DNA of 64,000 bases, taken from the NCBI RefSeq assembly GCF_034424625.1, contig NZ_CP139976.1, positions 1,612,001 to 1,676,000 on the forward strand. The letters run 5' to 3'. Below are positions 1-64,000 of this stretch, piece by piece (position 1 is the stretch's first letter; each line of letters opens with the position of its first letter). The DNA is from Janthinobacterium lividum (GTDB taxonomy: Bacteria; Pseudomonadota; Gammaproteobacteria; Burkholderiales; Burkholderiaceae_D). The position numbers and the translations under genes are program-made. Under the pieces are notes generated by a model. The model did not search any database. It was not told the DNA's origin and saw nothing but the letters and a program-made list of their open reading frames with translations.

Positions 1-183
1 TATTCGGTTTATCGTTGCTCATTGATCAATGCGGAAGAGTGACAGTAAAAAGCATTTTACCGTACCGCAAGCGCTTTATAAGCACGTATTTGCCCCCATA
101 TCCCAGCATGCAAGCGACGCGGGCGCCGTTCTATAGGATAATTCGCCTTTAATTAGTAGAAAAACGTGACCCCGGAGCCTTTT

Positions 184-477
184 ATGGAAAATTTATATAA
201 CGTCCTCGGTGTCGCGCCCAATGCCAGCGACGATGAAATCAAGAAGGTTTACCGTTCGCTGGCCATGCGCTTCCACCCCGACCGCAACCAGGCCCCCGGC
301 GCCGAGGCGCGCTTCAAGAGCGTGACTAAGGCGTATGAAATCCTGGCCGACCCGGCCAAGCGCGCCGAGTACGACCAGAGCGTGAACCACCGCATCATCA
401 TCGACCCGGAAGCGGAAGCCTATGCCCTGTGGTGCGGCGTGTTCCGCCTGCATGGCACCGTCCTACCGGCAGATTAA
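184..477 (+). CDS. Short J-domain (DnaJ-like) protein
   Basis: A 97-residue protein that is almost entirely a J domain. The HPD motif that stimulates Hsp70 ATPase is at residues 31-33, between helices II and III, and the helix IV region ends near residue 65. It has no G/F-rich region, zinc finger or C-terminal substrate domain, so it is a minimal J protein (class III type). The ATG at 184 is preferred over an in-frame GTG at 166 because GGAG lies at 173-176. The last 30 residues ([17 protein letters not shown]) match no domain I know. It is the first of four same-strand genes, the other three unknown, and may recruit a DnaK-type chaperone to them. That role is inference. Confidence 0.88.
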
Positions 478-582
478 GCCTGCTGGCGGCTGTCCGGCCA
501 GCCTGAATGATTTGAAAAACAACAAACAATGGTGCTTTTGCTTCTAAGTAAAAGTGCCGCGCACCACATTGGAAAGCACAGC

Positions 583-1095
583 ATGAGAAGAGTACACCCT
601 GAATTCGCGTACCAGTCGCGCGAGCTGGAAGGCCAGATCGAAGGCATCCTCGGCGACCCGCCGAACCGCAAGAACTACAAAAGCATGGTCGACGCCCTGG
701 TCGGTGAATACGCGAGCGGCGGCGGCATCGAAGACGTGAACATGCTGGCCTTCGCGCTGGTCGACCACATCACCTTCAGCGACCCGAAAGGCTTGCTGGC
801 CGAAAGCGAAGACTACGAATTCGGCGATACGGCCCGCGTGTTTTCCATGGCCGCGTGCGCCGCGCCGGAAGCGGCGAAGATGTACGCCGCCATCGAAGAG
901 AGCTTCCCCGACCTGGCGCGCCAGGCCATCATCACGGCCTTCCTGCACAAGAATCCGCGCCTGTGGGACGACGACGACCAGTCGCTCGACCAGCTGGCCG
1001 CCAATGACGACGGCGACGACGATCACGACGAAGACGAAGCCACCGACGATTTCGCCCAGATGTTTGACCAGGATGGAGATGACCATGGCAGATAA
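583..1095 (+). CDS. Hypothetical protein with acidic C-terminal tail
   Basis: A 170-residue protein that I do not recognise. Residues 1-130 look helical and soluble. The last 40 residues are very rich in Asp and Glu (runs such as DDGDDDHDEDE), which suggests a charged flexible tail. No signal peptide or membrane segment is seen. The ATG at 583 has a GGAAAG ribosome site at 571-576; an earlier in-frame start at 529 lacks one. Its stop lies inside the next gene (11-bp overlap), so the two are probably translationally coupled. A member of the J-protein cluster; function unknown. Confidence 0.75.
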   Translation: MRRVHPEFAYQSRELEGQIEGILGDPPNRKNYKSMVDALVGEYASGGGIEDVNMLAFALVDHITFSDPKGLLAESEDYEFGDTARVFSMAACAAPEAAKMYAAIEESFPDLARQAIITAFLHKNPRLWDDDDQSLDQLAANDDGDDDHDEDEATDDFAQMFDQDGDDHGR

Positions 1096-1873
1096 CAATG
1101 AACAAAAAAGCAATCTTCCCGCGCTGACGAAACAGGTCACGGAATTGGTGCTGTCCGGTTCGCTGGGCCACGCCGAGCAGGCGTTTGCCGATGCGGCCGA
1201 CCAGTATGGCGACCTGGCCGTGGTGGAAGTATTGAATGCCATCCCGCCACAGGTGACGGCCCTGCATTTGGCCGGTTTCGACGGCGGCAAGATGTCGCTG
1301 GCGACCTTGCTGGTGCCGCCGAAAGCGTGGGCCGACAGCCTGGCCTTCATCGCCGCCACCTGGAGCGACGACCAGATCGAGGACGATCCTGAACGCATCG
1401 CCGAAGCCCTGTTCGCGCACATCCACGGCGTGGTGTTTTCCACCGACGACGCCGAGCGCCGCCGCGAGCTGCTGCTGGAAGCATCGGCCACCGACTGGGG
1501 CGCCACGGCGTTTGCGATCCTGTTCTCGATGGCGCCGAAGGAAATCCTCGAAGTGGCGGGCGAGATCGTCATCAAGGGACCGTATGTGACGGGCGTGACC
1601 TCGTCCGACAACGACGTCGTGCCGCTGGCCATCGAGCTGGCGCAAGCGAATGAAGACGGCTGGGACCGCTCGTTGTTCGAACTGTTCCCCGACTTCCGCC
1701 ACAGCGCCGACCTGGCCGACGCGGAATACTCGGACGACCCGGACGAAGAGCCGACCATGTTGCAGCGTAGCACCAAGGAATTGCTGTACCGCCTGCGCAA
1801 GCAAGTGCCGAGCACGCGCAGCGCGCCACGCTCCAGTACGCGCCGCAGCCTGGGCACCGGCATTTTCTCGTAA
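1085..1873 (+). CDS. Hypothetical protein, J-protein cluster
   Basis: A 262-residue acidic soluble protein of unknown function. It starts MADNNEQK at the ATG at 1085, with GGAG at 1076-1079, inside the 3' end of the preceding gene. The body is predicted to be mostly helical. The C-terminal 35 residues switch to a basic Ser/Arg-rich tail (STRSAPRSSTRRS). I see no signal peptide, membrane segment or known catalytic motif. The 11-bp overlap upstream and the 19-bp gap downstream point to a single transcript with its neighbours. Confidence 0.75.
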   Translation: MADNNEQKSNLPALTKQVTELVLSGSLGHAEQAFADAADQYGDLAVVEVLNAIPPQVTALHLAGFDGGKMSLATLLVPPKAWADSLAFIAATWSDDQIEDDPERIAEALFAHIHGVVFSTDDAERRRELLLEASATDWGATAFAILFSMAPKEILEVAGEIVIKGPYVTGVTSSDNDVVPLAIELAQANEDGWDRSLFELFPDFRHSADLADAEYSDDPDEEPTMLQRSTKELLYRLRKQVPSTRSAPRSSTRRSLGTGIFS

Positions 1874-1892
1874 TGAAAGCAGGGAACGTCTA

Positions 1893-2765
1893 ATGCTGCC
1901 AGCAATTGTTGTAGAGAATCTTCCGCGCCTGGTGCGCGCCATCAAACTGTTGCCGCGCGACCCGCGCGAGGACGCGGCGCTGAACCTGGCCGACGAATTG
2001 ACGGGCATCACGGCCATGGTGGCCGAGAAGTTCACGAATGAACGCACGGCCGATGGCATCCAGAAAGCGCTGTACCTGACGGTGGGCGGCGTGTCGCTGG
2101 GACTGGAGCAGGCCGTCACGCATGAAGGCGACCAGGCCGCGCTCGATTTCCTCGTCGAGCACGGCGCCGAGCATGCGTTCCAGGTGGGCTTTCGCCTGAT
2201 CAAGGACCTGTCGCAGTTGCCGGAAGACGCCCTCGTCGGCGAATACGACCAGGACCCCGTCTACCTGCAGCGCCGTTTGCGCGAGCTGTTCATCGATATT
2301 TGCCAGGCTGACCCGAACCAGAACTGGGCCGGCTATGAAAAGTATGCGCTGCAGTTGCAACAGCGCAAGGAAGTGCAAGCCGTCGTGCGCCTGGCCGGCT
2401 GGCTGCGCCGCCACCATGACAACGGCCCCGTCAGCGACAGCGACTTGAATGCCGAGGGCGTCATCGCCCTGGCCATCATCTTCGCCATCGAAGGCGGCGG
2501 GCGCATCATCGCGCGCACGGGGCAGAAGGAGTTTGAACGCTTTGTGCGTTCCGTGCGCAAGAACAAGCCCGACTTCGAGGAAGGCTGGGCCGCCCTGGTG
2601 GCCAAGGTGCCTGTGCAGCACCATCCCGTGTTGCTCGACCGCATAGACTCGTACCGCCGCAGCTGCACCGTCGTGCATAAAATCCTCACGCGGGCCAGCA
2701 TGAAGAGCCTGTTCGAGGACCTGGAAAACTACGCGGGTTCCGAGCTGGACGCGGATTATTCGTGA
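1893..2765 (+). CDS. Hypothetical protein, J-protein cluster
   Basis: A 290-residue soluble protein of unknown function and last gene of the four-gene cluster. The ATG at 1893 has AGGGA at 1881-1885. The sequence is helix-rich, with alternating charged and leucine positions. It carries a hydrophobic glycine-containing stretch near residues 190-205 (GVIALAIIFAIEGGGRII) that is too polar at its edges to be a clear membrane helix. No family assignment is possible by eye. It is followed directly by a REP-like repeat and then by a convergent LysR gene. Confidence 0.75.
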   Translation: MLPAIVVENLPRLVRAIKLLPRDPREDAALNLADELTGITAMVAEKFTNERTADGIQKALYLTVGGVSLGLEQAVTHEGDQAALDFLVEHGAEHAFQVGFRLIKDLSQLPEDALVGEYDQDPVYLQRRLRELFIDICQADPNQNWAGYEKYALQLQQRKEVQAVVRLAGWLRRHHDNGPVSDSDLNAEGVIALAIIFAIEGGGRIIARTGQKEFERFVRSVRKNKPDFEEGWAALVAKVPVQHHPVLLDRIDSYRRSCTVVHKILTRASMKSLFEDLENYAGSELDADYS

Positions 2766-2773
2766 TTGCTGGT

Positions 2774-2870
2774 GTCGGATTACGCCCTGCGGGCTAATCC
2801 GACCTACGACGGCGCGCGTCCCGTAGGTCGGCTTAGCTGCGGCACAGCCGCAGCGTAAGCCGACACGCCG
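2774..2870. repeat. REP-like palindromic repeat, copy 1
   Basis: Two hairpins lie in the gap between convergent genes. GTCGGATTA (2774-2782) pairs with TAATCCGAC (2795-2803). GTAGGTCGGCTTA (2823-2835) faces TAAGCCGAC (2856-2864) and a further CCTACG. The same words occur at 9224-9306, also between convergent genes. This is typical of bacterial REP/BIME elements, which can act as transcription ends or mRNA stabilisers. Confidence 0.7.
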
Positions 2871-2872
2871 GC

Positions 2873-3775
2873 CTACGCTCCCCCTTCCAGCGCCGCTTCC
2901 TCGGCCAGTTTCACGAATGCCGCCACCAGTGGCGATGTCTCTTCCTCCCGTTGTGCAAGCAATAAGCTGGTCGTCGCCTGCGGGTCGGCGATCGGGCGGT
3001 AGCACACGCCATCCATGCGGATGCGGTCGAACGAAGCGGGCAGCACGGAAATGCCGCAGCCGGCCGCCACCAGGCCGATGATGGTCGACGCCTCGCCCGC
3101 TTCCTGCGCGACCTGGGGCACGAAGCCTGCCGCCTTGCACAGGCGGAAGATCTGCGGATAAATCCCCGTGCCCGCATCCTTGGGGTACATGACAAAGCCT
3201 TCGCCCGCCATGTCGGCAATGGCAATCGCCTTCTTGGCCGCCAGCGCGTGGGCGACGGGCAGCACGAGGAACAACGGGTCTTGCCGCAATTGCGTCAGCT
3301 TGATATCGGAGGGGTACGTCGTTTCCGGCGGGCGCACGAAGCCCAGGTCCATCGTCCTGCCCGAGATCGCCTCGAGTTGATGCAGGGTCGCCATTTCGTG
3401 CAAGGTCAAGGTGACGTGCGGGAATTGCTGGCGGTAGCGGTTGATGACGGTGGCAAAATACGGCGTAAACGGCGTGGAAAACGTAAAACCGATGCGCAAT
3501 TCGCCCGCTTCGCCCCGCTGCGCCCGGCGCGCCGTCACGGCCGCCTGTTCCGACAGGGCCAGGATGCGCCGCGCATCGTCGAGGAACAGCGTGCCCGCCT
3601 GCGTCAGCCGCACGGAGCGCTTGTTGCGCTCGAACAACTGCGCCCCCAATTCTGCCTCCAGCGCCTGGATTTGCTGGCTCAGCGGCGGCTGGCCGATATG
3701 CAGGCGCTCGGCCGCGCGCGTGAAGTGCAGCTCCTCGGCGACGGCAACAAAATAACGCAGGTGGCGCAGTTCCAT
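2873..3775 (-). CDS. LysR-family transcriptional regulator
   Basis: A 300-residue LysR-type regulator of normal family length. The N-terminal winged helix-turn-helix (about residues 1-60) carries the characteristic stretch FTRAAERLHIGQPPLSQQI. A substrate-binding-protein-like effector domain follows (about 90-295). It is transcribed divergently from an MFS transporter, the usual layout when a LysR protein controls the neighbouring gene in response to a transported compound. The pair resembles YnfL/YnfM of E. coli in layout. The effector is unknown. The 108-bp intergenic region contains a 10-bp direct repeat that may be its binding site. Confidence 0.92.
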   Translation of the reverse strand: MELRHLRYFVAVAEELHFTRAAERLHIGQPPLSQQIQALEAELGAQLFERNKRSVRLTQAGTLFLDDARRILALSEQAAVTARRAQRGEAGELRIGFTFSTPFTPYFATVINRYRQQFPHVTLTLHEMATLHQLEAISGRTMDLGFVRPPETTYPSDIKLTQLRQDPLFLVLPVAHALAAKKAIAIADMAGEGFVMYPKDAGTGIYPQIFRLCKAAGFVPQVAQEAGEASTIIGLVAAGCGISVLPASFDRIRMDGVCYRPIADPQATTSLLLAQREEETSPLVAAFVKLAEEAALEGGA

Positions 3776-3799
3776 GTTTGTCCAGTAATCGTTTTAAAG

Positions 3800-3841
3800 T
3801 ATGAGTTGGGCCTTGAATATATATTGGACGATATGAGTTGG
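3800..3841. promoter_or_regulatory. Direct repeat in LysR/MFS divergent promoter
   Basis: TATGAGTTGG occurs at 3800-3809 and again at 3832-3841, 32 bp apart start to start (about three helical turns), so both copies face the same side of the DNA. An AT-rich stretch with ATATATATTGG lies between them. A dimeric or tetrameric LysR protein could bind both copies, but this is inference from spacing only. Confidence 0.4.
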
Positions 3842-3883
3842 CAATCCTAAGATGAAGACTCGCTTCCTCTTCGAAACACGGCC

Positions 3884-5161
3884 ATGTCTGATTCATCGCT
3901 TGCTTTTGCCTCCGCCGCCACCCCGGCGCTGGCTCCTGTCGCTCCTCCCGCTCCCCGTTCGGCCATCGCCAAGGGGACGGCGGAATTCAAGCGCAGCAAC
4001 CGCGCCCTGTTCTTTGGCGGCTTTTCCACCTTCAGCCTGCTGTACTGCATCCAGCCCCTGTTTCCGCTGCTGTCGCAGCAGTTTCATCTGACGCCGGCGC
4101 AAAGCAGCTGGTCCTTGTCCGTGTCGAGCGGCTTGCTGGCCATCTCGCTGGTGCTGCTCAGTGCCGTATCGGACAGGGTCGGCCGCAAGCCGCTGATGGT
4201 GGCGTCGATGTTTTCCGCCGCGATCCTCACCATCTTGTCCGCCTTCGCGCAGGATTATGCGCAGCTGCTGGCGATTCGCGCCGCGCTGGGCATTGCCCTG
4301 GGTGGCATGCCGGCCGTGGCCATGGCTTATCTGGGCGAGGAAATCGAGGGGCCATCGCTGGGCCTGTCGATGGGCTTGTATATTGCCGGCAGCGCGTTTG
4401 GCGGCATGTCGGGGCGGCTGGTGGCGTCCATGCTCAGCGATTTCCTGTCGTGGCGCTGGGCCCTCGGCGTGCTGGGCGTGGCTGGCGTGCTGGCGGCGGC
4501 CGAATTCTGGCGCAGCCTGCCTGCATCGAAGAACTTCGTGCCCAGTACCAAGGGCTGGAACGCCTTGCCGCACGCCATCAAGCAGCATTTTTCCGACCGG
4601 GGCTTGCCGTGGCTGTTCTGCCTGGCGTTCGTGCTGATGGGCTGTTTCGTCAGCTTGTACAACTACATCGGCTACCGCCTGCTGGCCGCGCCATTTGGCC
4701 TGCGCCAGAGCACGGTCGGCTTGCTGGCCTTCTTGTACCTGATCGGCATCTTCAGTTCCGTCTGGGCGGGCCGTCTGGTGGACCGCCTGGGGCGCCGGGG
4801 CGTGCTGTGGATCATGCTGTCGGTGATGCTGTCCGGCATTTTGCTGACCCTGTTCGATTCCCTGCCGCTGATCGTCATCGGCATGGCGCTGGCCACCTTC
4901 GGCTTTTTTGCCTCGCATTCGATCGCCAGCAGCTGGGTCAGCCGCCGTGCCCGCGCACCGCAGGCCCTGGCCTCGGCCTTTTATTTGCTGTTCTATTACC
5001 TGGGATCGAGCCTGATCGGTTCCGCCTCGGGCATGATGTGGGGCTTCGACGGCTGGACGGGCGTGGTCATCATGCTGGGCCTGTGCCTGGGCGGCGGCCT
5101 GCTGATCGCCTTGCGCCTGCGCCATTTGCAGCCGCTGGGGGCGCGCGAAGCGGTGGGCTGA
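3884..5161 (+). CDS. MFS transporter (YnfM-like)
   Basis: A 425-residue inner-membrane carrier of the major facilitator superfamily with about 12 hydrophobic segments. The family motif A appears as SDRVGRKPLMV between helices 2 and 3, and a related DRLGRRG repeat occurs in the second half. The sequence resembles YnfM and related putative sugar or drug exporters. An unusual Ala/Pro-rich N-terminal extension of about 30 residues precedes the first helix. It is divergent from the LysR gene that probably controls it. The substrate is unknown. Confidence 0.9.
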   Translation: MSDSSLAFASAATPALAPVAPPAPRSAIAKGTAEFKRSNRALFFGGFSTFSLLYCIQPLFPLLSQQFHLTPAQSSWSLSVSSGLLAISLVLLSAVSDRVGRKPLMVASMFSAAILTILSAFAQDYAQLLAIRAALGIALGGMPAVAMAYLGEEIEGPSLGLSMGLYIAGSAFGGMSGRLVASMLSDFLSWRWALGVLGVAGVLAAAEFWRSLPASKNFVPSTKGWNALPHAIKQHFSDRGLPWLFCLAFVLMGCFVSLYNYIGYRLLAAPFGLRQSTVGLLAFLYLIGIFSSVWAGRLVDRLGRRGVLWIMLSVMLSGILLTLFDSLPLIVIGMALATFGFFASHSIASSWVSRRARAPQALASAFYLLFYYLGSSLIGSASGMMWGFDGWTGVVIMLGLCLGGGLLIALRLRHLQPLGAREAVG

Positions 5162-5166
5162 GGCAG

Positions 5167-5820
5167 CTATTTGGGACACATGCCGATCATCGTTTCCCCC
5201 TGCTTGCCGGCGCGCGTGGTCACGCACAAGGTACCCAGCGCGCTGGTGATTTTATACGTGCGGCTGCCTTTGGCCTCATTCGCGCCGATTTCCTCGATTC
5301 TTGACGCTTCATACCATTTCGGCGGCACGGCTGCGTAGGCCTCGGCAAAGCCTTGCTGCATGCGCTTGAAGGCTGTGTCGTCCAGTTTTTGCTCTCCTCG
5401 CTGCGGGAATTCCTTGCGCAACTCCCTGTCGATCTTGCCCACGTCGCGCTTGGCTTGCGCCAGGATATCGGCCGCGCTGGGTGGCGCGACGAGTGTGATC
5501 GCTTCCGGCGTTGCTGGCGCCGGCGCCTGCTCGGCGGCGGGAACGGGCAAGGGGCGGCTGACGGGCGCCGGCACGGGCAGGCGCGGCAGGCGCGCGGCGG
5601 CTGGTTTTATATCGGGCAATGGTATGGGGGCCGGCTTGGGCGGCGCCGGGAGCGTGTAGCGCAGCCAGGCGATGGCCGGGCCCTGCGGCAGGTGTTCGTC
5701 CGTGATAGCGCGGGGCCGCGACTGCAAGACACTATATGCCAGGCCCACGTGCAGCAGGACGATCAGCAGCAGGCCGGGAGCGCGGCGGGGCAGGGGTGGC
5801 AGCGAGGTCATGGAGGGCAT
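5167..5820 (-). CDS. Proline-rich single-pass membrane protein
   Basis: A 217-residue protein with one N-terminal hydrophobic helix (about residues 14-30, LLLIVLLHVGLAYSVL). An Ala/Pro-rich linker (about 55-110) and a C-terminal periplasmic domain with two cysteines (in TLCVTT and GMCPK) follow. The N-terminal half looks like TonB, but the conserved TonB C-terminal fold is not recognisable, so I do not call it TonB. It ends only 5 bp from the convergent MFS gene. Function unknown; envelope location inferred. Confidence 0.75.
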   Translation of the reverse strand: MPSMTSLPPLPRRAPGLLLIVLLHVGLAYSVLQSRPRAITDEHLPQGPAIAWLRYTLPAPPKPAPIPLPDIKPAAARLPRLPVPAPVSRPLPVPAAEQAPAPATPEAITLVAPPSAADILAQAKRDVGKIDRELRKEFPQRGEQKLDDTAFKRMQQGFAEAYAAVPPKWYEASRIEEIGANEAKGSRTYKITSALGTLCVTTRAGKQGETMIGMCPK

Positions 5821-5987
5821 GGTGGTTCAGGTACGCCAATGTATCTGAAGGATTTGATAATTATCTAAAATGTCACAAGCTCTTACAAAAAAGTGCCGCA
5901 TGGAAATTTTGATGTGCTGGCCGCTGGTGGGGAACCCTGCGCCAGTCTGGTGATCCAACCCGGACACCACGCGAACAGGAGATCATC

Positions 5988-6314
5988 ATGATGCAAGTAA
6001 AGGAAGTGGCACGGCGCTTTGGCGCCATTGAACACGCGATCGGCCAGGCAGCCCAGCTGTGCGGCAAGCAGCAGGGCATGCCGATGGACTTGAAGGATTG
6101 CATCAACCAGCTGGACCAGCAAAAGAACGCCGTGCGGCAAGCCATCGACACACAAGACGATGCACGCATCCGGCAAGCCGTTGACCAGATGGAATCACTG
6201 GGCGACCGCGCCAAGCGGGCGTGCGGCACGGCGGCCAGCGTGACGCCGGAAATGAAGAGCGCCGTGCTCAAGGTGCATGATGAATTGTCGGACCTGAAGC
6301 ACCAGCTGCACTAG
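5988..6314 (+). CDS. Small helical hypothetical protein
   Basis: A 108-residue soluble protein that I do not recognise. It is rich in Gln, Lys, Asp and Ala with heptad-like spacing, consistent with a helical hairpin or coiled coil. It has two cysteines in the first half and one near residue 79. The ATG at 5988 has AGGAG at 5977-5981; a second ATG follows at once. It stands alone, convergent with the response regulator gene 19 bp downstream. Confidence 0.7.
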   Translation: MMQVKEVARRFGAIEHAIGQAAQLCGKQQGMPMDLKDCINQLDQQKNAVRQAIDTQDDARIRQAVDQMESLGDRAKRACGTAASVTPEMKSAVLKVHDELSDLKHQLH

Positions 6315-6333
6315 GTCTTACCTTCTGACCGCA

Positions 6334-7191
6334 TCACATCTGGCGGAACAGATGGGCATATAGAGGGCTGACGCGCAGCTGCGCCGGGTGCTGGCGCAGG
6401 GTCAGCGACAGCTTGCCCGCCTCGTCGCGCACGGCCGTGGCGATGGCGCTGGCGTTGACGATGGTGCCCCGGTGAATTTGCCAGAATTGTTGCGGGTCCA
6501 GCTGGGGCAAGAGTTCCTTCAGGCTCGTGCGTATCAGCGCTTCGCTGTCCTGGCACACGACGTTGATGTATTTGTCCAGCGCTTCGAAATACACGACGTC
6601 GGCCAGGGCGATCATGCGCACGCTGTTGCCGACGGCTGCCCGTATCATTTGCAGGCGCGGCGCGGGTGGCAGCATGGCTTGCAGCTGGCTCAGCAGGCGG
6701 GCCATGTTGTCGTCGCTGGCCGATTCGGCAGCCGGCGCCATCGTGGCGGCCGTCGCTGTCGCGTTCGCCGGCGCTGCCGTACCGCCGCTGTCGCGCAAGC
6801 GCTGCTGCAGGCGTTCCACCGTCTTGCCCAGGCGCGCATCGTTGACGGGTTTTAAGACGTAATCGGCTGCTGCGTGCTCGAAGGCGGCCAGCGCGTATTC
6901 GTCGTAGGCGGTAACAAACACGATGTGAGGGAAAGGGACGCCGTCCGGCCAGTGCTCTGCCAGCTCCTCGGCCGCTTCCAGGCCCGTCTTGCCTGGCATC
7001 TTGATGTCGAGAAAGAGGATGTCGGGCTGCAGCGCCAGGCCCTGCCGCAAGGCTTCCACGCCGTTGGGACAGGTGGCGACAATGTCGAGTTCCGGCCACA
7101 GCCGCTGCAAGGCGTGCGCGAGGGCGGCGGCGAGTATCGGTTCGTCTTCGGCGATCAGGGCGCGTGGCGCGCGTGGCGTGTATTGGCTCAT
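6334..7191 (-). CDS. LytTR-family response regulator
   Basis: A 285-residue response regulator of the LytR/AlgR type. The receiver domain occupies about residues 10-125, with the phospho-acceptor Asp62 in FLDIKMPG, the acidic pair in AEDE and the conserved Lys114 in VLKPV. A low-complexity Ala/Thr linker follows, then a LytTR DNA-binding domain (about 180-285). Its start overlaps the 3' end of the upstream kinase gene by 4 bp, so the two form one two-component system. Target genes cannot be named from the sequence. Confidence 0.94.
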   Translation of the reverse strand: MSQYTPRAPRALIAEDEPILAAALAHALQRLWPELDIVATCPNGVEALRQGLALQPDILFLDIKMPGKTGLEAAEELAEHWPDGVPFPHIVFVTAYDEYALAAFEHAAADYVLKPVNDARLGKTVERLQQRLRDSGGTAAPANATATAATMAPAAESASDDNMARLLSQLQAMLPPAPRLQMIRAAVGNSVRMIALADVVYFEALDKYINVVCQDSEALIRTSLKELLPQLDPQQFWQIHRGTIVNASAIATAVRDEAGKLSLTLRQHPAQLRVSPLYAHLFRQM

Positions 7192-8291
7192 GCGAGGGGA
7201 CTCGTGATGGTGGGTGGAAGGGGGAGTGTCAGGCGGGCGGTCGCGCCTGCCGGATGGTTGGCGGCCAGCGACAGGCTGGCGGCATCGCCGTGCATGCCGC
7301 GCAGGCGTTCGCGGATATTTTCCACGCCCAGGTGCGTGCCCTTGGTCTGGCCCGGATGGTCGAGGCCCAGGCCATCGTCGCTGACGGTAAGAATCAGCAC
7401 GCCAGCGTCAGTGGAGGCTTGCACATGGATATGGCCGCCTTCGATCTTTGGTTCCAGGCCATGCTGGATGGCGTTTTCCACCAGCGGCTGCAGCAGCATG
7501 GGCGGCACCTTGACCTGGCGCAAAGCCTCGGGCAAGTCCAGCGCAAAGCTCAGGCGCGCACCCATGCGGATGGACATCAGGCCCAGGTAGGCTTGCATCA
7601 GGGAAAACTCCTGCTCGAGAGTGGTTGATTCGGCGCGCGAGGAAGAGAGGGTGGCGCGCAAATACTGGATCAGCTGGTCGAGCAGCAACTGGGCGCGGTC
7701 CGGATCTAAGCTGATCAGGCCCTGCAGGTTGGCCAGGGTGTTGAACAGCATGTGCGGTTCGATCTGCGCTTGCAGCAATTGCAGCTGCGCCTGCATGGCC
7801 TGGCGCGCCACGGATTCGGCGCGGGCCTTTTCTTGCGCCGCTTCCATTTGAAGGCGCGCAATCTTTTCTCGGCTGCTAAAGAACAGGATGGCCGCACTGG
7901 CCGCCGCCAGCGTAAAAACCGTCATGCTGACATTGCGTGGCGACATGGAGACGGGTGCGGGAACGTCGATATTGGCCAGCCAGCCGAACAGCATGGTGCC
8001 GGCCACCTGTGCCACGGCGGCGCTGACGATGATGAGGGCAGTGAAGGGCAGCCATGGGGCACGCCGCTGTTCGCCCCACCACGCCAGGCGGATGCCGTCG
8101 ATGAGCAGGAAGGCGATGCCGCCGATGCACATGGACGCTAGCAGGTTGAGCCAGAAGCTTTGTCCACCGCTCAGCACGTAGGTGATGAAGAGGGCGCACA
8201 GGATGTTGAGTAGCAGTGCATAGCGCGCATCGCCCAGCAGGCGCCGGTAGGGAAAGCCCTTCTTGCGTGGGGCGGTGTCGGTAGTGTGCAT
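7188..8291 (-). CDS. LytS/YehU-type sensor histidine kinase
   Basis: A 367-residue inner-membrane kinase with four hydrophobic segments (about residues 25-44, 46-72, 81-106 and 120-140) and no large periplasmic domain. A coiled linker leads to the His_kinase domain, with the phospho-accepting His180 in QIEPHMLFNTLANLQ. A HATPase domain follows with the N box LVENAIQHG and G boxes DDGLGLD and GVENIRERL. It is co-transcribed with the LytTR regulator (4-bp overlap). The signal is unknown. Confidence 0.94.
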   Translation of the reverse strand: MHTTDTAPRKKGFPYRRLLGDARYALLLNILCALFITYVLSGGQSFWLNLLASMCIGGIAFLLIDGIRLAWWGEQRRAPWLPFTALIIVSAAVAQVAGTMLFGWLANIDVPAPVSMSPRNVSMTVFTLAAASAAILFFSSREKIARLQMEAAQEKARAESVARQAMQAQLQLLQAQIEPHMLFNTLANLQGLISLDPDRAQLLLDQLIQYLRATLSSSRAESTTLEQEFSLMQAYLGLMSIRMGARLSFALDLPEALRQVKVPPMLLQPLVENAIQHGLEPKIEGGHIHVQASTDAGVLILTVSDDGLGLDHPGQTKGTHLGVENIRERLRGMHGDAASLSLAANHPAGATARLTLPLPPTITSPLA

Positions 8292-8489
8292 GCGGGACCG
8301 CTTTCAGGTGGGCGTTCGGGTTGGCAATGCGGCAATTATGGGCGGCTCTGCATGCGGGTGCAACGCCGCTGCGACGAAACAGGGCGGAGACGGCGCCAAT
8401 CGCCTGATCGCGTCCTTTACATGGTGGCGCTTGCACGCGATGATGGCAAGACGTCCTGATCGACAACCTCATCATCATAAAGGAACAGC

Positions 8490-9227
8490 ATGTGGCCCTA
8501 TCCACGTACCCTGGCGCACCGCGGCGGCGGCATCCTGGCGCCTGAAAATACCTTGGCTGCCCTGCGTTGCGGCCTCGCCTACGGCTACCATGCCGTGGAA
8601 TTCGACGTCATGCTGGCGTCCGACGGCATGCCCGTCGTCGTGCACGACCCCGAGCTGGGGCGCACTGTGGCCGGCAGCGGGCATATCAGCGATTACACGG
8701 CCGCGCAGCTGGGAGCGATGGAGGCGGGCGCCTGGTTCGGCGCCGCATTCGCCGGTGAAGGCGTGCCCACGTTCGAGGCTGTGGTGGCGTATTGCAAGGC
8801 GCAGCGCATCTGGATGAATATCGAAATCAAGCCAGCGCCCGGCTTCGACGTGCCCACGGGCGAGGCGGTGGCGCGCGCCACGCGCGGTTACTTTGCGCAG
8901 GAAATCGCGGCAGGGGAATTGCTGCCGCTGCTGTCATCGTTCAGCATCGAAGCCTTGCAGGCGGCGCGGCAGGCAGCGCCGGAACTGGCGCGCGGCTGGC
9001 TGGTCGAACAGATACCGGATGGCTGGGAACGACAGGCGCGCGAACTGGGCGTGGTGGCGCTCCATTGCGACCACCAGCAGCTGACGCCGGCTTTGGCGGT
9101 AGCCGTCAAGCAGGAGGGATTGGGACTGTTCTGCTACACCGTCAACACGCCCGAGCGGGCCAGCGAGCTGCTGGCCTGGGGCGTGGACGGTTTTTGCACG
9201 GACAGGATCGATCTGATCAAGGCGTAG
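8490..9227 (+). CDS. ugpQ: Glycerophosphodiester phosphodiesterase
   Basis: A 245-residue cytosolic enzyme that hydrolyses glycerophosphodiesters to glycerol-3-phosphate and an alcohol. Family residues are all present: His10-Arg11 (AHRGG), the PENT motif, Glu37 and Asp39 (VEFDV), and His52-Asp53 (VVHDP). There is no signal peptide, so it is the UgpQ type rather than periplasmic GlpQ. AAGGA precedes the ATG at 8490. It is not next to a ugp transporter here. It ends in a REP-like repeat shared with the convergent receptor gene. Confidence 0.93.
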   Translation: MWPYPRTLAHRGGGILAPENTLAALRCGLAYGYHAVEFDVMLASDGMPVVVHDPELGRTVAGSGHISDYTAAQLGAMEAGAWFGAAFAGEGVPTFEAVVAYCKAQRIWMNIEIKPAPGFDVPTGEAVARATRGYFAQEIAAGELLPLLSSFSIEALQAARQAAPELARGWLVEQIPDGWERQARELGVVALHCDHQQLTPALAVAVKQEGLGLFCYTVNTPERASELLAWGVDGFCTDRIDLIKA

Positions 9228-9306
9228 GTCGGATTAGCGTAGCGTAATCCGACTTCATGGTGCCGTGGCAACGTCTGCTTAGGCGCCACGCGCCAAGCCG
9301 ACCTAC
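9224..9306. repeat. REP-like palindromic repeat, copy 2
   Basis: GTCGGATTA (9228-9236) pairs with TAATCCGAC (9245-9253). The outer ends GTAGGTCGG (9224-9232) and CCGACCTAC (9298-9306) are inverted copies. The words match the element at 2774-2870, and again it fills the gap between two convergent genes, overlapping the end of ugpQ. Confidence 0.7.
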
Positions 9307-9316
9307 GCTTCCATCG

Positions 9317-11380
9317 TTAGAACGTCACGCGCATGCCGACGGTGACATTGCGCCCCATCAACGGCGCCGCATTCTTGATGAACGAGGTGTGGCTGTACGC
9401 CAGTTCATTCGTCAAGTTGTTTGCCTTGATGTAGAACTGGGCCGGCGTCGTGCCGATGCGCGTGTCGTAGTTGGCGGAGAGGTTCAGCATGTTGTAGCCC
9501 GAGGTTGCCGTTTCGAACGCTGCCACTTTATCCTGCTTGCCCACGCGGTAGAACTCGGCCACGCCGCTCCATGCCTGCCAGTTGGCATCGAACTTCACGC
9601 CGACGCGCTGGGCCGGGATGCGCGGCAAGTTGCCACCATCGTTGGCCAGCTTGGCCCGCACGTAGTCGCCGAAGACGCTGGCGCCGAACATGGGGTTCAA
9701 TTGCTGGCGGATCTGGCCTTCGACGCCCGTGAACGTGGCGTCGCGCTGGGCGTACTGGATCAGCTGGAAGCCTTCGTGGTTGTCCAGCGTGGAACCGAAG
9801 ATGTAGTTGTCGACCTTGTTGCGGTAGGCGCTGGCCGAGAAGGTCGTGGCGCCCGCATATTTGCGCAAGGTCAAGTCGATATTGTTCGACGTTTCCTTGC
9901 CCAGGTTTTCATTGCCCAGCTCATACGTGGCCGTGGCCATGTGCACGCCGTGCGCATACAGTTCCTCGGCGCTAGGCAGGCGGTGGGTGCGCGAGATGGT
10001 CGAACCGAGCGAGTACTGGGGCGCGAATTTCCACACGGCGCCCAGCGAGATGGACGTGCCCTTGGCGCTGCGGTCTTGCAAGGTGGCGCTGTCGACGGTG
10101 ATGTCCTGCCATTCGTGGCGCAAGCCCGCTTCGAAGCGCCATTGGTCGAGCTTGTATTCTTCCACCAGGAAGGCCGCGTGTTTCTTCGTTACCGTCGGCG
10201 CCACGTACGCTTCTTCACCGAGAGCGGAGAAATCGCGCTTCGACGTTTGCAGGCCGAGCACGCCGCGCCAGCCGAAGACGGGATGGTGTTCCATTTCCAG
10301 GCGCGCATCGTGGCCCTTGTTCTTGAAGGTGGTGGCGATCTCCGTGCCTTCGATTTCATCGTGTTTGTAATCGGTGAACGCGGCGCGCAGGCGCAGCTTG
10401 GCGAAACCGGGCACGGGGTCGCGCAATTCGCCGCGCACATCCCAGCGTTCGCTCTTCAGCTTCACGTACGGCACGCTTTCATGCCCGTGATCGTGATCGT
10501 GTTCCTCTTCATCGCCATGGTCGTGGCCTTCGTGGCCGCCGCAATGCAGGTGCGTGCCGTGCGGGTGGCAGCTCTCGAATTCGTGGTTGTGGCCAGGCAA
10601 GCCGTATTCCGCGTGCTGGCTGGTGAAGGCCAGGCCCAGGAAGCCGCGCGATCCCACCCACGACACGCCCACGCTGCCCGTGTCCGTCTTGTTGTAGCTG
10701 CCGCCTACTTTCGAGCCGCCTTCCCAGCCGCTGCCGACCTTGTATTCCTTCGCGTCGCGCTTGACGCCTTCCGCGTGGAAGGCGATGTTGCCGGAGCCGC
10801 CAGTCACTTCAAAGGCGCCCGCCTTTTCGCGCGCGGCCGAGTTGGCGCGCACTTCCGCGCTGCCTTCAAAGCCTTTTGCCGGCACGCGCGTGGGGATTTT
10901 CTTGTCGATCACATTGACCACGCCACCGACGGCGCCGCCGCCGTAGGCCAGCGCGGACGGGCCGCGCAAGACTTCAATCTGTTCCGACAGCATCGGTTCG
11001 GCCGCGACAGCATGGTCCGGGCTGATGGTCGATGCATCCTGCACTTCGGCGCCATCGGAGAGCACCTTGACGCGCGGGCCATCCATGCCGCGGATGATGG
11101 GGCGGCTGGCGCCGGCGCCGAAATGGCTGGACGTGATGCCGGGCTGGCCGGCCAGGGTTTCACCGAGCGTCGCTTCGCGGGCGCGCACCAGTGCCTCGCC
11201 TTCGAGTACGGTCACGGGCGTGCTCATGTCGTCGCTGCCCAAGGCCAGCGCACTGGCCGAGACGGTGACGGCAGGCAAGGTGGCGGCTTGCTGCGCCAGG
11301 GCGCTGGCGGGAGCGGCAAAGGCCAGCATGATGGCCAGCGCGAGGGGAGTGGGTTGGTGAGGACGGACGGACATGGGCAA
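9317..11380 (-). CDS. znuD: TonB-dependent zinc receptor (ZnuD-like)
   Basis: A 687-residue outer-membrane receptor. A signal peptide ends near residue 29 (ALAQ). The plug domain (about 40-150) includes the RGMDGPRVKVL stretch, and a 22-strand barrel ends in F (RVTF). A long surface-type loop at about residues 261-300 is packed with His, Asp, Glu and two Cys (for example HDHGDEEEHDHDHGHE), the hallmark of ZnuD zinc receptors. It is divergent from a Zur-like regulator with a Fur/Zur-type palindrome between them. Expected role: zinc uptake under limitation, powered by TonB. Zinc specificity is inferred from loop and neighbour. Confidence 0.88.
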   Translation of the reverse strand: MPMSVRPHQPTPLALAIMLAFAAPASALAQQAATLPAVTVSASALALGSDDMSTPVTVLEGEALVRAREATLGETLAGQPGITSSHFGAGASRPIIRGMDGPRVKVLSDGAEVQDASTISPDHAVAAEPMLSEQIEVLRGPSALAYGGGAVGGVVNVIDKKIPTRVPAKGFEGSAEVRANSAAREKAGAFEVTGGSGNIAFHAEGVKRDAKEYKVGSGWEGGSKVGGSYNKTDTGSVGVSWVGSRGFLGLAFTSQHAEYGLPGHNHEFESCHPHGTHLHCGGHEGHDHGDEEEHDHDHGHESVPYVKLKSERWDVRGELRDPVPGFAKLRLRAAFTDYKHDEIEGTEIATTFKNKGHDARLEMEHHPVFGWRGVLGLQTSKRDFSALGEEAYVAPTVTKKHAAFLVEEYKLDQWRFEAGLRHEWQDITVDSATLQDRSAKGTSISLGAVWKFAPQYSLGSTISRTHRLPSAEELYAHGVHMATATYELGNENLGKETSNNIDLTLRKYAGATTFSASAYRNKVDNYIFGSTLDNHEGFQLIQYAQRDATFTGVEGQIRQQLNPMFGASVFGDYVRAKLANDGGNLPRIPAQRVGVKFDANWQAWSGVAEFYRVGKQDKVAAFETATSGYNMLNLSANYDTRIGTTPAQFYIKANNLTNELAYSHTSFIKNAAPLMGRNVTVGMRVTF

Positions 11381-11453
11381 GGTTCCTTATCGGCTATCAG
11401 TGTTGGCAGGGTTGGGGCAGCGCGTGAAAAGGAAATAGCCTGCCCTAAGATGA

Positions 11454-11475
11454 TAATGATAACCCATTATCATTA
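11454..11475. promoter_or_regulatory. Fur/Zur-type operator palindrome
   Basis: A perfect 9-bp inverted repeat, TAATGATAA (11454-11462) and TTATCATTA (11467-11475), with spacer CCCA. It lies between znuD and the Zur-like gene, just upstream of the latter's -35 element. It resembles Fur-family boxes. Control of both genes by zinc-loaded Zur is inferred. Confidence 0.7.
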
Positions 11476-11479
11476 CTGT

Positions 11480-11509
11480 GTGACAGTTTTTCCGGACGGT
11501 AGATATAGT
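11480..11509 (+). promoter_or_regulatory. Promoter of the Zur-like gene
   Basis: GTGACA (11480-11485) and TATAGT (11504-11509) are separated by 18 bp, each differing from the sigma-70 consensus at one position. They lie 23 bp before the ATG at 11532 and directly next to the operator palindrome, so repressor binding would block polymerase. Confidence 0.5.
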
Positions 11510-11531
11510 CGGATGGTGTATTCTGTCGGCT

Positions 11532-12005
11532 ATGGAACGCACAACACGTCAAAAAACCGCTATTCAAGCCGCCATCGAGTCGGCCCAGCGCCCCCTGTCG
11601 GCGCAGGAAATCCTTGAACAGGCCAGCTTGCAAGTGACGCAGCTGGGCATCGCCACCGTCTACCGTAATTTGAAGTCCCTGGTACTGGAAGAAAAAGTGC
11701 ACGTGGTGACCTTGCCGGGTGAAAACCCGCGCTACGAGTCGAACGCTGTCGCCAATCACCACCACCACCATTTCCAGTGCACCACGTGCCAGCGCGTATT
11801 CGACGTGCATGATTGCCCGGGCGACTTGAAGCGCATGGCGCCGCAAGGCTTTGTTGTCGAGCGCCACGAACTGACCCTGTACGGCCGCTGCGCCGACTGC
11901 AATGCCGCCGCCAGCGCCACAGGCTCTGCGGCCAAAGGCGCCGCTGCCGGGGCCAAGGCCACGCCTGCACCGCACGCCTGCGCCAGCCACCACGACCCGG
12001 CCTGA
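11532..12005 (+). CDS. zur: Fur-family zinc regulator (Zur-like)
   Basis: A 157-residue Fur-family repressor. The N-terminal winged helix is at about residues 5-65 ([11 protein letters not shown]), followed by the metal-sensing dimer domain. The sensor histidines appear as five in a row (76-80). The structural zinc site is Cys83/Cys86 and Cys120/Cys123. An unusual Ala-rich C-terminal extension (about 125-157) ends with His148, Cys150, His153 and His154. The divergent ZnuD-type receptor supports Zur rather than Fur or PerR, though iron or peroxide sensing cannot be excluded from sequence alone. Confidence 0.85.
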
Positions 12006-12079
12006 GCGGGCAGGCCGTCGATGTTGGCACGGGCGCAACAATGCCCTGGCCAGCCGTCATTGCCGCACCCCATATCACG

Positions 12080-12085
12080 TATAAT
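12080..12085 (+). promoter_or_regulatory. -10 element of alaS
   Basis: A perfect TATAAT 39 bp before the alaS ATG. No good -35 hexamer is visible at the right distance, so only the -10 box is called. Confidence 0.45.
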
Positions 12086-12124
12086 CTTCCCTTTAAAGCT
12101 GCCGCCACTCTTTGCCAAAAAAAC

Positions 12125-14737
12125 ATGAAATCAACTGAAATCCGCGACAAGTTCCTCAAATTTTTCGAGTCCAAGGGCCATTCCATCGTCCGTTCCAGCT
12201 CCCTGGTGCCAGGCAACGATCCGACCTTGCTGTTGACGAACAGCGGCATGGTGCAATTCAAGGATGTGTTTACGGGCACGGACAGCCGTCCGTACACGCG
12301 CGCCACCTCGGTGCAACGCTGCGTGCGCGCTGGCGGCAAGCACAACGACCTGGAAAACGTCGGCTACACGGCGCGCCACCATACTTTCTTTGAAATGCTG
12401 GGCAACTTCAGCTTCGGCGACTATTTCAAGCGCGATGCGATTCAATACGCGTGGGAATTGCTGACCAAGGTGTACGGCTTGCCTGCTGACAAGCTGACGG
12501 TCACCGTCTACATCGAAGATGACGAAGCGTACGATATCTGGGCGAAAGAAATCGGCGTGCCGACCGAGCGCATCATCCGCATCGGCGACAACAAGGGTGC
12601 GCGCTACGCATCGGACAATTTCTGGCAGATGGCGGACACGGGCCCATGCGGTCCATGCACGGAAATCTTCTACGACCATGGCGCCGACATTCCTGGCGGC
12701 CCGCCGGGCTCGCCTGACGAAGATGGCGACCGCTTCATTGAAATCTGGAACCTGGTGTTCATGCAGTTCAACCGCGACGAAGCCGGTGTCATGCACAAGC
12801 TGCCGAAGCCGTGCGTCGACACGGGCATGGGCATGGAGCGCCTGGCGGCCGTGCTGCAGCACGTGCATTCGAACTATGAAATCGACCTGTTCCAGCACCT
12901 GATCAAGGCCGCCGCGCGCGAAACGGGCGCCACCGACCTGGAAAACAAGTCGCTGCGCGTGATCGCCGACCACATCCGCGCCGCCGCCTTCATGATCGTC
13001 GACGGCATCATCCCGGGCAGCGAAGGCCGCGCGTATGTCCTGCGCCGCATCATCCGCCGCGCCTTGCGCCATGGCCACAAGCTGGGCCAGACGAAACCGT
13101 TCTTCTACAAGCTGGTGGCCGACCTGGCCATCGAGATGGGCGGCGCCTATCCCGAGCTGGAAGAAGCGAAGGACAACGTCGCCAGCATGCTGAAAGCCGA
13201 GGAAGAGCGTTTCGGCGAAACCCTGGAAACGGGCATGAAAGTGCTGGAAGCGCAGCTGGCCAAGGATGCCACGGGCATCGATGGCGCCACCGCCTTCACG
13301 CTGTATGAAACCTACGGCTTCCCGCCAGACCTGACGGCCGATATCTGCCGCGAGCGCAATATCAGTTTCGACCAGGCCGGCTACGACGCGGCCCTGAAGG
13401 AAAGCCAGGAATTGTCGCGCAAGGGCGGCAAGACGCACAAGGACAGCAAGGTTGAGTACACGGGCGAGAAAAACAAGTTCGTCGGCTACGATCAATTGAC
13501 GTTCAGCAGCAAGGTCGTGGCGCTGTACGCGGCCGGCACGCAGGTCACGGAACTGAAGGCGGGCCAGGATGGCATCGTCGTGCTCGACACCACGCCGTTC
13601 TATGCGGAATCGGGCGGCCAGGTGGGCGACCAGGGCGTGATTTCCTCGGGCGCAGGCAGCTTTGCCGTCAGCGACACGCTGAAAATCCAGGCCGACGTGT
13701 TTGGCCACCACGGCGTGCTCGAATCGGGCGTGCTGAAGGTAGGCGACGCCGTCTCGGCGCAAGTCGATACGGCCAAGCGCGCGCGCACCATCCGCAACCA
13801 CTCGGCCACGCACTTGATGCACAAGGCCTTGCGCGAAGTGCTGGGCAGCCACGTGGCGCAAAAGGGTTCGCTGGTCGACCCGGACAAGACCCGTTTCGAC
13901 TTCAGCCACAATGCGCCGATGACGGCCGAGCAGATCGCCGCCGTGGAAACCATCGTCAACAAAGAGATCCTGGAAAACCGCGCCACGCAAGCGCACCTGA
14001 TGTCGTTTGACGATGCCGTCAAGCATGGCGCGATGGCCCTGTTCGGCGAGAAATACGGCGATGAAGTGCGCGTGCTCGACATCGGCAGCTCGAAAGAGCT
14101 GTGCGGCGGCGTCCACGTGCAGCGCACGGGCGACATCGGCCTGTTCAAGATCATCGGCGAAAGCGGCGTGGCCGCCGGCATCCGCCGCGTGGAAGCCGTG
14201 ACGGGCGAGGGCGCGCTGGTGCTGGTGCAAACCATCAACCGCCGCCTGGTCGAAGCGGCCAATGCCCTGAAGGCGCAGCCGGAAGAGCTGACTGCCCGCA
14301 TCGGCCAGGTGCAGGACCATGTGAAGGCGCTGGAAAAGGAACTGGCCGCGCTGAAATCCAAACTGGCCTCGGGCCAGGGCGATGAACTGGTCACGCAAGC
14401 CGTCGATGTCAATGGCATCAAGGTGCTCGCAGCCGTGCTGGACGGCGCCGACGTGGCCCGCTTGCGCGAAACCATGGACAAGCTGAAGGACAAGCTGAAG
14501 ACGGCCGCCATCGTGCTGGCCAGCGTGGCGGACGGCAAGGTCAGCCTGATCGCCGGCGTGACGGCGGATGCGACTTCCAAGGTCAAAGCGGGCGAGCTGG
14601 TGAACTTCGTTGCACAGCAAGTGGGCGGAAAAGGCGGCGGACGCCCCGATATGGCGCAAGCTGGCGGCACCGATCCGAGCGGCCTGGCGAATGCCCTGGC
14701 TGGCGTGCCGGCCTGGGTCGGCGAACGCGCAAAATAA
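12125..14737 (+). CDS. alaS: Alanyl-tRNA synthetase
   Basis: An 870-residue class II aminoacyl-tRNA synthetase that charges tRNA-Ala. The N-terminal catalytic domain shows [15 protein letters not shown] and the motif 2 region [13 protein letters not shown]. The editing domain carries the zinc ligands HSATHLMH and CGGVHV, used to clear Ser- or Gly-tRNA-Ala. The C-Ala domain contains the [13 protein letters not shown] motif near the end. Length and domain order are normal. The ATG at 12125 gives the conserved start [19 protein letters not shown]. It is followed by an intrinsic terminator. Confidence 0.98.
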
Positions 14738-14783
14738 GGCGTAAGCTAGAGGGCATGCGGGGTTTTCGTCCCACAGCCCCTTG

Positions 14784-14820
14784 AAAACGGCCCGCAGACA
14801 CTGTTTGTGGGCCGTTTTGC
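14784..14820 (+). terminator. Terminator of alaS
   Basis: AAAACGGCCC (14784-14793) pairs with GGGCCGTTTT (14809-14818), with extra inner pairs. The right arm ends in a short T run 47 bp after the alaS stop. Confidence 0.75.
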
Positions 14821-14944
14821 CGTGTGGAATCTCGTTGTGACACCACAACAGCCGATGAACTATTTTGGTGCAGCGCGTCAATGCCCCTGATTTAGAGTAG
14901 TATGTCGAAAATCAGTACAACAAAACAATGGTGGGATATTGATG

Positions 14945-15202
14945 ATGAGCGACACACTACTTGATACCGAGATTATGGAATTTCACAAAGAACTCGACGC
15001 GCGGGGCTTGAATTGCCCGTTGCCGATTCTGAAGGCGAAAAAGGCTTTGTCAGAGCTGCAGAGCGGGGAAGTGCTGCGCATCATGGCAACCGATCCCGGT
15101 TCCGTGCGCGACTTCCAGGCTTTCGCCAAGCAAACGGGCAATGCCCTGCTGTCGCATGTGCAGACGGGCACCGAGTTCGTCTTCCTGATGCAGCGCAAAT
15201 AA
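14945..15202 (+). CDS. TusA/SirA-family sulfur carrier protein
   Basis: An 85-residue TusA-family protein. The conserved CPxP motif is present in LDARGLNCPLPILKAKKAL; its cysteine carries persulfide sulfur for tRNA thiolation or cofactor synthesis. The remainder matches the small two-layer fold (EVLRIMATDPGSVRDFQAF). Starts at 14942, 14945 or 14975 are possible. GGGA at 14933-14936 supports the first two, while the conserved domain begins only at MEFHKELDARG (14975). It stands alone between terminators, so its partner pathway is not shown here. Confidence 0.9.
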   Translation: MSDTLLDTEIMEFHKELDARGLNCPLPILKAKKALSELQSGEVLRIMATDPGSVRDFQAFAKQTGNALLSHVQTGTEFVFLMQRK

Positions 15203-15354
15203 TTCTGCCAGCCGGGGCCGCCGTGGTGCGGCCTGGTTTCTCCTTGCCGTGTCGCGTCACTTTCAGGCCCTTTTGCTGCCCTGCAGCGTAGCGGCCGAGC
15301 CCCTTGAAATCCTCAAAGCTGGACAGTTTAGATGGATTGCTCTAACAAAAAATC

Positions 15355-15366
15355 GCACGATCGTGC
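15355..15366. promoter_or_regulatory. Palindromic operator candidate upstream of etfBA
   Basis: A perfect 12-bp palindrome, GCACGATCGTGC, 31 bp upstream of a TATAAT box at 15397-15402. Palindromes with an ACGATCGT core are typical of TetR-family repressor sites, and such repressors control fatty-acid and branched-chain catabolism in betaproteobacteria. The regulator is not in the window. Confidence 0.45.
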
Positions 15367-15396
15367 TTAAATTCGGTTCAGGATTCAAATTTCTCT

Positions 15397-15402
15397 TATA
15401 AT
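15397..15402 (+). promoter_or_regulatory. -10 element of etfBA
   Basis: TATAAT 57 bp before the etfB ATG, in an AT-rich stretch. The -35 region is weak, which would fit a regulated promoter. Confidence 0.45.
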
Positions 15403-15458
15403 CGAACGCACAATCAGCACTTGATCCGTCATTTTTATAATTTCCCAAAGGCATAGCT

Positions 15459-16208
15459 ATGAAAGTCTTGGTACCCGTCAAACGCGTGGTCGACTACAAC
15501 GTCAAAGTCCGCGTCAAGAGTGACGGCACTGGCGTCGATACCGCCAACGTCAAAATGTCGATGAACCCTTTCGATGAGATCGCACTGGAAGAAGCGATGC
15601 GCCTGAAAGAAGCTGGCAAGGTCACTGAAGTGGTCGCCATCTCCTGCGGCGTGACGCAGTGCCAGGAAACCCTGCGCACGGCCATGGCCATCGGCGCCGA
15701 CCGCGGCATCCTGGTGGAAACGACGACTGAACTGGAACCGCTGGCTGTCGCCAAGCTGGTGAAATCCCTGGCCGAGAAAGAGCAGCCGCAACTGATCATC
15801 CTGGGCAAGCAAGCCATCGATGACGACAGCAACCAGACCGGCCAGATGCTGGCAGCCCTGCTGGGTTGGCCACAAGCCACGTTCGCTTCGAAAGTCGTGC
15901 TGGAAGACGGTAAGGTCACCGTTACCCGCGAAGTTGACGGCGGCCTGGAAACCCTGGTATTGACCTTGCCAGCGATTATCACCACCGACCTGCGTTTGAA
16001 CGAGCCACGCTACGTGACCTTGCCGAACATCATGAAGGCGAAGAAAAAGCCGCTCGAGACCGTCAAGCCGGAAGACCTGGGCGTCGACGTTGCGCCACGC
16101 CTGAAGACCCTGAAAGTCGTCGAGCCAGCCAAGCGCTCGGCCGGCATCAAGGTGCCTGACGTCGCTACCCTGGTCGCCAAGCTGCGTACCGAAGCCAAAG
16201 TCATCTAA
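15459..16208 (+). CDS. etfB: Electron transfer flavoprotein, beta subunit
   Basis: A 249-residue ETF beta subunit, which with EtfA passes electrons from acyl-CoA dehydrogenases to ETF:quinone oxidoreductase. Signature stretches include [19 protein letters not shown], the [19 protein letters not shown] region, the AMP-binding [10 protein letters not shown] stretch and the C-terminal recognition-loop type sequence [24 protein letters not shown] precedes the ATG at 15459. etfA follows after 42 bp, and an acyl-CoA dehydrogenase follows that. Confidence 0.98.
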
Positions 16209-16250
16209 GCGCGGCCCCGCCGTTTATCCAGAACAATTACAGGACACATC

Positions 16251-17183
16251 ATGGTCGCATTAGTTATTGCTGAACACGACAACGCTACCTTAAAGGGCAG
16301 CACCCACCACACCGTGACCGCGGCCGCCCAGTGCGGCGGCGACGTGCACGTACTGGTCGCAGGTTCGAACGCATCGGCCGCTGCCGCTGCCGCCGCGCAA
16401 ATCGCCGGCGTGACGAAAGTCATCGTGGCCGACGCGCCATACTTTGCCGACGGCCTGGCCGAAAACGTGGCCGAGCAAGTGCTGGCCATCGCCGGCAACT
16501 ACAGCCATATCCTGGCGCCAGCCACCGCCTACGGCAAGAACATCCTGCCACGCGTGGCCGCCAAGCTGGACGTCGCGCAAATCTCGGAAATCACCAAGGT
16601 CGATTCCCCTGACACCTTCGAGCGTCCGATCTACGCCGGTAACGCGATTGCTACCGTGCAATCTGGCGACAAGATCAAGGTCATCACCGTGCGCACCACC
16701 GGTTTCGACGCGGCTGCCGCCACCGGCGGTTCGGCTGCCACGGAAACCGTCGCCGCCGTTGCCGACAATGGCAAATCGGCCTTCGTGGGCCGCGAGCTGG
16801 CCAAGTCCGACCGCCCTGAACTGACCGCCGCGAAAATCATCGTGTCGGGCGGCCGTGGCATGGGTTCGGCCGAAAACTTCCACATCCTCGAGCCGCTGGC
16901 CGACAAGCTGGGCGCCGCCATGGGTGCTTCGCGCGCCGCCGTCGACGCCGGCTTCGTGCCGAACGACTGGCAAGTGGGCCAGACGGGCAAGATCGTCGCG
17001 CCATCGCTGTACATCGCCGTCGGCATCTCGGGCGCGATCCAGCATCTGGCCGGCATGAAAGACTCGAAAACCATCGTCGCCATCAACAAGGATCCTGAAG
17101 CGCCGATCTTTGCCGTGGCCGACTACGGCATCGTGGGCGATCTGTTCGAGATCGTGCCGCAACTGGTCAAAGAACTGGGTTAA
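16251..17183 (+). CDS. etfA: Electron transfer flavoprotein, alpha subunit
   Basis: A 310-residue ETF alpha subunit that holds the FAD. The C-terminal FAD domain shows [13 protein letters not shown], the [23 protein letters not shown] stretch and [24 protein letters not shown], all typical. The N-terminal domain is rich in Ala and Gly, as usual. It lies in an operon with etfB. A hairpin with a T run follows the stop, so transcription into the next gene is probably partly attenuated. Confidence 0.98.
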
Positions 17184-17212
17184 GTCACACCCCTTCCGGT
17201 TTTGTTACTGAC

Positions 17213-17260
17213 AAAGCCACGCCGGCCCGCCCCACACGGCGAGCCGCGCGTGGCTTTTTT
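17213..17260 (+). terminator. Hairpin with T run after etfA
   Basis: AAAGCCACGC (17213-17222) pairs with GCGTGGCTTT (17248-17257), followed by TTT. The loop holds a second GC-rich stem. The ribosome site of the following acyl-CoA dehydrogenase begins only a few bases further on, so this may be a leaky terminator or attenuator. Confidence 0.6.
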
Positions 17261-17275
17261 CTTGGAGAAAAGAAG

Positions 17276-19066
17276 ATGAGCTATCAAGCCCCGCTGAAAG
17301 ACATGTTGTTCGTGATGAACGAACTGGCCGGCCTGGCCGAAATCCACACCTTGCCCGGCTGCGAAGACGCGACGCCCGACACGGCCGAAGCCGTGCTGGA
17401 AGAGAACGCCAAGTTCTGCGGCGGCGTGGTGGCCCCCTTGAACGGCCCCAGCGACAAGGAGCCGAGCTTCTGGCACGACGGGCAGGTCACGACCTCGAAA
17501 GGCTTCAAGGAAGCGTTCAAGGCGTATGGCGAAGCGGGCTGGCAGGGCGTGCAGCATCCGACGGAATTCGGCGGCCAGGGCTTGCCCAAGCTCTTGGCCA
17601 CGCCGTGCATCGAAATGCTCAACTCTGCCAGCATCTCGTTCGCCCTCGTGGCACTGCTGTCGGACGGCGCCATCGAAGCGCTGCTGACGGCCGGCAGCGA
17701 TGAGCAAAAGGCGGTTTACCTGGAAAACCTGGTGTCCGGCAAGTGGACGGGCACCATGAATCTGACGGAGCCGCAGGCCGGTTCCGACCTGGCAGCCGTG
17801 CGCACGCGCGCCGTGCCGCAGGGCGACGGCACCTATAAAGTGTTCGGCACGAAGATTTTCATCACTTACGGCGAACACGACATGGCGGAAAATATCGTCC
17901 ACCTGGTGCTGGCCCGCACGCCGGATGCGCCCGCTGGCGTGAAAGGCATCTCGCTGTTCATCGTGCCGAAATTCCTCGTCAATGCCGATGGCAGCCTGGG
18001 CGCGCGCAACGACGCCCACTGTGTTTCCATCGAGCATAAACTGGGCATCAAGGCCAGTCCGACGGCGGTATTGCAGTTTGGCGACCACGGCGGCGCCATC
18101 GGCACCCTGATGGGCGAGGAAAACCGCGGCCTCGAATACATGTTCATCATGATGAACGCGGCCCGCTTCGGCGTGGGCTTGCAAGGCATTGGCCTGGCCG
18201 AGCGTGCCTACCAGCAGGCCGTGGCGTTCGCCAAGGACCGCGTGCAGTCGCGCGACCTGGCCGGTTCGCCTGGCCCCGTCTCCATCATCCACCACCCGGA
18301 CGTGCGTCGCATGCTGATGTCCATGCGCTCGCAGACGGAGGCGGCGCGCGCGCTGGCCTACGTGGGCGCGGCCATCAGCGACGTGGCGCACCACCATCCG
18401 GAGGCGGACGTGCGCGCGGAAAGCCTGGCGACGTATGAATACCTGGTGCCCGTGATCAAGGGGTGGGCCACGGAAATGTCGCAGGACGTCACGCGCGATG
18501 GCGTGCAAGTGCATGGCGGCATGGGTTTTATCGAAGAGACGGGCGCCGCCCAGCATTACCGCGACGCCAAGATCCTCACCATCTATGAGGGCACGACGGC
18601 CATCCAGGCGAACGACCTCGTTGGCCGCAAGACGGTGCGCGACGGCGGCGCCGTGGCGAAAGCCATCATCGCCCAGGTGCGCGCCACGGAAGCCCAGCTG
18701 GGCGAGCTGACCGGCGCCGACTTCCAGGCCATGCAGCGCCACCTGGCCGAAGGCAGCGCCGCGCTGGAAGCCGTGGTCGAGTACGTGGTGGCGAACATGA
18801 AGACGGACATCAAGGCCGTGTTCGCGGGCAGCGTGCCCTATTTGAAACTGGCCGGCATCGTGCTGGGTGGCTGGCAAATGGCGCGCGCGGCCGTGGTGGC
18901 GCAGCAAAAGCTGGGCGAGGGCAGCGGCGACGCTTCGTTCTACAAGGCAAAAATCGCCACGGCGCGCTTCTTTGCCGACCACATCCTGTCGCAAGCGCCA
19001 GGACTGCGCGCCACCATCATCGATGGCAGCGCCGGCGTGATGGCCTTGTCGGAAGAGCAGTTTTAA
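17276..19066 (+). CDS. Acyl-CoA dehydrogenase (long, DmdC-type)
   Basis: A 596-residue flavoprotein of the long acyl-CoA dehydrogenase group that includes 3-methylmercaptopropionyl-CoA dehydrogenase (DmdC). It oxidises acyl-CoA to enoyl-CoA and hands electrons to ETF, fitting its place next to etfBA. Visible motifs are MNLTEPQAGSDL (FAD and substrate region), KIFITYGEHD, the HKLGIKASPT stretch, QVHGGMGFIEETGAAQHYRDAKI and the catalytic-Glu region IYEGTTAIQANDL. A further C-terminal helical domain (about 470-596) is characteristic of this subfamily. GGAG precedes the ATG. Many such enzymes act on ordinary medium- or long-chain acyl-CoA, so the substrate is left open. Confidence 0.95.
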   Translation: MSYQAPLKDMLFVMNELAGLAEIHTLPGCEDATPDTAEAVLEENAKFCGGVVAPLNGPSDKEPSFWHDGQVTTSKGFKEAFKAYGEAGWQGVQHPTEFGGQGLPKLLATPCIEMLNSASISFALVALLSDGAIEALLTAGSDEQKAVYLENLVSGKWTGTMNLTEPQAGSDLAAVRTRAVPQGDGTYKVFGTKIFITYGEHDMAENIVHLVLARTPDAPAGVKGISLFIVPKFLVNADGSLGARNDAHCVSIEHKLGIKASPTAVLQFGDHGGAIGTLMGEENRGLEYMFIMMNAARFGVGLQGIGLAERAYQQAVAFAKDRVQSRDLAGSPGPVSIIHHPDVRRMLMSMRSQTEAARALAYVGAAISDVAHHHPEADVRAESLATYEYLVPVIKGWATEMSQDVTRDGVQVHGGMGFIEETGAAQHYRDAKILTIYEGTTAIQANDLVGRKTVRDGGAVAKAIIAQVRATEAQLGELTGADFQAMQRHLAEGSAALEAVVEYVVANMKTDIKAVFAGSVPYLKLAGIVLGGWQMARAAVVAQQKLGEGSGDASFYKAKIATARFFADHILSQAPGLRATIIDGSAGVMALSEEQF

Positions 19067-19100
19067 GTTGAAGCTTGGCCAGTGCAAGCTGGTTGAATGC

Positions 19101-19140
19101 AAAAAGCGCTGGAGATCACTCTCCAGCGCTTTTTCTTTTT
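19101..19140. terminator. Strong terminator after acyl-CoA dehydrogenase
   Basis: AAAAAGCGCTGGAG (19101-19114) pairs perfectly with CTCCAGCGCTTTTT (19121-19134), loop ATCACT, followed by CTTTTTT. The A run on the left makes it potentially bidirectional, serving the convergent glycine-zipper gene too. Confidence 0.88.
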
Positions 19141-19157
19141 TAGCCCCAAAGCAAATT

Positions 19158-19188
19158 CCGGGGTCGTACCCTCAGGGTACGACCCCGG
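19158..19188. repeat. Perfect 14-bp inverted repeat
   Basis: CCGGGGTCGTACCC (19158-19171) and GGGTACGACCCCGG (19175-19188) are separated by only TCA. It lies between the strong terminator and the 3' end of the convergent gene and lacks a T run on either strand. It may be a member of a dispersed palindromic family or a protein-binding site. One copy is in this window. Confidence 0.6.
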
Positions 19189-19205
19189 TCTTTCTTGGGT
19201 TGGGC

Positions 19206-19832
19206 TTATCTTCTGGCAATACCATTACCGGAATTGCGCACCAGGTCGCCAGCCGCCAGTCCAGGATCCTGGTCAAATGCGAAGTCAGCCTTGGCGCCTG
19301 TTTCGTATTGCACGGTGACAGTCCACACCTTGCTGTTTTTCATGTGGCCTTCGACTTGCTTGCCTGCGAAAGCGCCGCCGGCGGCACCGGCCAGGGTGGC
19401 CAGGTCCTTGCCGCGTCCGCCGCCGACCTGGCGGCCCAGCAGGGCGCCGGCCACGCCGCCGCCGATCATGCCCAGCGCGCCGCCTTCGCCCGCTTTTTCA
19501 GCGACGTTGACTGCCAGCACCTTGCCGCACTCGGCGCAGATTTGCTGTTGGGCTGGCTTGTTGTTCTGTCCTGCGTACGAATTGCCGGCCTTTTGCGCGG
19601 CCTTGGCGTTGATGATGGCCTGGTCGTACTCGCCCTTGGCGTCGCGCAGGCATTGCATGCGGGCTTTCGAGCTGCTTTCTTCTGCGCACAGTTTCTTGTC
19701 GTCCGCATAGCGCGTGCTGGCTTGCTTGGTGTCGTAGGCGTATTGCGCCTTCGGCGACAGGTTTTGCGCGAAGGCGGAGGTGCTGAACAGGGCCGTGATG
19801 GCGACTGCGAGGATGAGTGGGCGACGAATCAT
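19206..19832 (-). CDS. Glycine-zipper envelope protein
   Basis: A 208-residue secreted protein. The signal peptide is residues 1-22 (ending AFAQ). The middle third has an Asp/Lys/Ala-rich helical region with two cysteines, then a CAEC pair. A glycine-zipper segment (about 118-158: GGALGMIGGGVAGALLGRQVGGG) of the kind found in SlyB/2TM Gly-zipper outer-membrane proteins follows. The C-terminal 45 residues look like a small beta domain (VWTVTVQYETG). There is no lipobox cysteine, so it is not an obvious lipoprotein. Monocistronic, function unknown. Confidence 0.82.
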   Translation of the reverse strand: MIRRPLILAVAITALFSTSAFAQNLSPKAQYAYDTKQASTRYADDKKLCAEESSSKARMQCLRDAKGEYDQAIINAKAAQKAGNSYAGQNNKPAQQQICAECGKVLAVNVAEKAGEGGALGMIGGGVAGALLGRQVGGGRGKDLATLAGAAGGAFAGKQVEGHMKNSKVWTVTVQYETGAKADFAFDQDPGLAAGDLVRNSGNGIARR

Positions 19833-19969
19833 GATCTTCTCCTAGGGGGTGTTAAATGTGCCAGTAATGTCGGCATTGTGAATGCAGTATAGAGGAAAAT
19901 CATGATTGCTTACCAACACTTACATGTGCGTGTGGCGCGCCATATCTGAAGTCATTTTCCATATGGAAA

Positions 19970-20404
19970 TTAACCGTAGGCACCGCCTGTATACAGCAAG
20001 TCGAACAGGCGCGCCATGGTGGCGATCAGTACGCCTGCGCCTAGCATCAAGGTAGCGACCAGCACGACGGCCAGGGGCCAGCCCGTGTCCGACAGGCGGC
20101 CGGAGGCGGCGTTGTAGCGCGCATCCCACTTGTCGTCCGGCATCAGGCCCAGCACCAGCGCTTCCAGGAAACCGCCCAGGGCGGACAGGGTCAGCGGCAA
20201 AATCTGGTAAAACCAGTCGGCCTCGGGAAACAGCTGGCGCAGCAGCAAGGAGGCGGGCAGGGCGGCCAGGTGTAGCCAGCCCCAGCGGTCTTTGCTGCCA
20301 TGCAGGTAGAAGCGGTGGGCGCCCAGCATGCCCAGCAGGAAGGCCAGTAGTGTCGTGAATGCCTTGTTCTTGTGCGACTGTTGCAAAATGGTAGCGGTGG
20401 TCAT
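19970..20404 (-). CDS. TM2-domain membrane protein
   Basis: A 144-residue inner-membrane protein. Residues 12-45 match a TM2 domain: KNKAFTTLLAFLLGMLGAH followed by RFYLHGSKDRWG, two helices joined by a short charged turn. A further helical segment (about 112-135) lies near the C terminus. The ATG at 20404 has GGAG just upstream; earlier in-frame codons lack a ribosome site and encode a non-conserved Arg-rich stretch. Function unknown. Confidence 0.8.
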   Translation of the reverse strand: MTTATILQQSHKNKAFTTLLAFLLGMLGAHRFYLHGSKDRWGWLHLAALPASLLLRQLFPEADWFYQILPLTLSALGGFLEALVLGLMPDDKWDARYNAASGRLSDTGWPLAVVLVATLMLGAGVLIATMARLFDLLYTGGAYG

Positions 20405-20611
20405 GGGACTCCAGAGTTGCTCATCGGTAAAGATTGCCAGTATCGGCCATTGTCTGGTGCAACGATAGCACTTTCCTGTGGCGTTTATGGAATGATTTCG
20501 CCTGATTTCAAGCCATGGCCGGCACGATAGACGCACGCGCCTATTGCGTCTTCGGCCATGACTGGTCATAATGTTTGATTAGCCCAAATTACACGCCCGT
20601 CATCATAACGC

Positions 20612-20641
20612 TTGCTGCCTGGCGGTAAAGCGCGCTATAAT
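20612..20641 (+). promoter_or_regulatory. Promoter of rpsP operon
   Basis: TTGCTG (20612-20617) and a perfect TATAAT (20636-20641) with an 18-bp spacer lie 40 bp before rpsP. A strong -10 fits a ribosomal-protein operon. Confidence 0.55.
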
Positions 20642-20681
20642 TTGCGGCTTTTTCCGCCTCAGCACACTTTTTGGAAATATT

Positions 20682-20933
20682 ATGGTCGTTATTCGTTTAG
20701 CTCGTGGAGGCGCCAAGAAGCGCCCGTTCTTCAACATCGTCGCTACTGATTCGCGCAATCGCCGCGATGGTCGCTTCATTGAGCGTATCGGTTTTTACAA
20801 CCCGATGGCGCAAGGTGGCGAAGTTCCACTGCGTATCACCGCAGACCGTCTGGCCTACTGGCAAGGCGTTGGCGCACAATTGTCGCCAACCGTTGCTCGC
20901 CTGGTAGCCAGCAACAACAAAGCAGCAGCTTAA
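20682..20933 (+). CDS. rpsP: 30S ribosomal protein S16
   Basis: An 83-residue S16 protein of normal length, a structural component needed for 30S assembly. The conserved N terminus [20 protein letters not shown] and the block [13 protein letters not shown] are intact. First gene of the rpsP-rimM-trmD-rplS operon, 13 bp before rimM. Confidence 0.99.
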
Positions 20934-20946
20934 TTAGATCACTGGT

Positions 20947-21504
20947 TTGACGGTCAAGACTGCATCCGGGGTGAAAGTCCCCGATGACCTGGTACAGGTA
21001 GGCTATGTCTCCGGTGCTTATGGCATTGCTGGCGGAGTCAGGATCACTCCTTTCTCCGAAGATGCGGATGCATTATTAAGCGTCAAAACCTGGTGGTTTG
21101 ATAAACCGACCTTGCATGATGTTCAAGTCAGGCAAGCGAAGTTACACGGCGGCGACGTCGTGGCCCAGCTGGTGGGTGTGGTCGGGCGGGATGCCGCAGA
21201 AGCGCTGAAAGGCGTCTCTGTGCAAATTCCGCGTAGCCATTTCCCGACGCTGACGGCCGATGAATTTTATTGGTCCGATCTGATCGGACTGACAGTCGAG
21301 AATTTGCAAGGCGAGTGCCTCGGCACAGTGCACGACATGATGAGCAATGGTCCGCAGTCGATCTTGCGCGTTACGCCCGTCGCCACTGCCGATGAGACCG
21401 TTGAAAAGGCGCCTGAGCGCCTGATCCCGTTTGTTGGCCAGTTTGTCATTAACGTTGACAAGACCGCCAGCAAGATCACGGTCGACTGGGGCCTCGATTA
21501 TTAA
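20947..21504 (+). CDS. rimM: Ribosome maturation factor RimM
   Basis: A 185-residue factor that binds S19 and assists late 30S maturation. The N-terminal RimM barrel starts at VGYVSGAYGIAGGVRI. The C-terminal PRC-barrel includes YWSDLIGLTVENLQGE, with LIPFV near the end. The start is uncertain. A TTG at 20947 has no clear ribosome site, and a GTG at 20971 (beginning VKVPDDLVQVGYV, 177 residues) fits typical family N termini better. Second gene of the operon. Confidence 0.97.
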   Translation: MTVKTASGVKVPDDLVQVGYVSGAYGIAGGVRITPFSEDADALLSVKTWWFDKPTLHDVQVRQAKLHGGDVVAQLVGVVGRDAAEALKGVSVQIPRSHFPTLTADEFYWSDLIGLTVENLQGECLGTVHDMMSNGPQSILRVTPVATADETVEKAPERLIPFVGQFVINVDKTASKITVDWGLDY

Positions 21505-21554
21505 ACCGCCTGCGCTTAACTTTGCGCCGGGCAAACTTTGCAGGATGGTGAACG

Positions 21555-22301
21555 ATGCAATTTGATGTCGTGACCCTGTTCCCGGAAATGTTTGCCGCGC
21601 TGACGCAGTCGGGTGTGACCCGGCGCGCCTTCGAGCAGGGGAAATGTGGCTTGTCGCTGTGGAATCCCCGTGATTTCACGACCGACAATCACCGTACCGT
21701 GGATGACCGCCCGTATGGCGGCGGCCCCGGCATGGTGATGATGGCCCGTCCCCTTGAAGCGACAATTACTGCCGCGAAGCAGCGTCAGCTTGACCTCGGT
21801 CTGGCGGCGCCCCGCGTGGTGTTCATGTCGCCGCAAGGCCGTCCGTTGACGCACGAGCGCGTTACGCAACTGAAAGCCGAACCTGGTTTGGTGATCTTGT
21901 GTGGCCGCTATGAAGCCGTGGACCAGCGTTTGCTGGACCGTTGCGTCGACGAAGAAATCAGCGTCGGCGACTTTGTCCTCTCGGGCGGTGAATTGCCTGC
22001 CATGGCGCTGATGGATGCGGTGATCCGCCTGTTGCCGGGTGTCTTGAACACCGAGGCATCGGCCATCGAGGACAGCTTCGTCAATGGCTTGCTCGATTCG
22101 CCGCACTACACGCGGCCGGAAACATATGAAGGCATGGCCGTGCCGCCCGTCTTGATGGGTGGAAACCATGCCGAGATCGTCAAGTGGCGCCGCCAGCGCA
22201 TGCTGGAAGCGACCGCGACAAAGCGGCCTGACCTGCTGGTCAGCGCGCGTGCCGCCGGCTTGCTCAGCAAGACCGACGAAAAATTCCTGGCCAGCCTGTA
22301 A
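21555..22301 (+). CDS. trmD: tRNA (guanine37-N1)-methyltransferase
   Basis: A 248-residue SPOUT-family methyltransferase that makes m1G37 in tRNAs and so prevents +1 frameshifting. Family blocks are present: [26 protein letters not shown], the knot region [11 protein letters not shown], the [15 protein letters not shown] loop with the catalytic Asp-containing stretch EDSF, and the C-terminal helical domain. Third gene of the operon, 134 bp before rplS. Confidence 0.99.
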
Positions 22302-22434
22302 GCCGTTTTCGGACGGCAAGCAGGGTGGCCTTGCAGTGCCGGGCATGTTGCCCAAATTGGTAATACCCATCCTCTACCGGGCGGATACTTGCTATCCACA
22401 GTGCGCCGGCATGATGGTTTTCGGAGTTATAAAA

Positions 22435-22818
22435 ATGGACTTGATTCAACAATTAGAGCAGGAAGAAATTGCTCGTCTGGGTAAAACCATTCCTGAATTC
22501 GCACCAGGCGATACCGTTATCGTCAGCGTCAACGTAGTCGAAGGTACGCGCAAGCGCGCCCAGGCTTACGAAGGCGTCGTTATCTCCCGTCGTAACCGTG
22601 GCCTGAACTCGAACTTCATCGTTCGCAAGATCTCGTCCGGCGAAGGCGTTGAGCGTACGTTCCAACTGTACTCGCCGCTGATCGCTTCGATCGAAGTGAA
22701 ACGCCGTGGTGACGTTCGCCGCGCCAAGCTGTACTATCTGCGTGAGCGTTCGGGTAAATCGGCGCGTATCAAAGAAAAATTGCCAAATCGCCGCGTTGTG
22801 GCGAAAGCAAGCGCGTAA
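22435..22818 (+). CDS. rplS: 50S ribosomal protein L19
   Basis: A 127-residue L19 located at the 30S-50S interface. Typical features are the start [23 protein letters not shown], the block [15 protein letters not shown], then [23 protein letters not shown]. The ATG at 22435 is chosen because it gives the conserved N terminus. Last gene of the operon, followed by a terminator. Confidence 0.99.
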
Positions 22819-22837
22819 TATCAGCGTCTGCGTTGGG

Positions 22838-22867
22838 AAAAGGGGTGCCTGTTATGGTGCCCCTTTT
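22838..22867 (+). terminator. Terminator of the rpsP-rplS operon
   Basis: AAAAGGGGTGCC (22838-22849) pairs with GGTGCCCCTTTT (22856-22867) through ten Watson-Crick and two G-U pairs, loop TGTTAT, continuing into a longer T run. Confidence 0.85.
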
Positions 22868-22899
22868 TTTATTCTGAATTGCTATTGAGGCAAGCTGCC

Positions 22900-23559
22900 A
22901 TGGCCACTATCGCATTTGATCCAAAACAACTCGCCATCGATTCGATCGCCGGCGAGGCGGCGCTGGACGCCGTGCGCCTGACGCCCGCCTGGCTGCGCCA
23001 GCGCCTGGCCGAACAGCCTGACTGGCAGCCCGAGATTACCCAGGATTTTCTTTCCGCCCGTGCCGTGCCCGTGCGCGCCGCCGTGCTCATTCCCTTGGTG
23101 CAACGGCCACAGGGCTTGACCATCTTGCTGACCATGCGCACGGACCACCTGAGCAGCCATGCGGGCCAGGTCAGCTTTCCAGGCGGGCGCAGCGAAGCCT
23201 TCGATGTGTCGCCCATCGCCACGGCCTTGCGCGAAACGGAAGAAGAAGTGGGCCTGGCGCGCGAGCATATCGAAGTGCTGGGCTGCCTGCCCGATTACCT
23301 GACGGGTACCGGCTACCAGGTCACGCCCGTGGTGGGCCTGGTGACGCCGCCGTTCGAGCTGCGCGCCGACCCGTCCGAAGTGGCGGAAATCTTCGAAGTG
23401 CCGCTGGTCTTCCTCATGGATGGCCTCAACCATCAGCGCCTGTCGGTGGAATTGCCCGGCGGACGGCGCTCGTTCTACGCCATGCCGTACGAGCGCTTCT
23501 ACATCTGGGGCGCCACCGCCGGCATGCTGCGCAATCTGTTTCACCTCTTGCGCGCGTAA
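22900..23559 (+). CDS. CoA-pyrophosphatase-type NUDIX hydrolase
   Basis: A 219-residue NUDIX enzyme of the YeaB/NudL type that cleaves CoA and CoA derivatives into 4'-phosphopantetheine and 3',5'-ADP. The CoA-specific motif LLTMRTDHLSSHAGQVSFPGG sits at about residues 77-96. The NUDIX catalytic part RETEEEVGL is at 111-119. The ATG at 22900 (MATIAFDPKQ) has GAGG upstream and is preferred over a TTG at 22879. It stands between the ribosomal operon and a CobD-family gene. Confidence 0.93.
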   Translation: MATIAFDPKQLAIDSIAGEAALDAVRLTPAWLRQRLAEQPDWQPEITQDFLSARAVPVRAAVLIPLVQRPQGLTILLTMRTDHLSSHAGQVSFPGGRSEAFDVSPIATALRETEEEVGLAREHIEVLGCLPDYLTGTGYQVTPVVGLVTPPFELRADPSEVAEIFEVPLVFLMDGLNHQRLSVELPGGRRSFYAMPYERFYIWGATAGMLRNLFHLLRA

Positions 23560-23656
23560 AATGGCGCCCCGCACGTAATAAGTTTGATTCCAGCACTGCA
23601 CTGCGCTATCGTAGCGGGCATTGCGGTATTGCTGAAAAAGACAAAAAGGACGTTTG

Positions 23657-24616
23657 ATGACATTTCTCTCCATACTTTGCGCATTGCTGATCGAGCAGCT
23701 CAAACCTTTGCGCGCGGACAATCCGATCTACGCCGAAATCAAGAGCCTGGCAATGCGCATGGAGACCTGGTTCAATGCCGGCCACGCCAACCATGGCCGC
23801 ATGGGCTGGTTCCTCATGATCGGCGTGCTGATGGTGCCGACGGCCGGTATTTACTGGCTCTTGCAGCATTATCAGCTGACCCTGCTGGCCTTTGCCTGGA
23901 ACGTCCTCATCGTCTACCTGACCCTGGGCTTCCGTCACTACAGTCATTACTTCACGTCGATCCAGCTGGCCCTGAGCGCCGGCGACGAAGCGACCGCGCG
24001 CACCTTGCTGGCCGAGTGGACCAAGCTCGACACGGTGGGCATGGAAGCGAGCGAAATCGCCCGCATCGCCGTGGAAAAAGCCCTGGTCACCACGCACCGC
24101 AATGTATTTGGCGTGTTCTTCTGGTTTCTCATGCCACTGGGCCCTGCCTGTGCCGTGATGTACCGTGTGGCCGAATACCTGGCGCGCGCCTGGAACGAAC
24201 CCGAGCACATGCGCAATGAAGCGTTCGGCCAGTTCGCCGCGCGCGCCTTTTACTGGATCGACTGGATCCCCGTGCGCCTGACGGCCGTGGCGTTTGCCGT
24301 GGTCGGCAATTTCGAGGATGCCATCTACGCCTGGCGCAACTTCGCCCAGCGCTGGCAGGATGAGGCCATCGGCATCATTCTGACGGCCGGCGGCGGCGCC
24401 ATGGGCGTACGCCTGGGCACGCCAGCGGAAACGGCGGCCCGCGTGCTCGTCACGCCGGACATGGCCGTCGATGACAGCGACAGCGAAAGCGATATCCTGC
24501 CAGGCGAAGAGCCGGGCGCGCGCGCCTTGCAGAGCACGGTGGGCCTCGTGTGGCGCGCCCTGCTGCTGTGGATGCTGCTGCTGCTGTTGATGTCGGGCGC
24601 TGTTTTCCTCGGCTGA
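23657..24616 (+). CDS. CobD/CbiB-family membrane protein
   Basis: A 319-residue inner-membrane protein matching the CobD/CbiB (AmpE-like) family found as a lone gene in many betaproteobacteria. It has about five hydrophobic segments, including the N-terminal one, residues 55-75, 160-175 and a very leucine-rich C-terminal one. No other cobalamin genes are nearby, so adenosylcobinamide-phosphate synthesis is not supported by context and an AmpE-like signalling role is equally possible. The ATG at 23657 has AAGGA six bases upstream. Confidence 0.85.
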   Translation: MTFLSILCALLIEQLKPLRADNPIYAEIKSLAMRMETWFNAGHANHGRMGWFLMIGVLMVPTAGIYWLLQHYQLTLLAFAWNVLIVYLTLGFRHYSHYFTSIQLALSAGDEATARTLLAEWTKLDTVGMEASEIARIAVEKALVTTHRNVFGVFFWFLMPLGPACAVMYRVAEYLARAWNEPEHMRNEAFGQFAARAFYWIDWIPVRLTAVAFAVVGNFEDAIYAWRNFAQRWQDEAIGIILTAGGGAMGVRLGTPAETAARVLVTPDMAVDDSDSESDILPGEEPGARALQSTVGLVWRALLLWMLLLLLMSGAVFLG

Positions 24617-24749
24617 CGCGGGCGCACATGCGCCATCCATGCGCCTTGCGCGTGGAACAAGGTTAAAATAGGGGCTGGCGCGCAAGGCGTGCCGGCCCCT
24701 GTTTGCATCGTCAGGGCAGATCGAGGTAGAACCCAAGTCTTCTATAAGA

Positions 24750-24755
24750 TATAAT
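24750..24755 (+). promoter_or_regulatory. -10 element upstream of the DUF3579 gene
   Basis: TATAAT within AAGATATAATACTGG, 86 bp before the next gene. No convincing -35 hexamer is seen. Confidence 0.35.
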
Positions 24756-24841
24756 ACTGGCTTACCGCAGCAAACGTAGTTGAATTACCAGCCCGGCTTA
24801 CCCGCCGGGGCCATTCACGCAATCCAGTCCCGACAAGCCAC

Positions 24842-25177
24842 ATGGCCGAGTTATCTCAAAAAACAGGGGAACTCTCAGACGAGTTCTTCATCCTTGGTCT
24901 CACCAGCAATGGCAAGCAATTCCGACCCAGCGATTGGGCCGAGCGCCTTTGCGGAGTGATGTCCTGTTTCAATCCCGAAGGTGGCGGGCGCAATGCGCAC
25001 CTCCAGTATTCGCCCTACGTGCGCCCGACCGTCGTCAATGGCGTCAAGTCGGTGGTGGTCAACACGAAGTTGCGCGAGATCGAGCCGATGGCGTTTCACT
25101 TCGTGCGCGAATTTGCCAAGGATAACGACCTGCAAATCGTCGAAGCCTGTTTCCTGCCGCCCCCCGAAGAAAAGTAA
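24842..25177 (+). CDS. DUF3579-family protein
   Basis: A 111-residue small cytosolic protein of the DUF3579 family, common in betaproteobacteria. Recognisable stretches are FFILGLTSNGKQFRPSDWAERL, MSCFNPEG and SPYVRPTVVNGVKSVVV. No catalytic motif or membrane segment is present. Function unknown. It is monocistronic with an AT-rich promoter region ahead of it. Confidence 0.85.
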   Translation: MAELSQKTGELSDEFFILGLTSNGKQFRPSDWAERLCGVMSCFNPEGGGRNAHLQYSPYVRPTVVNGVKSVVVNTKLREIEPMAFHFVREFAKDNDLQIVEACFLPPPEEK

Positions 25178-25258
25178 GACCCGTTTCATTGATGTGCCTC
25201 AAGCCCGCCACGGTGGGCTGGCGTAGCGTGGACACTCTGCCTCAAACGGAGTGGCGAC

Positions 25259-25708
25259 ATGCGCATCGGCGACATCTGTACCTTGCACACCATCCATTGC
25301 CAGCGTGACACCAGCGTGCAGGACGCGGCGCTGCTGATGCGCCAGCACCACGTGGGTGACCTGATCGTGGCCGAGCAGCCGAACGGCGAGCGCGTCCCCA
25401 TCGGCATCCTCACCGACCGCGACATCGTCATTTCCGTCATTGCCCTGGGCCTCGACCCCGCCAGCCTGCTGGTGGGCGACATCATGAGCGCGCAGCTGCT
25501 TACCGCCAGCGAAGACGAGGACGTCTATGACATCATCGAACGCATGCGCGTCAACGGCATCCGCCGCCTGCCTGTGGTCAACAGCCTGGGCGCGCTCTCC
25601 GGCGTAGTCAGCATCGACGACCTGCTCGCCTTCCTGGCCCAGGAAATGGCCGAGCTGGCCCGCATCAGCAGCGGCCAGCTGGTGTACGAAAAGCGCACCC
25701 GGAAATAA
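25259..25708 (+). CDS. Two-CBS-domain protein
   Basis: A 149-residue protein made of a tandem CBS pair (about residues 5-65 and 75-135). The second repeat shows GIRRLPVVNSLGALSGVVSIDDLL. Such stand-alone pairs bind adenine nucleotides and regulate partner proteins. No fused effector domain is present. GGAG precedes the ATG at 25259. It is not overlapping its neighbours, so the partner is unknown. Confidence 0.92.
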   Translation: MRIGDICTLHTIHCQRDTSVQDAALLMRQHHVGDLIVAEQPNGERVPIGILTDRDIVISVIALGLDPASLLVGDIMSAQLLTASEDEDVYDIIERMRVNGIRRLPVVNSLGALSGVVSIDDLLAFLAQEMAELARISSGQLVYEKRTRK

Positions 25709-25786
25709 GCCCGTATTGCGCAATTCCAGTCAAATCCACTTCCCCCGAAAATGCTACAGTCGCTGCTCGTTCAACGGGAAGCGTTC

Positions 25787-26605
25787 ATGCACTATCTGGC
25801 CAAGGCACTCTGGTATATCGAATCGCACTATGCGGAGAATATCTCGCTCGGCGACATCGCCAATGTGGGCGGTGCCTCGCCATGTCACCTGACGCGTGCG
25901 TTTGGCCTGGCCACGGGCCATTCCGTGATGCGCTATGTGCGGGCGCGCCGGCTCAGCGAGGCGGCCCGCGCGCTGGCGCAGGGCGCGCAAGACATCCTCG
26001 CCGTCGCGCTGCAGGCCGGCTACAGTTCCCACGAGGCATTTACGCGGGCCTTCCGCGAGCAGTTCCAGATCACGCCGGAGCGGGTACGGGCCCAGCGCCA
26101 TGTCGCCAACCTCGCGCTGGTGGACGCCATCAAAATGGATGTGGCGCCGGGCGTGGCCCTGGAGGCGCCCCGTTTCGAGCAGGGCCCCGCCTTGCTGGTG
26201 GCGGGCTTAGTCGAACGTTATCGCGCAGAAACGGCTGCCGGCATCCCCGCCCTGTGGCAGCGCTTCCTGCCCCATGTGGCGCCCGGCCAGCTGGTGTATG
26301 GTGTGTGCTGCAACAATGACGACGCGGGCAATTTCGATTACCTGTGCGCCATGCCGGTAAGCGACTTTTCCCAGGCCCCCGAGAACTGGACGCGGCTGCG
26401 CATCGCGCCGCAGCGCTATGCCGTGTTTCATCACCGGGGGCATATTTCCACCATCCGCGCCACCTGGCACACGGTGTGGAACGAATGGCTGCCCCAGTCC
26501 GGGCTGGAAGTGGCCGACGCGCCCGATTTTGAACGCTACGACCAGCATTTCGATCCCGCCAGCGGCATCGGCGGTGTGGAAATCTGGCTCCCCTTGAAAG
26601 CATGA
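25787..26605 (+). CDS. AraC-family regulator with GyrI-like domain
   Basis: A 272-residue regulator with an N-terminal AraC DNA-binding domain (about residues 1-100; two helix-turn-helix units, the second in ILAVALQAGYSSHEAFTRAF). A C-terminal GyrI/Rob-like effector-binding domain follows (about 115-270, including the ending SGIGGVEIWLPLKA). This domain order is that of Rob/SbmC-type drug or stress sensors. The ATG at 25787 has GGGA seven bases upstream; an ATG at 25751 would add 12 residues without a ribosome site. Its stop overlaps the start of the next gene by 4 bp, linking it to an Lnt-like enzyme. Confidence 0.9.
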   Translation: MHYLAKALWYIESHYAENISLGDIANVGGASPCHLTRAFGLATGHSVMRYVRARRLSEAARALAQGAQDILAVALQAGYSSHEAFTRAFREQFQITPERVRAQRHVANLALVDAIKMDVAPGVALEAPRFEQGPALLVAGLVERYRAETAAGIPALWQRFLPHVAPGQLVYGVCCNNDDAGNFDYLCAMPVSDFSQAPENWTRLRIAPQRYAVFHHRGHISTIRATWHTVWNEWLPQSGLEVADAPDFERYDQHFDPASGIGGVEIWLPLKA

Positions 26606-28071
26606 GCATGTTCCCGACCTTGACTACATCGGCTGCGTTTGCCGGTGGCACCGCGCTGCGCCAGCGCCTGTTGCAAACCGCAGCCGCGCTGGCGGCGGGC
26701 CTGCCCCTTCACTGGGTGCTGGGACCGCAGCCGCTGGGCTGGCTGGCCTGGTGCGCGCCGCTGCCCGTGCTGTGGCTGGCCCTGCGCTCGTCGCGCCGCG
26801 ATGCGGCCTGGATGACGTTCCTGGCCGCCGTGCTGGGCCTGTCATCGAACTTTGCCTATTTCCGCCTGCTCATGCCCTTGCCGGCCGTGCTGGCCGTGAT
26901 CGCTGTCAAGGCACTGTTGTGGCTGCTGGTGGTGCTGGCCGCGCGGCGCCTCGTGCTGCGCTACCGGGCGTCCTGGACGGTACTGGCGTATCCCGTGCTG
27001 TGGGTGGCCATCGATACGCTGATGGCGGCCTTGCTGCCGGATGGTAACTGGGGCAGCCTCGCGTATTCGCAAGCGGATAACCTTGCCGTGCTGCAGGTGG
27101 CGGCCTTGGCGGGCGTGCCTGGCCTGCTGTTTTTGCTGTGCCTGGCGCCCTCCGCGCTGGCCTTGCTGCTGGCAGGCGGTCGCGCGTATGCGCCAGCGGC
27201 GGGCGCTGCCGTGTTGCTGCTGGCGGTGGCGTTTGCCGGTGGCGCCTGGCGCGTGCAGGGCGCTCCGGCACTTGCGCCGGCAGGGCCGCTGGCGGGGCTG
27301 GTGGCCATCGATGACTTTATCGGCCCGGCCACGCCGCCAGCGCGCGCACAAGCCATCTGGGAGCAGTACGCGCGCCATGTCGAAGAACTGGCCGGGCAGG
27401 GCGCCAAGCTGGTGCTGTTGCCGGAAAAGATAGCCGTGCTGGCCCCAGCGCAGGCGGACGCCGTGCAACAGCGTTTCCAGGCGCTGGCGCGTAGCACGGG
27501 CGCGTGGATCACCCTGGGGCTGGGCGTGCAGGACGCTGCCGGCCGGCGCAACCTGGCGTGGCTGTTCGCGCCCGATGGCGCCGCGCCTGTCAGCTATCAA
27601 AAACATCATCTGGCGCCGCCCGAGCGCGAGTTTCTTGCCGGCAACGCCTATGCCGTGCAGCCGGTAGCGGGGATGGCCATGGGACTGGCCATCTGCAAGG
27701 ACATGCATTTCGCACCCCTGGGACAGGCGTATGGCGCGGCCGGGGCGCAGGCGATGCTGGTGCCGGCCTGGGATTTCCAGCTGGACGCCTGGATGGGGGC
27801 GCGCATGACGGTGGTGCGCGGCGTGGAAAACGGTTATGCCGTGCTGCGCGCGGCGCGCGAGGGTGTGCTGACGGTCAGCGATGCATATGGACGCGTGCTG
27901 GCGGAGCGGGCCAGCAGCGCCATGCCGGGCAGTACCTTGCTCGCGCCGCTGCCGGCGCAGCCGAGCGTCGCTACCTGGGCCGGATGGCTGGGGCCGCTAT
28001 TCGGCTGGCTGTGCGTGGCGCTGGGCGTGATTTTGCTGTGCGTGGGCCGCCGCGCCGCGCCCGCTTCCTGA
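26602..28071 (+). CDS. Apolipoprotein N-acyltransferase-like nitrilase protein
   Basis: A 489-residue inner-membrane protein with an Lnt-like layout. Several N-terminal hydrophobic helices (about residues 20-215) are followed by a carbon-nitrogen hydrolase domain (about 230-450) and a last helix. The Glu-Lys-Cys triad is visible in LLPEK, SYQKHHL and AICKDM. It lacks close identity to housekeeping Lnt motifs, so it may be a paralogue acting on another acyl acceptor. It overlaps the AraC/GyrI gene by 4 bp (ATGA), which is unusual for lnt and suggests inducible expression. Confidence 0.82.
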   Translation: MSMFPTLTTSAAFAGGTALRQRLLQTAAALAAGLPLHWVLGPQPLGWLAWCAPLPVLWLALRSSRRDAAWMTFLAAVLGLSSNFAYFRLLMPLPAVLAVIAVKALLWLLVVLAARRLVLRYRASWTVLAYPVLWVAIDTLMAALLPDGNWGSLAYSQADNLAVLQVAALAGVPGLLFLLCLAPSALALLLAGGRAYAPAAGAAVLLLAVAFAGGAWRVQGAPALAPAGPLAGLVAIDDFIGPATPPARAQAIWEQYARHVEELAGQGAKLVLLPEKIAVLAPAQADAVQQRFQALARSTGAWITLGLGVQDAAGRRNLAWLFAPDGAAPVSYQKHHLAPPEREFLAGNAYAVQPVAGMAMGLAICKDMHFAPLGQAYGAAGAQAMLVPAWDFQLDAWMGARMTVVRGVENGYAVLRAAREGVLTVSDAYGRVLAERASSAMPGSTLLAPLPAQPSVATWAGWLGPLFGWLCVALGVILLCVGRRAAPAS

Positions 28072-28178
28072 CGGATAATCACCGTTTTGCTGCGATGCGC
28101 AAAACCGCATTGCGCGGCGTTCTTTTATATTCTCCGCACGCAGACTCATAATCGCCGCCGATGATTGCACCATTGTCG

Positions 28179-28214
28179 TGCATATATAGCCGCGATGCCG
28201 GCATATATATTGCA
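28179..28214. repeat. Near-palindrome downstream of the Lnt-like gene
   Basis: TGCATATATAGCCG (28179-28192) and CGGCATATATATTGCA (28199-28214) form an imperfect inverted repeat around an AT-rich core. There is no T run, so it is not a standard terminator. TGGTATT words follow at 28235 and 28258. Confidence 0.45.
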
Positions 28215-28262
28215 CTGCAATAAGTGGTTTTATCTGGTATTCAGAAATTCGGGCAGCTGGTA

Positions 28263-29003
28263 TTAATTGGTACTTAATTCAGCCACGAAGTCATACATAT
28301 CGCCGCGGAAGTAGGAGCGGCAAAATTCCACGGCACGGCCATCGCGCAAAAAGCCCAGTCTTTCCACCGACAATCCCGCGTCGCCTTCCTCCGCCTGCAA
28401 CAGGCTGGCCTGCTCCCCCGTCAACAACAAGGCGCTGAGCCGTTGCAAGGCGCGCACGGGCCGGTTGCCCGCCTGTTCCAGCGCGTCATACATGGAGATA
28501 TCGACAGCGTCGAGGTTCGGCAGGCAACTGGCGACGATGGTCGCGTATTCCAGGCACATCGGCACCTCGTCCGCATAGCGGATGCGGTGGAAGCGGTACA
28601 CGGGCGCGCCCGGCGACAGCCGCAGGCGCAAGGCCTCTTCCGGCGTGACGGTGCCCTCCGCGCGCTTGAGCCACACGCTGCGCGGCGTGCGTCCGCGTGC
28701 CCGCATATCCTCGGAAAACGAGGTCAGCTTGGCGAAATTTTTCTCGATGCGCGTATTGATGAAATTACCCGAGCCGGGGCGCCGCACCAGCAAGCCCTCG
28801 TTGACGAGGCCATCGATCGCCTTGCGCACGGTGATGCGCGAGACGGACAGGTCGCTGGCCAGCTGGCGCTCGGCCGGCAGGGCTTCTTCGGGGCCGAGGA
28901 TGCGCTTGTCGATCGCTTCGCGCAGCGCGCGCTGCAGTTGCTGGTACAGGGGCAGGCTACTCGTCTGCCCCAGGCCTTGCATGATGTGAGCCAGGGTTGT
29001 CAT
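28263..29003 (-). CDS. GntR/HutC-family regulator (GlcNAc type)
   Basis: A 246-residue regulator with an N-terminal GntR winged helix (about residues 12-80: RQLASDLSVSRITVRKAIDGL) and a C-terminal UTRA ligand-binding domain. It resembles NagR/NagQ/YvoA-type repressors that respond to GlcN-6-P or GlcNAc-6-P. It is divergent from a TonB receptor, chitinase and NagX-like gene, and is paralogous to the second GntR regulator at 45140-45880. The ATG at 29003 (MTTLAHI) is chosen; a longer frame up to 29075 would add a non-conserved N terminus. Confidence 0.9.
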   Translation of the reverse strand: MTTLAHIMQGLGQTSSLPLYQQLQRALREAIDKRILGPEEALPAERQLASDLSVSRITVRKAIDGLVNEGLLVRRPGSGNFINTRIEKNFAKLTSFSEDMRARGRTPRSVWLKRAEGTVTPEEALRLRLSPGAPVYRFHRIRYADEVPMCLEYATIVASCLPNLDAVDISMYDALEQAGNRPVRALQRLSALLLTGEQASLLQAEEGDAGLSVERLGFLRDGRAVEFCRSYFRGDMYDFVAELSTN

Positions 29004-29390
29004 ACGCTGAGGGTCTCCGTTACGGCGCGTTGCAGACGCGCTCTGTATCTGTTTTGTGTCGCTGGATAATACCAAAAAAGGCCGTTATAAAACCAATTTG
29101 AATTGTCATGCCAGCAATTTATGCCTGGCTTCGCTGGGATTTAGCCTGCTCATACGGGCTACGGATTGATTTAGATAAAGTGGTCTGTGTGATTCAAGCA
29201 ACGTTATAAAAAAAAAGTTGCAACTGGTAGTGTTCTGGTATTGGATAGTAGTATATTGGCGTTGAATTGGTTTTGTAAGTGGTTGTGCCGAAGGGTCTGC
29301 AGCATGCCGGCGAGAGTGGGCGGCTGGAAAGAAGACCTACATTAAAAATGAAAAGGATCCAATCCTGGAGCCTAAATCAAGGGGGAGTAC
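29004..29390. promoter_or_regulatory. Divergent control region, GntR / TonB receptor
   Basis: A 387-bp AT-rich region without a gene. It holds AATACCA at 29068-29074 (minus-strand TGGTATT, just ahead of the GntR gene), TGGTATT at 29236-29242 inside a run of TGGT words, and AAGTGGTCTG near 29181. The receptor gene has a strong AGGGGGAG ribosome site. These repeats are candidate operators of the GntR protein. No clear sigma-70 pair was assigned. Confidence 0.45.
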
Positions 29391-32114
29391 ATGAAACGCA
29401 ATTTGACAGCTAGCTCTGCAGCACGCAATTTGACGCCTATCGCCGCTGCTGTGGCTATGTTGATGGCAGGCGCGAGTTTCTCGGCGCATGCGCAGGAAGC
29501 CGTGGCAGCCAAGCCGGCAGCAGCGGCCGAAGTTGACGAAGGCCAGACCGTCGTCGTGACGGGTATCCGTGCATCGCTGCAACAATCCTTGAACCAAAAA
29601 CGCAATTCCGACAGCCTGGTCGAAGTGATCACGGCTGAAGACGTGGGCAAGATGCCTGACAAAAATATCGCCGACTCGCTGCAACGCGTGCCCGGCGTCA
29701 GCGTCGCCGCTGCGGGCGGCAACGAAGGCAGCTTTGGCGAAAATGACCGCGTGGCACTGCGCGGCACACCGTTCGGCCTGACCCTGACCACCTTCAATGG
29801 CCACTCGGTCAGCAGCGGCGACTGGTTTGCCGACAACATCATCGGCGGTGGCCGCAGCGTCAGCTTCTCGCTGTTCCCTTCCGAACTGATCGGCCGCGTC
29901 ACCGTGCACAAAGGTTCGCAAGCGAACCTGCTGGAAGGCGGCGCACAGGGCGTGATCGATATCGAATCGCGCAAACCGCTGGACTTCAAGAAACAAATTA
30001 CGGGCCAGGTCAGCCTGGGCGCCGTGTACTCGTCCAACTCGGGCAAGAAAGATCCGCAAGTGAGCGGCATGCTGAACTGGAAGAACGATAACAACACCAT
30101 GGGTGTGATGCTGCAGGGCTTCTATCAGAAGCGCAAACTGAGCCGTGTTGGCCAGGAAAATGGCGTCTGGTATGACGGCGTTGCCGCGGATTCGGCAGTC
30201 GCTGGCGCCTTGCCAGGTTCGGCCGGTGGCCGCGTCAACTACATGGGCGGCACCGCCTGGTTCGAACAGGAACGCACCCGCAAGGGCGGCCTGATCGACG
30301 TGCAGATCAAGCCGAGCAGCGCGCTGACCCTGGACTTCACCCTGTTCCATTCCGAACTCGACGCCCCCAACATCAACCATAACTTCATCCAGACCGTGGG
30401 CCTGGAAACGGGCAGCAAGGGTGGTTATCCTGTCGGCAACGTCAGCGGCACCTACAAGGGCGGTATCGTTACCGGCCTGCACACCACCGTGCCAGCCAAT
30501 TGCGGCGCCATCTGCGCCGGCTATTCCAGCGCAGTGCAGGAAGAGTTCAGCCGTCCTGTGGCGGAAAGCAAGTCCGACTTCTTCAACGTCGATGCCAAAT
30601 ACCGCGTCAATGACCGCCTGACCTTCTCGGGCAAAGTCGGCACGACCAAGGGCGTGGGCAACACGGAAAGCGGCGCGCTGGGCGTTTGGATGCCTTGGAC
30701 GGGCGGCGGCTACACCCAGAACGGCGCCAGCCATGGCGTGATCTACGATACCCCGGGCGCGAACAAGTTCTCGATCGGCGGCCGTCAGGCAACGCCTTAC
30801 ACCTACGGTTCGCACGTCACCGCGAACGACAAGGAAACCTATGGTCAGATCGACGGTATCCTGAAACTGGACTTGCCAGCGATCTCGTCGGTGGAATTCG
30901 GTGCCCGCGTCGCGGAACACAAGCGTGACCTGACCGCCATCGGCATCGTCGCCAAGCCATCGCTGGGCGTCACCGCCAACCTGCCGATGGATGGCCTGAC
31001 CTCGTTCCCGAGCAACTTCAAGGACCTGGGCGTGAACGGCGCCGGCTACTGGACGTTCTCGCAAGCGAGCGTCAACAAGTGGCTCAAGGATAACGCCACG
31101 TATGAAGGCAACCTGCGCCAGTCCGAGTTCAACATCAAGGAACCGACCCAGTCGGTCTACGCGATGGCGAACTTCAGCACGGAAGGCCTGTCGGGTAACT
31201 TTGGCGTGCGCTATGTGCATACCAAGGAAGACGTCAACCGCTACGAGCTGAACCCGGCTGCCCAGTACGAAATCAAGAACTACACCAACACGTATAACGA
31301 TTTCTTGCCTAGCGCCAACTTCCGCCTGGATGTGACGAAGGATATCATCGGCCGTTTCGGTATCAGCCGCACCATGGCCCGTCCTGAACTGGGCATGATG
31401 GCTGGCCTGGATCTGCGCGACAACCAGCTCGACGGCAACGCCGGCAATCCTAACCTGCGTCCTATCCGTTCGAACAACGCCGACATCGGCGTGGAATGGT
31501 ACTTCGCGCCAAAATCGATGGTCTCGGCTGGCATCTTCTACTCGTCGCTTGATGGGTATGTCACCTACGGCAAAGGTGTGACGACGTTCTACAACCAGTT
31601 GCAGAACAAGTTCACCCAGTATGAAGTTGGCACGCCAACCAATACCACGGCGGAAGTCAAAGGCCTGGAACTGTCGTATGTGCAAGCGTTGCCAGCAGGC
31701 TTCGGTGTGAACGCCAACTACACCTATACCGATGGCAAGGAAACGGGCAACGTCAAGGGTTCGCCATGCGGTGATTTCGGCGAATGCACGATGATCGGCA
31801 CCTCGAAAAATGCGTATAACATTGGCGCGTTCTTTGAAAACGACAAGTTCAGCGCACGCCTGACGTACAGCTACCGTTCGGAATTCCTGAACGGCACCTC
31901 GCGTCGCAGCGCCGCCTACCAGGCTGGCATCGGCGGCCTGTCCGCATCGATCGCCTACCAGTTGACGGAAAACCTGGCCATCACCCTGGACGGCAAGGAC
32001 TTGAACAATCCACTGTCGCGTTCGACCATCAAGACCCCAGGTTCGGATGACATGCCGGGCGCGTTCTACAAGAACGGCCGTCAGATCTACCTGGCACTGC
32101 AAGGCAAGATGTAA
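29391..32114 (+). CDS. TonB-dependent receptor, chito-oligosaccharide type
   Basis: A 907-residue outer-membrane receptor of the large Xanthomonas/Caulobacter-type (TIGR01782-like) class used for sugar uptake. The signal peptide ends near residue 35 (SAHAQ). The TonB box region is QTVVVTGIRASLQQSL, followed by the plug (KMPDKNIADSLQRVPGV) and a barrel. It ends with YLALQGKM rather than the usual terminal aromatic residue. Position next to a GH18 chitinase and the GntR regulator implies uptake of chitin oligosaccharides. It ends in its own terminator before the chitinase gene. Confidence 0.92.
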   Translation: MKRNLTASSAARNLTPIAAAVAMLMAGASFSAHAQEAVAAKPAAAAEVDEGQTVVVTGIRASLQQSLNQKRNSDSLVEVITAEDVGKMPDKNIADSLQRVPGVSVAAAGGNEGSFGENDRVALRGTPFGLTLTTFNGHSVSSGDWFADNIIGGGRSVSFSLFPSELIGRVTVHKGSQANLLEGGAQGVIDIESRKPLDFKKQITGQVSLGAVYSSNSGKKDPQVSGMLNWKNDNNTMGVMLQGFYQKRKLSRVGQENGVWYDGVAADSAVAGALPGSAGGRVNYMGGTAWFEQERTRKGGLIDVQIKPSSALTLDFTLFHSELDAPNINHNFIQTVGLETGSKGGYPVGNVSGTYKGGIVTGLHTTVPANCGAICAGYSSAVQEEFSRPVAESKSDFFNVDAKYRVNDRLTFSGKVGTTKGVGNTESGALGVWMPWTGGGYTQNGASHGVIYDTPGANKFSIGGRQATPYTYGSHVTANDKETYGQIDGILKLDLPAISSVEFGARVAEHKRDLTAIGIVAKPSLGVTANLPMDGLTSFPSNFKDLGVNGAGYWTFSQASVNKWLKDNATYEGNLRQSEFNIKEPTQSVYAMANFSTEGLSGNFGVRYVHTKEDVNRYELNPAAQYEIKNYTNTYNDFLPSANFRLDVTKDIIGRFGISRTMARPELGMMAGLDLRDNQLDGNAGNPNLRPIRSNNADIGVEWYFAPKSMVSAGIFYSSLDGYVTYGKGVTTFYNQLQNKFTQYEVGTPTNTTAEVKGLELSYVQALPAGFGVNANYTYTDGKETGNVKGSPCGDFGECTMIGTSKNAYNIGAFFENDKFSARLTYSYRSEFLNGTSRRSAAYQAGIGGLSASIAYQLTENLAITLDGKDLNNPLSRSTIKTPGSDDMPGAFYKNGRQIYLALQGKM

Positions 32115-32164
32115 GACGTTTTATGTAGTTGATGCCTCCCGGCGGACACCCGGGATGGCATGAC

Positions 32165-32200
32165 AATGGCGGAGCGCAGCTGGCTCCGCCATTTTTTTAT
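32165..32200 (+). terminator. Terminator after the chitin TonB receptor
   Basis: AATGGCGGAGC (32165-32175) pairs perfectly with GCTCCGCCATT (32183-32193), followed by a T run. It lies 38 bp before the chitinase ATG, so the chitinase is transcribed by readthrough or from its own promoter. Confidence 0.85.
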
Positions 32201-32237
32201 TGCAAGATGGTTTTCTTTACATGGTGGGATACATCCG

Positions 32238-33551
32238 ATGACATTACACGCAATGCTGGCTTGCTTCGCCTGCGCGCTGCCACTGGCCGCCTCCGCCGCG
32301 CCTGCCGCACCGGCCTTTGCGCCGGAAGTGGTGGCTTACTATCCCGGCTGGAAATCGGCCGATTTCCCCGTTGACGAGCACAATATTCGCGCTGGCAATG
32401 TCAGCCTGATCCAGTACGCGTTCGCCGACATCTGCTGGGATGGCGAACATGGCAATCCCGCGCCCGATGGCGGCGGCGTGAGCGCCTGCCTGGATGCGGA
32501 CGGCAAGCCGTCCCGACCGGCCAATGGAAGCATCGTGCTGTCGGCACCGCAAACCGATGCCGACAACTTGCGCAAACTCAATGCTCTCAAACACAGCAAT
32601 CCGCGGCTGCGCGTCCTGCTGTCGGTGGGCGGCTGGATCTGGTCGAACCGCTTTTCGGACGTGGCCGCCACGCCTGCCGCGCGCCGGGCATTCATCGCCT
32701 CCGCGCTGGAGCTGGTGCGCCGGCATGGCCTCGATGGCGTCGATATCGACTGGGAGCACCCGGCCACGGGGGGAATTCCCTGCATCGAAGGCAAGGTCTG
32801 CCACCGCGGCGACGACAAGGAAAACTATGTGCGCCTGGTTGCCGAATTGCGCAGCGCCTTCGACCAGGCTGGCAAGCAGGCGGCCGGCCGCCATTACCTG
32901 ATCACCATCGCCGCTGGCGCACATGCCAGCCTGACCGATGACAGCGACGCCGCGCCGGGCTGGATCGTCCGCCTGGCGGCACAGCTGGACTGGATCAACC
33001 TGATGACGTATGACTACCGTGGCGTGTGGGATGCCGAGAATGGCCAGCTGGCACCCCTGTATGCGGATCCCGCCGACCCGCAGCGCGACAAGGGGCTGCA
33101 CGCGGACGCCACCGTGACGCGCTTCCTGCGCGCCGGCGTGCCTGCCGCCAAGCTGGTGCTGGGCGTGCCCTTCTATGGCTATGGCTGGAAGCAGTGCGCC
33201 GCCGGTCCCCGCGGTGACGGCCTGTACCAGCCTTGCCAGGGCGCGGCCAGCGGCAATGACGGTACGCCGACATTCACGTACCGGCATCTGCTCGAGCAGG
33301 GTTACCTGGTCGATGGCAAGGGCGCGCGCGGTTTCCAGCGCCATTGGAATGCTGCATCGCAAGTGCCGTATCTGTATAACCGCGACAGCGGCGTTTTCAT
33401 CAGCTATGAAGATGCGCAATCGGTGGCCCGTAAAGTGCGCTATATCCGCGACAAGGGCTTGCGCGGTGGCATGTTCTGGGAATTGAGCGGCGATGCGCAG
33501 CAGGTGCTGGGCACGGCCCTGGCGCCTATTCTGAAGGGGGCGCAGCCATGA
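32238..33551 (+). CDS. GH18 chitinase, secreted
   Basis: A 437-residue glycoside hydrolase family 18 enzyme. The signal peptide is residues 1-23 (ending ASAAPAAP). The catalytic motif DGVDIDWE spans residues 166-173, with the full DxxDxDxE pattern and Glu173 as acid. SVGGW precedes it, and LMTYDYRG and the C-terminal GGMFWELSGD are conserved. There is no carbohydrate-binding module, so soluble oligomers or periplasmic action are likely. It overlaps the NagX-like gene by 4 bp and belongs to the chitin utilisation locus. Confidence 0.95.
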   Translation: MTLHAMLACFACALPLAASAAPAAPAFAPEVVAYYPGWKSADFPVDEHNIRAGNVSLIQYAFADICWDGEHGNPAPDGGGVSACLDADGKPSRPANGSIVLSAPQTDADNLRKLNALKHSNPRLRVLLSVGGWIWSNRFSDVAATPAARRAFIASALELVRRHGLDGVDIDWEHPATGGIPCIEGKVCHRGDDKENYVRLVAELRSAFDQAGKQAAGRHYLITIAAGAHASLTDDSDAAPGWIVRLAAQLDWINLMTYDYRGVWDAENGQLAPLYADPADPQRDKGLHADATVTRFLRAGVPAAKLVLGVPFYGYGWKQCAAGPRGDGLYQPCQGAASGNDGTPTFTYRHLLEQGYLVDGKGARGFQRHWNAASQVPYLYNRDSGVFISYEDAQSVARKVRYIRDKGLRGGMFWELSGDAQQVLGTALAPILKGAQP

Positions 33552-34660
33552 ACCAGCGTTACCTCGCCCTCGACGTCCTGCGCGGCCTGACCGTCGCCCT
33601 GATGATCGTCGTCAATACGCCGGGCGACTGGGGCAGCGTGTATGCGCCGTTCCTGCATGCCGAATGGCATGGTTTTACCGTGACGGACCTGGTCTTTCCC
33701 AGCTTTTTGTTTGTCGTCGGCAATGCGCTGGCCTTTGCGCTGGGCAAGTATGAAAACCTGGGTCATGGCGCCGTGCTGGCCAAGCTGTGCAAGCGCAGCG
33801 CGCTGATCTTTTTACTGGGCTTCCTGCTGTACTGGTTTCCCTTCTTCAAGCTCGACGATGCGGGCCAGTTCGCCTGGTCGCCCCTGTCGCACACGCGCAT
33901 CCCCGGCGTGCTGCAGCGCATCGCCGTGTGCTACCTGGCCGCCGCCCTGATCCTCCATTGCTGGAAGACGCGGGGCGCGCTGGTCTTCAGCGCCTGCGCC
34001 TTGCTTGGCTACTGGGCCATCCTGGCGACCTGGGGCGACTACAGCTTGCACGGCAACGCGCCGGCCAAGCTCGATCTGATCCTGCTGGGCGACAGCCACC
34101 TGTACCACGGCGAAGGCATCGCCTTCGATCCGGAAGGGATCCTCGGCACCTTGCCAGCTATCGTCAATGTGATTGCCGGCTACCTGGCGGGCAGCTTCCT
34201 GCGCCAGGCGGCACCGATGCAATTGCGCTCGAGCCTGTATCAGCTGGCCGTGGCCGGCGCCATTTGTGTGGCCGTGGCCCTGTGCTGGAATGAAGTGTTT
34301 CCGATCAACAAGAAGCTGTGGACCAGCTCCTACGTGATGCTGGGCATCGGCCTGGACTTGCTGCTGCTGGCGCTGCTGATGTTCATCATTGACGTACGTC
34401 AAATGACGGGCTGGACCTACTTCTTTGAAGTCTTCGGCAAGAACACCCTGTTCATCTACCTGGTGTCGGAAGTGTTGGTGATCATCGCGTTTACCGTGCG
34501 CATCGGTGGTGACAACCTGTACCAGTGGCTGTACCAGCAGTGGTTTACGGGCTGGGTGCCGGCGCGCGTGGGCTCCTTGCTGTTTGCCGTCAGCTTCATG
34601 CTGCTGTGCTGGCTGATCGCCTACGGCATGGACAAGCGCAAGATCTATATCAAGGTCTAA
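33548..34660 (+). CDS. nagX: NagX-like transmembrane acetyltransferase homologue
   Basis: A 370-residue inner-membrane protein of the heparan-alpha-glucosaminide N-acetyltransferase-like (HGSNAT/DUF5009) family, known as NagX in GlcNAc regulons. It starts RYLALDVLRGLTVALMIVVN and contains FPSFLFVVGNALAFALGK, with about ten hydrophobic helices. It may acetylate or transport amino sugars; its biochemical role is not settled. It is coupled to the chitinase (4-bp overlap) and ends tail to tail with a paralogue on the other strand, sharing 4 bp. Confidence 0.88.
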   Translation: MNQRYLALDVLRGLTVALMIVVNTPGDWGSVYAPFLHAEWHGFTVTDLVFPSFLFVVGNALAFALGKYENLGHGAVLAKLCKRSALIFLLGFLLYWFPFFKLDDAGQFAWSPLSHTRIPGVLQRIAVCYLAAALILHCWKTRGALVFSACALLGYWAILATWGDYSLHGNAPAKLDLILLGDSHLYHGEGIAFDPEGILGTLPAIVNVIAGYLAGSFLRQAAPMQLRSSLYQLAVAGAICVAVALCWNEVFPINKKLWTSSYVMLGIGLDLLLLALLMFIIDVRQMTGWTYFFEVFGKNTLFIYLVSEVLVIIAFTVRIGGDNLYQWLYQQWFTGWVPARVGSLLFAVSFMLLCWLIAYGMDKRKIYIKV

Positions 34661-35859
34661 AACTTCAGCTTCAGGCCATGGCGTGTGGCCAGGGCCGTGA
34701 AGAGCAGCATCAGGGCGGTGACGGCGGCGGCATTCCACAGGCCGGCCGCGCCGCCCGTTTCAAGATACGGCCACCAGAAGTGCGGCAGGTGCAGCACGGT
34801 TGCCAGTTGCTGCCACAGGTCGGGCACGATGTAGGCGAACAGGGCATTGGTTCCGGCGGGCAACAGCACCACCGCCCAGGCACGCCAGCGCCACACGTCG
34901 ATGACGACATAAAACACGAGGAACAGGGCCAGGATGATGGCGCTGCACACTAGCGTGTAGGATTCCGTTGCCGTGATCTTGTTGATGTGGTGATACGGCC
35001 GCAGCAGCAGGCCGGCCACCAGCAGGCCCAGCGCGAACCACGCCATGAAACGTATCCTCTGGGCATGGTTCAATGCCGCGCCACGCAGGAACAGCCGGCC
35101 CACCAGGGTACCGGCCAGCACATTGGCCGCCGTCGAACCGAGCACTTGCGGCACGTTGACAAACCCGTTGATACCCGCCGGCAGGAAATCCAGGCTGTCC
35201 GCCGTGCCGCCCATGTACAGCGCGATCAGCAGGGAAAGCACGCCCATCAGCGCCGTGCCGCTGCCCTGGCATGCCAGGTACAGCAGGCTGCACAGCAGGT
35301 AAGACCAGCCGATCATGCCGAGGATGCCCCACCAGGACGGTTGCAGCCAGGTGCTGGAAAATTCCGCATTCAATTCACCGCGGAACGTCGCCAGCAGGAA
35401 CAGCATCAGGGCGCCGCCCGCAGCCAGCTCAAGCTTGCCCGCGCCCTGGCGCCACAGCAGGATCATGGCCACGTAAAACAGCAGGAAATACACGGCGTGC
35501 GGCAGCAGCGCCGCCTGCGCATCGTAGCGGTAGGCGTTCGCCAGCACCACGCCGGCCAGCATCAGGCTGGCGGAGCGCCACAGCAGGCGTCCCAGCAGGG
35601 CTGGCGTGACGTGGCCGCAATGGCGCTGCAAGGCCAGCGGAATAGCCATGCCGACCATGAACAGAAAGCCGGGAAAGACCAGGTCCGGCATGCTGATGCC
35701 GTCGGCGCGGGGACCCGCATGTTCGAGCCACCAGGCAATGCCGGGCATGCCGGCCAGGTAGTTGACCCAGATCATGGTGACGATCACGAAGCCGCGAAAG
35801 GCGTCCAGGCTGGTCAATCGTTCGGCGGCGGTGGCGGTGGCGATAGTGGCTGGCGGCAT
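34657..35859 (-). CDS. Second HGSNAT/DUF5009-family membrane protein
   Basis: A 400-residue membrane protein paralogous to the NagX-like protein beside it. It has RLTSLDAFRGFVIVTMIWVNYLAG and DLVFPGFLFMVGMAIPLAL, with about eleven hydrophobic segments. It lies on the opposite strand and overlaps nagX by 4 bp at the stop codons, so the two genes are controlled separately. It starts directly after the terminator of the TPR-like gene. Role presumably in amino-sugar metabolism, by position and family only. Confidence 0.85.
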   Translation of the reverse strand: MPPATIATATAAERLTSLDAFRGFVIVTMIWVNYLAGMPGIAWWLEHAGPRADGISMPDLVFPGFLFMVGMAIPLALQRHCGHVTPALLGRLLWRSASLMLAGVVLANAYRYDAQAALLPHAVYFLLFYVAMILLWRQGAGKLELAAGGALMLFLLATFRGELNAEFSSTWLQPSWWGILGMIGWSYLLCSLLYLACQGSGTALMGVLSLLIALYMGGTADSLDFLPAGINGFVNVPQVLGSTAANVLAGTLVGRLFLRGAALNHAQRIRFMAWFALGLLVAGLLLRPYHHINKITATESYTLVCSAIILALFLVFYVVIDVWRWRAWAVVLLPAGTNALFAYIVPDLWQQLATVLHLPHFWWPYLETGGAAGLWNAAAVTALMLLFTALATRHGLKLKF

Positions 35860-35879
35860 GGAAGGATGAAAAAAGGTCG

Positions 35880-35918
35880 AAAAAAAAGCAGCCCCGGCCT
35901 GAGCCGGGAACTGCCTTG
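35880..35918 (-). terminator. Terminator of the TPR-like gene
   Basis: On the minus strand GCAGTTCCCGGC and GCCGGGGCTGC form a stem with a small bulge, followed by a run of T (the A run at 35881-35887 of the plus strand). Confidence 0.8.
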
Positions 35919-35940
35919 CGCATGCTGGACGGAGCGGGAA

Positions 35941-37248
35941 TTACTGTGCCGCTGCTGCCGGTGCCGCCGCTGCCGTGGCAGGACGGTTCAGCCACAGGAT
36001 CCAGTAGCGGGCCAGGTCGCCCACGCCGTCGCCGCCCTTGACCGTTTCCAGGACCTTGATGGCGTCATCTTTCTTGCCGGCCATGGCGTAGGAATAGCCG
36101 AGGCGCAGCTTGGCGTCTTCAGCACGCTTCAGGCCGCCCTTGGCGATGCCTTTCTGGATCAGGTCGATACCTTTGTCGAACTGGTCCATCGTCACGAAGG
36201 CGTAGCCCAGGTTGATCAAGCCCGTGCCATCCTTGCTCTTCATGGCCGACGCTTCGCCGCTGGCGATGTTTTTCGCATCGTCGGCGGCAGCCTTGTTGGC
36301 CTGGTCGCGCAGTTTCTTGTGCTTGGCGGCATTCGCGCCCGTGCCCAGCACGCCTTTGGCAAAGCCGGCGTCGAGGACTTTTTTCGCTTCCGTCGGGAAG
36401 GCATTTTGCAAGGCGATTTCAGCCATGTCGCTGTAATCTTGCGGCGACATGGTGCCGACGGCCTGGAATTGCAGGCGCAGCACGTCCAGCGCGAAGCGGT
36501 CGGAATAGCCGGCCTTGCCCTGCAAACGGCCCAGCAGGTCGGTCCAGTAGTCGTCCGACGGGTAGTAGCGCACCAGGTTTTCCATGGCGATCAGGTAGGT
36601 GGCCGGATCCTTGCTTTTCGAGCCCGTGTTGGCCAGCAATTGCAATTCTTCCAGGCTAGGTGTCTTGCCCGCTTGCTGTTGTGCCGTGATATCGGCCAAC
36701 AATTCCTGTTTTGCGCGCGCAAAGTCATTGCCCAGGTAATAGGCGCGCACGATGTACTTGCGTACGCTGGCGACATCGCCCGTTTCCGTCTGGTAGCGGG
36801 TGAACCATTTGATGGCGTTCGGGTAATCCTTGGCGTTGTAGTGGTAGTTGGCCAGCGCCTGGATGAAATCGCCCTTGACGTTCTTTTCCAGCTTGCCCGA
36901 TTCGATCACCGCTTCCAGTGCCGTCATGGCCATGGGCGCATTGTTGGTGGCCGATGCCAATGCCACGCGCAGGCGGTTCAGCACGAACGTTTCATACGGC
37001 GTCAGGGCTGGAATGGCGGCAGCCTGGTCGATGCGGCTTTGCACGTCGGCGTAGTTCTTGGCATCCATCGATGCCTTCACGGCGGTCGGATCGAGCAGCT
37101 TGAACACTTCAGGGCGCACCGATTCGGCCGGAGCGGCAGCCGCGGCGGCGGCTGGCTTGGCATCCTGCGCGTGCGACAGGGATGGCAGGACATTCAGGCC
37201 GATGGCGGCCAGGAGCAGGCTAAGACGGGCAAGACGGAATTGGGACAT
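35941..37248 (-). CDS. Periplasmic TPR-like repeat protein
   Basis: A 435-residue exported protein. The signal peptide is residues 1-28 (ending SHAQ), followed by an Ala-rich linker. Helical repeats with TPR-like spacing then run through the rest (for example GDFIQALANYHYNAKDYPNAIKW and AKLRLGYSYAMAGKKDDAIKVL), ending in an Ala-rich tail. TPR proteins scaffold complexes. Its place between the ABC operon and the HGSNAT-like gene suggests a link to chitin use, but it has its own terminator and a 159-bp leader. Function unknown. Confidence 0.82.
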   Translation of the reverse strand: MSQFRLARLSLLLAAIGLNVLPSLSHAQDAKPAAAAAAAPAESVRPEVFKLLDPTAVKASMDAKNYADVQSRIDQAAAIPALTPYETFVLNRLRVALASATNNAPMAMTALEAVIESGKLEKNVKGDFIQALANYHYNAKDYPNAIKWFTRYQTETGDVASVRKYIVRAYYLGNDFARAKQELLADITAQQQAGKTPSLEELQLLANTGSKSKDPATYLIAMENLVRYYPSDDYWTDLLGRLQGKAGYSDRFALDVLRLQFQAVGTMSPQDYSDMAEIALQNAFPTEAKKVLDAGFAKGVLGTGANAAKHKKLRDQANKAAADDAKNIASGEASAMKSKDGTGLINLGYAFVTMDQFDKGIDLIQKGIAKGGLKRAEDAKLRLGYSYAMAGKKDDAIKVLETVKGGDGVGDLARYWILWLNRPATAAAAPAAAAQ

Positions 37249-37407
37249 GGGTTATCCTTCAATCAATAACAAAAATACGCACCTGCACTGGCAACCGCAA
37301 CATCGTGCAGTGGCATTGCCAGAGGGGCAAGGAAGCTCGAAAAACACATTTCTGCCGTTCTGCCTGCATAGGTCAAACAGAAGCGGCATGATACAAAACG
37401 GCTATTG

Positions 37408-38541
<1,134 letters not shown>

Positions 38542-38555
38542 GGACTGTGCGATTC

Positions 38556-39914
38556 CTAGCTTGCGCTGGCCGGCGCGGACGTGGCGCCGGCGTCAGACTG
38601 GTCGGAGGTATCCTTCGGGCCGATGCGCATGAAGCGCGACAGGATCAATACGGGCACGGCCGACACCAGCACCCACAGGAAAAACGTCTTGTAGCCGAGC
38701 GCCGTCTGGATGTCGCCGCTGATCATCTTGAACAGCACGAAGCCCAGCTGCATCACGCCGGTGGCGAACGCATAGTGGGCCGTCTGGTACTTGCCCACGG
38801 AGACCACCTGCATCATGAACAGGATCAGGCCGACGAAGCCGAAGCCATAGCCGAACATCTCCACGCTGAGCGCGGCCGTGATCAGGGTCAGGTCGGTCGG
38901 CATGCTGTGGCTCAGGTAATAGAACACCAGGTTCGGCAAGTTCATGGCCAGGATCAGGAAGAACATGGCGCGCTTCAGGCCCAGCCACGAAGTGAAGTAG
39001 CCGCCGCCGATGCTGCCCAGCAGGAATGCCACGGTGCCGGCCGTGCCGTACACGGCGCCCACTTCCGTCGTCGACAGGCCCAGGCCGCCCAGTTCGCGTG
39101 CTTCGCGCAGGAACAGCGGGCCGATGGTCTGCACTTGCGCCTCGCCGGCGCGGAACAGGATGATGAAGGCGATCATGCCCCAGATGCCGGGCTTTTTCAG
39201 GAAGTCCACCAGCACGTCCCACAGGGTGCGGCTGATGCCGGCCACGCTCTTGTCGGCCACGGCCGCATTGCGCACCTGCGGCAGCGCCCACAGGTGGTAC
39301 GCGGCCAGCGACAGCATCATGGCACCGATGATCAGGAAGATCACCGACCAGGCGGGCTTGATGCCGATTTTTTTCTCCAGGTAGCCGGCCAGGATCACCA
39401 GGCCGCCCAGCGAGATGAACTTGCCCGCGTTGAAGAAGGCGCCTTGCCAGCCCGCGTAGGCCGCCTGCTGCTTGTCCGACAGGCTGGCGATATACAGGCC
39501 GTCGCAGACGATGTCGTGCGTGGACGAGGCCAGCGCGGCGACGAACAGCACGGCGATGCAGGCGGCGAACCACAGCGGCGTTTGCAGGGCCAGCGCGATC
39601 AGGCCCAGGCTCAGGCCACCGGCGAACTGGAACAGCACCACCATGGTCTTCTTGCTCGACGCCAGTTCCAGGAAGGGGCTCCACAGCGACTTGAAGACCC
39701 AGGCAAAGCCGATCAGGCCCGTCCAGCGGGCGATCTGGTCGTTCGGCACGCCCATGCTCTTGAACATCAGGCCGGCCACCAGGGCCACGGCGTAGAACGG
39801 CAAGCCCTGGGCGAAGTACAAGGTGGGCACCCAGGAAATCGGGCTGCGGACTTTTTTGCTGATGCTGATGCGCTGGTCGTGCATGGGGGCTTCCTTATCG
39901 AGAGACGTTTTCAT
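38556..39914 (-). CDS. AmpG-like MFS transporter
   Basis: A 452-residue inner-membrane carrier with about 12 helices, resembling AmpG muropeptide permeases: PISWVPTLYFAQGLPFYAV, the helix 2-3 region DQIARWTGLIGFAWVFKSLWSPFLE and STHDIVCDGLY. AmpG imports GlcNAc-anhydroMurNAc. Inside this GlcNAc operon the likely cargo is GlcNAc, chitobiose or a cell-wall sugar. Its start overlaps the MalG-type permease gene by 4 bp and it sits between the ABC permeases and their ATPase, an unusual mix of two carrier types. Confidence 0.9.
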   Translation of the reverse strand: MKTSLDKEAPMHDQRISISKKVRSPISWVPTLYFAQGLPFYAVALVAGLMFKSMGVPNDQIARWTGLIGFAWVFKSLWSPFLELASSKKTMVVLFQFAGGLSLGLIALALQTPLWFAACIAVLFVAALASSTHDIVCDGLYIASLSDKQQAAYAGWQGAFFNAGKFISLGGLVILAGYLEKKIGIKPAWSVIFLIIGAMMLSLAAYHLWALPQVRNAAVADKSVAGISRTLWDVLVDFLKKPGIWGMIAFIILFRAGEAQVQTIGPLFLREARELGGLGLSTTEVGAVYGTAGTVAFLLGSIGGGYFTSWLGLKRAMFFLILAMNLPNLVFYYLSHSMPTDLTLITAALSVEMFGYGFGFVGLILFMMQVVSVGKYQTAHYAFATGVMQLGFVLFKMISGDIQTALGYKTFFLWVLVSAVPVLILSRFMRIGPKDTSDQSDAGATSAPASAS

Positions 39915-40747
39915 TTGACTGCGCCGTCCATGCCGCGCATGAAGAAGCGTTGGGTAAACAGGAAGGCGAGCAGGGTCGGCACGATGGTGATCAGGGTGCC
40001 GGCGGCGATCACGCGCGTGCTGCTGCCGAAGGTGCCGCGCAAGTACAGCACGCCCACCGACAGGGGGAATTCATCGGGTTTGCTCATGACGATGGAGGGC
40101 CAGATGTATTCATTCCACGATTCGACGGCCGTCAGGATGCCGACGGTGGCCAGCCATGGCGTAATCAGCGGCAGCATGATGCGGCTGAAGATCACCCACT
40201 CGGTAGCGCCATCGACACGCGCCGCGTCGATCAGGTCTTGCGGCACTTCCTCGAACGCCTGCTTGAGCAGCAAGATGGCCACGGCCGTCACCACGTTGGG
40301 CAGGATCACGCCTGTGTAGGTATCGACCAGGCTCATTTGCGTGATGGTGATGAAGTTGACGAGGAAGTTGACCTCGGACGGCAGCACCAGGGTGGCGAGG
40401 ATCAGGCCGAACACGAGCTTGCGGCCACGGAATTTCAGGCGCGCCAGCGGATACGCGGCCAGTGAACACAGCAGCAGTTTCCAGAATACGGTAAACACGG
40501 CGATCAGCACGGAGTTCTTGAAGAACGACCAGATCGGGATCGCATTGAACACTTCGATGAAGTTGTCGAAGGACGGCGCCTTCGGCCAGAAGGTGGGCGG
40601 GAAGGCGAAGATATTGCCTTCCGTGGAAATGGCCGTCACCAGGGTCCACCAGAAGGGGAAGACGCAGACGACGGCGATCGCGCACAGCACGGCATAGTGG
40701 CCCAGTATGTGCAGGCGCGTTTTCAGGGAGCGGGAACGGGTTTTCAT
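39911..40747 (-). CDS. Sugar ABC transporter permease (MalG type)
   Basis: A 278-residue inner-membrane permease with six helices. The EAA loop (about residues 180-200: LIDAARVDGATEWVIFSRIMLPL), which docks the ATPase, is clear. Family: MalG/UgpE/CUT1. It follows the MalF-type permease by 12 bp and overlaps the MFS gene by 4 bp. The substrate is most likely GlcNAc or chito-oligosaccharides, from the operon. Confidence 0.95.
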   Translation of the reverse strand: MKTRSRSLKTRLHILGHYAVLCAIAVVCVFPFWWTLVTAISTEGNIFAFPPTFWPKAPSFDNFIEVFNAIPIWSFFKNSVLIAVFTVFWKLLLCSLAAYPLARLKFRGRKLVFGLILATLVLPSEVNFLVNFITITQMSLVDTYTGVILPNVVTAVAILLLKQAFEEVPQDLIDAARVDGATEWVIFSRIMLPLITPWLATVGILTAVESWNEYIWPSIVMSKPDEFPLSVGVLYLRGTFGSSTRVIAAGTLITIVPTLLAFLFTQRFFMRGMDGAVK

Positions 40748-40759
40748 GGTAATTCCCTG

Positions 40760-41629
40760 TCAGCGGTGCTTCGGTTTGAGGTAGCGCAGACACAGCAGGG
40801 CGATGCCGATGCAGAACAGCGAGACGACGAAGCTGGCCGCCAGCGCGCGCGGCAGTTTCAAGTGCTTGAGGCCCTGGTCATACGCGTAGTACAGCGCCGT
40901 GAAGGTGGAATTCATCGGGCCGCCCTGGGTCAGCACATCGACTTCCTGGTAAGCCTTCAGGGCCGCCAGCACGGACAGGATGGAGCACAGCATGATGGTG
41001 GGGCGCAGCATCGGCACGGTGATCTTCCAGAAGCGCTGCCAGCGGTTGGCGCCATCGAGCATGGCTGCTTCCTGCATGTCCGACGGGATCGATTGCAGGG
41101 CCGCCAGATACATCACCATGTACCAGCCCAGGCCGCGCCACAGGGTGACGAACATCACGGCAAACAGGGCCAGGCTGTCGTTCGACAGCCAGCCCACGGG
41201 CGCGTTCACCAGCTTCAAGGTCATCATCACGTAGTTCAGCGCGCCCTGTTCGTGGAACATGAAGCCCCACATGATGCCGACCACGGAAACGGTGGTCACC
41301 ACGGGCACGTAGAAGGCGGCGCGGAACAGGCGGATGCCGGGCAGGCGGTTGTTGACCAGCACGGCCAGCACGATGGCGCCCACCTGCACGAAGGGCACCA
41401 TCAGCAAGAACATCAGCGAGTTTTTCAGGCCCGAGACGAACATCTCGTTATTGAAGATGTAGCGGAAGTTATCGAGGCCGACGAAGCGCGTCTCGCGTAT
41501 CAGGCTGTAGTCGGTGAAGGCCAGCACGGAACCGTAGCCGACGGGCCAGAATGAAAAGGCGGCCAGCAGCAGCAGGGCGGGGGTGAGGAAAAGCCAGGCT
41601 TGCACGGTATGGCGGTGGGTAAGTTTCAT
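40760..41629 (-). CDS. Sugar ABC transporter permease (MalF type)
   Basis: A 289-residue six-helix permease of the CUT1 family. It begins HTVQAWLFLTPALLLLAAFSFWPVGY, a typical start. The EAA loop is DMQEAAMLDGANRWQRFWKITVPML. It pairs with the MalG-type permease just downstream. It follows the solute-binding protein by 7 bp. Confidence 0.95.
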   Translation of the reverse strand: MKLTHRHTVQAWLFLTPALLLLAAFSFWPVGYGSVLAFTDYSLIRETRFVGLDNFRYIFNNEMFVSGLKNSLMFLLMVPFVQVGAIVLAVLVNNRLPGIRLFRAAFYVPVVTTVSVVGIMWGFMFHEQGALNYVMMTLKLVNAPVGWLSNDSLALFAVMFVTLWRGLGWYMVMYLAALQSIPSDMQEAAMLDGANRWQRFWKITVPMLRPTIMLCSILSVLAALKAYQEVDVLTQGGPMNSTFTALYYAYDQGLKHLKLPRALAASFVVSLFCIGIALLCLRYLKPKHR

Positions 41630-41636
41630 GGCGTCC

Positions 41637-42896
41637 TCAGTGGCGCGGCAGGGTGGCCAGCTTGCGGTTCCAGATGGCGACGGCCTGGTCCAGCGCCTGC
41701 TTCACATCCTGCTTGCCCGTCACGCCCGCCTCGACGGCTTTCACCAGCGAGCGGCGCAACTCGTCGTAGTCGTCGATGCCGGCCACGTACAGGGTGCGCG
41801 AGTGGCCCATCGACAGGGCGCCGGCGGCCACCGCCTTTTCGGCCGCACCCGCGTTCTGCGGCGTGGCGAGAAAGAACGGGTCGGCCGCCGCTTTCACCGT
41901 GGTGGGGAAGACGCTGGCCTGCTTGGCGAAGGCCAGCTGGTTCTCGTCGTTCGTCAGGAAGCGCGCGAACTTGCCGACCGATGGCAGCTGGCGCGCCGGC
42001 ACGCCTTTCGGAATGGCGAAGTGTACCAGCCAGCCGCCGTCGGCGATGCCGGTCGGACCCAGCGGCGCGGGCGCCACGTCGGTGATGGCGTAGATGTCTT
42101 TCGCATCGCCGCGGATGCGCTGCATGGCCGTGGGCGGCGCCAGCAGCATGCCCAGGCGGCCGCCCTTGTAGGCGTCGATCACGGCGGGGAAATTGTCTTC
42201 GGCGAACAGGCTTTCCTTCAGCAGGCCGCCCACTTTATAGGTGTCGGCCAGTTTCTGCACCAGCGCCACGTGCTGCGGCGAATTGAAGACGGCGCGGTTC
42301 CCGGTGATGACGGCCAGGCCCTGCTGCATGAACAGGCCATCGATCTTCGAAAGGGCGGGCGCGATGCCGGCCTTGCCCGTGCGTTGCGCGATCTGCCGCG
42401 CGTACGCCAGTTGTTCATCGAGGCTGGCGGGGCCGCGCGTGAGGCCCGCCTGCCTGAAAATGGCGGTATTGAAGGCGATCACCGCGACATTGCTGTACAT
42501 GGGGAAGCCGTAGGTGGCGCCCTTGAAGCGCAAGTCGTCCAGGGCGCTGGGAATGTAGCTGGCGCGCGCTGGCGCGATCAGGCCATCGACGGGCGTGAGC
42601 AAGCCGTCGCGCGCAAATTCGTCGGCCCAGGGCACGTTCAGGCTGACCAGCGCGGGCGGCGTGCCGGCCACGATGCGCGTGACCAGCTTGGTCTGGATGA
42701 CGTCCCACGGGAAGTCGATCCATTCGATCTTGACGTCGGGATTCTGCGCCTCATAGCGCGCCACCACCGCATTGAAATACGGCGTGAACTTGGGCTTCAT
42801 GCTGAAGGTCCAGAATTCGATTTTCTCGGCAGCACATGCCTGCGGCGCGAGCAGGCCCGCGCAGGCAACAACCGCCAACAGTCTCTTGATCGTCAT
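41637..42896 (-). CDS. ABC sugar-binding protein (periplasmic)
   Basis: A 419-residue extracellular solute-binding protein of the MalE/UgpB family. Signal peptide (MTIKRLLAVVACAGLLAPQACA), then the domain start EKIEFWTFSMKPKFTPYFNAVVARYE. The ATG at 42896 has AGGA seven bases upstream; an earlier in-frame start lacks a signal peptide at its N terminus. First gene of the transport half of the nag operon. It is separated from nagB by 131 bp with a GC-rich hairpin, which may set the expected higher dosage of the binding protein. Confidence 0.93.
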   Translation of the reverse strand: MTIKRLLAVVACAGLLAPQACAAEKIEFWTFSMKPKFTPYFNAVVARYEAQNPDVKIEWIDFPWDVIQTKLVTRIVAGTPPALVSLNVPWADEFARDGLLTPVDGLIAPARASYIPSALDDLRFKGATYGFPMYSNVAVIAFNTAIFRQAGLTRGPASLDEQLAYARQIAQRTGKAGIAPALSKIDGLFMQQGLAVITGNRAVFNSPQHVALVQKLADTYKVGGLLKESLFAEDNFPAVIDAYKGGRLGMLLAPPTAMQRIRGDAKDIYAITDVAPAPLGPTGIADGGWLVHFAIPKGVPARQLPSVGKFARFLTNDENQLAFAKQASVFPTTVKAAADPFFLATPQNAGAAEKAVAAGALSMGHSRTLYVAGIDDYDELRRSLVKAVEAGVTGKQDVKQALDQAVAIWNRKLATLPRH

Positions 42897-42983
42897 TTTT
42901 ATCCTGGAGCGTGGCGCTCCAATGTCCATGAGTCCGCGGCGCGGGTACATGCCCTTGCCGTCGCTTATATTCGGGTGCTTCTG

Positions 42984-43020
42984 CCGGCAGCCGCGCCCCG
43001 TGCCGGGGGCGGGTTGCCGG
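42984..43020. other. Intra-operon GC-rich hairpin
   Basis: CCGGCAGCCGCGCCCC (42984-42999) and GGGGCGGGTTGCCGG (43006-43020) form a strong imperfect stem between nagB and the binding-protein gene. There is no T run on the minus strand, so an mRNA-processing or stability element is more likely than termination. Confidence 0.5.
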
Positions 43021-43027
43021 GTACTGC

Positions 43028-44050
43028 TTAATTGGTTTTCGTGACCTTGCTCAGGTGACGCGGCGCATCCGGGTCCATGCCGCGCGCGGCCGACAGTTTC
43101 GCCGCCATCACGTAGAAGGACTGGATGGCGACGATCGGATCGAGGTCCGGCGTGGCCGCCACGGGCAGGGTCAGGTCGCGCTCGGCCACATCGCTTGGCG
43201 CCGCCAGCAAGACCTTGGCGCCACGGCCGCGCATCTCCGTTGCCAGCTGCAGCAGGCCGGCTTGCGTCGGGCCGCGCGTGGCGAAAATCAGCAGCGGGTA
43301 ACCGTCTTCGATCAGGGCCATCGGGCCGTGCTTGATTTCGGCGCCGCTGAAGGCTTCCGCCTGCAGGGCCGAGGTTTCCTTGAATTTCAGCGCCGCTTCC
43401 AGCGCCACGGGGAAGCTGATGCCGCGTCCCACGACCATGATGTTGCGGGCCGGAGCCAGCACGTCGATGGCGGGCGACCAGTCGATGCGGGTCGCTTCGA
43501 GCAGCGCTTCAGGCAGCGCTTCCAGGCCCGCCTGCAGTTCAGGGTCGTTCTGCCACTGGGCCACCATGCGCGCGCCGGCGACCAGGCTGGTGATGAAGCT
43601 CTTCGTCGCGGCAACGCTTTGTTCCTTGCCGGCGCGCAGGGGCATGGCCCATTCGGCGGCGTGCGCCAGCGGCGACTCGATATCGTTGACCAGGGCTACG
43701 GTGGTGGCGCCGCCGTCGCGGAAGTAGCGGATCGGCTCGACCACGTCAGGGCTCTGGCCCGATTGCGAGATCGAGATGGCCAGGGTGTCGCGCGTCACCA
43801 GCGGTGACTTGTTCAGGGTCACCAGTGACATCGGCAGGGACGCGACGACACGGCCCAGGCGCGCCATGATCAGGTAGGCGACGTAGTTGCAGGCGTGGTC
43901 CGAGCTGCCGCGCGCGATGGTCAGCGCGGTCGAGAACGAGGTGCTCCTCAATTTGCGGCCCAGTTCCGCGTAGCGTTCCGTGTCGCTGGCCAGTTGCAGG
44001 GCGACGCATTCGGCGGCGGAAATGGCTTCTTTAAGCATCATTGAGGTCAC
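43028..44050 (-). CDS. nagB: Glucosamine-6-phosphate deaminase, SIS type (NagB-II)
   Basis: A 340-residue protein with two SIS sugar-isomerase domains (about residues 30-170 and 195-330), resembling the isomerase half of GlmS without the glutaminase. Such NagB-II enzymes convert GlcN-6-P to fructose-6-P and ammonia. Motifs include ARGSSDHACNY, SISQSGQSPDVVEP, VGRGISFPVALEAALKFKE and AEIKHGPMALI. GTG at 44050 is the likely start because GGAG sits at 44057-44060; this overlaps nagA by 20 bp. Last step of the pathway. Confidence 0.93.
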   Translation of the reverse strand: MTSMMLKEAISAAECVALQLASDTERYAELGRKLRSTSFSTALTIARGSSDHACNYVAYLIMARLGRVVASLPMSLVTLNKSPLVTRDTLAISISQSGQSPDVVEPIRYFRDGGATTVALVNDIESPLAHAAEWAMPLRAGKEQSVAATKSFITSLVAGARMVAQWQNDPELQAGLEALPEALLEATRIDWSPAIDVLAPARNIMVVGRGISFPVALEAALKFKETSALQAEAFSGAEIKHGPMALIEDGYPLLIFATRGPTQAGLLQLATEMRGRGAKVLLAAPSDVAERDLTLPVAATPDLDPIVAIQSFYVMAAKLSAARGMDPDAPRHLSKVTKTN

Positions 44051-45143
44051 AGATTTCTCCTTCTATATACACAGCTTTGAGTTTGAGATCGCGATCGAGT
44101 ACCACCAGATCGGCGTAAGTACCGGGGGCCAGCCGGCCGCGTTCTTCCAGGCCCAGGTAATCGGCGGCGTTGGTCGACACGCGCTTGGACGCATCGGCCA
44201 GGTCCAGTCCCAGTCCCACCAGGTTGCGCAGCGCCTGGTCCAGGGTCAGGGTGCTGCCCGCCAGCGTGCCGTCGGGCAGACGCACGCCGCCCATGCATTT
44301 CTGCACGGCGTGGCGGCCCAGCATGTATTCGCCGTCCGGCATGCCGGTGGCGGCGGTCGAATCGGTGACGCAGTACAGGCGCGGGATGGCGCGCAGGGCC
44401 ACCTTGATGGCGCCCGGATGCACGTGCAGCAGGTCGGGGATCAGTTCGGCGTATTCGGCGTGCGCCAGGGCGGCGCCGACCATGCCAGGCTCGCGGTGGT
44501 GCAGGCCGCTCATGGCGTTGAACAGATGCGTGAAACCCATGGCGCCGTGTTCCAGCGCGGCCACGCCGTCTTCATAGGAACCGAGCGTGTGGCCGATCTG
44601 CACGCGCACGCCGGCATCGGCCAGGGCGCGCACCAGGTCCAGGTGGCCGGCGATTTCCGGCGCGACGGTGATGACGCGCAGCTTGGCCAGGGTTTGCAGG
44701 CGTTCGATTTCGGCCAGGTTGGCGGCGCGCGCATAGTTCGGCTGCGCCCCCAGCTTGCCGGAATTGATGTACGGGCCTTCCAGGTGGGCACCAAGCACGC
44801 GCGCCGTGTTCGGGCGGCGGTGGTTGGCGGCGATGCCGATGGCCGTCAGGGCCATGTCGATATCTTCCGGCGGCGCCGTCATGGTGGTGGCCAGCAGGCT
44901 GGTGGTGCCGTGGCGCGCATGGATGGCCGCGATGGTGTAGACGGCTTCGCCGCCTTCCATGATGTCCTTGCCGGCGCCGCCGTGCACGTGCAGGTCGATA
45001 AAGCCCGGCAAAATATAGTCGTCGCTGTTGCCCGACGGGTGAAGGGATTCGCCCGTGATGCTGTCGACGCGCTCGCCGAAGGCGATGGCGCCGTGGATCC
45101 AGCCGCCGGGGGTAAGGATATTGCCTTTGATAGTGCTGCTCAT
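44031..45143 (-). CDS. nagA: N-acetylglucosamine-6-phosphate deacetylase
   Basis: A 370-residue metal-dependent amidohydrolase that converts GlcNAc-6-P to GlcN-6-P and acetate. Seen: the metal-binding HVHGG near residue 53, EGPYINSGKLGAQ, the GHT histidine, HLFNAMSGLHHREPG and the catalytic Asp in VTDSTAATGMPDG. Length is normal. The start overlaps the GntR gene by 4 bp and the stop lies inside nagB. Confidence 0.97.
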   Translation of the reverse strand: MSSTIKGNILTPGGWIHGAIAFGERVDSITGESLHPSGNSDDYILPGFIDLHVHGGAGKDIMEGGEAVYTIAAIHARHGTTSLLATTMTAPPEDIDMALTAIGIAANHRRPNTARVLGAHLEGPYINSGKLGAQPNYARAANLAEIERLQTLAKLRVITVAPEIAGHLDLVRALADAGVRVQIGHTLGSYEDGVAALEHGAMGFTHLFNAMSGLHHREPGMVGAALAHAEYAELIPDLLHVHPGAIKVALRAIPRLYCVTDSTAATGMPDGEYMLGRHAVQKCMGGVRLPDGTLAGSTLTLDQALRNLVGLGLDLADASKRVSTNAADYLGLEERGRLAPGTYADLVVLDRDLKLKAVYIEGEICDLNDA

Positions 45144-45880
45144 CTGCGCGACTCCGCTACGAATTCATAATAATCACTGCGGCAATACGAGTGGGTCAGT
45201 TCCACCGCTGCGCCGTTGTCGAGATAACTGACACGGGTGATGTGCAGCATGGCTTCACCCGTCTTGATATTGGCCAGCTTGGCCTGTTCCGCCGTGGCGT
45301 TGACGGCGCGGATATGCTGCAGCGCGCGCATCGGGATGGTGCCGCGCGACTCCAGGTAGCCGTACAGCGAATCGGTCACCTGTTGCGGGTCCGGCATGTA
45401 GAGCGCGGGGATGGTGGTCGTTTCGATCGCCATCACCACTTCGTCGGCCGTGCGCAGGCGGCGCAAGCGCGCCACCGGCATGTGCGGCGACAATCCCAGC
45501 GACAGCAGCTCCAGCGGCGCGGCCGAGCCGATATCGCGCTGCAGCCAGCGCGAGCCGGCGGTAAACCCCCGTTGGCGCAACTCTTCCGAAAAGCTCGTCA
45601 GGCGCGACAGCGGCTGTTCCAGCTTGGGCGTGATGTAGGTGCCCGAGCCGCGCTTGCGCGTCAGCATGCCCCGGTCGCACAGCATGTCGATGGCCTTGCG
45701 CGCCGTGACGCGCGAAATTTCCAGGATGTCCGACAGCACGCGCTCGGAAGGCAATGCCTGGTTGGCGCGCCAGTCGCCGCTGGCGATGCCGTCCGACAGC
45801 ATGTTCGCCAGCTGCATGTAGAGCGGCGTGTCGCTGGCCGGATTGGGTTTGAAGGCGGACAGTTTGGCCAGCATGGTCAT
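45140..45880 (-). CDS. GntR/HutC-family regulator of the nag operon
   Basis: A 246-residue regulator with a GntR winged helix (about residues 20-85: ERVLSDILEISRVTARKAIDML) and a UTRA domain. Clearly paralogous to the regulator at 28263-29003 (shared LTSFSEELRQRG / LTSFSEDMRARG). It lies inside the operon between the GlcNAc kinase and nagA with 4-bp overlaps on both sides, so it probably regulates its own operon. The effector is probably GlcN-6-P or GlcNAc-6-P (family knowledge). The ATG at 45880 is chosen by homology of the N terminus. Confidence 0.92.
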   Translation of the reverse strand: MTMLAKLSAFKPNPASDTPLYMQLANMLSDGIASGDWRANQALPSERVLSDILEISRVTARKAIDMLCDRGMLTRKRGSGTYITPKLEQPLSRLTSFSEELRQRGFTAGSRWLQRDIGSAAPLELLSLGLSPHMPVARLRRLRTADEVVMAIETTTIPALYMPDPQQVTDSLYGYLESRGTIPMRALQHIRAVNATAEQAKLANIKTGEAMLHITRVSYLDNGAAVELTHSYCRSDYYEFVAESRR

Positions 45881-46749
45881 TGCTCCTGCAAGTACTTGCG
45901 TATCAGGCGCAGGCCGCCTGCGGCCGAGTCGCCCTGTGCCGGCACGACCAGTTGCAATAAGTCCGCCGGCAGGTAGCTCGACAAGGGCGCCGCCAGGCCG
46001 CCGCACAGGGCCACGGGCAAGGTGCCAGCCGGATCGAGCGCCCTGGCGATGAGGGCGATCTGCTGCCCCGCATCCATCAGGATGGTGCGCGCCACCGCAT
46101 TGCTGGCCGCGTGTTCGAGCACCAGCCGCGCCAGTTGCGCGAAATTGGTCTGGCTGGCGGCGGCCAGCCACACCTGCATGGCGTCGCGCTGGCCGCCGCA
46201 GGCATCGATGATGGCCGTGGCGAAGGCGCTGCCGGGCACGCGCCCGTCGACCACCTGCTGCGCGTGGTTGATGGCGCGCATGCCGATCCAGGCGCCGCCC
46301 GCCTCGTCGCCCGAGGGGAAGCCCCAGCCGCCCACTTCATGGCGGCTGCCGTCCGCGTGCAGCACTTCGCCCACGCTGCCCGTGCCGATGGCAACGATGG
46401 CGCCCGGCTGGCCCGCGTGCGCGCCCAGCAGGGTGGTCAGTGCATCGGATTCGAGTGCCACAAAGGCATAGCCGGGATTGTGTTCGACGAAGCTGGCGGC
46501 CCACTGCTTGTTGTGCACGCCGGCCAGGCCCAGGCCGATGGCCATGCGCTGCAGCGGCGGCTGTTCCAGGCCGGCGGCGCGGAAGGCCAGGGTGACGGCA
46601 TGCGCCACGGATGTCCAGGCCCGTTCGATGCCCAGTCCCAGGCCGGAAGGGCCGCTTTGTCCCTGCGCCAGTTCCTGGCCATCGAGGCGCGCCAGGCGTA
46701 CGCGGGTTCCGCTGCCCCCGCCGTCGACGCCGATTATGTATTCGATCAT
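45877..46749 (-). CDS. BadF/BcrA-type N-acetylglucosamine kinase
   Basis: A 290-residue ASKHA-fold kinase of the BadF/BadG family, which includes GlcNAc and glucosamine kinases. Phosphate-1 loop GVDGGGSGTRVRLA at residues 7-20, phosphate-2 AIGTGSVG, then GGWGFPSGDEAGGAWIG and the adenosine motif ALCGGLAAPL. There is no PTS in the locus, so this cytosolic kinase would supply GlcNAc-6-P for NagA. First gene of the leftward operon; its 351-bp leader carries TGGTATT words. Confidence 0.92.
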   Translation of the reverse strand: MIEYIIGVDGGGSGTRVRLARLDGQELAQGQSGPSGLGLGIERAWTSVAHAVTLAFRAAGLEQPPLQRMAIGLGLAGVHNKQWAASFVEHNPGYAFVALESDALTTLLGAHAGQPGAIVAIGTGSVGEVLHADGSRHEVGGWGFPSGDEAGGAWIGMRAINHAQQVVDGRVPGSAFATAIIDACGGQRDAMQVWLAAASQTNFAQLARLVLEHAASNAVARTILMDAGQQIALIARALDPAGTLPVALCGGLAAPLSSYLPADLLQLVVPAQGDSAAGGLRLIRKYLQEQ

Positions 46750-47100
46750 GTTGTGCAGTCCCGCGTTTGGTTGAATGCGCCTGTCTCGGTTCTTTTATTT
46801 GTCGGGCGGCGAAAAAGCTGAAGGCACTATATTGTCGCCCAGATGGCTTGTCAACAGGTATTTAAGTGGTATTAACAAATGCGTTGCACGATGGCGCGCC
46901 GTGCCCGAGGGTGTGATTGCAAGTGTTTGTTAATAAAGGAGTTTTTGTGCGTCATGAATGGTATTGAAATTGGCCTTGTTTAATGCCAATTTTTTCAGAC
47001 TGGTCTGTGCTCGGTGTTGCGTTATTGCTTGTATGCATGCTTGGCAAGGGACGCCATGAAGAGTAAAGTCCGCCTTTTACACCTGAGTTGGAAGAGCATG
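46750..47100. promoter_or_regulatory. Control region upstream of the GlcNAc kinase operon
   Basis: A 351-bp AT-rich region with no supported gene. TGGTATT occurs at 46867-46873 (in AAGTGGTATTAAC) and 46959-46965 (in ATGGTATTGAAATTGG). The same word is found near the other GntR gene, so these are candidate GntR operators for the operon. An alternative upstream start for the rightward gene would use its last bases. Confidence 0.45.
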
Positions 47101-47385
47101 ATGAACGACAAGGCAGCAAAGAGCGAGTACTGGGACGACTGGCAGCAAGAGGCGCTGGCCGCCGGCGTGTCGGCGCCGCTGGCCGCGCTGGGCATGGAAA
47201 TGATGCGCACGCACCGCAAGAACCGCTGGCCGAAGGATTTCCTGGGCCGCGAAAGCGATGGCCCGGTCATGATCGAAATGTGCCTGGAAGACGAGGCGGA
47301 AACGGAATTGTTCTTTATCGAGAACCTGTATCCCTACGATGCGGCGCTGATCGAAAAGACGCGCCGCCGCCTGTGCCTGCACTGA
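47101..47385 (+). CDS. Small hypothetical protein
   Basis: A 94-residue acidic soluble protein of unknown function (starts MNDKAAKSEYWDDWQQEAL). A basic patch THRKNRWPKDFLGR lies in the middle and an acidic CLEDEAETELFF segment follows. GGAAG precedes the ATG pair at 47098/47101; longer starts at 47056 or 47014 are possible but lack a better ribosome site. A GC-rich hairpin follows the gene. Confidence 0.62.
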   Translation: MNDKAAKSEYWDDWQQEALAAGVSAPLAALGMEMMRTHRKNRWPKDFLGRESDGPVMIEMCLEDEAETELFFIENLYPYDAALIEKTRRRLCLH

Positions 47386-47407
47386 TAGTGCGCTGACGTG
47401 TGGATGG

Positions 47408-47433
47408 AACGGCCGCCTTGCGCGGCCGTTTTC
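47408..47433 (+). terminator. Hairpin terminator after the 94-residue gene
   Basis: AACGGCCGC (47408-47416) pairs with GCGGCCGTT (47422-47430), followed by TT. The T run is short, so strength is moderate. Confidence 0.55.
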
Positions 47434-47436
47434 ACG

Positions 47437-47706
47437 TCAGGTACTGAATTTTTCGCTGCTGGGGCGCGCGCGCATGCGCAGGCTCAGCAGCAAGATGGCG
47501 ACCAGCAGCAGCGAATGGGTGCCCGGTTCATGCGGGCCGGAGGCGTGCCGGCTGGCGTTCGGTGACTGGAAGCTGGCCAGTTGCATGGCCAGGGTGGCGG
47601 GCGCCGCCTGGTAGGCGGCCACTTGAATCGGCGGCGTGTCTGCCGCATGCATGTTGCCAGCGGCCCAGAGTGACAGGGCCGCGCCCAGCAAGATCATCTT
47701 TCTCAT
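47437..47706 (-). CDS. Small PEP-CTERM-like exported protein
   Basis: An 89-residue protein with an N-terminal signal peptide (MRKMILLGAALSLWAAGNMHA). A C-terminal tail reads HEPGTHSLLLVAILLLSLRMRAR: a Pro-Gly motif, a hydrophobic helix and a basic end. This is the layout of PEP-CTERM sorting signals recognised by exosortase EpsH/XrtA, although the first P of PEP is His here. The mature part is only about 35 residues. The ATG at 47706 or 47709 begins the signal peptide. No exosortase is in the window. Confidence 0.62.
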   Translation of the reverse strand: MRKMILLGAALSLWAAGNMHAADTPPIQVAAYQAAPATLAMQLASFQSPNASRHASGPHEPGTHSLLLVAILLLSLRMRARPSSEKFST

Positions 47707-48012
47707 CATATTGTCTGTTTCCGCCGAGGGCTGTAAGTCGATAACACATGGTCCCGCCGTATGCCGGCCCATGTCCTGTCCCCAGTTGGTATGCTTTCCG
47801 GCGCTGCTCATGCCGCACCGAAATGATATCTATTTATAAATTTCGTGTATTAAAACATAATAAAATAGAAATGCAAACGTCTTTTTGCAAATAAGTGCAT
47901 GCGCTGCCTGTGCTTGCCGGGTGGGATTCATTGCATGGGGGAAATGACGTGGCATTTTCATGGGGGAGTGTCATAATGGCCCAGGCATTTCCGCCCAGGC
48001 ATGGAGTAGATG

Positions 48013-48120
48013 ATGAGCAAGGCACAGGACAGCAAGAAGGAAGCCAAGAAGGAACCGGCCAAGAGCATGAAGGAAAAGAAGGAAGCCAAGAAGGTCAAGA
48101 AAGAAGAGCGCAAGCGCTGA
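48013..48120 (+). CDS. Tiny lysine-rich protein
   Basis: A 35-residue protein, nearly all Lys, Glu, Ala and Ser (MSKAQDSKKEAKKEP...). The ATG at 48013 has GGAG at 48003-48006, and the frame is uninterrupted up to TGA at 48118-48120. Only 2 bp separate it from the next start (TGATCATG), which suggests translational coupling. KKEAKK is repeated. The composition recalls small histone-like or intrinsically disordered stress proteins. Its reality rests on the ribosome site and composition alone. Confidence 0.5.
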   Translation: MSKAQDSKKEAKKEPAKSMKEKKEAKKVKKEERKR

Positions 48121-48122
48121 TC

Positions 48123-48647
48123 ATGCGCGTGCGCTGTGCATCGATGCGCCCGTGGCGTGCGCCGGCCCTGCTGGCGGCGTTCGCCTTGCTGGCCATCGGC
48201 GTGCCCGTGTCCGGCGTGCTGGCGCAGCAAAAGCCGCCGCCGTCCACGTTCGGGCAAGTGGTGGGCAATGCCGTGCTGTGCATCGACCAGATCGACAACA
48301 AGGCCTTCTATGCCTATTTGCTGACGGCCTTCGGCCCGGCCTACAAGCATGAAGGGGGCGCCTACTGGTTCCGCACGGACGCCACCTTGTGGGGCGCGCC
48401 GATTACCGACGTCATCGTCAGCGACGACACCAGCCCCCTCGTCTTCATGGGCGTGGTGGCCGACGCGACGCCGGAAAAGCTGGAGCCCGCCATCCGCGGC
48501 GCCTCGGGCCTGCGTTTCAATAAACTCGACAATTCCGCCTTTCCTGTCCGTGGTTCCGTGCCTGGCAGTAAAATCGTCTACTTCCGCAGCAAGGCGAAAG
48601 TGTATTGCGCCAAATACAAGCCGTTGCCGCCCGCCCGCACCCGCTGA
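48123..48647 (+). CDS. Exported hypothetical protein
   Basis: A 174-residue protein with an N-terminal signal peptide (about residues 1-34, ending VSGVLAQ) and a compact mature domain with two cysteines (in NAVLCID and KVYCAKY). I do not recognise the family. It starts 2 bp after the tiny lysine-rich gene and lies 51 bp before the gspA-like gene, so it may be part of that transcript. Starts at 48123 or 48144 (MRPWRAP) are possible. Confidence 0.7.
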   Translation: MRVRCASMRPWRAPALLAAFALLAIGVPVSGVLAQQKPPPSTFGQVVGNAVLCIDQIDNKAFYAYLLTAFGPAYKHEGGAYWFRTDATLWGAPITDVIVSDDTSPLVFMGVVADATPEKLEPAIRGASGLRFNKLDNSAFPVRGSVPGSKIVYFRSKAKVYCAKYKPLPPARTR

Positions 48648-48698
48648 GGGGTTCGGCCTGGCGCCGCGCATTTTGATCGTTTCATCCGCAGGGTCTCC

Positions 48699-50324
48699 AT
48701 GTACACGCATTATTTCCAGCTCAAGCAATCGCCGTTCTCGATCGCCCCCGATCCGCGCTACCTGTTCATGAGCGAACGCCACCGCGAAGCGCTGGCGCAC
48801 CTGCTGTATGGCGTGGGCAGCGGTGGCGGCTTCGTGCTGCTGACGGGAGAAATCGGCGCCGGCAAGACCACCGTGTGCCGCTGCTTCATGGAGCAGATTC
48901 CGGAAAACTGCCAGCTCGCGTATATCTTCAATCCGAAACTGTCCGTCGAGGAATTGCTGCTGTCGATCTGCGAGGAATTCCGCATCGCAGTGGTGCCCGG
49001 CGTGGCCAGCGTGAAAGGCTATGTCGACGCCATCAATGCGCACCTGCTGGTCAGCCATGCGCAGGGCAAGAACAATGTGCTGATCATCGACGAGGCGCAA
49101 AACCTGTCCGCCGCCGTGCTGGAGCAGCTGCGTTTGCTGACCAACCTGGAGACGAGCGAGCGCAAGCTGCTGCAGATCATCCTCATCGGCCAGCCGGAAT
49201 TGCGCGCCATGCTGGCCCGGCCGGAACTGGAGCAGCTGGCGCAGCGCGTGATCGCCCGCTATCACCTGGGGTCGCTGACGGCGGACGAGACGGCCAGTTA
49301 TATCCGCCACCGCCTGGCCGTGGCGGGCAGCACGGCGCAGACGCCGTTCGCGCCGCGTCTGATGGCGCCCATCCATGCCATGAGCCACGGCGTGCCGCGC
49401 CGCATCAACCTGCTGTGCGACCGCGCGTTGCTGGGCGCCTACGTGGAAAACCAGCCGCAGGTGACGCGCCAGATCCTGCGCCGTGCCGCCGAGGAAGTGT
49501 TTGCGGAAGAGGGCAAGCCGGCTGCCGGACGGGGCCTGCGCTGGCTCCACGTGACGGGCGGCGTGCTGGCCGGCGCCGTGGTCACGGCCGCGCTGGCCTG
49601 GCATTTCATGCCGCGCCCGTCCGCTGTACCTGCCGTGGCAGCCTCTGCGCCGGCCGCATCCAGCGTGGTGGTTGCCGCCGCATCCGCGCCCGCGCCCGTC
49701 AGCGTGCCGGACCGCAACGCCGTGCTGCGCCAGCTGGCCAGCCTGTGGGGCGAGCAGTTGCCGGCCGGCGACGCTTGCCAGGCGGGCGCCCGCGCCGGCC
49801 TGCGCTGCCTGCACAGCCGGGGCGGCATCGCCGAACTGCGCGTGCTGGACCGTCCCGCCATGCTGGCCTTGCGCGGTGCGGAGGGTGTGGAGCAGCTGGC
49901 GCTGCTGACGCGCTTGCAGGACGAGACCGCCACACTGATGCTCGATGGCAAACAGCAAAGCCTGCCGCTGGCCCAGTTGGCGCAGCGCAGCGATGGCAGT
50001 TTCACGACCTTCTGGCGCGCCCCGCGCAACTGGCGCGACGAAGTCCCGCTGGGTGCCCGCGGCGCCGACGTGGACTGGCTGGCGCAGCGCCTGGCGCAAC
50101 AGCAGGGCTTGCCGGCGCCGGCGGCCAATCTGCCGCTTGATGCCGAGATGCAAGGCCTGTTGCGCGCCTTCCAGCAGCGCCAGAACCTGCGGGCCGATGG
50201 CCTGGCAGGCCCGAAAACATTCATACGCCTGATGCAGCTGGGTGACAATTCGGAGCCGCGCCTGAGCAGTGCAGCTCCTGCCGTGGCGGCGCCCGCTGCG
50301 ACGGCGATGGTGGCGGGGAAATAA
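48699..50324 (+). CDS. gspA: GspA/ExeA-type ATPase of type II secretion
   Basis: A 541-residue inner-membrane AAA ATPase. N-terminal ExeA motif YFQLKQSPFSIAPDPRYLFMS, Walker A GEIGAGKT at 50-57, Walker B LIIDEAQNL with Asp131-Glu132, and a membrane helix at about 288-306. A periplasmic part with a peptidoglycan-binding-1-like domain (about 455-515) follows. ExeA with ExeB moves peptidoglycan aside so the GspD secretin can assemble. It is followed 1 bp later by gspB. The rest of the T2SS is not in the window. Confidence 0.92.
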   Translation: MYTHYFQLKQSPFSIAPDPRYLFMSERHREALAHLLYGVGSGGGFVLLTGEIGAGKTTVCRCFMEQIPENCQLAYIFNPKLSVEELLLSICEEFRIAVVPGVASVKGYVDAINAHLLVSHAQGKNNVLIIDEAQNLSAAVLEQLRLLTNLETSERKLLQIILIGQPELRAMLARPELEQLAQRVIARYHLGSLTADETASYIRHRLAVAGSTAQTPFAPRLMAPIHAMSHGVPRRINLLCDRALLGAYVENQPQVTRQILRRAAEEVFAEEGKPAAGRGLRWLHVTGGVLAGAVVTAALAWHFMPRPSAVPAVAASAPAASSVVVAAASAPAPVSVPDRNAVLRQLASLWGEQLPAGDACQAGARAGLRCLHSRGGIAELRVLDRPAMLALRGAEGVEQLALLTRLQDETATLMLDGKQQSLPLAQLAQRSDGSFTTFWRAPRNWRDEVPLGARGADVDWLAQRLAQQQGLPAPAANLPLDAEMQGLLRAFQQRQNLRADGLAGPKTFIRLMQLGDNSEPRLSSAAPAVAAPAATAMVAGK

Positions 50325-50325
50325 G

Positions 50326-51027
50326 ATGTCCTACATACTTGAAGCATTGAAAAAATCGCAAGCCGAGCGCCAGTTGGGCGAGTTGCCGTCGATCCACGCA
50401 CCGCAGGTGCAGCTGCACGACACCGCCGCGTCTGGCGTGGCGCGGCGCGCGCCCGTGTGGCTGGCGCTGGGCGGCGTGACGCTGGCCGTGGCCGCCGCAC
50501 TGCTGCTGTGGCAGCCTTGGCAGGCAGCGGCCAACGCGCCTGCGGCGATTCCTGTCGCTCCAGCCGTGCTGGCCCAGGCCGTGCCCGCGCCGATGCCGGC
50601 AGCTCCGCCACCAGCGGCTCCCGCGCCTGCGCCAGTTCCCGTCGCGCAAGTCCCCCCCGTGCCGGCGGCGGTCACCGCCGCCCCCGTGCACTATGCCAGA
50701 CCGGTGCCGGAGCCGAAACAAGAATCGCCAGGACAGGCTGCTCCTGCCGTCCCCGTTGCGGCGCCGGCCATGCCCGCGCCCGCGCCGCCAGCCGAAGAGA
50801 CGGTGCCCGGCATGCGCGACTTGCCCGAGCCGATACAGCGGCAAATCCCCCAGGTTGCCATCGGCGGCTATATCTACTCGAAGAATCCGGCCGACCGCCT
50901 GTTGTTGATCGACAAGGTCCTGCGCCACGAAGGCGAGGAATTGGCGCCCGGCCTGGTGCTTGAAAAGTTGCAGCCGAAGGCAGCCATCTTCAGTTTCAAG
51001 GGCTACCGCTACCGCGTGCCGTATTGA
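50326..51027 (+). CDS. gspB: GspB/ExeB type II secretion protein
   Basis: A 233-residue inner-membrane protein. It starts MSYILEALKKSQAERQLGE, the GspB family hallmark, then a membrane helix (about 46-66), a long Pro/Ala-rich linker and the conserved C-terminal periplasmic domain. That domain includes PRQIP-like PEPIQRQIPQVAIGGYIYSKNPADRLLLIDK. It works with GspA in secretin assembly. The ATG at 50326 lies 1 bp after the gspA stop. Confidence 0.92.
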   Translation: MSYILEALKKSQAERQLGELPSIHAPQVQLHDTAASGVARRAPVWLALGGVTLAVAAALLLWQPWQAAANAPAAIPVAPAVLAQAVPAPMPAAPPPAAPAPAPVPVAQVPPVPAAVTAAPVHYARPVPEPKQESPGQAAPAVPVAAPAMPAPAPPAEETVPGMRDLPEPIQRQIPQVAIGGYIYSKNPADRLLLIDKVLRHEGEELAPGLVLEKLQPKAAIFSFKGYRYRVPY

Positions 51028-51127
51028 GTTGTTGCGCATCAAGACCGGACCGCCATCGCTGAACCATACTGGCCAGGCCTGGTCGAACCAGGGTCGCTGC
51101 GACCGTGTGCGCGGCCGGGGAGTTCCG

Positions 51128-52588
51128 ATGATTGCTGCCGCCGCTGGTGAGGGTGTCCTTGATGTGGGTGTGCCTGGAAACCTGGCGCGCATCGACCATA
51201 TCGTCGTGCTGATGATGGAAAACCGCTCGTTTGACCACATGCTCGGCTACCTGAGCCTGGAAGGCGGGCGCGCCGACATCGACGGCTTGCAGGCCAGCCA
51301 TGCCAACGTGCATGCGGGCGTGACCTACCCGGTGCACCATTTGCGGCGCACGGCCTTCGGGCCGCAGCAAGACCCGTCGCATACGGGCATGTCGGTGGCG
51401 CAGCAATTGCAAAACAATAACGGCGGCTTTGTCGGCGACTATGCGCAAACGCATCCGGGCGACCCCGATATCGACCTGGTGATGGGTTATTACAATGGCG
51501 CCGACTTGCCCATGTACGATTTCCTGGCGCAGCAGTTCTGCGTCTGCGACCGCTGCTACAGTTCCGTGCCGGGCGCCACCTGGCCCAACCGCCTGTATGC
51601 GGTCAGCGGCAAGGCGGCCGGCAGCCGCGACAGCAAGCGCGTGCCCCTGTATGCGAACAAGTCCTTCGTACGCCACCTCGAGCGTGCCCAGGTCAGCTGG
51701 AAATTTTATTCCGCCTGGAAGCCCTGGAGCCTGGCGCTGACGGATGACCATTACCGCTCGTCCGAATGGTACGAACCGTTCGGCTCCAGCGCGCGCCGCT
51801 ATGGCTTCATCGGCGATGCGCTGGCGGGCACCTTGCCCTCAGTCAGCTGGATCGATCCGCATTTCTTTGAGAATGACGACCATCCGCCGGCCGATATCCG
51901 CGCCGGCCAGGCGCTCGTGGCGCAGGTCTACCAGGCCCTGTCGCGCGGACCGGCCTGGGCGCGTACCTTGCTCGTCCTCAGCTATGACGAACATGGCGGC
52001 TTTTTCGACCATGTGCCGCCTGGCGCCGCCATCGACGACGACCCCGCGTTTCGCCGCTACGGCGTGCGCGTGCCCATGCTGCTGGTGTCGCCGCTGATCG
52101 CGCCGTGCAGCGTCAGCCACGAGGTATACGACCACACGTCGATTATTAAAACCATCCTGCAGCGCTTTTGCCGCGCCGCCGATGGCACCTTGCCCCAGAT
52201 GGGCGCACGCGTGGCGGCCGCCAGCGGCCTGGGCGCCGTGCTGACCCTGGCGCAAGCGCGCGCAGCGCCCGCCGTGCCCGCTGCGGTGCTGGCGCAGCGC
52301 GCCGCATGGGACGCGGATGTGCGGGCGCAGGATTTCGCCCTGCTGGCGCCCGCCTGCCCGTCTGATGGCGAGGTGGCCGCCGCTGCCGCCGTATCCTTCC
52401 AGTCCGATGCCGAGGCGGGCGCGATCGCCGCCCATCGGCAATTGGCACGCACGGCCAGGAATGCGCAGGCGGTGAAAAATCAAACGGCGAATAAAACGGC
52501 GGGCAGGACCGCGGACAGGCGCCGGCGGCAGGGCGGCAAGCCGGCGTCCGCCGGCGCCGGGAATGGCGGAAAATCCACAGGCGCTTGA
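51128..52588 (+). CDS. Phosphoesterase / phospholipase C-like protein
   Basis: A 486-residue protein of the phosphoesterase family (phospholipase C / acid phosphatase AcpA-like). The metal-ligand region IDHIVVLMMENRSFDHMLGYL is near residue 28, and LSYDEHGGFFDHVPP and the YDHTSIIKTI stretch follow. No signal peptide is visible at this start or further upstream in frame, although relatives are usually secreted. The C-terminal 80 residues are Ala-rich and then Lys/Arg-rich (TAGRTADRRRRQGGK). Possible substrates are phospholipids or phosphomonoesters. Monocistronic. Confidence 0.85.
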   Translation: MIAAAAGEGVLDVGVPGNLARIDHIVVLMMENRSFDHMLGYLSLEGGRADIDGLQASHANVHAGVTYPVHHLRRTAFGPQQDPSHTGMSVAQQLQNNNGGFVGDYAQTHPGDPDIDLVMGYYNGADLPMYDFLAQQFCVCDRCYSSVPGATWPNRLYAVSGKAAGSRDSKRVPLYANKSFVRHLERAQVSWKFYSAWKPWSLALTDDHYRSSEWYEPFGSSARRYGFIGDALAGTLPSVSWIDPHFFENDDHPPADIRAGQALVAQVYQALSRGPAWARTLLVLSYDEHGGFFDHVPPGAAIDDDPAFRRYGVRVPMLLVSPLIAPCSVSHEVYDHTSIIKTILQRFCRAADGTLPQMGARVAAASGLGAVLTLAQARAAPAVPAAVLAQRAAWDADVRAQDFALLAPACPSDGEVAAAAAVSFQSDAEAGAIAAHRQLARTARNAQAVKNQTANKTAGRTADRRRRQGGKPASAGAGNGGKSTGA

Positions 52589-52683
52589 CTTGGGCGATGA
52601 GGTGGGCAATGCACGGCGCCTGCGCCAGGCGGTGGCGCCCGTGGGGCTGCGTATAATCATTCCTTCTCAATCAAGGAGTGACC

Positions 52684-53208
52684 ATGCACGATGCGATGCC
52701 CGCACACCCGGTACTCGGTGTGATCGGCCGTTCCGGTAGCGGCAAGACGACCCTGCTGGAATTTGTGGTGAAGGAACTGGCGGCGCGCGGCTTGCGCGTC
52801 AACCTGGTCAAGCACAGCCACCATGACCTGGCGCTGGAACCGCCGCAAAAGGACAGCGCCCGCCTGCGCCTGGCCGGTGCGGCGGAAGTGCTGGTGGCGT
52901 CGCCGTACCGCTTTGCCATCGTGCATGAGCTGCGCGGCGCGCCGGAACCGAGCCTGGCGCAGCAATTGGCCCGCATGGGACCGGCAGACCTGACCCTGGT
53001 CGAAGGTTTCAAGACGGACCCCATCCCCAAGCTGGAAGTGTTCCGCCCGGAAGTGGGGCAAGCGCCCCTGTATCCGCACGACCCGCATGTGGTCGCCGTC
53101 GCGTCCGACAGCCCGGCGCCGGCCGATTTGCGCGAGGGTGTAGCATGGCTGGACTTGAATGCGCTCGAGCACGTGCTGGCCTGGCTGCTGCACAGATTGG
53201 AAAAATAA
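52684..53208 (+). CDS. mobB: MobB, molybdopterin-guanine dinucleotide accessory GTPase
   Basis: A 174-residue P-loop protein. Walker [10 protein letters not shown] at residues 15-23, then [11 protein letters not shown] and [18 protein letters not shown] typical of MobB, and DLTLVEGFK (Walker B region). It binds GTP and helps MobA make the MGD cofactor. The ATG at 52684 has AAGGAG five bases upstream; a GTG at 52678 is less likely. No other moco genes are adjacent. Confidence 0.94.
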
Positions 53209-53265
53209 GCTAAAGGTTTGCCGGCGGCATCCGTTAACAAGGGTAGAACCTCATTGGAGAAACGT

Positions 53266-53466
53266 ATGGACGTCGGAAGCATTGCTCAACTGTCAACCAC
53301 GATGGCGGAGACAGGCACGCGGCAAGCCGTCGGCTTGACTGTCCTGAAAAAAGCCCAGGATATCCAAAGCTCGACTGCCACAGCCTTGCTGGCAGCGCTG
53401 CCACCGGTACAGTCGGCGCCGAGCCTGCCGGCCCACCTCGGTAACCGCATCAACACGACAGCCTGA
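53266..53466 (+). CDS. YjfB-family putative motility protein
   Basis: A 66-residue protein resembling the YjfB family of small proteins found in motile bacteria: MDVGSIAQLSTTMAETGTRQAVGLTVLKKAQDI followed by SSTATALLAAL. There is no signal peptide. GGAG precedes the ATG at 53266. It ends in a good terminator. The role is unknown; the name comes from family occurrence. A FliT-like gene lies 6 kb away. Confidence 0.72.
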   Translation: MDVGSIAQLSTTMAETGTRQAVGLTVLKKAQDIQSSTATALLAALPPVQSAPSLPAHLGNRINTTA

Positions 53467-53507
53467 GCGCAGTCCCGCGGCGCCGGTCTGGCGCTCGCCA
53501 TCGCTAT

Positions 53508-53547
53508 GCCCACACCACCGTCATCGACGGTGCGAGTGGGCGTTTTT
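53508..53547 (+). terminator. Terminator after the YjfB-like gene
   Basis: Nested stem: GCCCAC (53508-53513) with GTGGGC (53536-53541) outside, ACCGTC (53517-53522) with GACGGT (53526-53531) inside, then GTTTTTG. Confidence 0.78.
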
Positions 53548-53705
53548 GTCTGTCTTCCTGCCTTCCCTTCCTTTCTGTAAATTGACTAATTGACCATGGT
53601 TCGCCATGGCGCGGCCAATTCAGTAAAATGATGTCCACCACCTCGCGTTGCCCATGGCGCAGCCCGGGGCGCGCCATCACTTTGACCCATGCAAGAGGAA
53701 TCACC

Positions 53706-54008
53706 ATGAACAAACGTCAAGCTCTCATCGCTGCCGCCCTCGCGGGCATCTGCGCCGGTACCACCATCAACGCGGCCGCACACGATGGCCCCGCCCCCGG
53801 CGACAAGGAAAAATGCTATGGCGTGGCCAAGGCGGGGCAGAACGATTGCGCCTCGTCCGATGGCGCGCATTCCTGCGCCGGCCAGGCGGAAGCGGACAAC
53901 CTGCCCACGGAATGGACGTATGTTGCCAAGGGCACGTGCGAACAGGCGGGCGGTTCCGTCAAGCCCATCAAGGCCGGCAAGGCTGCCAAGCCGGCCACGC
54001 AACCGTAA
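53706..54008 (+). CDS. bufA: Bufferin precursor-like protein (DUF2282)
   Basis: A 100-residue exported protein: signal peptide ([25 protein letters not shown]), then a core with four cysteines at 37, 48, 57 and 78 ([30 protein letters not shown]) and a basic Lys/Ala/Pro tail. This matches DUF2282 (BufA-type) precursors. In described bufferins an MNIO enzyme modifies cysteines to thiooxazoles before export, and the product binds copper in the periplasm. AGAGGA precedes the ATG at 53706. The enzyme gene follows after 17 bp. Modification is inferred from family and context. Confidence 0.86.
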
Positions 54009-54025
54009 GCGTCCGCCGCCTGCCC

Positions 54026-55648
54026 ATGCCGCCGACCATCCAGGCCCTTGCCGGCGTCGGCCTGCGCGCCGTGCACTACCGCGACTTCCTGGCGCGCCGG
54101 CCCAAGGTGGGCTGGCTGGAAGTACACACTGAAAATTATCTGCAGCCGTCGGGCTGGGATCATCATGTGCTGCAGACCCTGCGCCAGGATTACCCGATCA
54201 GCCTGCATGGCGTGGGCCTGGGCCTGGGTTCCGCGCGCGGTTTTTCCGAGGCGCACCTGCAGCGCGTGCGCGCCGTGGCCGAGCGCATCGAGCCCGCCCT
54301 CGTGTCGGAACACCTGTGCTGGGGCGCCGTGGCGCAGCGGCAACTCAACGATCTGTTGCCGCTGGCCTTGAATGGCGCCGCCCTCGATTTGCTGTGCGCC
54401 AGAGTGGGGCGGGTGCAGGATGTGCTGAAAAGGCCGATCTTGCTGGAGAATGTCTCCACTTACCTGCGTTTTGCCGACGATGCCATGAGCGAGGCGCAAT
54501 TCCTGGCGGAACTGGCGCGCCGCAGCGGCTGCGGCCTGCTGCTCGATATCAATAACTTGTATGTGAACCAGTGCAACCACGGCGAAGACGCCTTGACGGC
54601 CATGCAGTCCATTGCGCCGGGCAGCGTGGGTGAGCTGCACCTGGGCGGCCATCTGCTGACGCCGCATGCCGTGGTCGATCACCATGGCGCCGCCGTGGCC
54701 GATCCCGTCTGGGACTTGTATGCGGCCGCCTTGCTGCGCTTTGGCGCCGTGCCCACCCTGGTCGAATGGGATACGGATCTACCGCCGCTGGATATCCTGC
54801 TGGGCGAGGCGGACAAGGCGCAGGCCATGCTGGCGCGGCATGTGCCGCAGACGCCATGGCAGGGAGCGACGCTGTCGTCCTCGCCAGCGCCAGTGCCGCT
54901 TGACGCGCTGGCGGCTGGCCAGCAAGCGTTTGCCGCAGCCTTGCTGGATACGGCGGCAGCCTTGCCGCCGTTCGCGGGAGACGCGGTGCCACAGCGTTTT
55001 TCACTGTACCGCGGCAGCCTGGGCGCCAACTGGCGCCGCACGCTGAGCCAGGTCTACCCCGTCGTGCTAGCGCTGGTGGGGGAGGAATTCTTTGGTGGCC
55101 TGGCGCACGCGTATGGCCGGCAGATGCCATCCGATAGCGCTGATTTGAATCGGTTTGGCGCCCGTTTCGCCGATTTTCTCGCTGTGTTCCCGCCCGTGGC
55201 GGAGTTGCCCTATCTGCCGGACATGGCGCGCCTGGAATGGGCCTTGCATTTGGCACATTACGCAGCCGATGCGCAGGGCCTGGCGCCAGAGGCGCTGGCC
55301 GCCCTGCATCCCGATCAACTGGAAGCGCACTGTTTTACCTTGCATCCCGCTTGCGTTTTGCTGGCGTCCGGCTGGCAGGTGGCGGCCCTATGGCAGGCGC
55401 ATCAGGATGGTGAAGGGCAGGGGATGTTTCCGCAAGAGATGCAGGTGGCCAGCTACGCGCTGGTATGCCGGACGCGCTGGAAGGCGCAGGTGCTGGTACT
55501 GGATGCAGCCGCGCATGCGGCATTGCTGGCCTTGCAGCAGGGGCAGACCTTTGGCGCCGCGCTCGATGCGGCGTTCGAGCTGGATCCGGCATTTGACCTG
55601 GCCGCATACTTGCGCCAGTGGCTGGCGCATGCGGTATTGACGACCTGA
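54026..55648 (+). CDS. Fused bufferin maturase: DUF692 (MNIO) + DUF2063
   Basis: A 540-residue protein with two domains normally encoded separately. Residues 1-275 are a DUF692 multinuclear iron oxidative enzyme (BufB-like). Candidate metal ligands are Glu36 (HTEN), His61, Glu95/His96 (SEHLCW), Glu141/Asn142, Asp174 (LLDINNLY), His205/His209 and Glu247/Asp249. Residues 276-293 are a Ser/Ala/Pro linker. Residues 294-540 match DUF2063 (BufC-like, precursor binding): [35 protein letters not shown]. There is one continuous frame with no internal stop. It would bind the BufA leader and oxidise its cysteines. No DoxX-type BufD or ECF sigma gene is adjacent. Confidence 0.9.
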
Positions 55649-55673
55649 CGGTTTAGTACGCCTATCAAAACCT

Positions 55674-55768
55674 ACTACGCGTCGTAATTTGCGGTCTGCG
55701 ATGCTCACTGTACCTTCGTACAGTTGCGCTTCTCAACCACAACTTCCTTCCGCTCGCTACGGTTTTGT
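55674..55768. repeat. Candidate dispersed intergenic repeat with hairpin
   Basis: A roughly 95-bp non-coding stretch after the bufferin gene. ACTGTAC (55707-55713) and GTACAGT (55718-55724) form a tight hairpin with loop CTTC, flanked by AT-poor unique-looking sequence ending TACGGTTTTGTCAGGCG. It resembles dispersed intergenic elements I associate with related betaproteobacteria. Only one copy is present here, so the repeat status is unproven. Confidence 0.35.
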
Positions 55769-55777
55769 CAGGCGTTG

Positions 55778-56062
55778 TTATTCGAAGGCCCGCAGCACAC
55801 GCGCTTCGCCTGTCTGATCGCGGTACAGGGTATTCGCGGCCAGGGTGGCGTCCATCATGCGCGTCACTTGCTCTTCTTCAAAGCGGGCCAGCTCGGCCGT
55901 GGCCGCGACGAGGGCCAGTTCCAGCCTGGCGCGCGCGCCCTGGTACAGGCTGCTGGTGTATTTGTCTGTGTTACGCAGCAATTCTTCCGCGTTTTCTATT
56001 ACCTGGCGCAAGTCGCCGATCAGGCGTTCCTGGCTGCGCGTACCTTGTTCGGGATGGTCCAT
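55778..56062 (-). CDS. Small helical protein, ElaB/YqjD-like without anchor
   Basis: A 94-residue protein beginning MDHPEQGTRSQERLIGDLRQVIENAEELLRNT, like the N-terminal part of DUF883 (ElaB/YqjD) proteins. It is helical and charged throughout, and lacks the C-terminal membrane helix that anchors those ribosome-associated proteins. The ATG at 56062 is chosen by the conserved start. Function unknown. Confidence 0.7.
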   Translation of the reverse strand: MDHPEQGTRSQERLIGDLRQVIENAEELLRNTDKYTSSLYQGARARLELALVAATAELARFEEEQVTRMMDATLAANTLYRDQTGEARVLRAFE

Positions 56063-56186
56063 GGCGCTTCCCTTCTGCAATCGATATTTATCTGGCAATA
56101 ACGACATGTTGCAGCTTGATCCAGGCAGCCGGCTGGCAGCGGTGATGGCTGGAAGCATGGGGCTGCTTTCGCGCCCCATGCCGGCA

Positions 56187-56408
56187 TCAAGCGGGGCCGA
56201 CGACCGTGATCCGGATATCGCCCACGCTGACGACCTGGCCGGCGCGGATCTTGGCGGTCTTGCGCAATTCCTTCTTGCCATCGACCTTCACCACGCCGCT
56301 ATCGACCATGACCTTGCCTGCGCCACCGCTGTCGCACAGGCCGACCAGCTTCAACAGCTGGTTCAGCTCGACGAACTCGGATGTTAAATCAAAGCTTACT
56401 TTTTGCAT
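56187..56408 (-). CDS. S4-domain RNA-binding protein (YbcJ-like)
   Basis: A 73-residue protein consisting of one S4 RNA-binding fold: FVELNQLLKLVGLCDSGGAGKVMV, then SGVVKVDGKKELRKTAKIRAGQVVSVGD. This matches YbcJ-type small S4 proteins linked to ribosome or RNA metabolism. Monocistronic, between the helical protein and fumC. Confidence 0.9.
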   Translation of the reverse strand: MQKVSFDLTSEFVELNQLLKLVGLCDSGGAGKVMVDSGVVKVDGKKELRKTAKIRAGQVVSVGDIRITVVGPA

Positions 56409-56504
56409 TGTATCCCTTATTGCAATGATGTGTTTTAAACACTTGATGACGACCTCAACTAATCCCTAGTTTACCTGAAGCCGCCAGCAATGCAGGGTGC
56501 AGCC

Positions 56505-57899
56505 TCAGCTTTTGTTGGGACGCGTCATCTCCAGGGGCACGATCCAGGCACTGAATTGCTCTTCCGTCACAAAGCCCAGGGCCAGCGCCGCTTCCTTCAG
56601 GGTCGTGCCTTCATGCTGGGCCTGCTTGGCGATTTGCGCCGCCTTGTCGTAGCCGATGTGCGGCGCCAGCGCCGTGACCAGCATCAAGGAACGCTCCATC
56701 AGTTCGGCGATGCGTTCGCGGTTCGGCGCGATGCCGTGGGCGCAATGCTCGTCGAAGCTGCGCATGCCGTCGCCCAGCAGGCGCGCGCTTTGCAGAAAGT
56801 TGTGCGCAATCAAGGGTTTGAAGACATTCAGCTCGAAATTGCCCGAGGCGCCGCCCACCGTGATGGCGACGTCGTTGCCGAAGACCTGGCAGCACAGCAT
56901 GGTCAGCGCTTCGCACTGGGTAGGATTGACCTTGCCCGGCATGATGGAGCTGCCCGGCTCATTTTCAGGGATGGTGATTTCGCCCAGGCCGGAACGGGGA
57001 CCGGAGGCCATCCAGCGCACGTCGTTGGCGATTTTCATCAGGGCCGTGGCCAGGGTTTTCAGTGCGCCATGGGCGGCGACGAGGGCGTCGTGGGCGGCCA
57101 GGGCGGCGAACTTGTTGCTGGCCGTCTCGAACGGCTGGCCCGTCAGGCGCGCCAGCTCGGCCGCGATGCGGCCGGCAAATTCCACGTGGGCATTCAAGCC
57201 CGTGCCCACGGCCGTGCCGCCGGCGGCCAGTTGCAGCAGCGGCGGCAACGCTGCCGTGATGATGTGCTCGGCAAAGTCCAGTTGCGCCACGTAGCCGGAA
57301 AATTCCTGGCCCAGGGTCAGCGGCGTCGCATCCTGCAAATGGGTGCGGCCGATCTTGACGATGTCGGCAAATTCCGTGGCTTTCGCATCCAGGGTGGCGC
57401 GCAGCTGGCGCAGCGGCGGCAAGACCGTGTTGGCAACGGCCAGGGCGGCGGCCACGTGGATGGCGGTCGGAAAGATATCGTTCGAGGACTGGCCCAGGTT
57501 GACGTCGTCGTTCGGGTGCAGCAGGCGCTCGGCGCCCCGCAAGCCGCCGATCAGCTCGGAACCGCGGTTGGCCAGCACTTCGTTCATGTTCATATTGCTT
57601 TGCGTGCCAGAGCCCGTCTGCCAGACGGCCAGCGGGAATTCTGCGTCGTGCTTGCCGGCCAGCACTTCGTCGGCCGCCTGCGTGATGGCCACGGCTTTCT
57701 TGCCATCTAGTAATCCCAAGTCCAGGTTGACGTGGGCGGCCGCGCGCTTGACGGTGGCCAGGGCGGCGATCAGTTCGGGCGGCATCTTTTCCGTGGAAAT
57801 GTGGAAGTGCTCGAGCGAGCGCTGCGTTTGCGCTCCCCACAGCCGGTCGGCGGGTACGTCGATCGGGCCGAAACTGTCGCGTTCGATTCTGCTACTCAT
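56505..57899 (-). CDS. fumC: Fumarate hydratase, class II
   Basis: A 464-residue iron-independent fumarase that interconverts fumarate and malate. Conserved blocks: [59 protein letters not shown] and the signature [13 protein letters not shown] with the catalytic serine. Length and order are normal for FumC. Monocistronic, divergent from the FimV-like gene. Confidence 0.98.
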
Positions 57900-58071
57900 G
57901 ACATCCCTTTCATCGATAGAGGTGGATCGAGTGTACTCCAGGCGTCAAAAAAGCACAGGATGATGCTGTATTGCATCATTTTTTGCCCTGACCCATCTAT
58001 ATTTTTGCGATTTCCTGCCGTTAAAGACAGGCGAGTTCCCCTTCTTATCCTGTTATCAAAGCGATCAGTCC

Positions 58072-59193
58072 ATGCAGAGCAGCAGCCTTCCCCGTTGGTC
58101 CCTGATCGCGTGCGCCGCCGCCAGCCTGGCCTTGCCGCCCGTCATGGCGGCCGAACTGGGCGAGATGGCCGTGCTGTCGCATGTGGGCCAGCCTCTGCTG
58201 GCCGAAATCGAACTGACTGCCCTGGCGCCCGAGGAAGCCAATGGCGTGGCCGTGCGCCTGGCCTCGCCCGATGTGTACCGCGGTGGCGGCATCGGCATGG
58301 ATCCGGCCTTGCAAACCTTGACGATCAGTCCGCTGGAACGCGGCGGGCGCCACTATGTGCGCGTGAGTACCCGGCAAGCGATCCAGGCGGGCCATGTGCA
58401 TCTGTATTTGTTGCTGGGCAGTGGCAATGGCGCCGTCGTGCGCCTGGGCACCGTGTGGCTGGCAGCGGCCCCGCCTGCTGCCGCTGCCGTCAGTGCGCCA
58501 GTCCGGCCCGCGATTCCGTTGCCTGCGCCCGTATCCGCACCGCTGCCACGGGCTGCGGCCGGCGCGCCGTCGCCCGATGCCGCCGCGCTGGCGGCCCGCG
58601 CGCGCGCCGAGGGCCTCGTGCGCCCGGCGCGCGCGTTCGTGCCGCCGGCCGCGCCCGCGCCGGCTGTACCCGCGTTGCGTCCGGCGCCGTTGCGCCGCGC
58701 GACGGCGCCCGTCGCCGCCTGCGCGCCGCAGGCCAATGTGGAGCAGGCGCAAGCGTGCGTGGCGCTGGATGAGAAAAACGCGGCTTTGAATGAGAAGCTC
58801 GGCGAATTGGAGGGCAAGCTCGGCGCCTTGCAAAAGGCGCTGGCTCAGCCTGCCACCGCTGCCGCCGTCGCTGCGCCTGCTGCCGCGCCGGCCGAGGCGC
58901 GGGTGCCGCATGCCAAGCCCAAGCCCCTGGTGCCGCCAGCGGGCGAGAAGGCGGCGGGTGGCAATGGCTTGCTGTGGCTCGGCATCGGCACTCTGGTCTT
59001 CCTGTTGCTGACGGCGGTCATCGTGTATGTGGCGCGCAAGCGCAAGCAGGCGGCCGGGCCGGGCGCGCCGTCGAAATACTGGGTCTTGCTGCGCAAGCCC
59101 TTCAGCCGCAAGAAGAAGGATGTGCCCGTGCTGACGGAAGCGGTGGAAGGCGGGGTAGGGGCCGAGCCGGAGCCGGAGCCCTTCTCGCGTTAA
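58072..59193 (+). CDS. FimV-like N-terminal domain protein
   Basis: A 373-residue envelope protein. Signal peptide (residues 1-26), then a FimV N-terminal type domain (about 27-130: AELGEMAVLSHVGQPLLAEIELTA). A long Ala/Pro-rich region, a short coiled segment (ALNEKLGELEGKLGALQKAL) and one membrane helix (about 303-323, LLWLGIGTLVFLLLTAVIVYV) with a basic cytosolic tail follow. FimV proteins organise type IV pili and cell poles. This one is much shorter than full FimV (no LysM or TPR part), so it is a FimV-like truncated form. Confidence 0.85.
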   Translation: MQSSSLPRWSLIACAAASLALPPVMAAELGEMAVLSHVGQPLLAEIELTALAPEEANGVAVRLASPDVYRGGGIGMDPALQTLTISPLERGGRHYVRVSTRQAIQAGHVHLYLLLGSGNGAVVRLGTVWLAAAPPAAAAVSAPVRPAIPLPAPVSAPLPRAAAGAPSPDAAALAARARAEGLVRPARAFVPPAAPAPAVPALRPAPLRRATAPVAACAPQANVEQAQACVALDEKNAALNEKLGELEGKLGALQKALAQPATAAAVAAPAAAPAEARVPHAKPKPLVPPAGEKAAGGNGLLWLGIGTLVFLLLTAVIVYVARKRKQAAGPGAPSKYWVLLRKPFSRKKKDVPVLTEAVEGGVGAEPEPEPFSR

Positions 59194-59617
59194 CGCTGAT
59201 GCAAGGCGGCACGACAATTTGATATAAAAAAAGATATTGAAAAAATACATGGAAACGCTTGCCAATCGCGTTGCTTAATTCTTAAAGATGGTGATATGAT
59301 TAACTCAGTGGACTTGCTCTACGACAAAACAGCCCCAGCCTGGCGCAGTCACCAACGATAGTGTGGCGCGGCAAACAGGTGTAGCGTTGCATAAACGCCT
59401 GGGTCTGGAAGCGGTTTGCGATGCCGACGATGTGCTCGCGAACGCCGGATGCAACCGGCAGCGAGGCGACGCCAGGAGATACCTGGGGCTCGCCTTCCAA
59501 ATTCCCCCACCCCCCCCCTCCTTGCCTGGTGCCGCAGATGGCGCGCTCCCTGGCACGGAGGCAGACGCAAAAAAAGCACCCGCAGGTGCTTTTGTCGTTT
59601 CTGGTGCGGCAAGTTTC
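59194..59617. other. 424-bp gene-free interval
   Basis: No supported gene. It contains an AT-rich stretch near 59220-59260, a run of 5 C, A, 9 C at 59504-59518, and at its right end the terminator of the FliT-like gene. No promoter was assigned. Confidence 0.5.
59568..59593 (-). terminator. Terminator of the FliT-like gene
   Basis: On the minus strand AAAAGCACC and GGTGCTTTT (plus-strand arms 59572-59580 and 59585-59593, loop CGCA) are followed by a T run, the A run at 59568-59575. Confidence 0.82.
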
Positions 59618-59914
59618 TTACATGTGGGCGCGCGAACCTTGCATGGCGCTCGGCAGCTGCGTCATCCACGGTTCCGTGATGTTGCGGATTTCGCGGTCAT
59701 TTGCCAGGATTTGCTTGAGCAAGTCGATCTTGCGCAGGCGCGAGGCGCCTGCCAGGGCGGGCACCTTGCCTGTCATGGTCGCGCTGGCGGCGCTGGCGCA
59801 CTGGTTTTCCAGGGTATCCAAGCCATCCCAGTCGCTCGAACGTGCGGCCACGACCATTTTATTGGTCATTCCTGCAATATTTTCATACATCGAGAGAACG
59901 TCGTTGGAGGTCAT
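59618..59914 (-). CDS. FliT-like flagellar chaperone
   Basis: A 98-residue helical protein matching FliT-type export chaperones: LSMYENIAGMTNKMVVAARSSDWDGLDTLE at the start and KQILANDREIRNITEPWMTQL near the end. FliT binds the filament-cap protein FliD and, in enterobacteria, FlhDC. No fliD or fliS is next to it, so it is an orphan copy or a FliT-like paralogue. The ATG at 59914 is chosen; a GTG at 59920 would add two residues. Confidence 0.72.
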   Translation of the reverse strand: MTSNDVLSMYENIAGMTNKMVVAARSSDWDGLDTLENQCASAASATMTGKVPALAGASRLRKIDLLKQILANDREIRNITEPWMTQLPSAMQGSRAHM

Positions 59915-60157
59915 GAGCACACCCGTAACTAGTGAATGGATTACCGCTTGTCTAGATTAACGGCAGCTGCAACGGGAACTTGAGGGTGTTTTTGAAAAAA
60001 AATGAAAATAATTTAGATGATTGCTTACCTGCTGCCGGAATCGCCTCCCAAGCCGCATGCCTGCTGGCGTCGTGGTGACAGGGGAATGTGTTGCGGCGCT
60101 TCAAAACGCGTTATGATTTTGCATACTACTGTCGTTACTTTGCCTGAAAGGATCACC

Positions 60158-62242
60158 ATGCGCGTTGTCACTGCTGCCGCTTCCTCTTTCCCTGCTTCCT
60201 GGCGCAAGCGCGCCATGGCGCTCGCCCTGTCCGGCATCGCCCTGGCCGGGGGTGCCGTCCACGCGCATGGCCAGGAGGCGGCCGCCAATCCTGCCGCCGC
60301 GATGGCGGCACCCACGGCTGTCTTGCCCGGCGACGATTTCTACGATTACGTGAATGGCGACTGGCTGCGCGGCACGGATATTCCCGCCGACCGCAGCAGC
60401 TGGGGCTCGTTCGCCATCCTCGCCAATGCGACCAACGAGCGCATCATCGCCCTCGTCGAAGGCCTGGCGGCGGCGCCGCAGGCGGATGCATCGGCGCGCC
60501 AGGTCAGCGATTTCTACCGTTCCTGGATGGATGAGTCAGCTATCGAAGCGCAAGGCTGGGCGCCGATCAAGCCGCTGCTGAAGAAGATCGATGGCATACG
60601 CGACCAGGCAGGATTGGCCCGCGCGCTGGGCGAGAGCTTGCGCGCCGATGTCGATCCGCTCAATGCCACCAATTTTTATACGGAAAACCTGTTCGGCCTG
60701 TGGGTGGCGCAAGATTTGAACGACACCACGCGTAACGTGGCCTATCTGCTGCAAGGTGGACTGGGCTTGCCCGACCGCGCGTTCTACCAGGGGGGAAGCG
60801 CCCGCATGCAGGGTTTGCGCGCGGGCTACCAGGCGCATATCGCCGCCATGCTCAAGCAGGCCGGCTACCGCGATGCGCCGGCCCGCGCCGCGCGCGTGTT
60901 TGCGTTGGAGCAGCAAATTGCCGCCAGTCACGCCAGCCGCGAGGATTCGGCCGATGTCGCCAAGGGCAATAACGCGTGGCGTGCCGCCGACTTCGCCAGC
61001 AAGGCGCCGGGCCTGGACTGGAAGGCCTTCTTCCAGGCGGCGGGCCTGGGCAGGCAGACGGACTTCATTGTCTGGCATCCGACGGCCATGACGGGCAGCG
61101 CGGCCCTGGTGGCGAGCGTGCCGCTGGCCACGTGGAAGGATTTCCTCGCCTTCCACGCGATCAACCATTTCAGCACGACCTTGCCGAAGGCCGCCGCCGA
61201 CCAGCGCTTCGCCTTCTACGGCAGCGCCCTGAGCGGCACGCCGCAGCAGTCGCCGCGCAGCAAGCGCGCGCTGGCGGCAACCAACGCGGCCCTCAGCGAC
61301 GCTGTCGGCAAGCTGTACGTGGAGCGCTATTTCCCGCCTGAATCGAAAGCCCGCGTGCAAGACATGGTGACGAATATCGTCGCCGCCTTCTCGCGCCGCA
61401 TCGACAAGCTGGACTGGATGGCGCCGGCCACCAAGGCGCAGGCGCAGGAAAAACTCAAGACCCTGTACGTGGGCGTCGGCTATCCGGAACGCTGGGACAA
61501 CTATGCGGGCTTGCGCGTGGTGCGCGGCGATGCGCTGGGTAATGTGCAGCGGGCGGAACAGTTCCACTACCGGCAGGAGCTGGCCAAGCTGGGCCAGTCG
61601 CCTGACCGCAAGGCCTGGGCCATGCCGGCACAGCTGGTCAATGCCGTCAACCTGCCGCTGCAAAATGCGCTGAACTTTCCGGCCGCCATCCTGCAGCCGC
61701 CATTCTTCGACCCCCAGGCATCCGATGCGGCCAACTATGGCGGCATCGGCGCCACCATCGGCCACGAGATCAGCCACAGCTTCGATGACCAGGGCGCCCA
61801 GTTCGACGCCCAGGGCAAGTTGCGCGACTGGTGGACGCCAGCCGACCTGGCGCATTTTCAGACCGCATCCAAGCAATTGGTGGCGCAGTTCGCGGCCTAC
61901 AAGCCGTTTCCCGACCTGGCCGTGAATGGCCAGCTGACTCTGAGCGAAAACCTGGCCGACCTGGCCGGCGTGGCGGCCGCGCATGACGCGTTCACCTTGT
62001 CGCAGCAGGGCAAGCCGGTGCAGGCGGATGCGGACCGCGATTTCTTCACGGGTTATGGCGTCAGCTGGCGCAGCAAGGCACGCGAAGCGGCGGCGCGCCA
62101 GCAAATCCTCACGGATGGCCATGCGCCGGCGCAATACCGGGCCGCCACCGTGCGCAACCTCGACGCCTGGTACCCGGCCTTCGACGTCCAGCCGGGGCAG
62201 CAGCTGTATCTGGCGCCGGAACAGCGCGTGCGCGTCTGGTAG
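60158..62242 (+). CDS. M13-family zinc metallopeptidase (PepO-like)
   Basis: A 694-residue exported peptidase of the neprilysin family. Signal peptide about residues 1-36. N-terminal helical domain (FYDYVNGDWLRGTDIPADRSSWGSF), and the C-terminal zinc site HEISH at 536-540 (GATIGHEISHSFDDQGAQFD). The third ligand Glu597 is in ENLADLAG, and the late substrate-site region is VRNLDAWYPAFDV. It cuts peptides in the periplasm. AAAGGA precedes the ATG at 60158. Monocistronic. Confidence 0.96.
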   Translation: MRVVTAAASSFPASWRKRAMALALSGIALAGGAVHAHGQEAAANPAAAMAAPTAVLPGDDFYDYVNGDWLRGTDIPADRSSWGSFAILANATNERIIALVEGLAAAPQADASARQVSDFYRSWMDESAIEAQGWAPIKPLLKKIDGIRDQAGLARALGESLRADVDPLNATNFYTENLFGLWVAQDLNDTTRNVAYLLQGGLGLPDRAFYQGGSARMQGLRAGYQAHIAAMLKQAGYRDAPARAARVFALEQQIAASHASREDSADVAKGNNAWRAADFASKAPGLDWKAFFQAAGLGRQTDFIVWHPTAMTGSAALVASVPLATWKDFLAFHAINHFSTTLPKAAADQRFAFYGSALSGTPQQSPRSKRALAATNAALSDAVGKLYVERYFPPESKARVQDMVTNIVAAFSRRIDKLDWMAPATKAQAQEKLKTLYVGVGYPERWDNYAGLRVVRGDALGNVQRAEQFHYRQELAKLGQSPDRKAWAMPAQLVNAVNLPLQNALNFPAAILQPPFFDPQASDAANYGGIGATIGHEISHSFDDQGAQFDAQGKLRDWWTPADLAHFQTASKQLVAQFAAYKPFPDLAVNGQLTLSENLADLAGVAAAHDAFTLSQQGKPVQADADRDFFTGYGVSWRSKAREAAARQQILTDGHAPAQYRAATVRNLDAWYPAFDVQPGQQLYLAPEQRVRVW

Positions 62243-62311
62243 GTTATAAAGCGGTGCCAGCGCGCAGTGCGCTGGCACCGTAAAATGGCGGCACATATCG
62301 ACAGGACCGCC

Positions 62312-62953
62312 ATGAAGCCAACCCCACCGCAAGACCCCATCCACGCCATCACCCATCGCACCCTGGCTCATTACGACGCCAGTGCCGAGCAGTTTTTCGA
62401 AGGCACGCGCGACCACGACGTCAGCCAGAACATCGCCGCGCTGCTGGGGGCCATCGGCAAGCCGGCGCCCCTGGATATTCTCGACCTCGGTTGCGGCCCT
62501 GGCCGCGACCTGAAGGCGTTCACGGCCATGGGCCACCATGCCACTGGCGTCGATGGCTGCCCCCGCTTCGTCGAGATGGCGCGCGCCTACAGCGGCTGCA
62601 CCGTCTGGCAGCAGGATTTCGTCGACCTCGATCTGCCCGCCGCGCATTTCGACGGCGTGTTCGCCAATGCCGTGCTGTTCCACGTGCCCAGCGCCGCCTT
62701 GCCCGGCGTGCTGCGGGCTTTGTACGCGTGCCTGAAGCCCGGTGGCGTGCTGTTCAGCTCGAACCCGCGCGGGCAGAACCAGGAAGGCTGGAATGGCGCG
62801 CGCTATGGCAGCTATCACGACGAAGCGACGTGGGCCGCCTACGTGCAGGCGGCCGGTTTTATCTTGATCGAGCAGTACTATCGCCCCCCCGGCTTGCCGC
62901 GCGACCAGCAGCCGTGGCTGGCGACGGTCTGGCGCAAGGGTGCGCAGGCGTAA
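62312..62953 (+). CDS. Class I SAM-dependent methyltransferase
   Basis: A 213-residue methyltransferase with the SAM-binding motif ILDLGCGPGRDLKAF (about residues 56-70), the acidic TGVDGCPRFVE and the later LKPGGVLFSSNPRG strand. It starts MKPTPPQDPIHA with TLAHYDASAEQFFEGT, as in several putative thiol or small-molecule methyltransferases. The substrate is unknown. The ATG at 62312 gives the conserved start; a longer frame from 62267 is less likely. Confidence 0.9.
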   Translation: MKPTPPQDPIHAITHRTLAHYDASAEQFFEGTRDHDVSQNIAALLGAIGKPAPLDILDLGCGPGRDLKAFTAMGHHATGVDGCPRFVEMARAYSGCTVWQQDFVDLDLPAAHFDGVFANAVLFHVPSAALPGVLRALYACLKPGGVLFSSNPRGQNQEGWNGARYGSYHDEATWAAYVQAAGFILIEQYYRPPGLPRDQQPWLATVWRKGAQA

Positions 62954-63108
62954 TTGACGATGTCGGCGCTGTGTTAGGAACCGTACAGAGCCTTTGATCC
63001 CCACTGCGTACTATGGATACATCGACACGCAACAAGCAGCGTGTGAGCCGCAGTACCGGCCCTTGTCGGGCTGGACAACAGATGTACCAACTACAGTGAG
63101 GATCCATC

Positions 63109-63294
63109 ATGAACAAAGATCAAGTCGAAGGTAAACTGAAGGAAGTCGGCGGTAAAATCCAGGAAGCCGCTGGCAAAGTCGTCGGCAGCGAAGAACAGCA
63201 AGCCAAGGGCCTGGCAAACCAGGTCGAAGGCAAAGTGCAGAAGAAGGTTGGCGATGTGAAAGACGCGGTGGAAACCGTCACGCGCAAGCCATAA
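63109..63294 (+). CDS. CsbD-family stress protein
   Basis: A 61-residue hydrophilic protein of the CsbD family (MNKDQVEGKLKEVGGKIQEAAGK). Internal EGK repeats (VEGKLK, VEGKVQ) are visible. CsbD proteins are small, abundant and induced by general stress in many bacteria; the molecular function is unknown. Own 155-bp leader and a perfect terminator. Confidence 0.92.
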   Translation: MNKDQVEGKLKEVGGKIQEAAGKVVGSEEQQAKGLANQVEGKVQKKVGDVKDAVETVTRKP

Positions 63295-63311
63295 TTTTTG
63301 CTCCAGCATAA

Positions 63312-63349
63312 AAAAACCGCCGCCTGTCGCGAGACAGGCGGCGGTTTTT
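63312..63349. terminator. Perfect bidirectional terminator
   Basis: A 17-bp perfect stem, AAAAACCGCCGCCTGTC (63312-63328) and GACAGGCGGCGGTTTTT (63333-63349), loop GCGA, with A and T runs on both sides. It serves csbD and the convergent peptidase gene. Confidence 0.92.
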
Positions 63350-63364
63350 ATTTGTGGGCGCGCT

Positions 63365-64000
63365 TTACTTCGCTACGCCCAGGTTCTGCTTGAAGAACAT
63401 CTCGATTTTCTTGTACACGTGGCGCTGGCCCGCGCGCGACGAGATGCCGTGCTTGGCGCCCGGATACGTCATCAGGTCGAACTGCACGCCGCGGTTCACC
63501 AGCGCGTCGATCAATCGCGTGCTGTTGCTGAACAGGACGTTGTCGTCGGCCATGCCGTGCACCAGCAGCAGCGGCGACTTCAGGCCGTCGAGGTGGGCGA
63601 ACACGGTACTGGCCTTGTAGCCATCGACGTTTTCCTTCGGCATGCCGAGGAATTGCTCCGTGTAGTGGGTGTCGTACAGCGACCAGTCGGTGACGGGCGC
63701 CACCGAGACGCCCATGGCGATCTTGTCGGAGGCCGCCGACAGCAGGCGCAGGGTCATGAAGCCGCCGTAGCTCCAGCCGAACACGCCGATGCGTTTTGCA
63801 TCGACGAAGCTTTGCTTGCCCAGCCAGTCGATGCCGACCAGCTGGTCCGCCACTTCGGCCGCGCCCAGGTTGTGGTAGATGGCGTCCGTGAATGCGCGCT
63901 CGCGGCGCGACGAACCGCGGTTATCGAGGCGGAAGACGACAAAGCCCTGCTGCGCCATGTACTGGTCGAAGTTGTTGCCCCAGCGGCGAGCCACGTGCTG
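63365..64000 (-). CDS. S9 prolyl oligopeptidase / DPP-IV-like peptidase, C-terminal part
   Basis: The 3' part of an S9 serine peptidase (DPP-IV or acylaminoacyl-peptidase type); the 5' part is beyond the right edge. 212 codons are visible. Catalytic Ser in FGWSYGGFM, Asp in GMADDNV and His in GAKHGISS complete the alpha/beta-hydrolase triad. QHVARRWGN at the edge continues in frame, so the start lies outside. No beta-propeller is visible because it would be upstream. Confidence 0.93.
   Translation of the reverse strand, partial: QHVARRWGNNFDQYMAQQGFVVFRLDNRGSSRRERAFTDAIYHNLGAAEVADQLVGIDWLGKQSFVDAKRIGVFGWSYGGFMTLRLLSAASDKIAMGVSVAPVTDWSLYDTHYTEQFLGMPKENVDGYKASTVFAHLDGLKSPLLLVHGMADDNVLFSNSTRLIDALVNRGVQFDLMTYPGAKHGISSRAGQRHVYKKIEMFFKQNLGVAK

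Follow-up and report, generated by a model that had tools for sequence, protein, structure and literature searches.

This study focused on a two-gene cassette in a 64,000-nucleotide stretch of the Janthinobacterium lividum genome, referred to here as the window. The cassette very probably specifies a bufferin, a copper-binding RiPP, and a maturase that is one polypeptide, BufBC, in which a multinuclear iron oxidative enzyme (MNIO) is joined to its DUF2063 partner; this is a conserved, selected architecture of the Oxalobacteraceae. In the described systems, enzyme and partner are separate subunits, a statement of the original prediction that agrees with the literature covered, including PMC12452194 and PMC13419390.

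Architecture of the cassette

The first gene (53706..54008, + strand) encodes a BufA1-type bufferin precursor of 100 aa, which matched PF10048 (DUF2282) with 83 bits against a cut-off of 22.4. By inspection of the sequence, its N-terminus is Sec-like, with a basic start, a hydrophobic stretch, and small residues ahead of the motif AHDG. It had been described at the outset as a four-cysteine protein, and this holds for the mature part (C37, C48, C57, and C78, with spacings of 10-8-20), but the total is five, the fifth lying in the presumed signal peptide. A DUF2282-type precursor was found directly upstream of the fusion in 79 of 80 loci taken from named records, 77 of them by a strict pattern and two (L069 and L108), missed by that pattern, with a looser one. 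All 77 relatives matching the strict pattern carry four mature cysteines, with spacings of 10-8-20 in 56 of them and of 10-6-20 in the other 21. At one locus (L074), neither pattern found a precursor within 1200 nt of the fused gene.

The fused bufBC gene (54026..55648, + strand) follows after a gap of 17 nt and is a single, stop-free ORF of 540 aa, the coordinates, spacing, and frame being exactly as first predicted. From its N-terminus, the encoded single-chain maturase comprises the MNIO (BufB, DUF692) catalytic domain (54050..54832, residues 9-269), a hinge that is not conserved (54833..54904, residues 270-293), the DUF2063 domain (54920..55180, residues 299-385), and an RRE-type C-terminal part (55181..55645, residues 386-540), all on the + strand. 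The MNIO half matched PF05114 with 327 bits (cut-off 25) and the NCBIfam equivalog MNIO_BufB with 350 bits (cut-off 310), while PF09836 (DUF2063) gave 72 bits (cut-off 27.2). The check that had been proposed, an HMM search of both halves against DUF692 and DUF2063, thus placed each above its cut-off. In its usual form, the partner is a separate PME-type 1 polypeptide of about 250-260 residues, whereas here it sits in the ORF of the enzyme.

An AlphaFold2 model of the whole fusion was well defined (pLDDT 91.9, pTM 0.90), and its block of lowest confidence, residues 281-290, lies in the hinge (pLDDT ~67). The PDB lists returned for the full-length model were filled by TIM barrels and provided no test of the partner half. 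Even at an E-value of 10, Pfam PF22106 detected no RRE in the window protein, and the partner half was therefore folded alone and then compared with the PDB. It has the fold of NGO1945/TglI, with an RRE-type fold present at the C-terminus, and the models of the MNIO half and the partner half each matched the corresponding chain of TglHI. Together with the HMM matches, these comparisons bear out the original assignment of the N-terminal half to BufB and of the C-terminal half to BufC.

Fifteen candidate active-site residues were invariant in 74/74 aligned sequences, in accordance with the earlier claim that the candidate iron ligands are intact. They include H61, H96, E141, D174, N176/N177, H205, H209, and E247, which we take to be metal ligands of the MNIO active site, as well as D218 and H220. 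Through an alignment to the HvfB relative 3bww, the latter two correspond, as judged by eye, to D242 and H244 of HvfB, an essential pair whose replacement abolished HvfB activity.

Upstream of the precursor gene, an alignment of 15 loci from the genus revealed a block (53600..53633, + strand) that is strongly conserved while the adjoining bases are variable, and which, on this pattern, is likely to be a promoter or regulatory region. The eight proteins flanking the cassette were also scanned for domains. On the 5' side, the same strand encodes a YjfB-type motility protein, MobB, and a phosphoesterase, with two proteins carrying AAA/peptidoglycan-binding and T2SSB domains farther 5'; on the 3' side, the opposite strand encodes a DUF883-like protein (slightly below cut-off), a protein with an S4 domain, and fumarase C. 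Since none of these eight is a known bufferin-cluster gene (including DoxX, sigma, and NrsF), the cassette is read as consisting of two genes.

Conservation and selection of the fused frame

A single tblastn match, free of stops, spanned both halves in all 80 loci kept from named records (the best 80 of 233 stretches encoding a relative), with the least coverage extending from residue 10 to 510. The genera represented among these best 80 include Janthinobacterium, Duganella, Massilia, Rugamonas, and Pseudoduganella. In a search of 40 genomes of the genus, 39 gave a match and 37, including the source genome, carried the full-length fusion; two (G013 and G028) matched with the partner half only, near the ends of contigs of ~3.5 kb, and one (G021) had no match. 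Across the family, 266 of the 392 sampled genomes matched, and a stop-free match over both halves was counted by eye in at least 148 of the 392, own genus included, distributed over at least 13 of 44 genera. Two further genomes, one matched in pieces in the phylum-wide search (G056) and one matched in part in the family search (G284), proved to be fused when read directly. The named-record loci and the sampled genus and family genomes overlap as sets. Within a large clade of Oxalobacteraceae the fusion is the rule, and its confinement to one strain was ruled out by the genus, family, and named-record searches.

Two fused genes were found under unexpected names. An Oxalobacteraceae-type fused gene occurs in a record titled as a Bifidobacterium breve MAG (L108, CAMCSO010000029.1), which is probably mislabelled or a contaminated bin. 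A genome of another family (G486, family f3; locus L136) carries a fused gene 65% identical to that of the window, reflecting either transfer or misbinning.

Mean identity to the window protein among 73 aligned relatives was 76% for the MNIO and 18.5% for the hinge (residues 270-293), while both parts of the partner half stood at about 60%. The median dN/dS values, calculated from 24 relatives, were 0.139 for the MNIO, 0.226 for the partner half, and 0.586 for the hinge, so that purifying selection acts on both halves while the hinge drifts. Across 74 aligned rows the hinge segment ranges from 16 to 60 residues in length. It had been called a typical Ser/Ala/Pro linker, a description that suits the window sequence but must be limited to it, because both length and sequence vary among the relatives.

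A drifting hinge, which is also where confidence in the model is lowest, would fit a fused gene whose working enzyme is still a heterodimer, either because a host protease cuts the hinge or because free partner protein is additionally made from an internal translation start. An in-frame ATG or GTG is present at residues 262-306 in 61 of the 74 rows, and in 24 of the 74 such a start is preceded by a Shine-Dalgarno-like 4-mer; the window is one of these, and several close relatives share its site. However, this motif is absent in 50 of the 74 rows, the frame through the hinge is kept in 80/80 loci despite the changes in length, and the existence of separate gene pairs in relatives means that two genes were an available alternative. 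We consider this explanation unlikely, and prefer a maturase that works as a single chain.

It is more improbable still, to the point of being very doubtful, that one half has decayed, leaving the fusion as a relic or as a protein with a single function. The partner half has changed more quickly than the MNIO, as seen in the dN/dS values above, and falls short of the NCBIfam HvfC cut-off (43 versus 142 bits), yet purifying selection acts on both halves, the DUF2063 match is well above its cut-off, the partner half folds as NGO1945/TglI, and the candidate active-site residues are invariant. Decay of one half was rejected on the dN/dS of both halves. An artefact, arising from a lost stop codon or a frame error in the assembly, has a negligible probability and is refuted because relatives carry the same uninterrupted fusion (80/80 kept named loci and 37/40 genus genomes, the sets overlapping), as the original prediction had maintained from the open frame.

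Separate genes, other fused groups and the origins of the fusion

The genome that contains the window gave four matches to MNIO, three to DUF2063, and two to DUF2282, among which only the MNIO and DUF2063 of the window share one frame. A second bufferin locus lies at 4.25 Mb (L180; G000:C1:4249500-4256000, about 1687-4860, - strand), where the gene for a 503-aa DUF2282/cytochrome c/FGE-sulfatase protein precedes an MNIO gene and, in another frame, a separate DUF2063 gene, with a LysR regulator gene beyond. The MNIO of this locus is 65% identical to that of the window, and the architecture of its precursor has been reported as a Buf1 fusion (PMC12452194). The same genome pairs a simple precursor with a fused maturase, and a fused precursor with a separate maturase. 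A further locus (L182; G000:C1:4051500-4057000) encodes a distant MNIO, 26% identical by tblastn, with no adjoining match to the partner half of the window.

Separate pairs in other genomes were of two kinds. Of 37 loci (L140-L176), selected for the most part as strong separate matches, 36 have a bufC frame that differs from that of bufB and is open across the bufB stop, with possible bufC starts ahead of that stop; L170 is the exception. At eight loci (L131-L134, L139, and L177-L179), bufC lies in the frame of bufB after one stop; these were selected on a query match to both halves, in a search that reads through stops. A plasmid search added 20 listed matches of a total of 353, all 20 from Burkholderia glumae and with the two genes annotated separately.

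Wider searches covered 399 genomes of the order, 369 of the class, and 398 of the phylum, together with direct reading of loci, and recovered six fused groups outside the family of the window: L121-L123 (family f21), L124/L125/L128 (f193), L135 (f9), L126 (f142), L127 (f147), and L120 (f33). Both Pfam domains were above cut-off in all ten fused ORFs scanned (L120, L121, L123-L128, L135, and L138), L122 and L137 lying outside that scan. As judged by eye, the precursors 5' of the f21 and L126 fusions are six-cysteine and Buf2-like, while those of the other groups are Buf1-like. The f21 and f193 groups are each supported by three genomes, and in a second f9 genome (G1534) both halves are in one frame of 708 residues. 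L126, L127, and L120 stand alone, with no second stop-free span among 36, 4, and 2 genomes of their families, respectively, the source genome counted in. No stop-free match across both halves was found outside the class in the phylum-wide sample of 398 genomes; in two genomes from outside the class (G1220 and G1440) the match spans both halves with a stop, and these are two genes. The frequencies of distant fusions and of in-frame pairs are without meaning, because the loci were picked for a query match across both halves (or, at L135, for a long open frame). Further fusions may exist among the other long open frames in which only the enzyme half was matched, of which a part was read.

Some of these loci have additional peculiarities. 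Upstream of the fusions at L124 and L128 there are two different bufferin-like precursors, the second of which is unusual, with a longer tail (by eye). In the ORF at L135 (2084-4432, 783 aa), the DUF2063 match is stretched over 140 residues, suggesting an insertion.

The history of the fusion was explored with three trees. The careful enzyme tree had 79 rows (88 minus S_L182 and eight near-duplicates, with 25 window-clade loci entered before thinning, and L122, L183, L184, and L186 left out) and required seven changes between fused and separate forms, six of them forced by starred branches. Gains are indistinguishable from losses in these trees. Bootstrapping of this tree (200 trees, not fully settled) gave a range of 7-8 changes, and 0% with one change. 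A quick enzyme tree of 88 rows required eight changes (four forced), and a tree of the partner half, with 77 rows, required six (three forced). L135 was weakly placed in the careful tree, in an unresolved cluster with the clade of the window, and so may not be independent. Given the seven changes in the enzyme tree, it is likely that the fusion arose several times, the number being uncertain. In the careful tree, the fused groups L121/L123 and L126 sit among five of the in-frame, stop-separated pairs, so that fusions may start out from bufB and bufC neighbours in one frame, a suggestion offered as a lead only.

Relation to known systems and proposed function

The Buf1 system of Caulobacter (BufA1-BufB-BufC; PMC12452194) shares with the window cassette a four-cysteine DUF2282 precursor, a BufB-family MNIO, a DUF2063-RRE partner, and the order of enzyme followed by partner; its precursor has a Sec-type signal peptide, for which that of the window has a putative counterpart. 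It differs in that enzyme and partner are separate, whereas in the window they form one polypeptide, without DoxX, sigma, or NrsF among the eight flanking proteins scanned. An engineered HvfBC fusion (PMC13419390) has the same order and an enforced 1:1 ratio, but is man-made, linker-less, and acts on an oxazolin precursor, while that of the window is natural, with a hinge of ~24 residues and a DUF2282 precursor. MovX (PMC13419390, PMC12452194) is, like the window fusion, a natural MNIO with its own C-terminal winged-helix/RRE recognition-type domain, but is described with the RRE or winged-helix only, and from methanobactin-like clusters of Vibrio, whereas the window protein has a complete PME-type 1 partner. 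MNIO/nitroreductase fusions (PMC12452194) are natural too, but their second domain is another enzyme rather than a partner. The heterodimers TglHI and MbnBC (PDB 8hi7, 7fc0, 7tcr, 7dz9) are two chains with other chemistry, and their precursors have no signal peptides.

The superfamily survey lists MNIO/nitroreductase fusions, precursor fusions, and the extra winged-helix domain of MovX, and the portions of it covered here make no mention of an MNIO/DUF2063 fusion (PMC12452194). Nor is a natural one described in the covered portions of PMC13419390, PMC12710340, PMC12141560, and PMC13097082. A literature search for such a fusion found none, but it covered the bufferin literature in part, so that one may be in print. 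The architecture may also be visible, unremarked, in public domain databases.

From what is known of the family, the C-terminal DUF2063-RRE half would bind the signal-peptide or leader part of BufA before export, and would hand the BufA core to the N-terminal MNIO half. A mixed-valent diiron centre in the latter would then use O2 to convert C48 and C57 to 5-thiooxazoles in the cytoplasm, after which the modified BufA would be exported by Sec, a C37-C78 disulphide would form, and BufA would buffer copper in the periplasm. In described Buf1, modification falls on the two central cysteines, a disulphide joins the outer pair, and the thiooxazoles chelate copper (PMC12452194); PME1-dependent MNIOs have been suggested to be broad makers of 5-thiooxazoles (PMC13097082).

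The covalent link would turn the heterodimer into a permanent 1:1 pair and so secure the activation that depends on the partner. In the Hvf system (PMC13419390, a 2026 preprint), HvfA lacking its signal sequence was poorly modified, the mixed-valent state was reached only with HvfC, and HvfB mixed with HvfC had no activity, while the artificial, linker-less HvfB-HvfC fusion gave markedly more product than the co-expressed subunits. Because that fusion has raised activity, a fixed 1:1 stoichiometry and activity of the natural one are plausible. We think it reasonably probable, with less confidence than in the identity of the cassette itself, that selection has repeatedly made the MNIO-partner heterodimer into a single 1:1 chain, for Buf1 and Buf2 alike, and that the natural chains act like the artificial HvfBC, keeping the partner in place for the mixed-valent diiron state and gripping the signal peptide through modification.

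Work on HvfBC was hampered because enzyme and partner associate weakly, and the active cofactor could be seen only once an artificial fusion had been constructed (PMC13419390). The natural fusions supply single-chain enzymes that need no engineering and whose hinges evolution has already tested, available from four groups with at least two species each and for two precursor types, and they lend themselves to crystallography, spectroscopy, and in vitro work; the fused and separate versions in the genome of the window also provide an internal comparison. For the family as a whole, they suggest that linkage of the MNIO to the DUF2063-RRE partner is compatible with function, and probably favoured.
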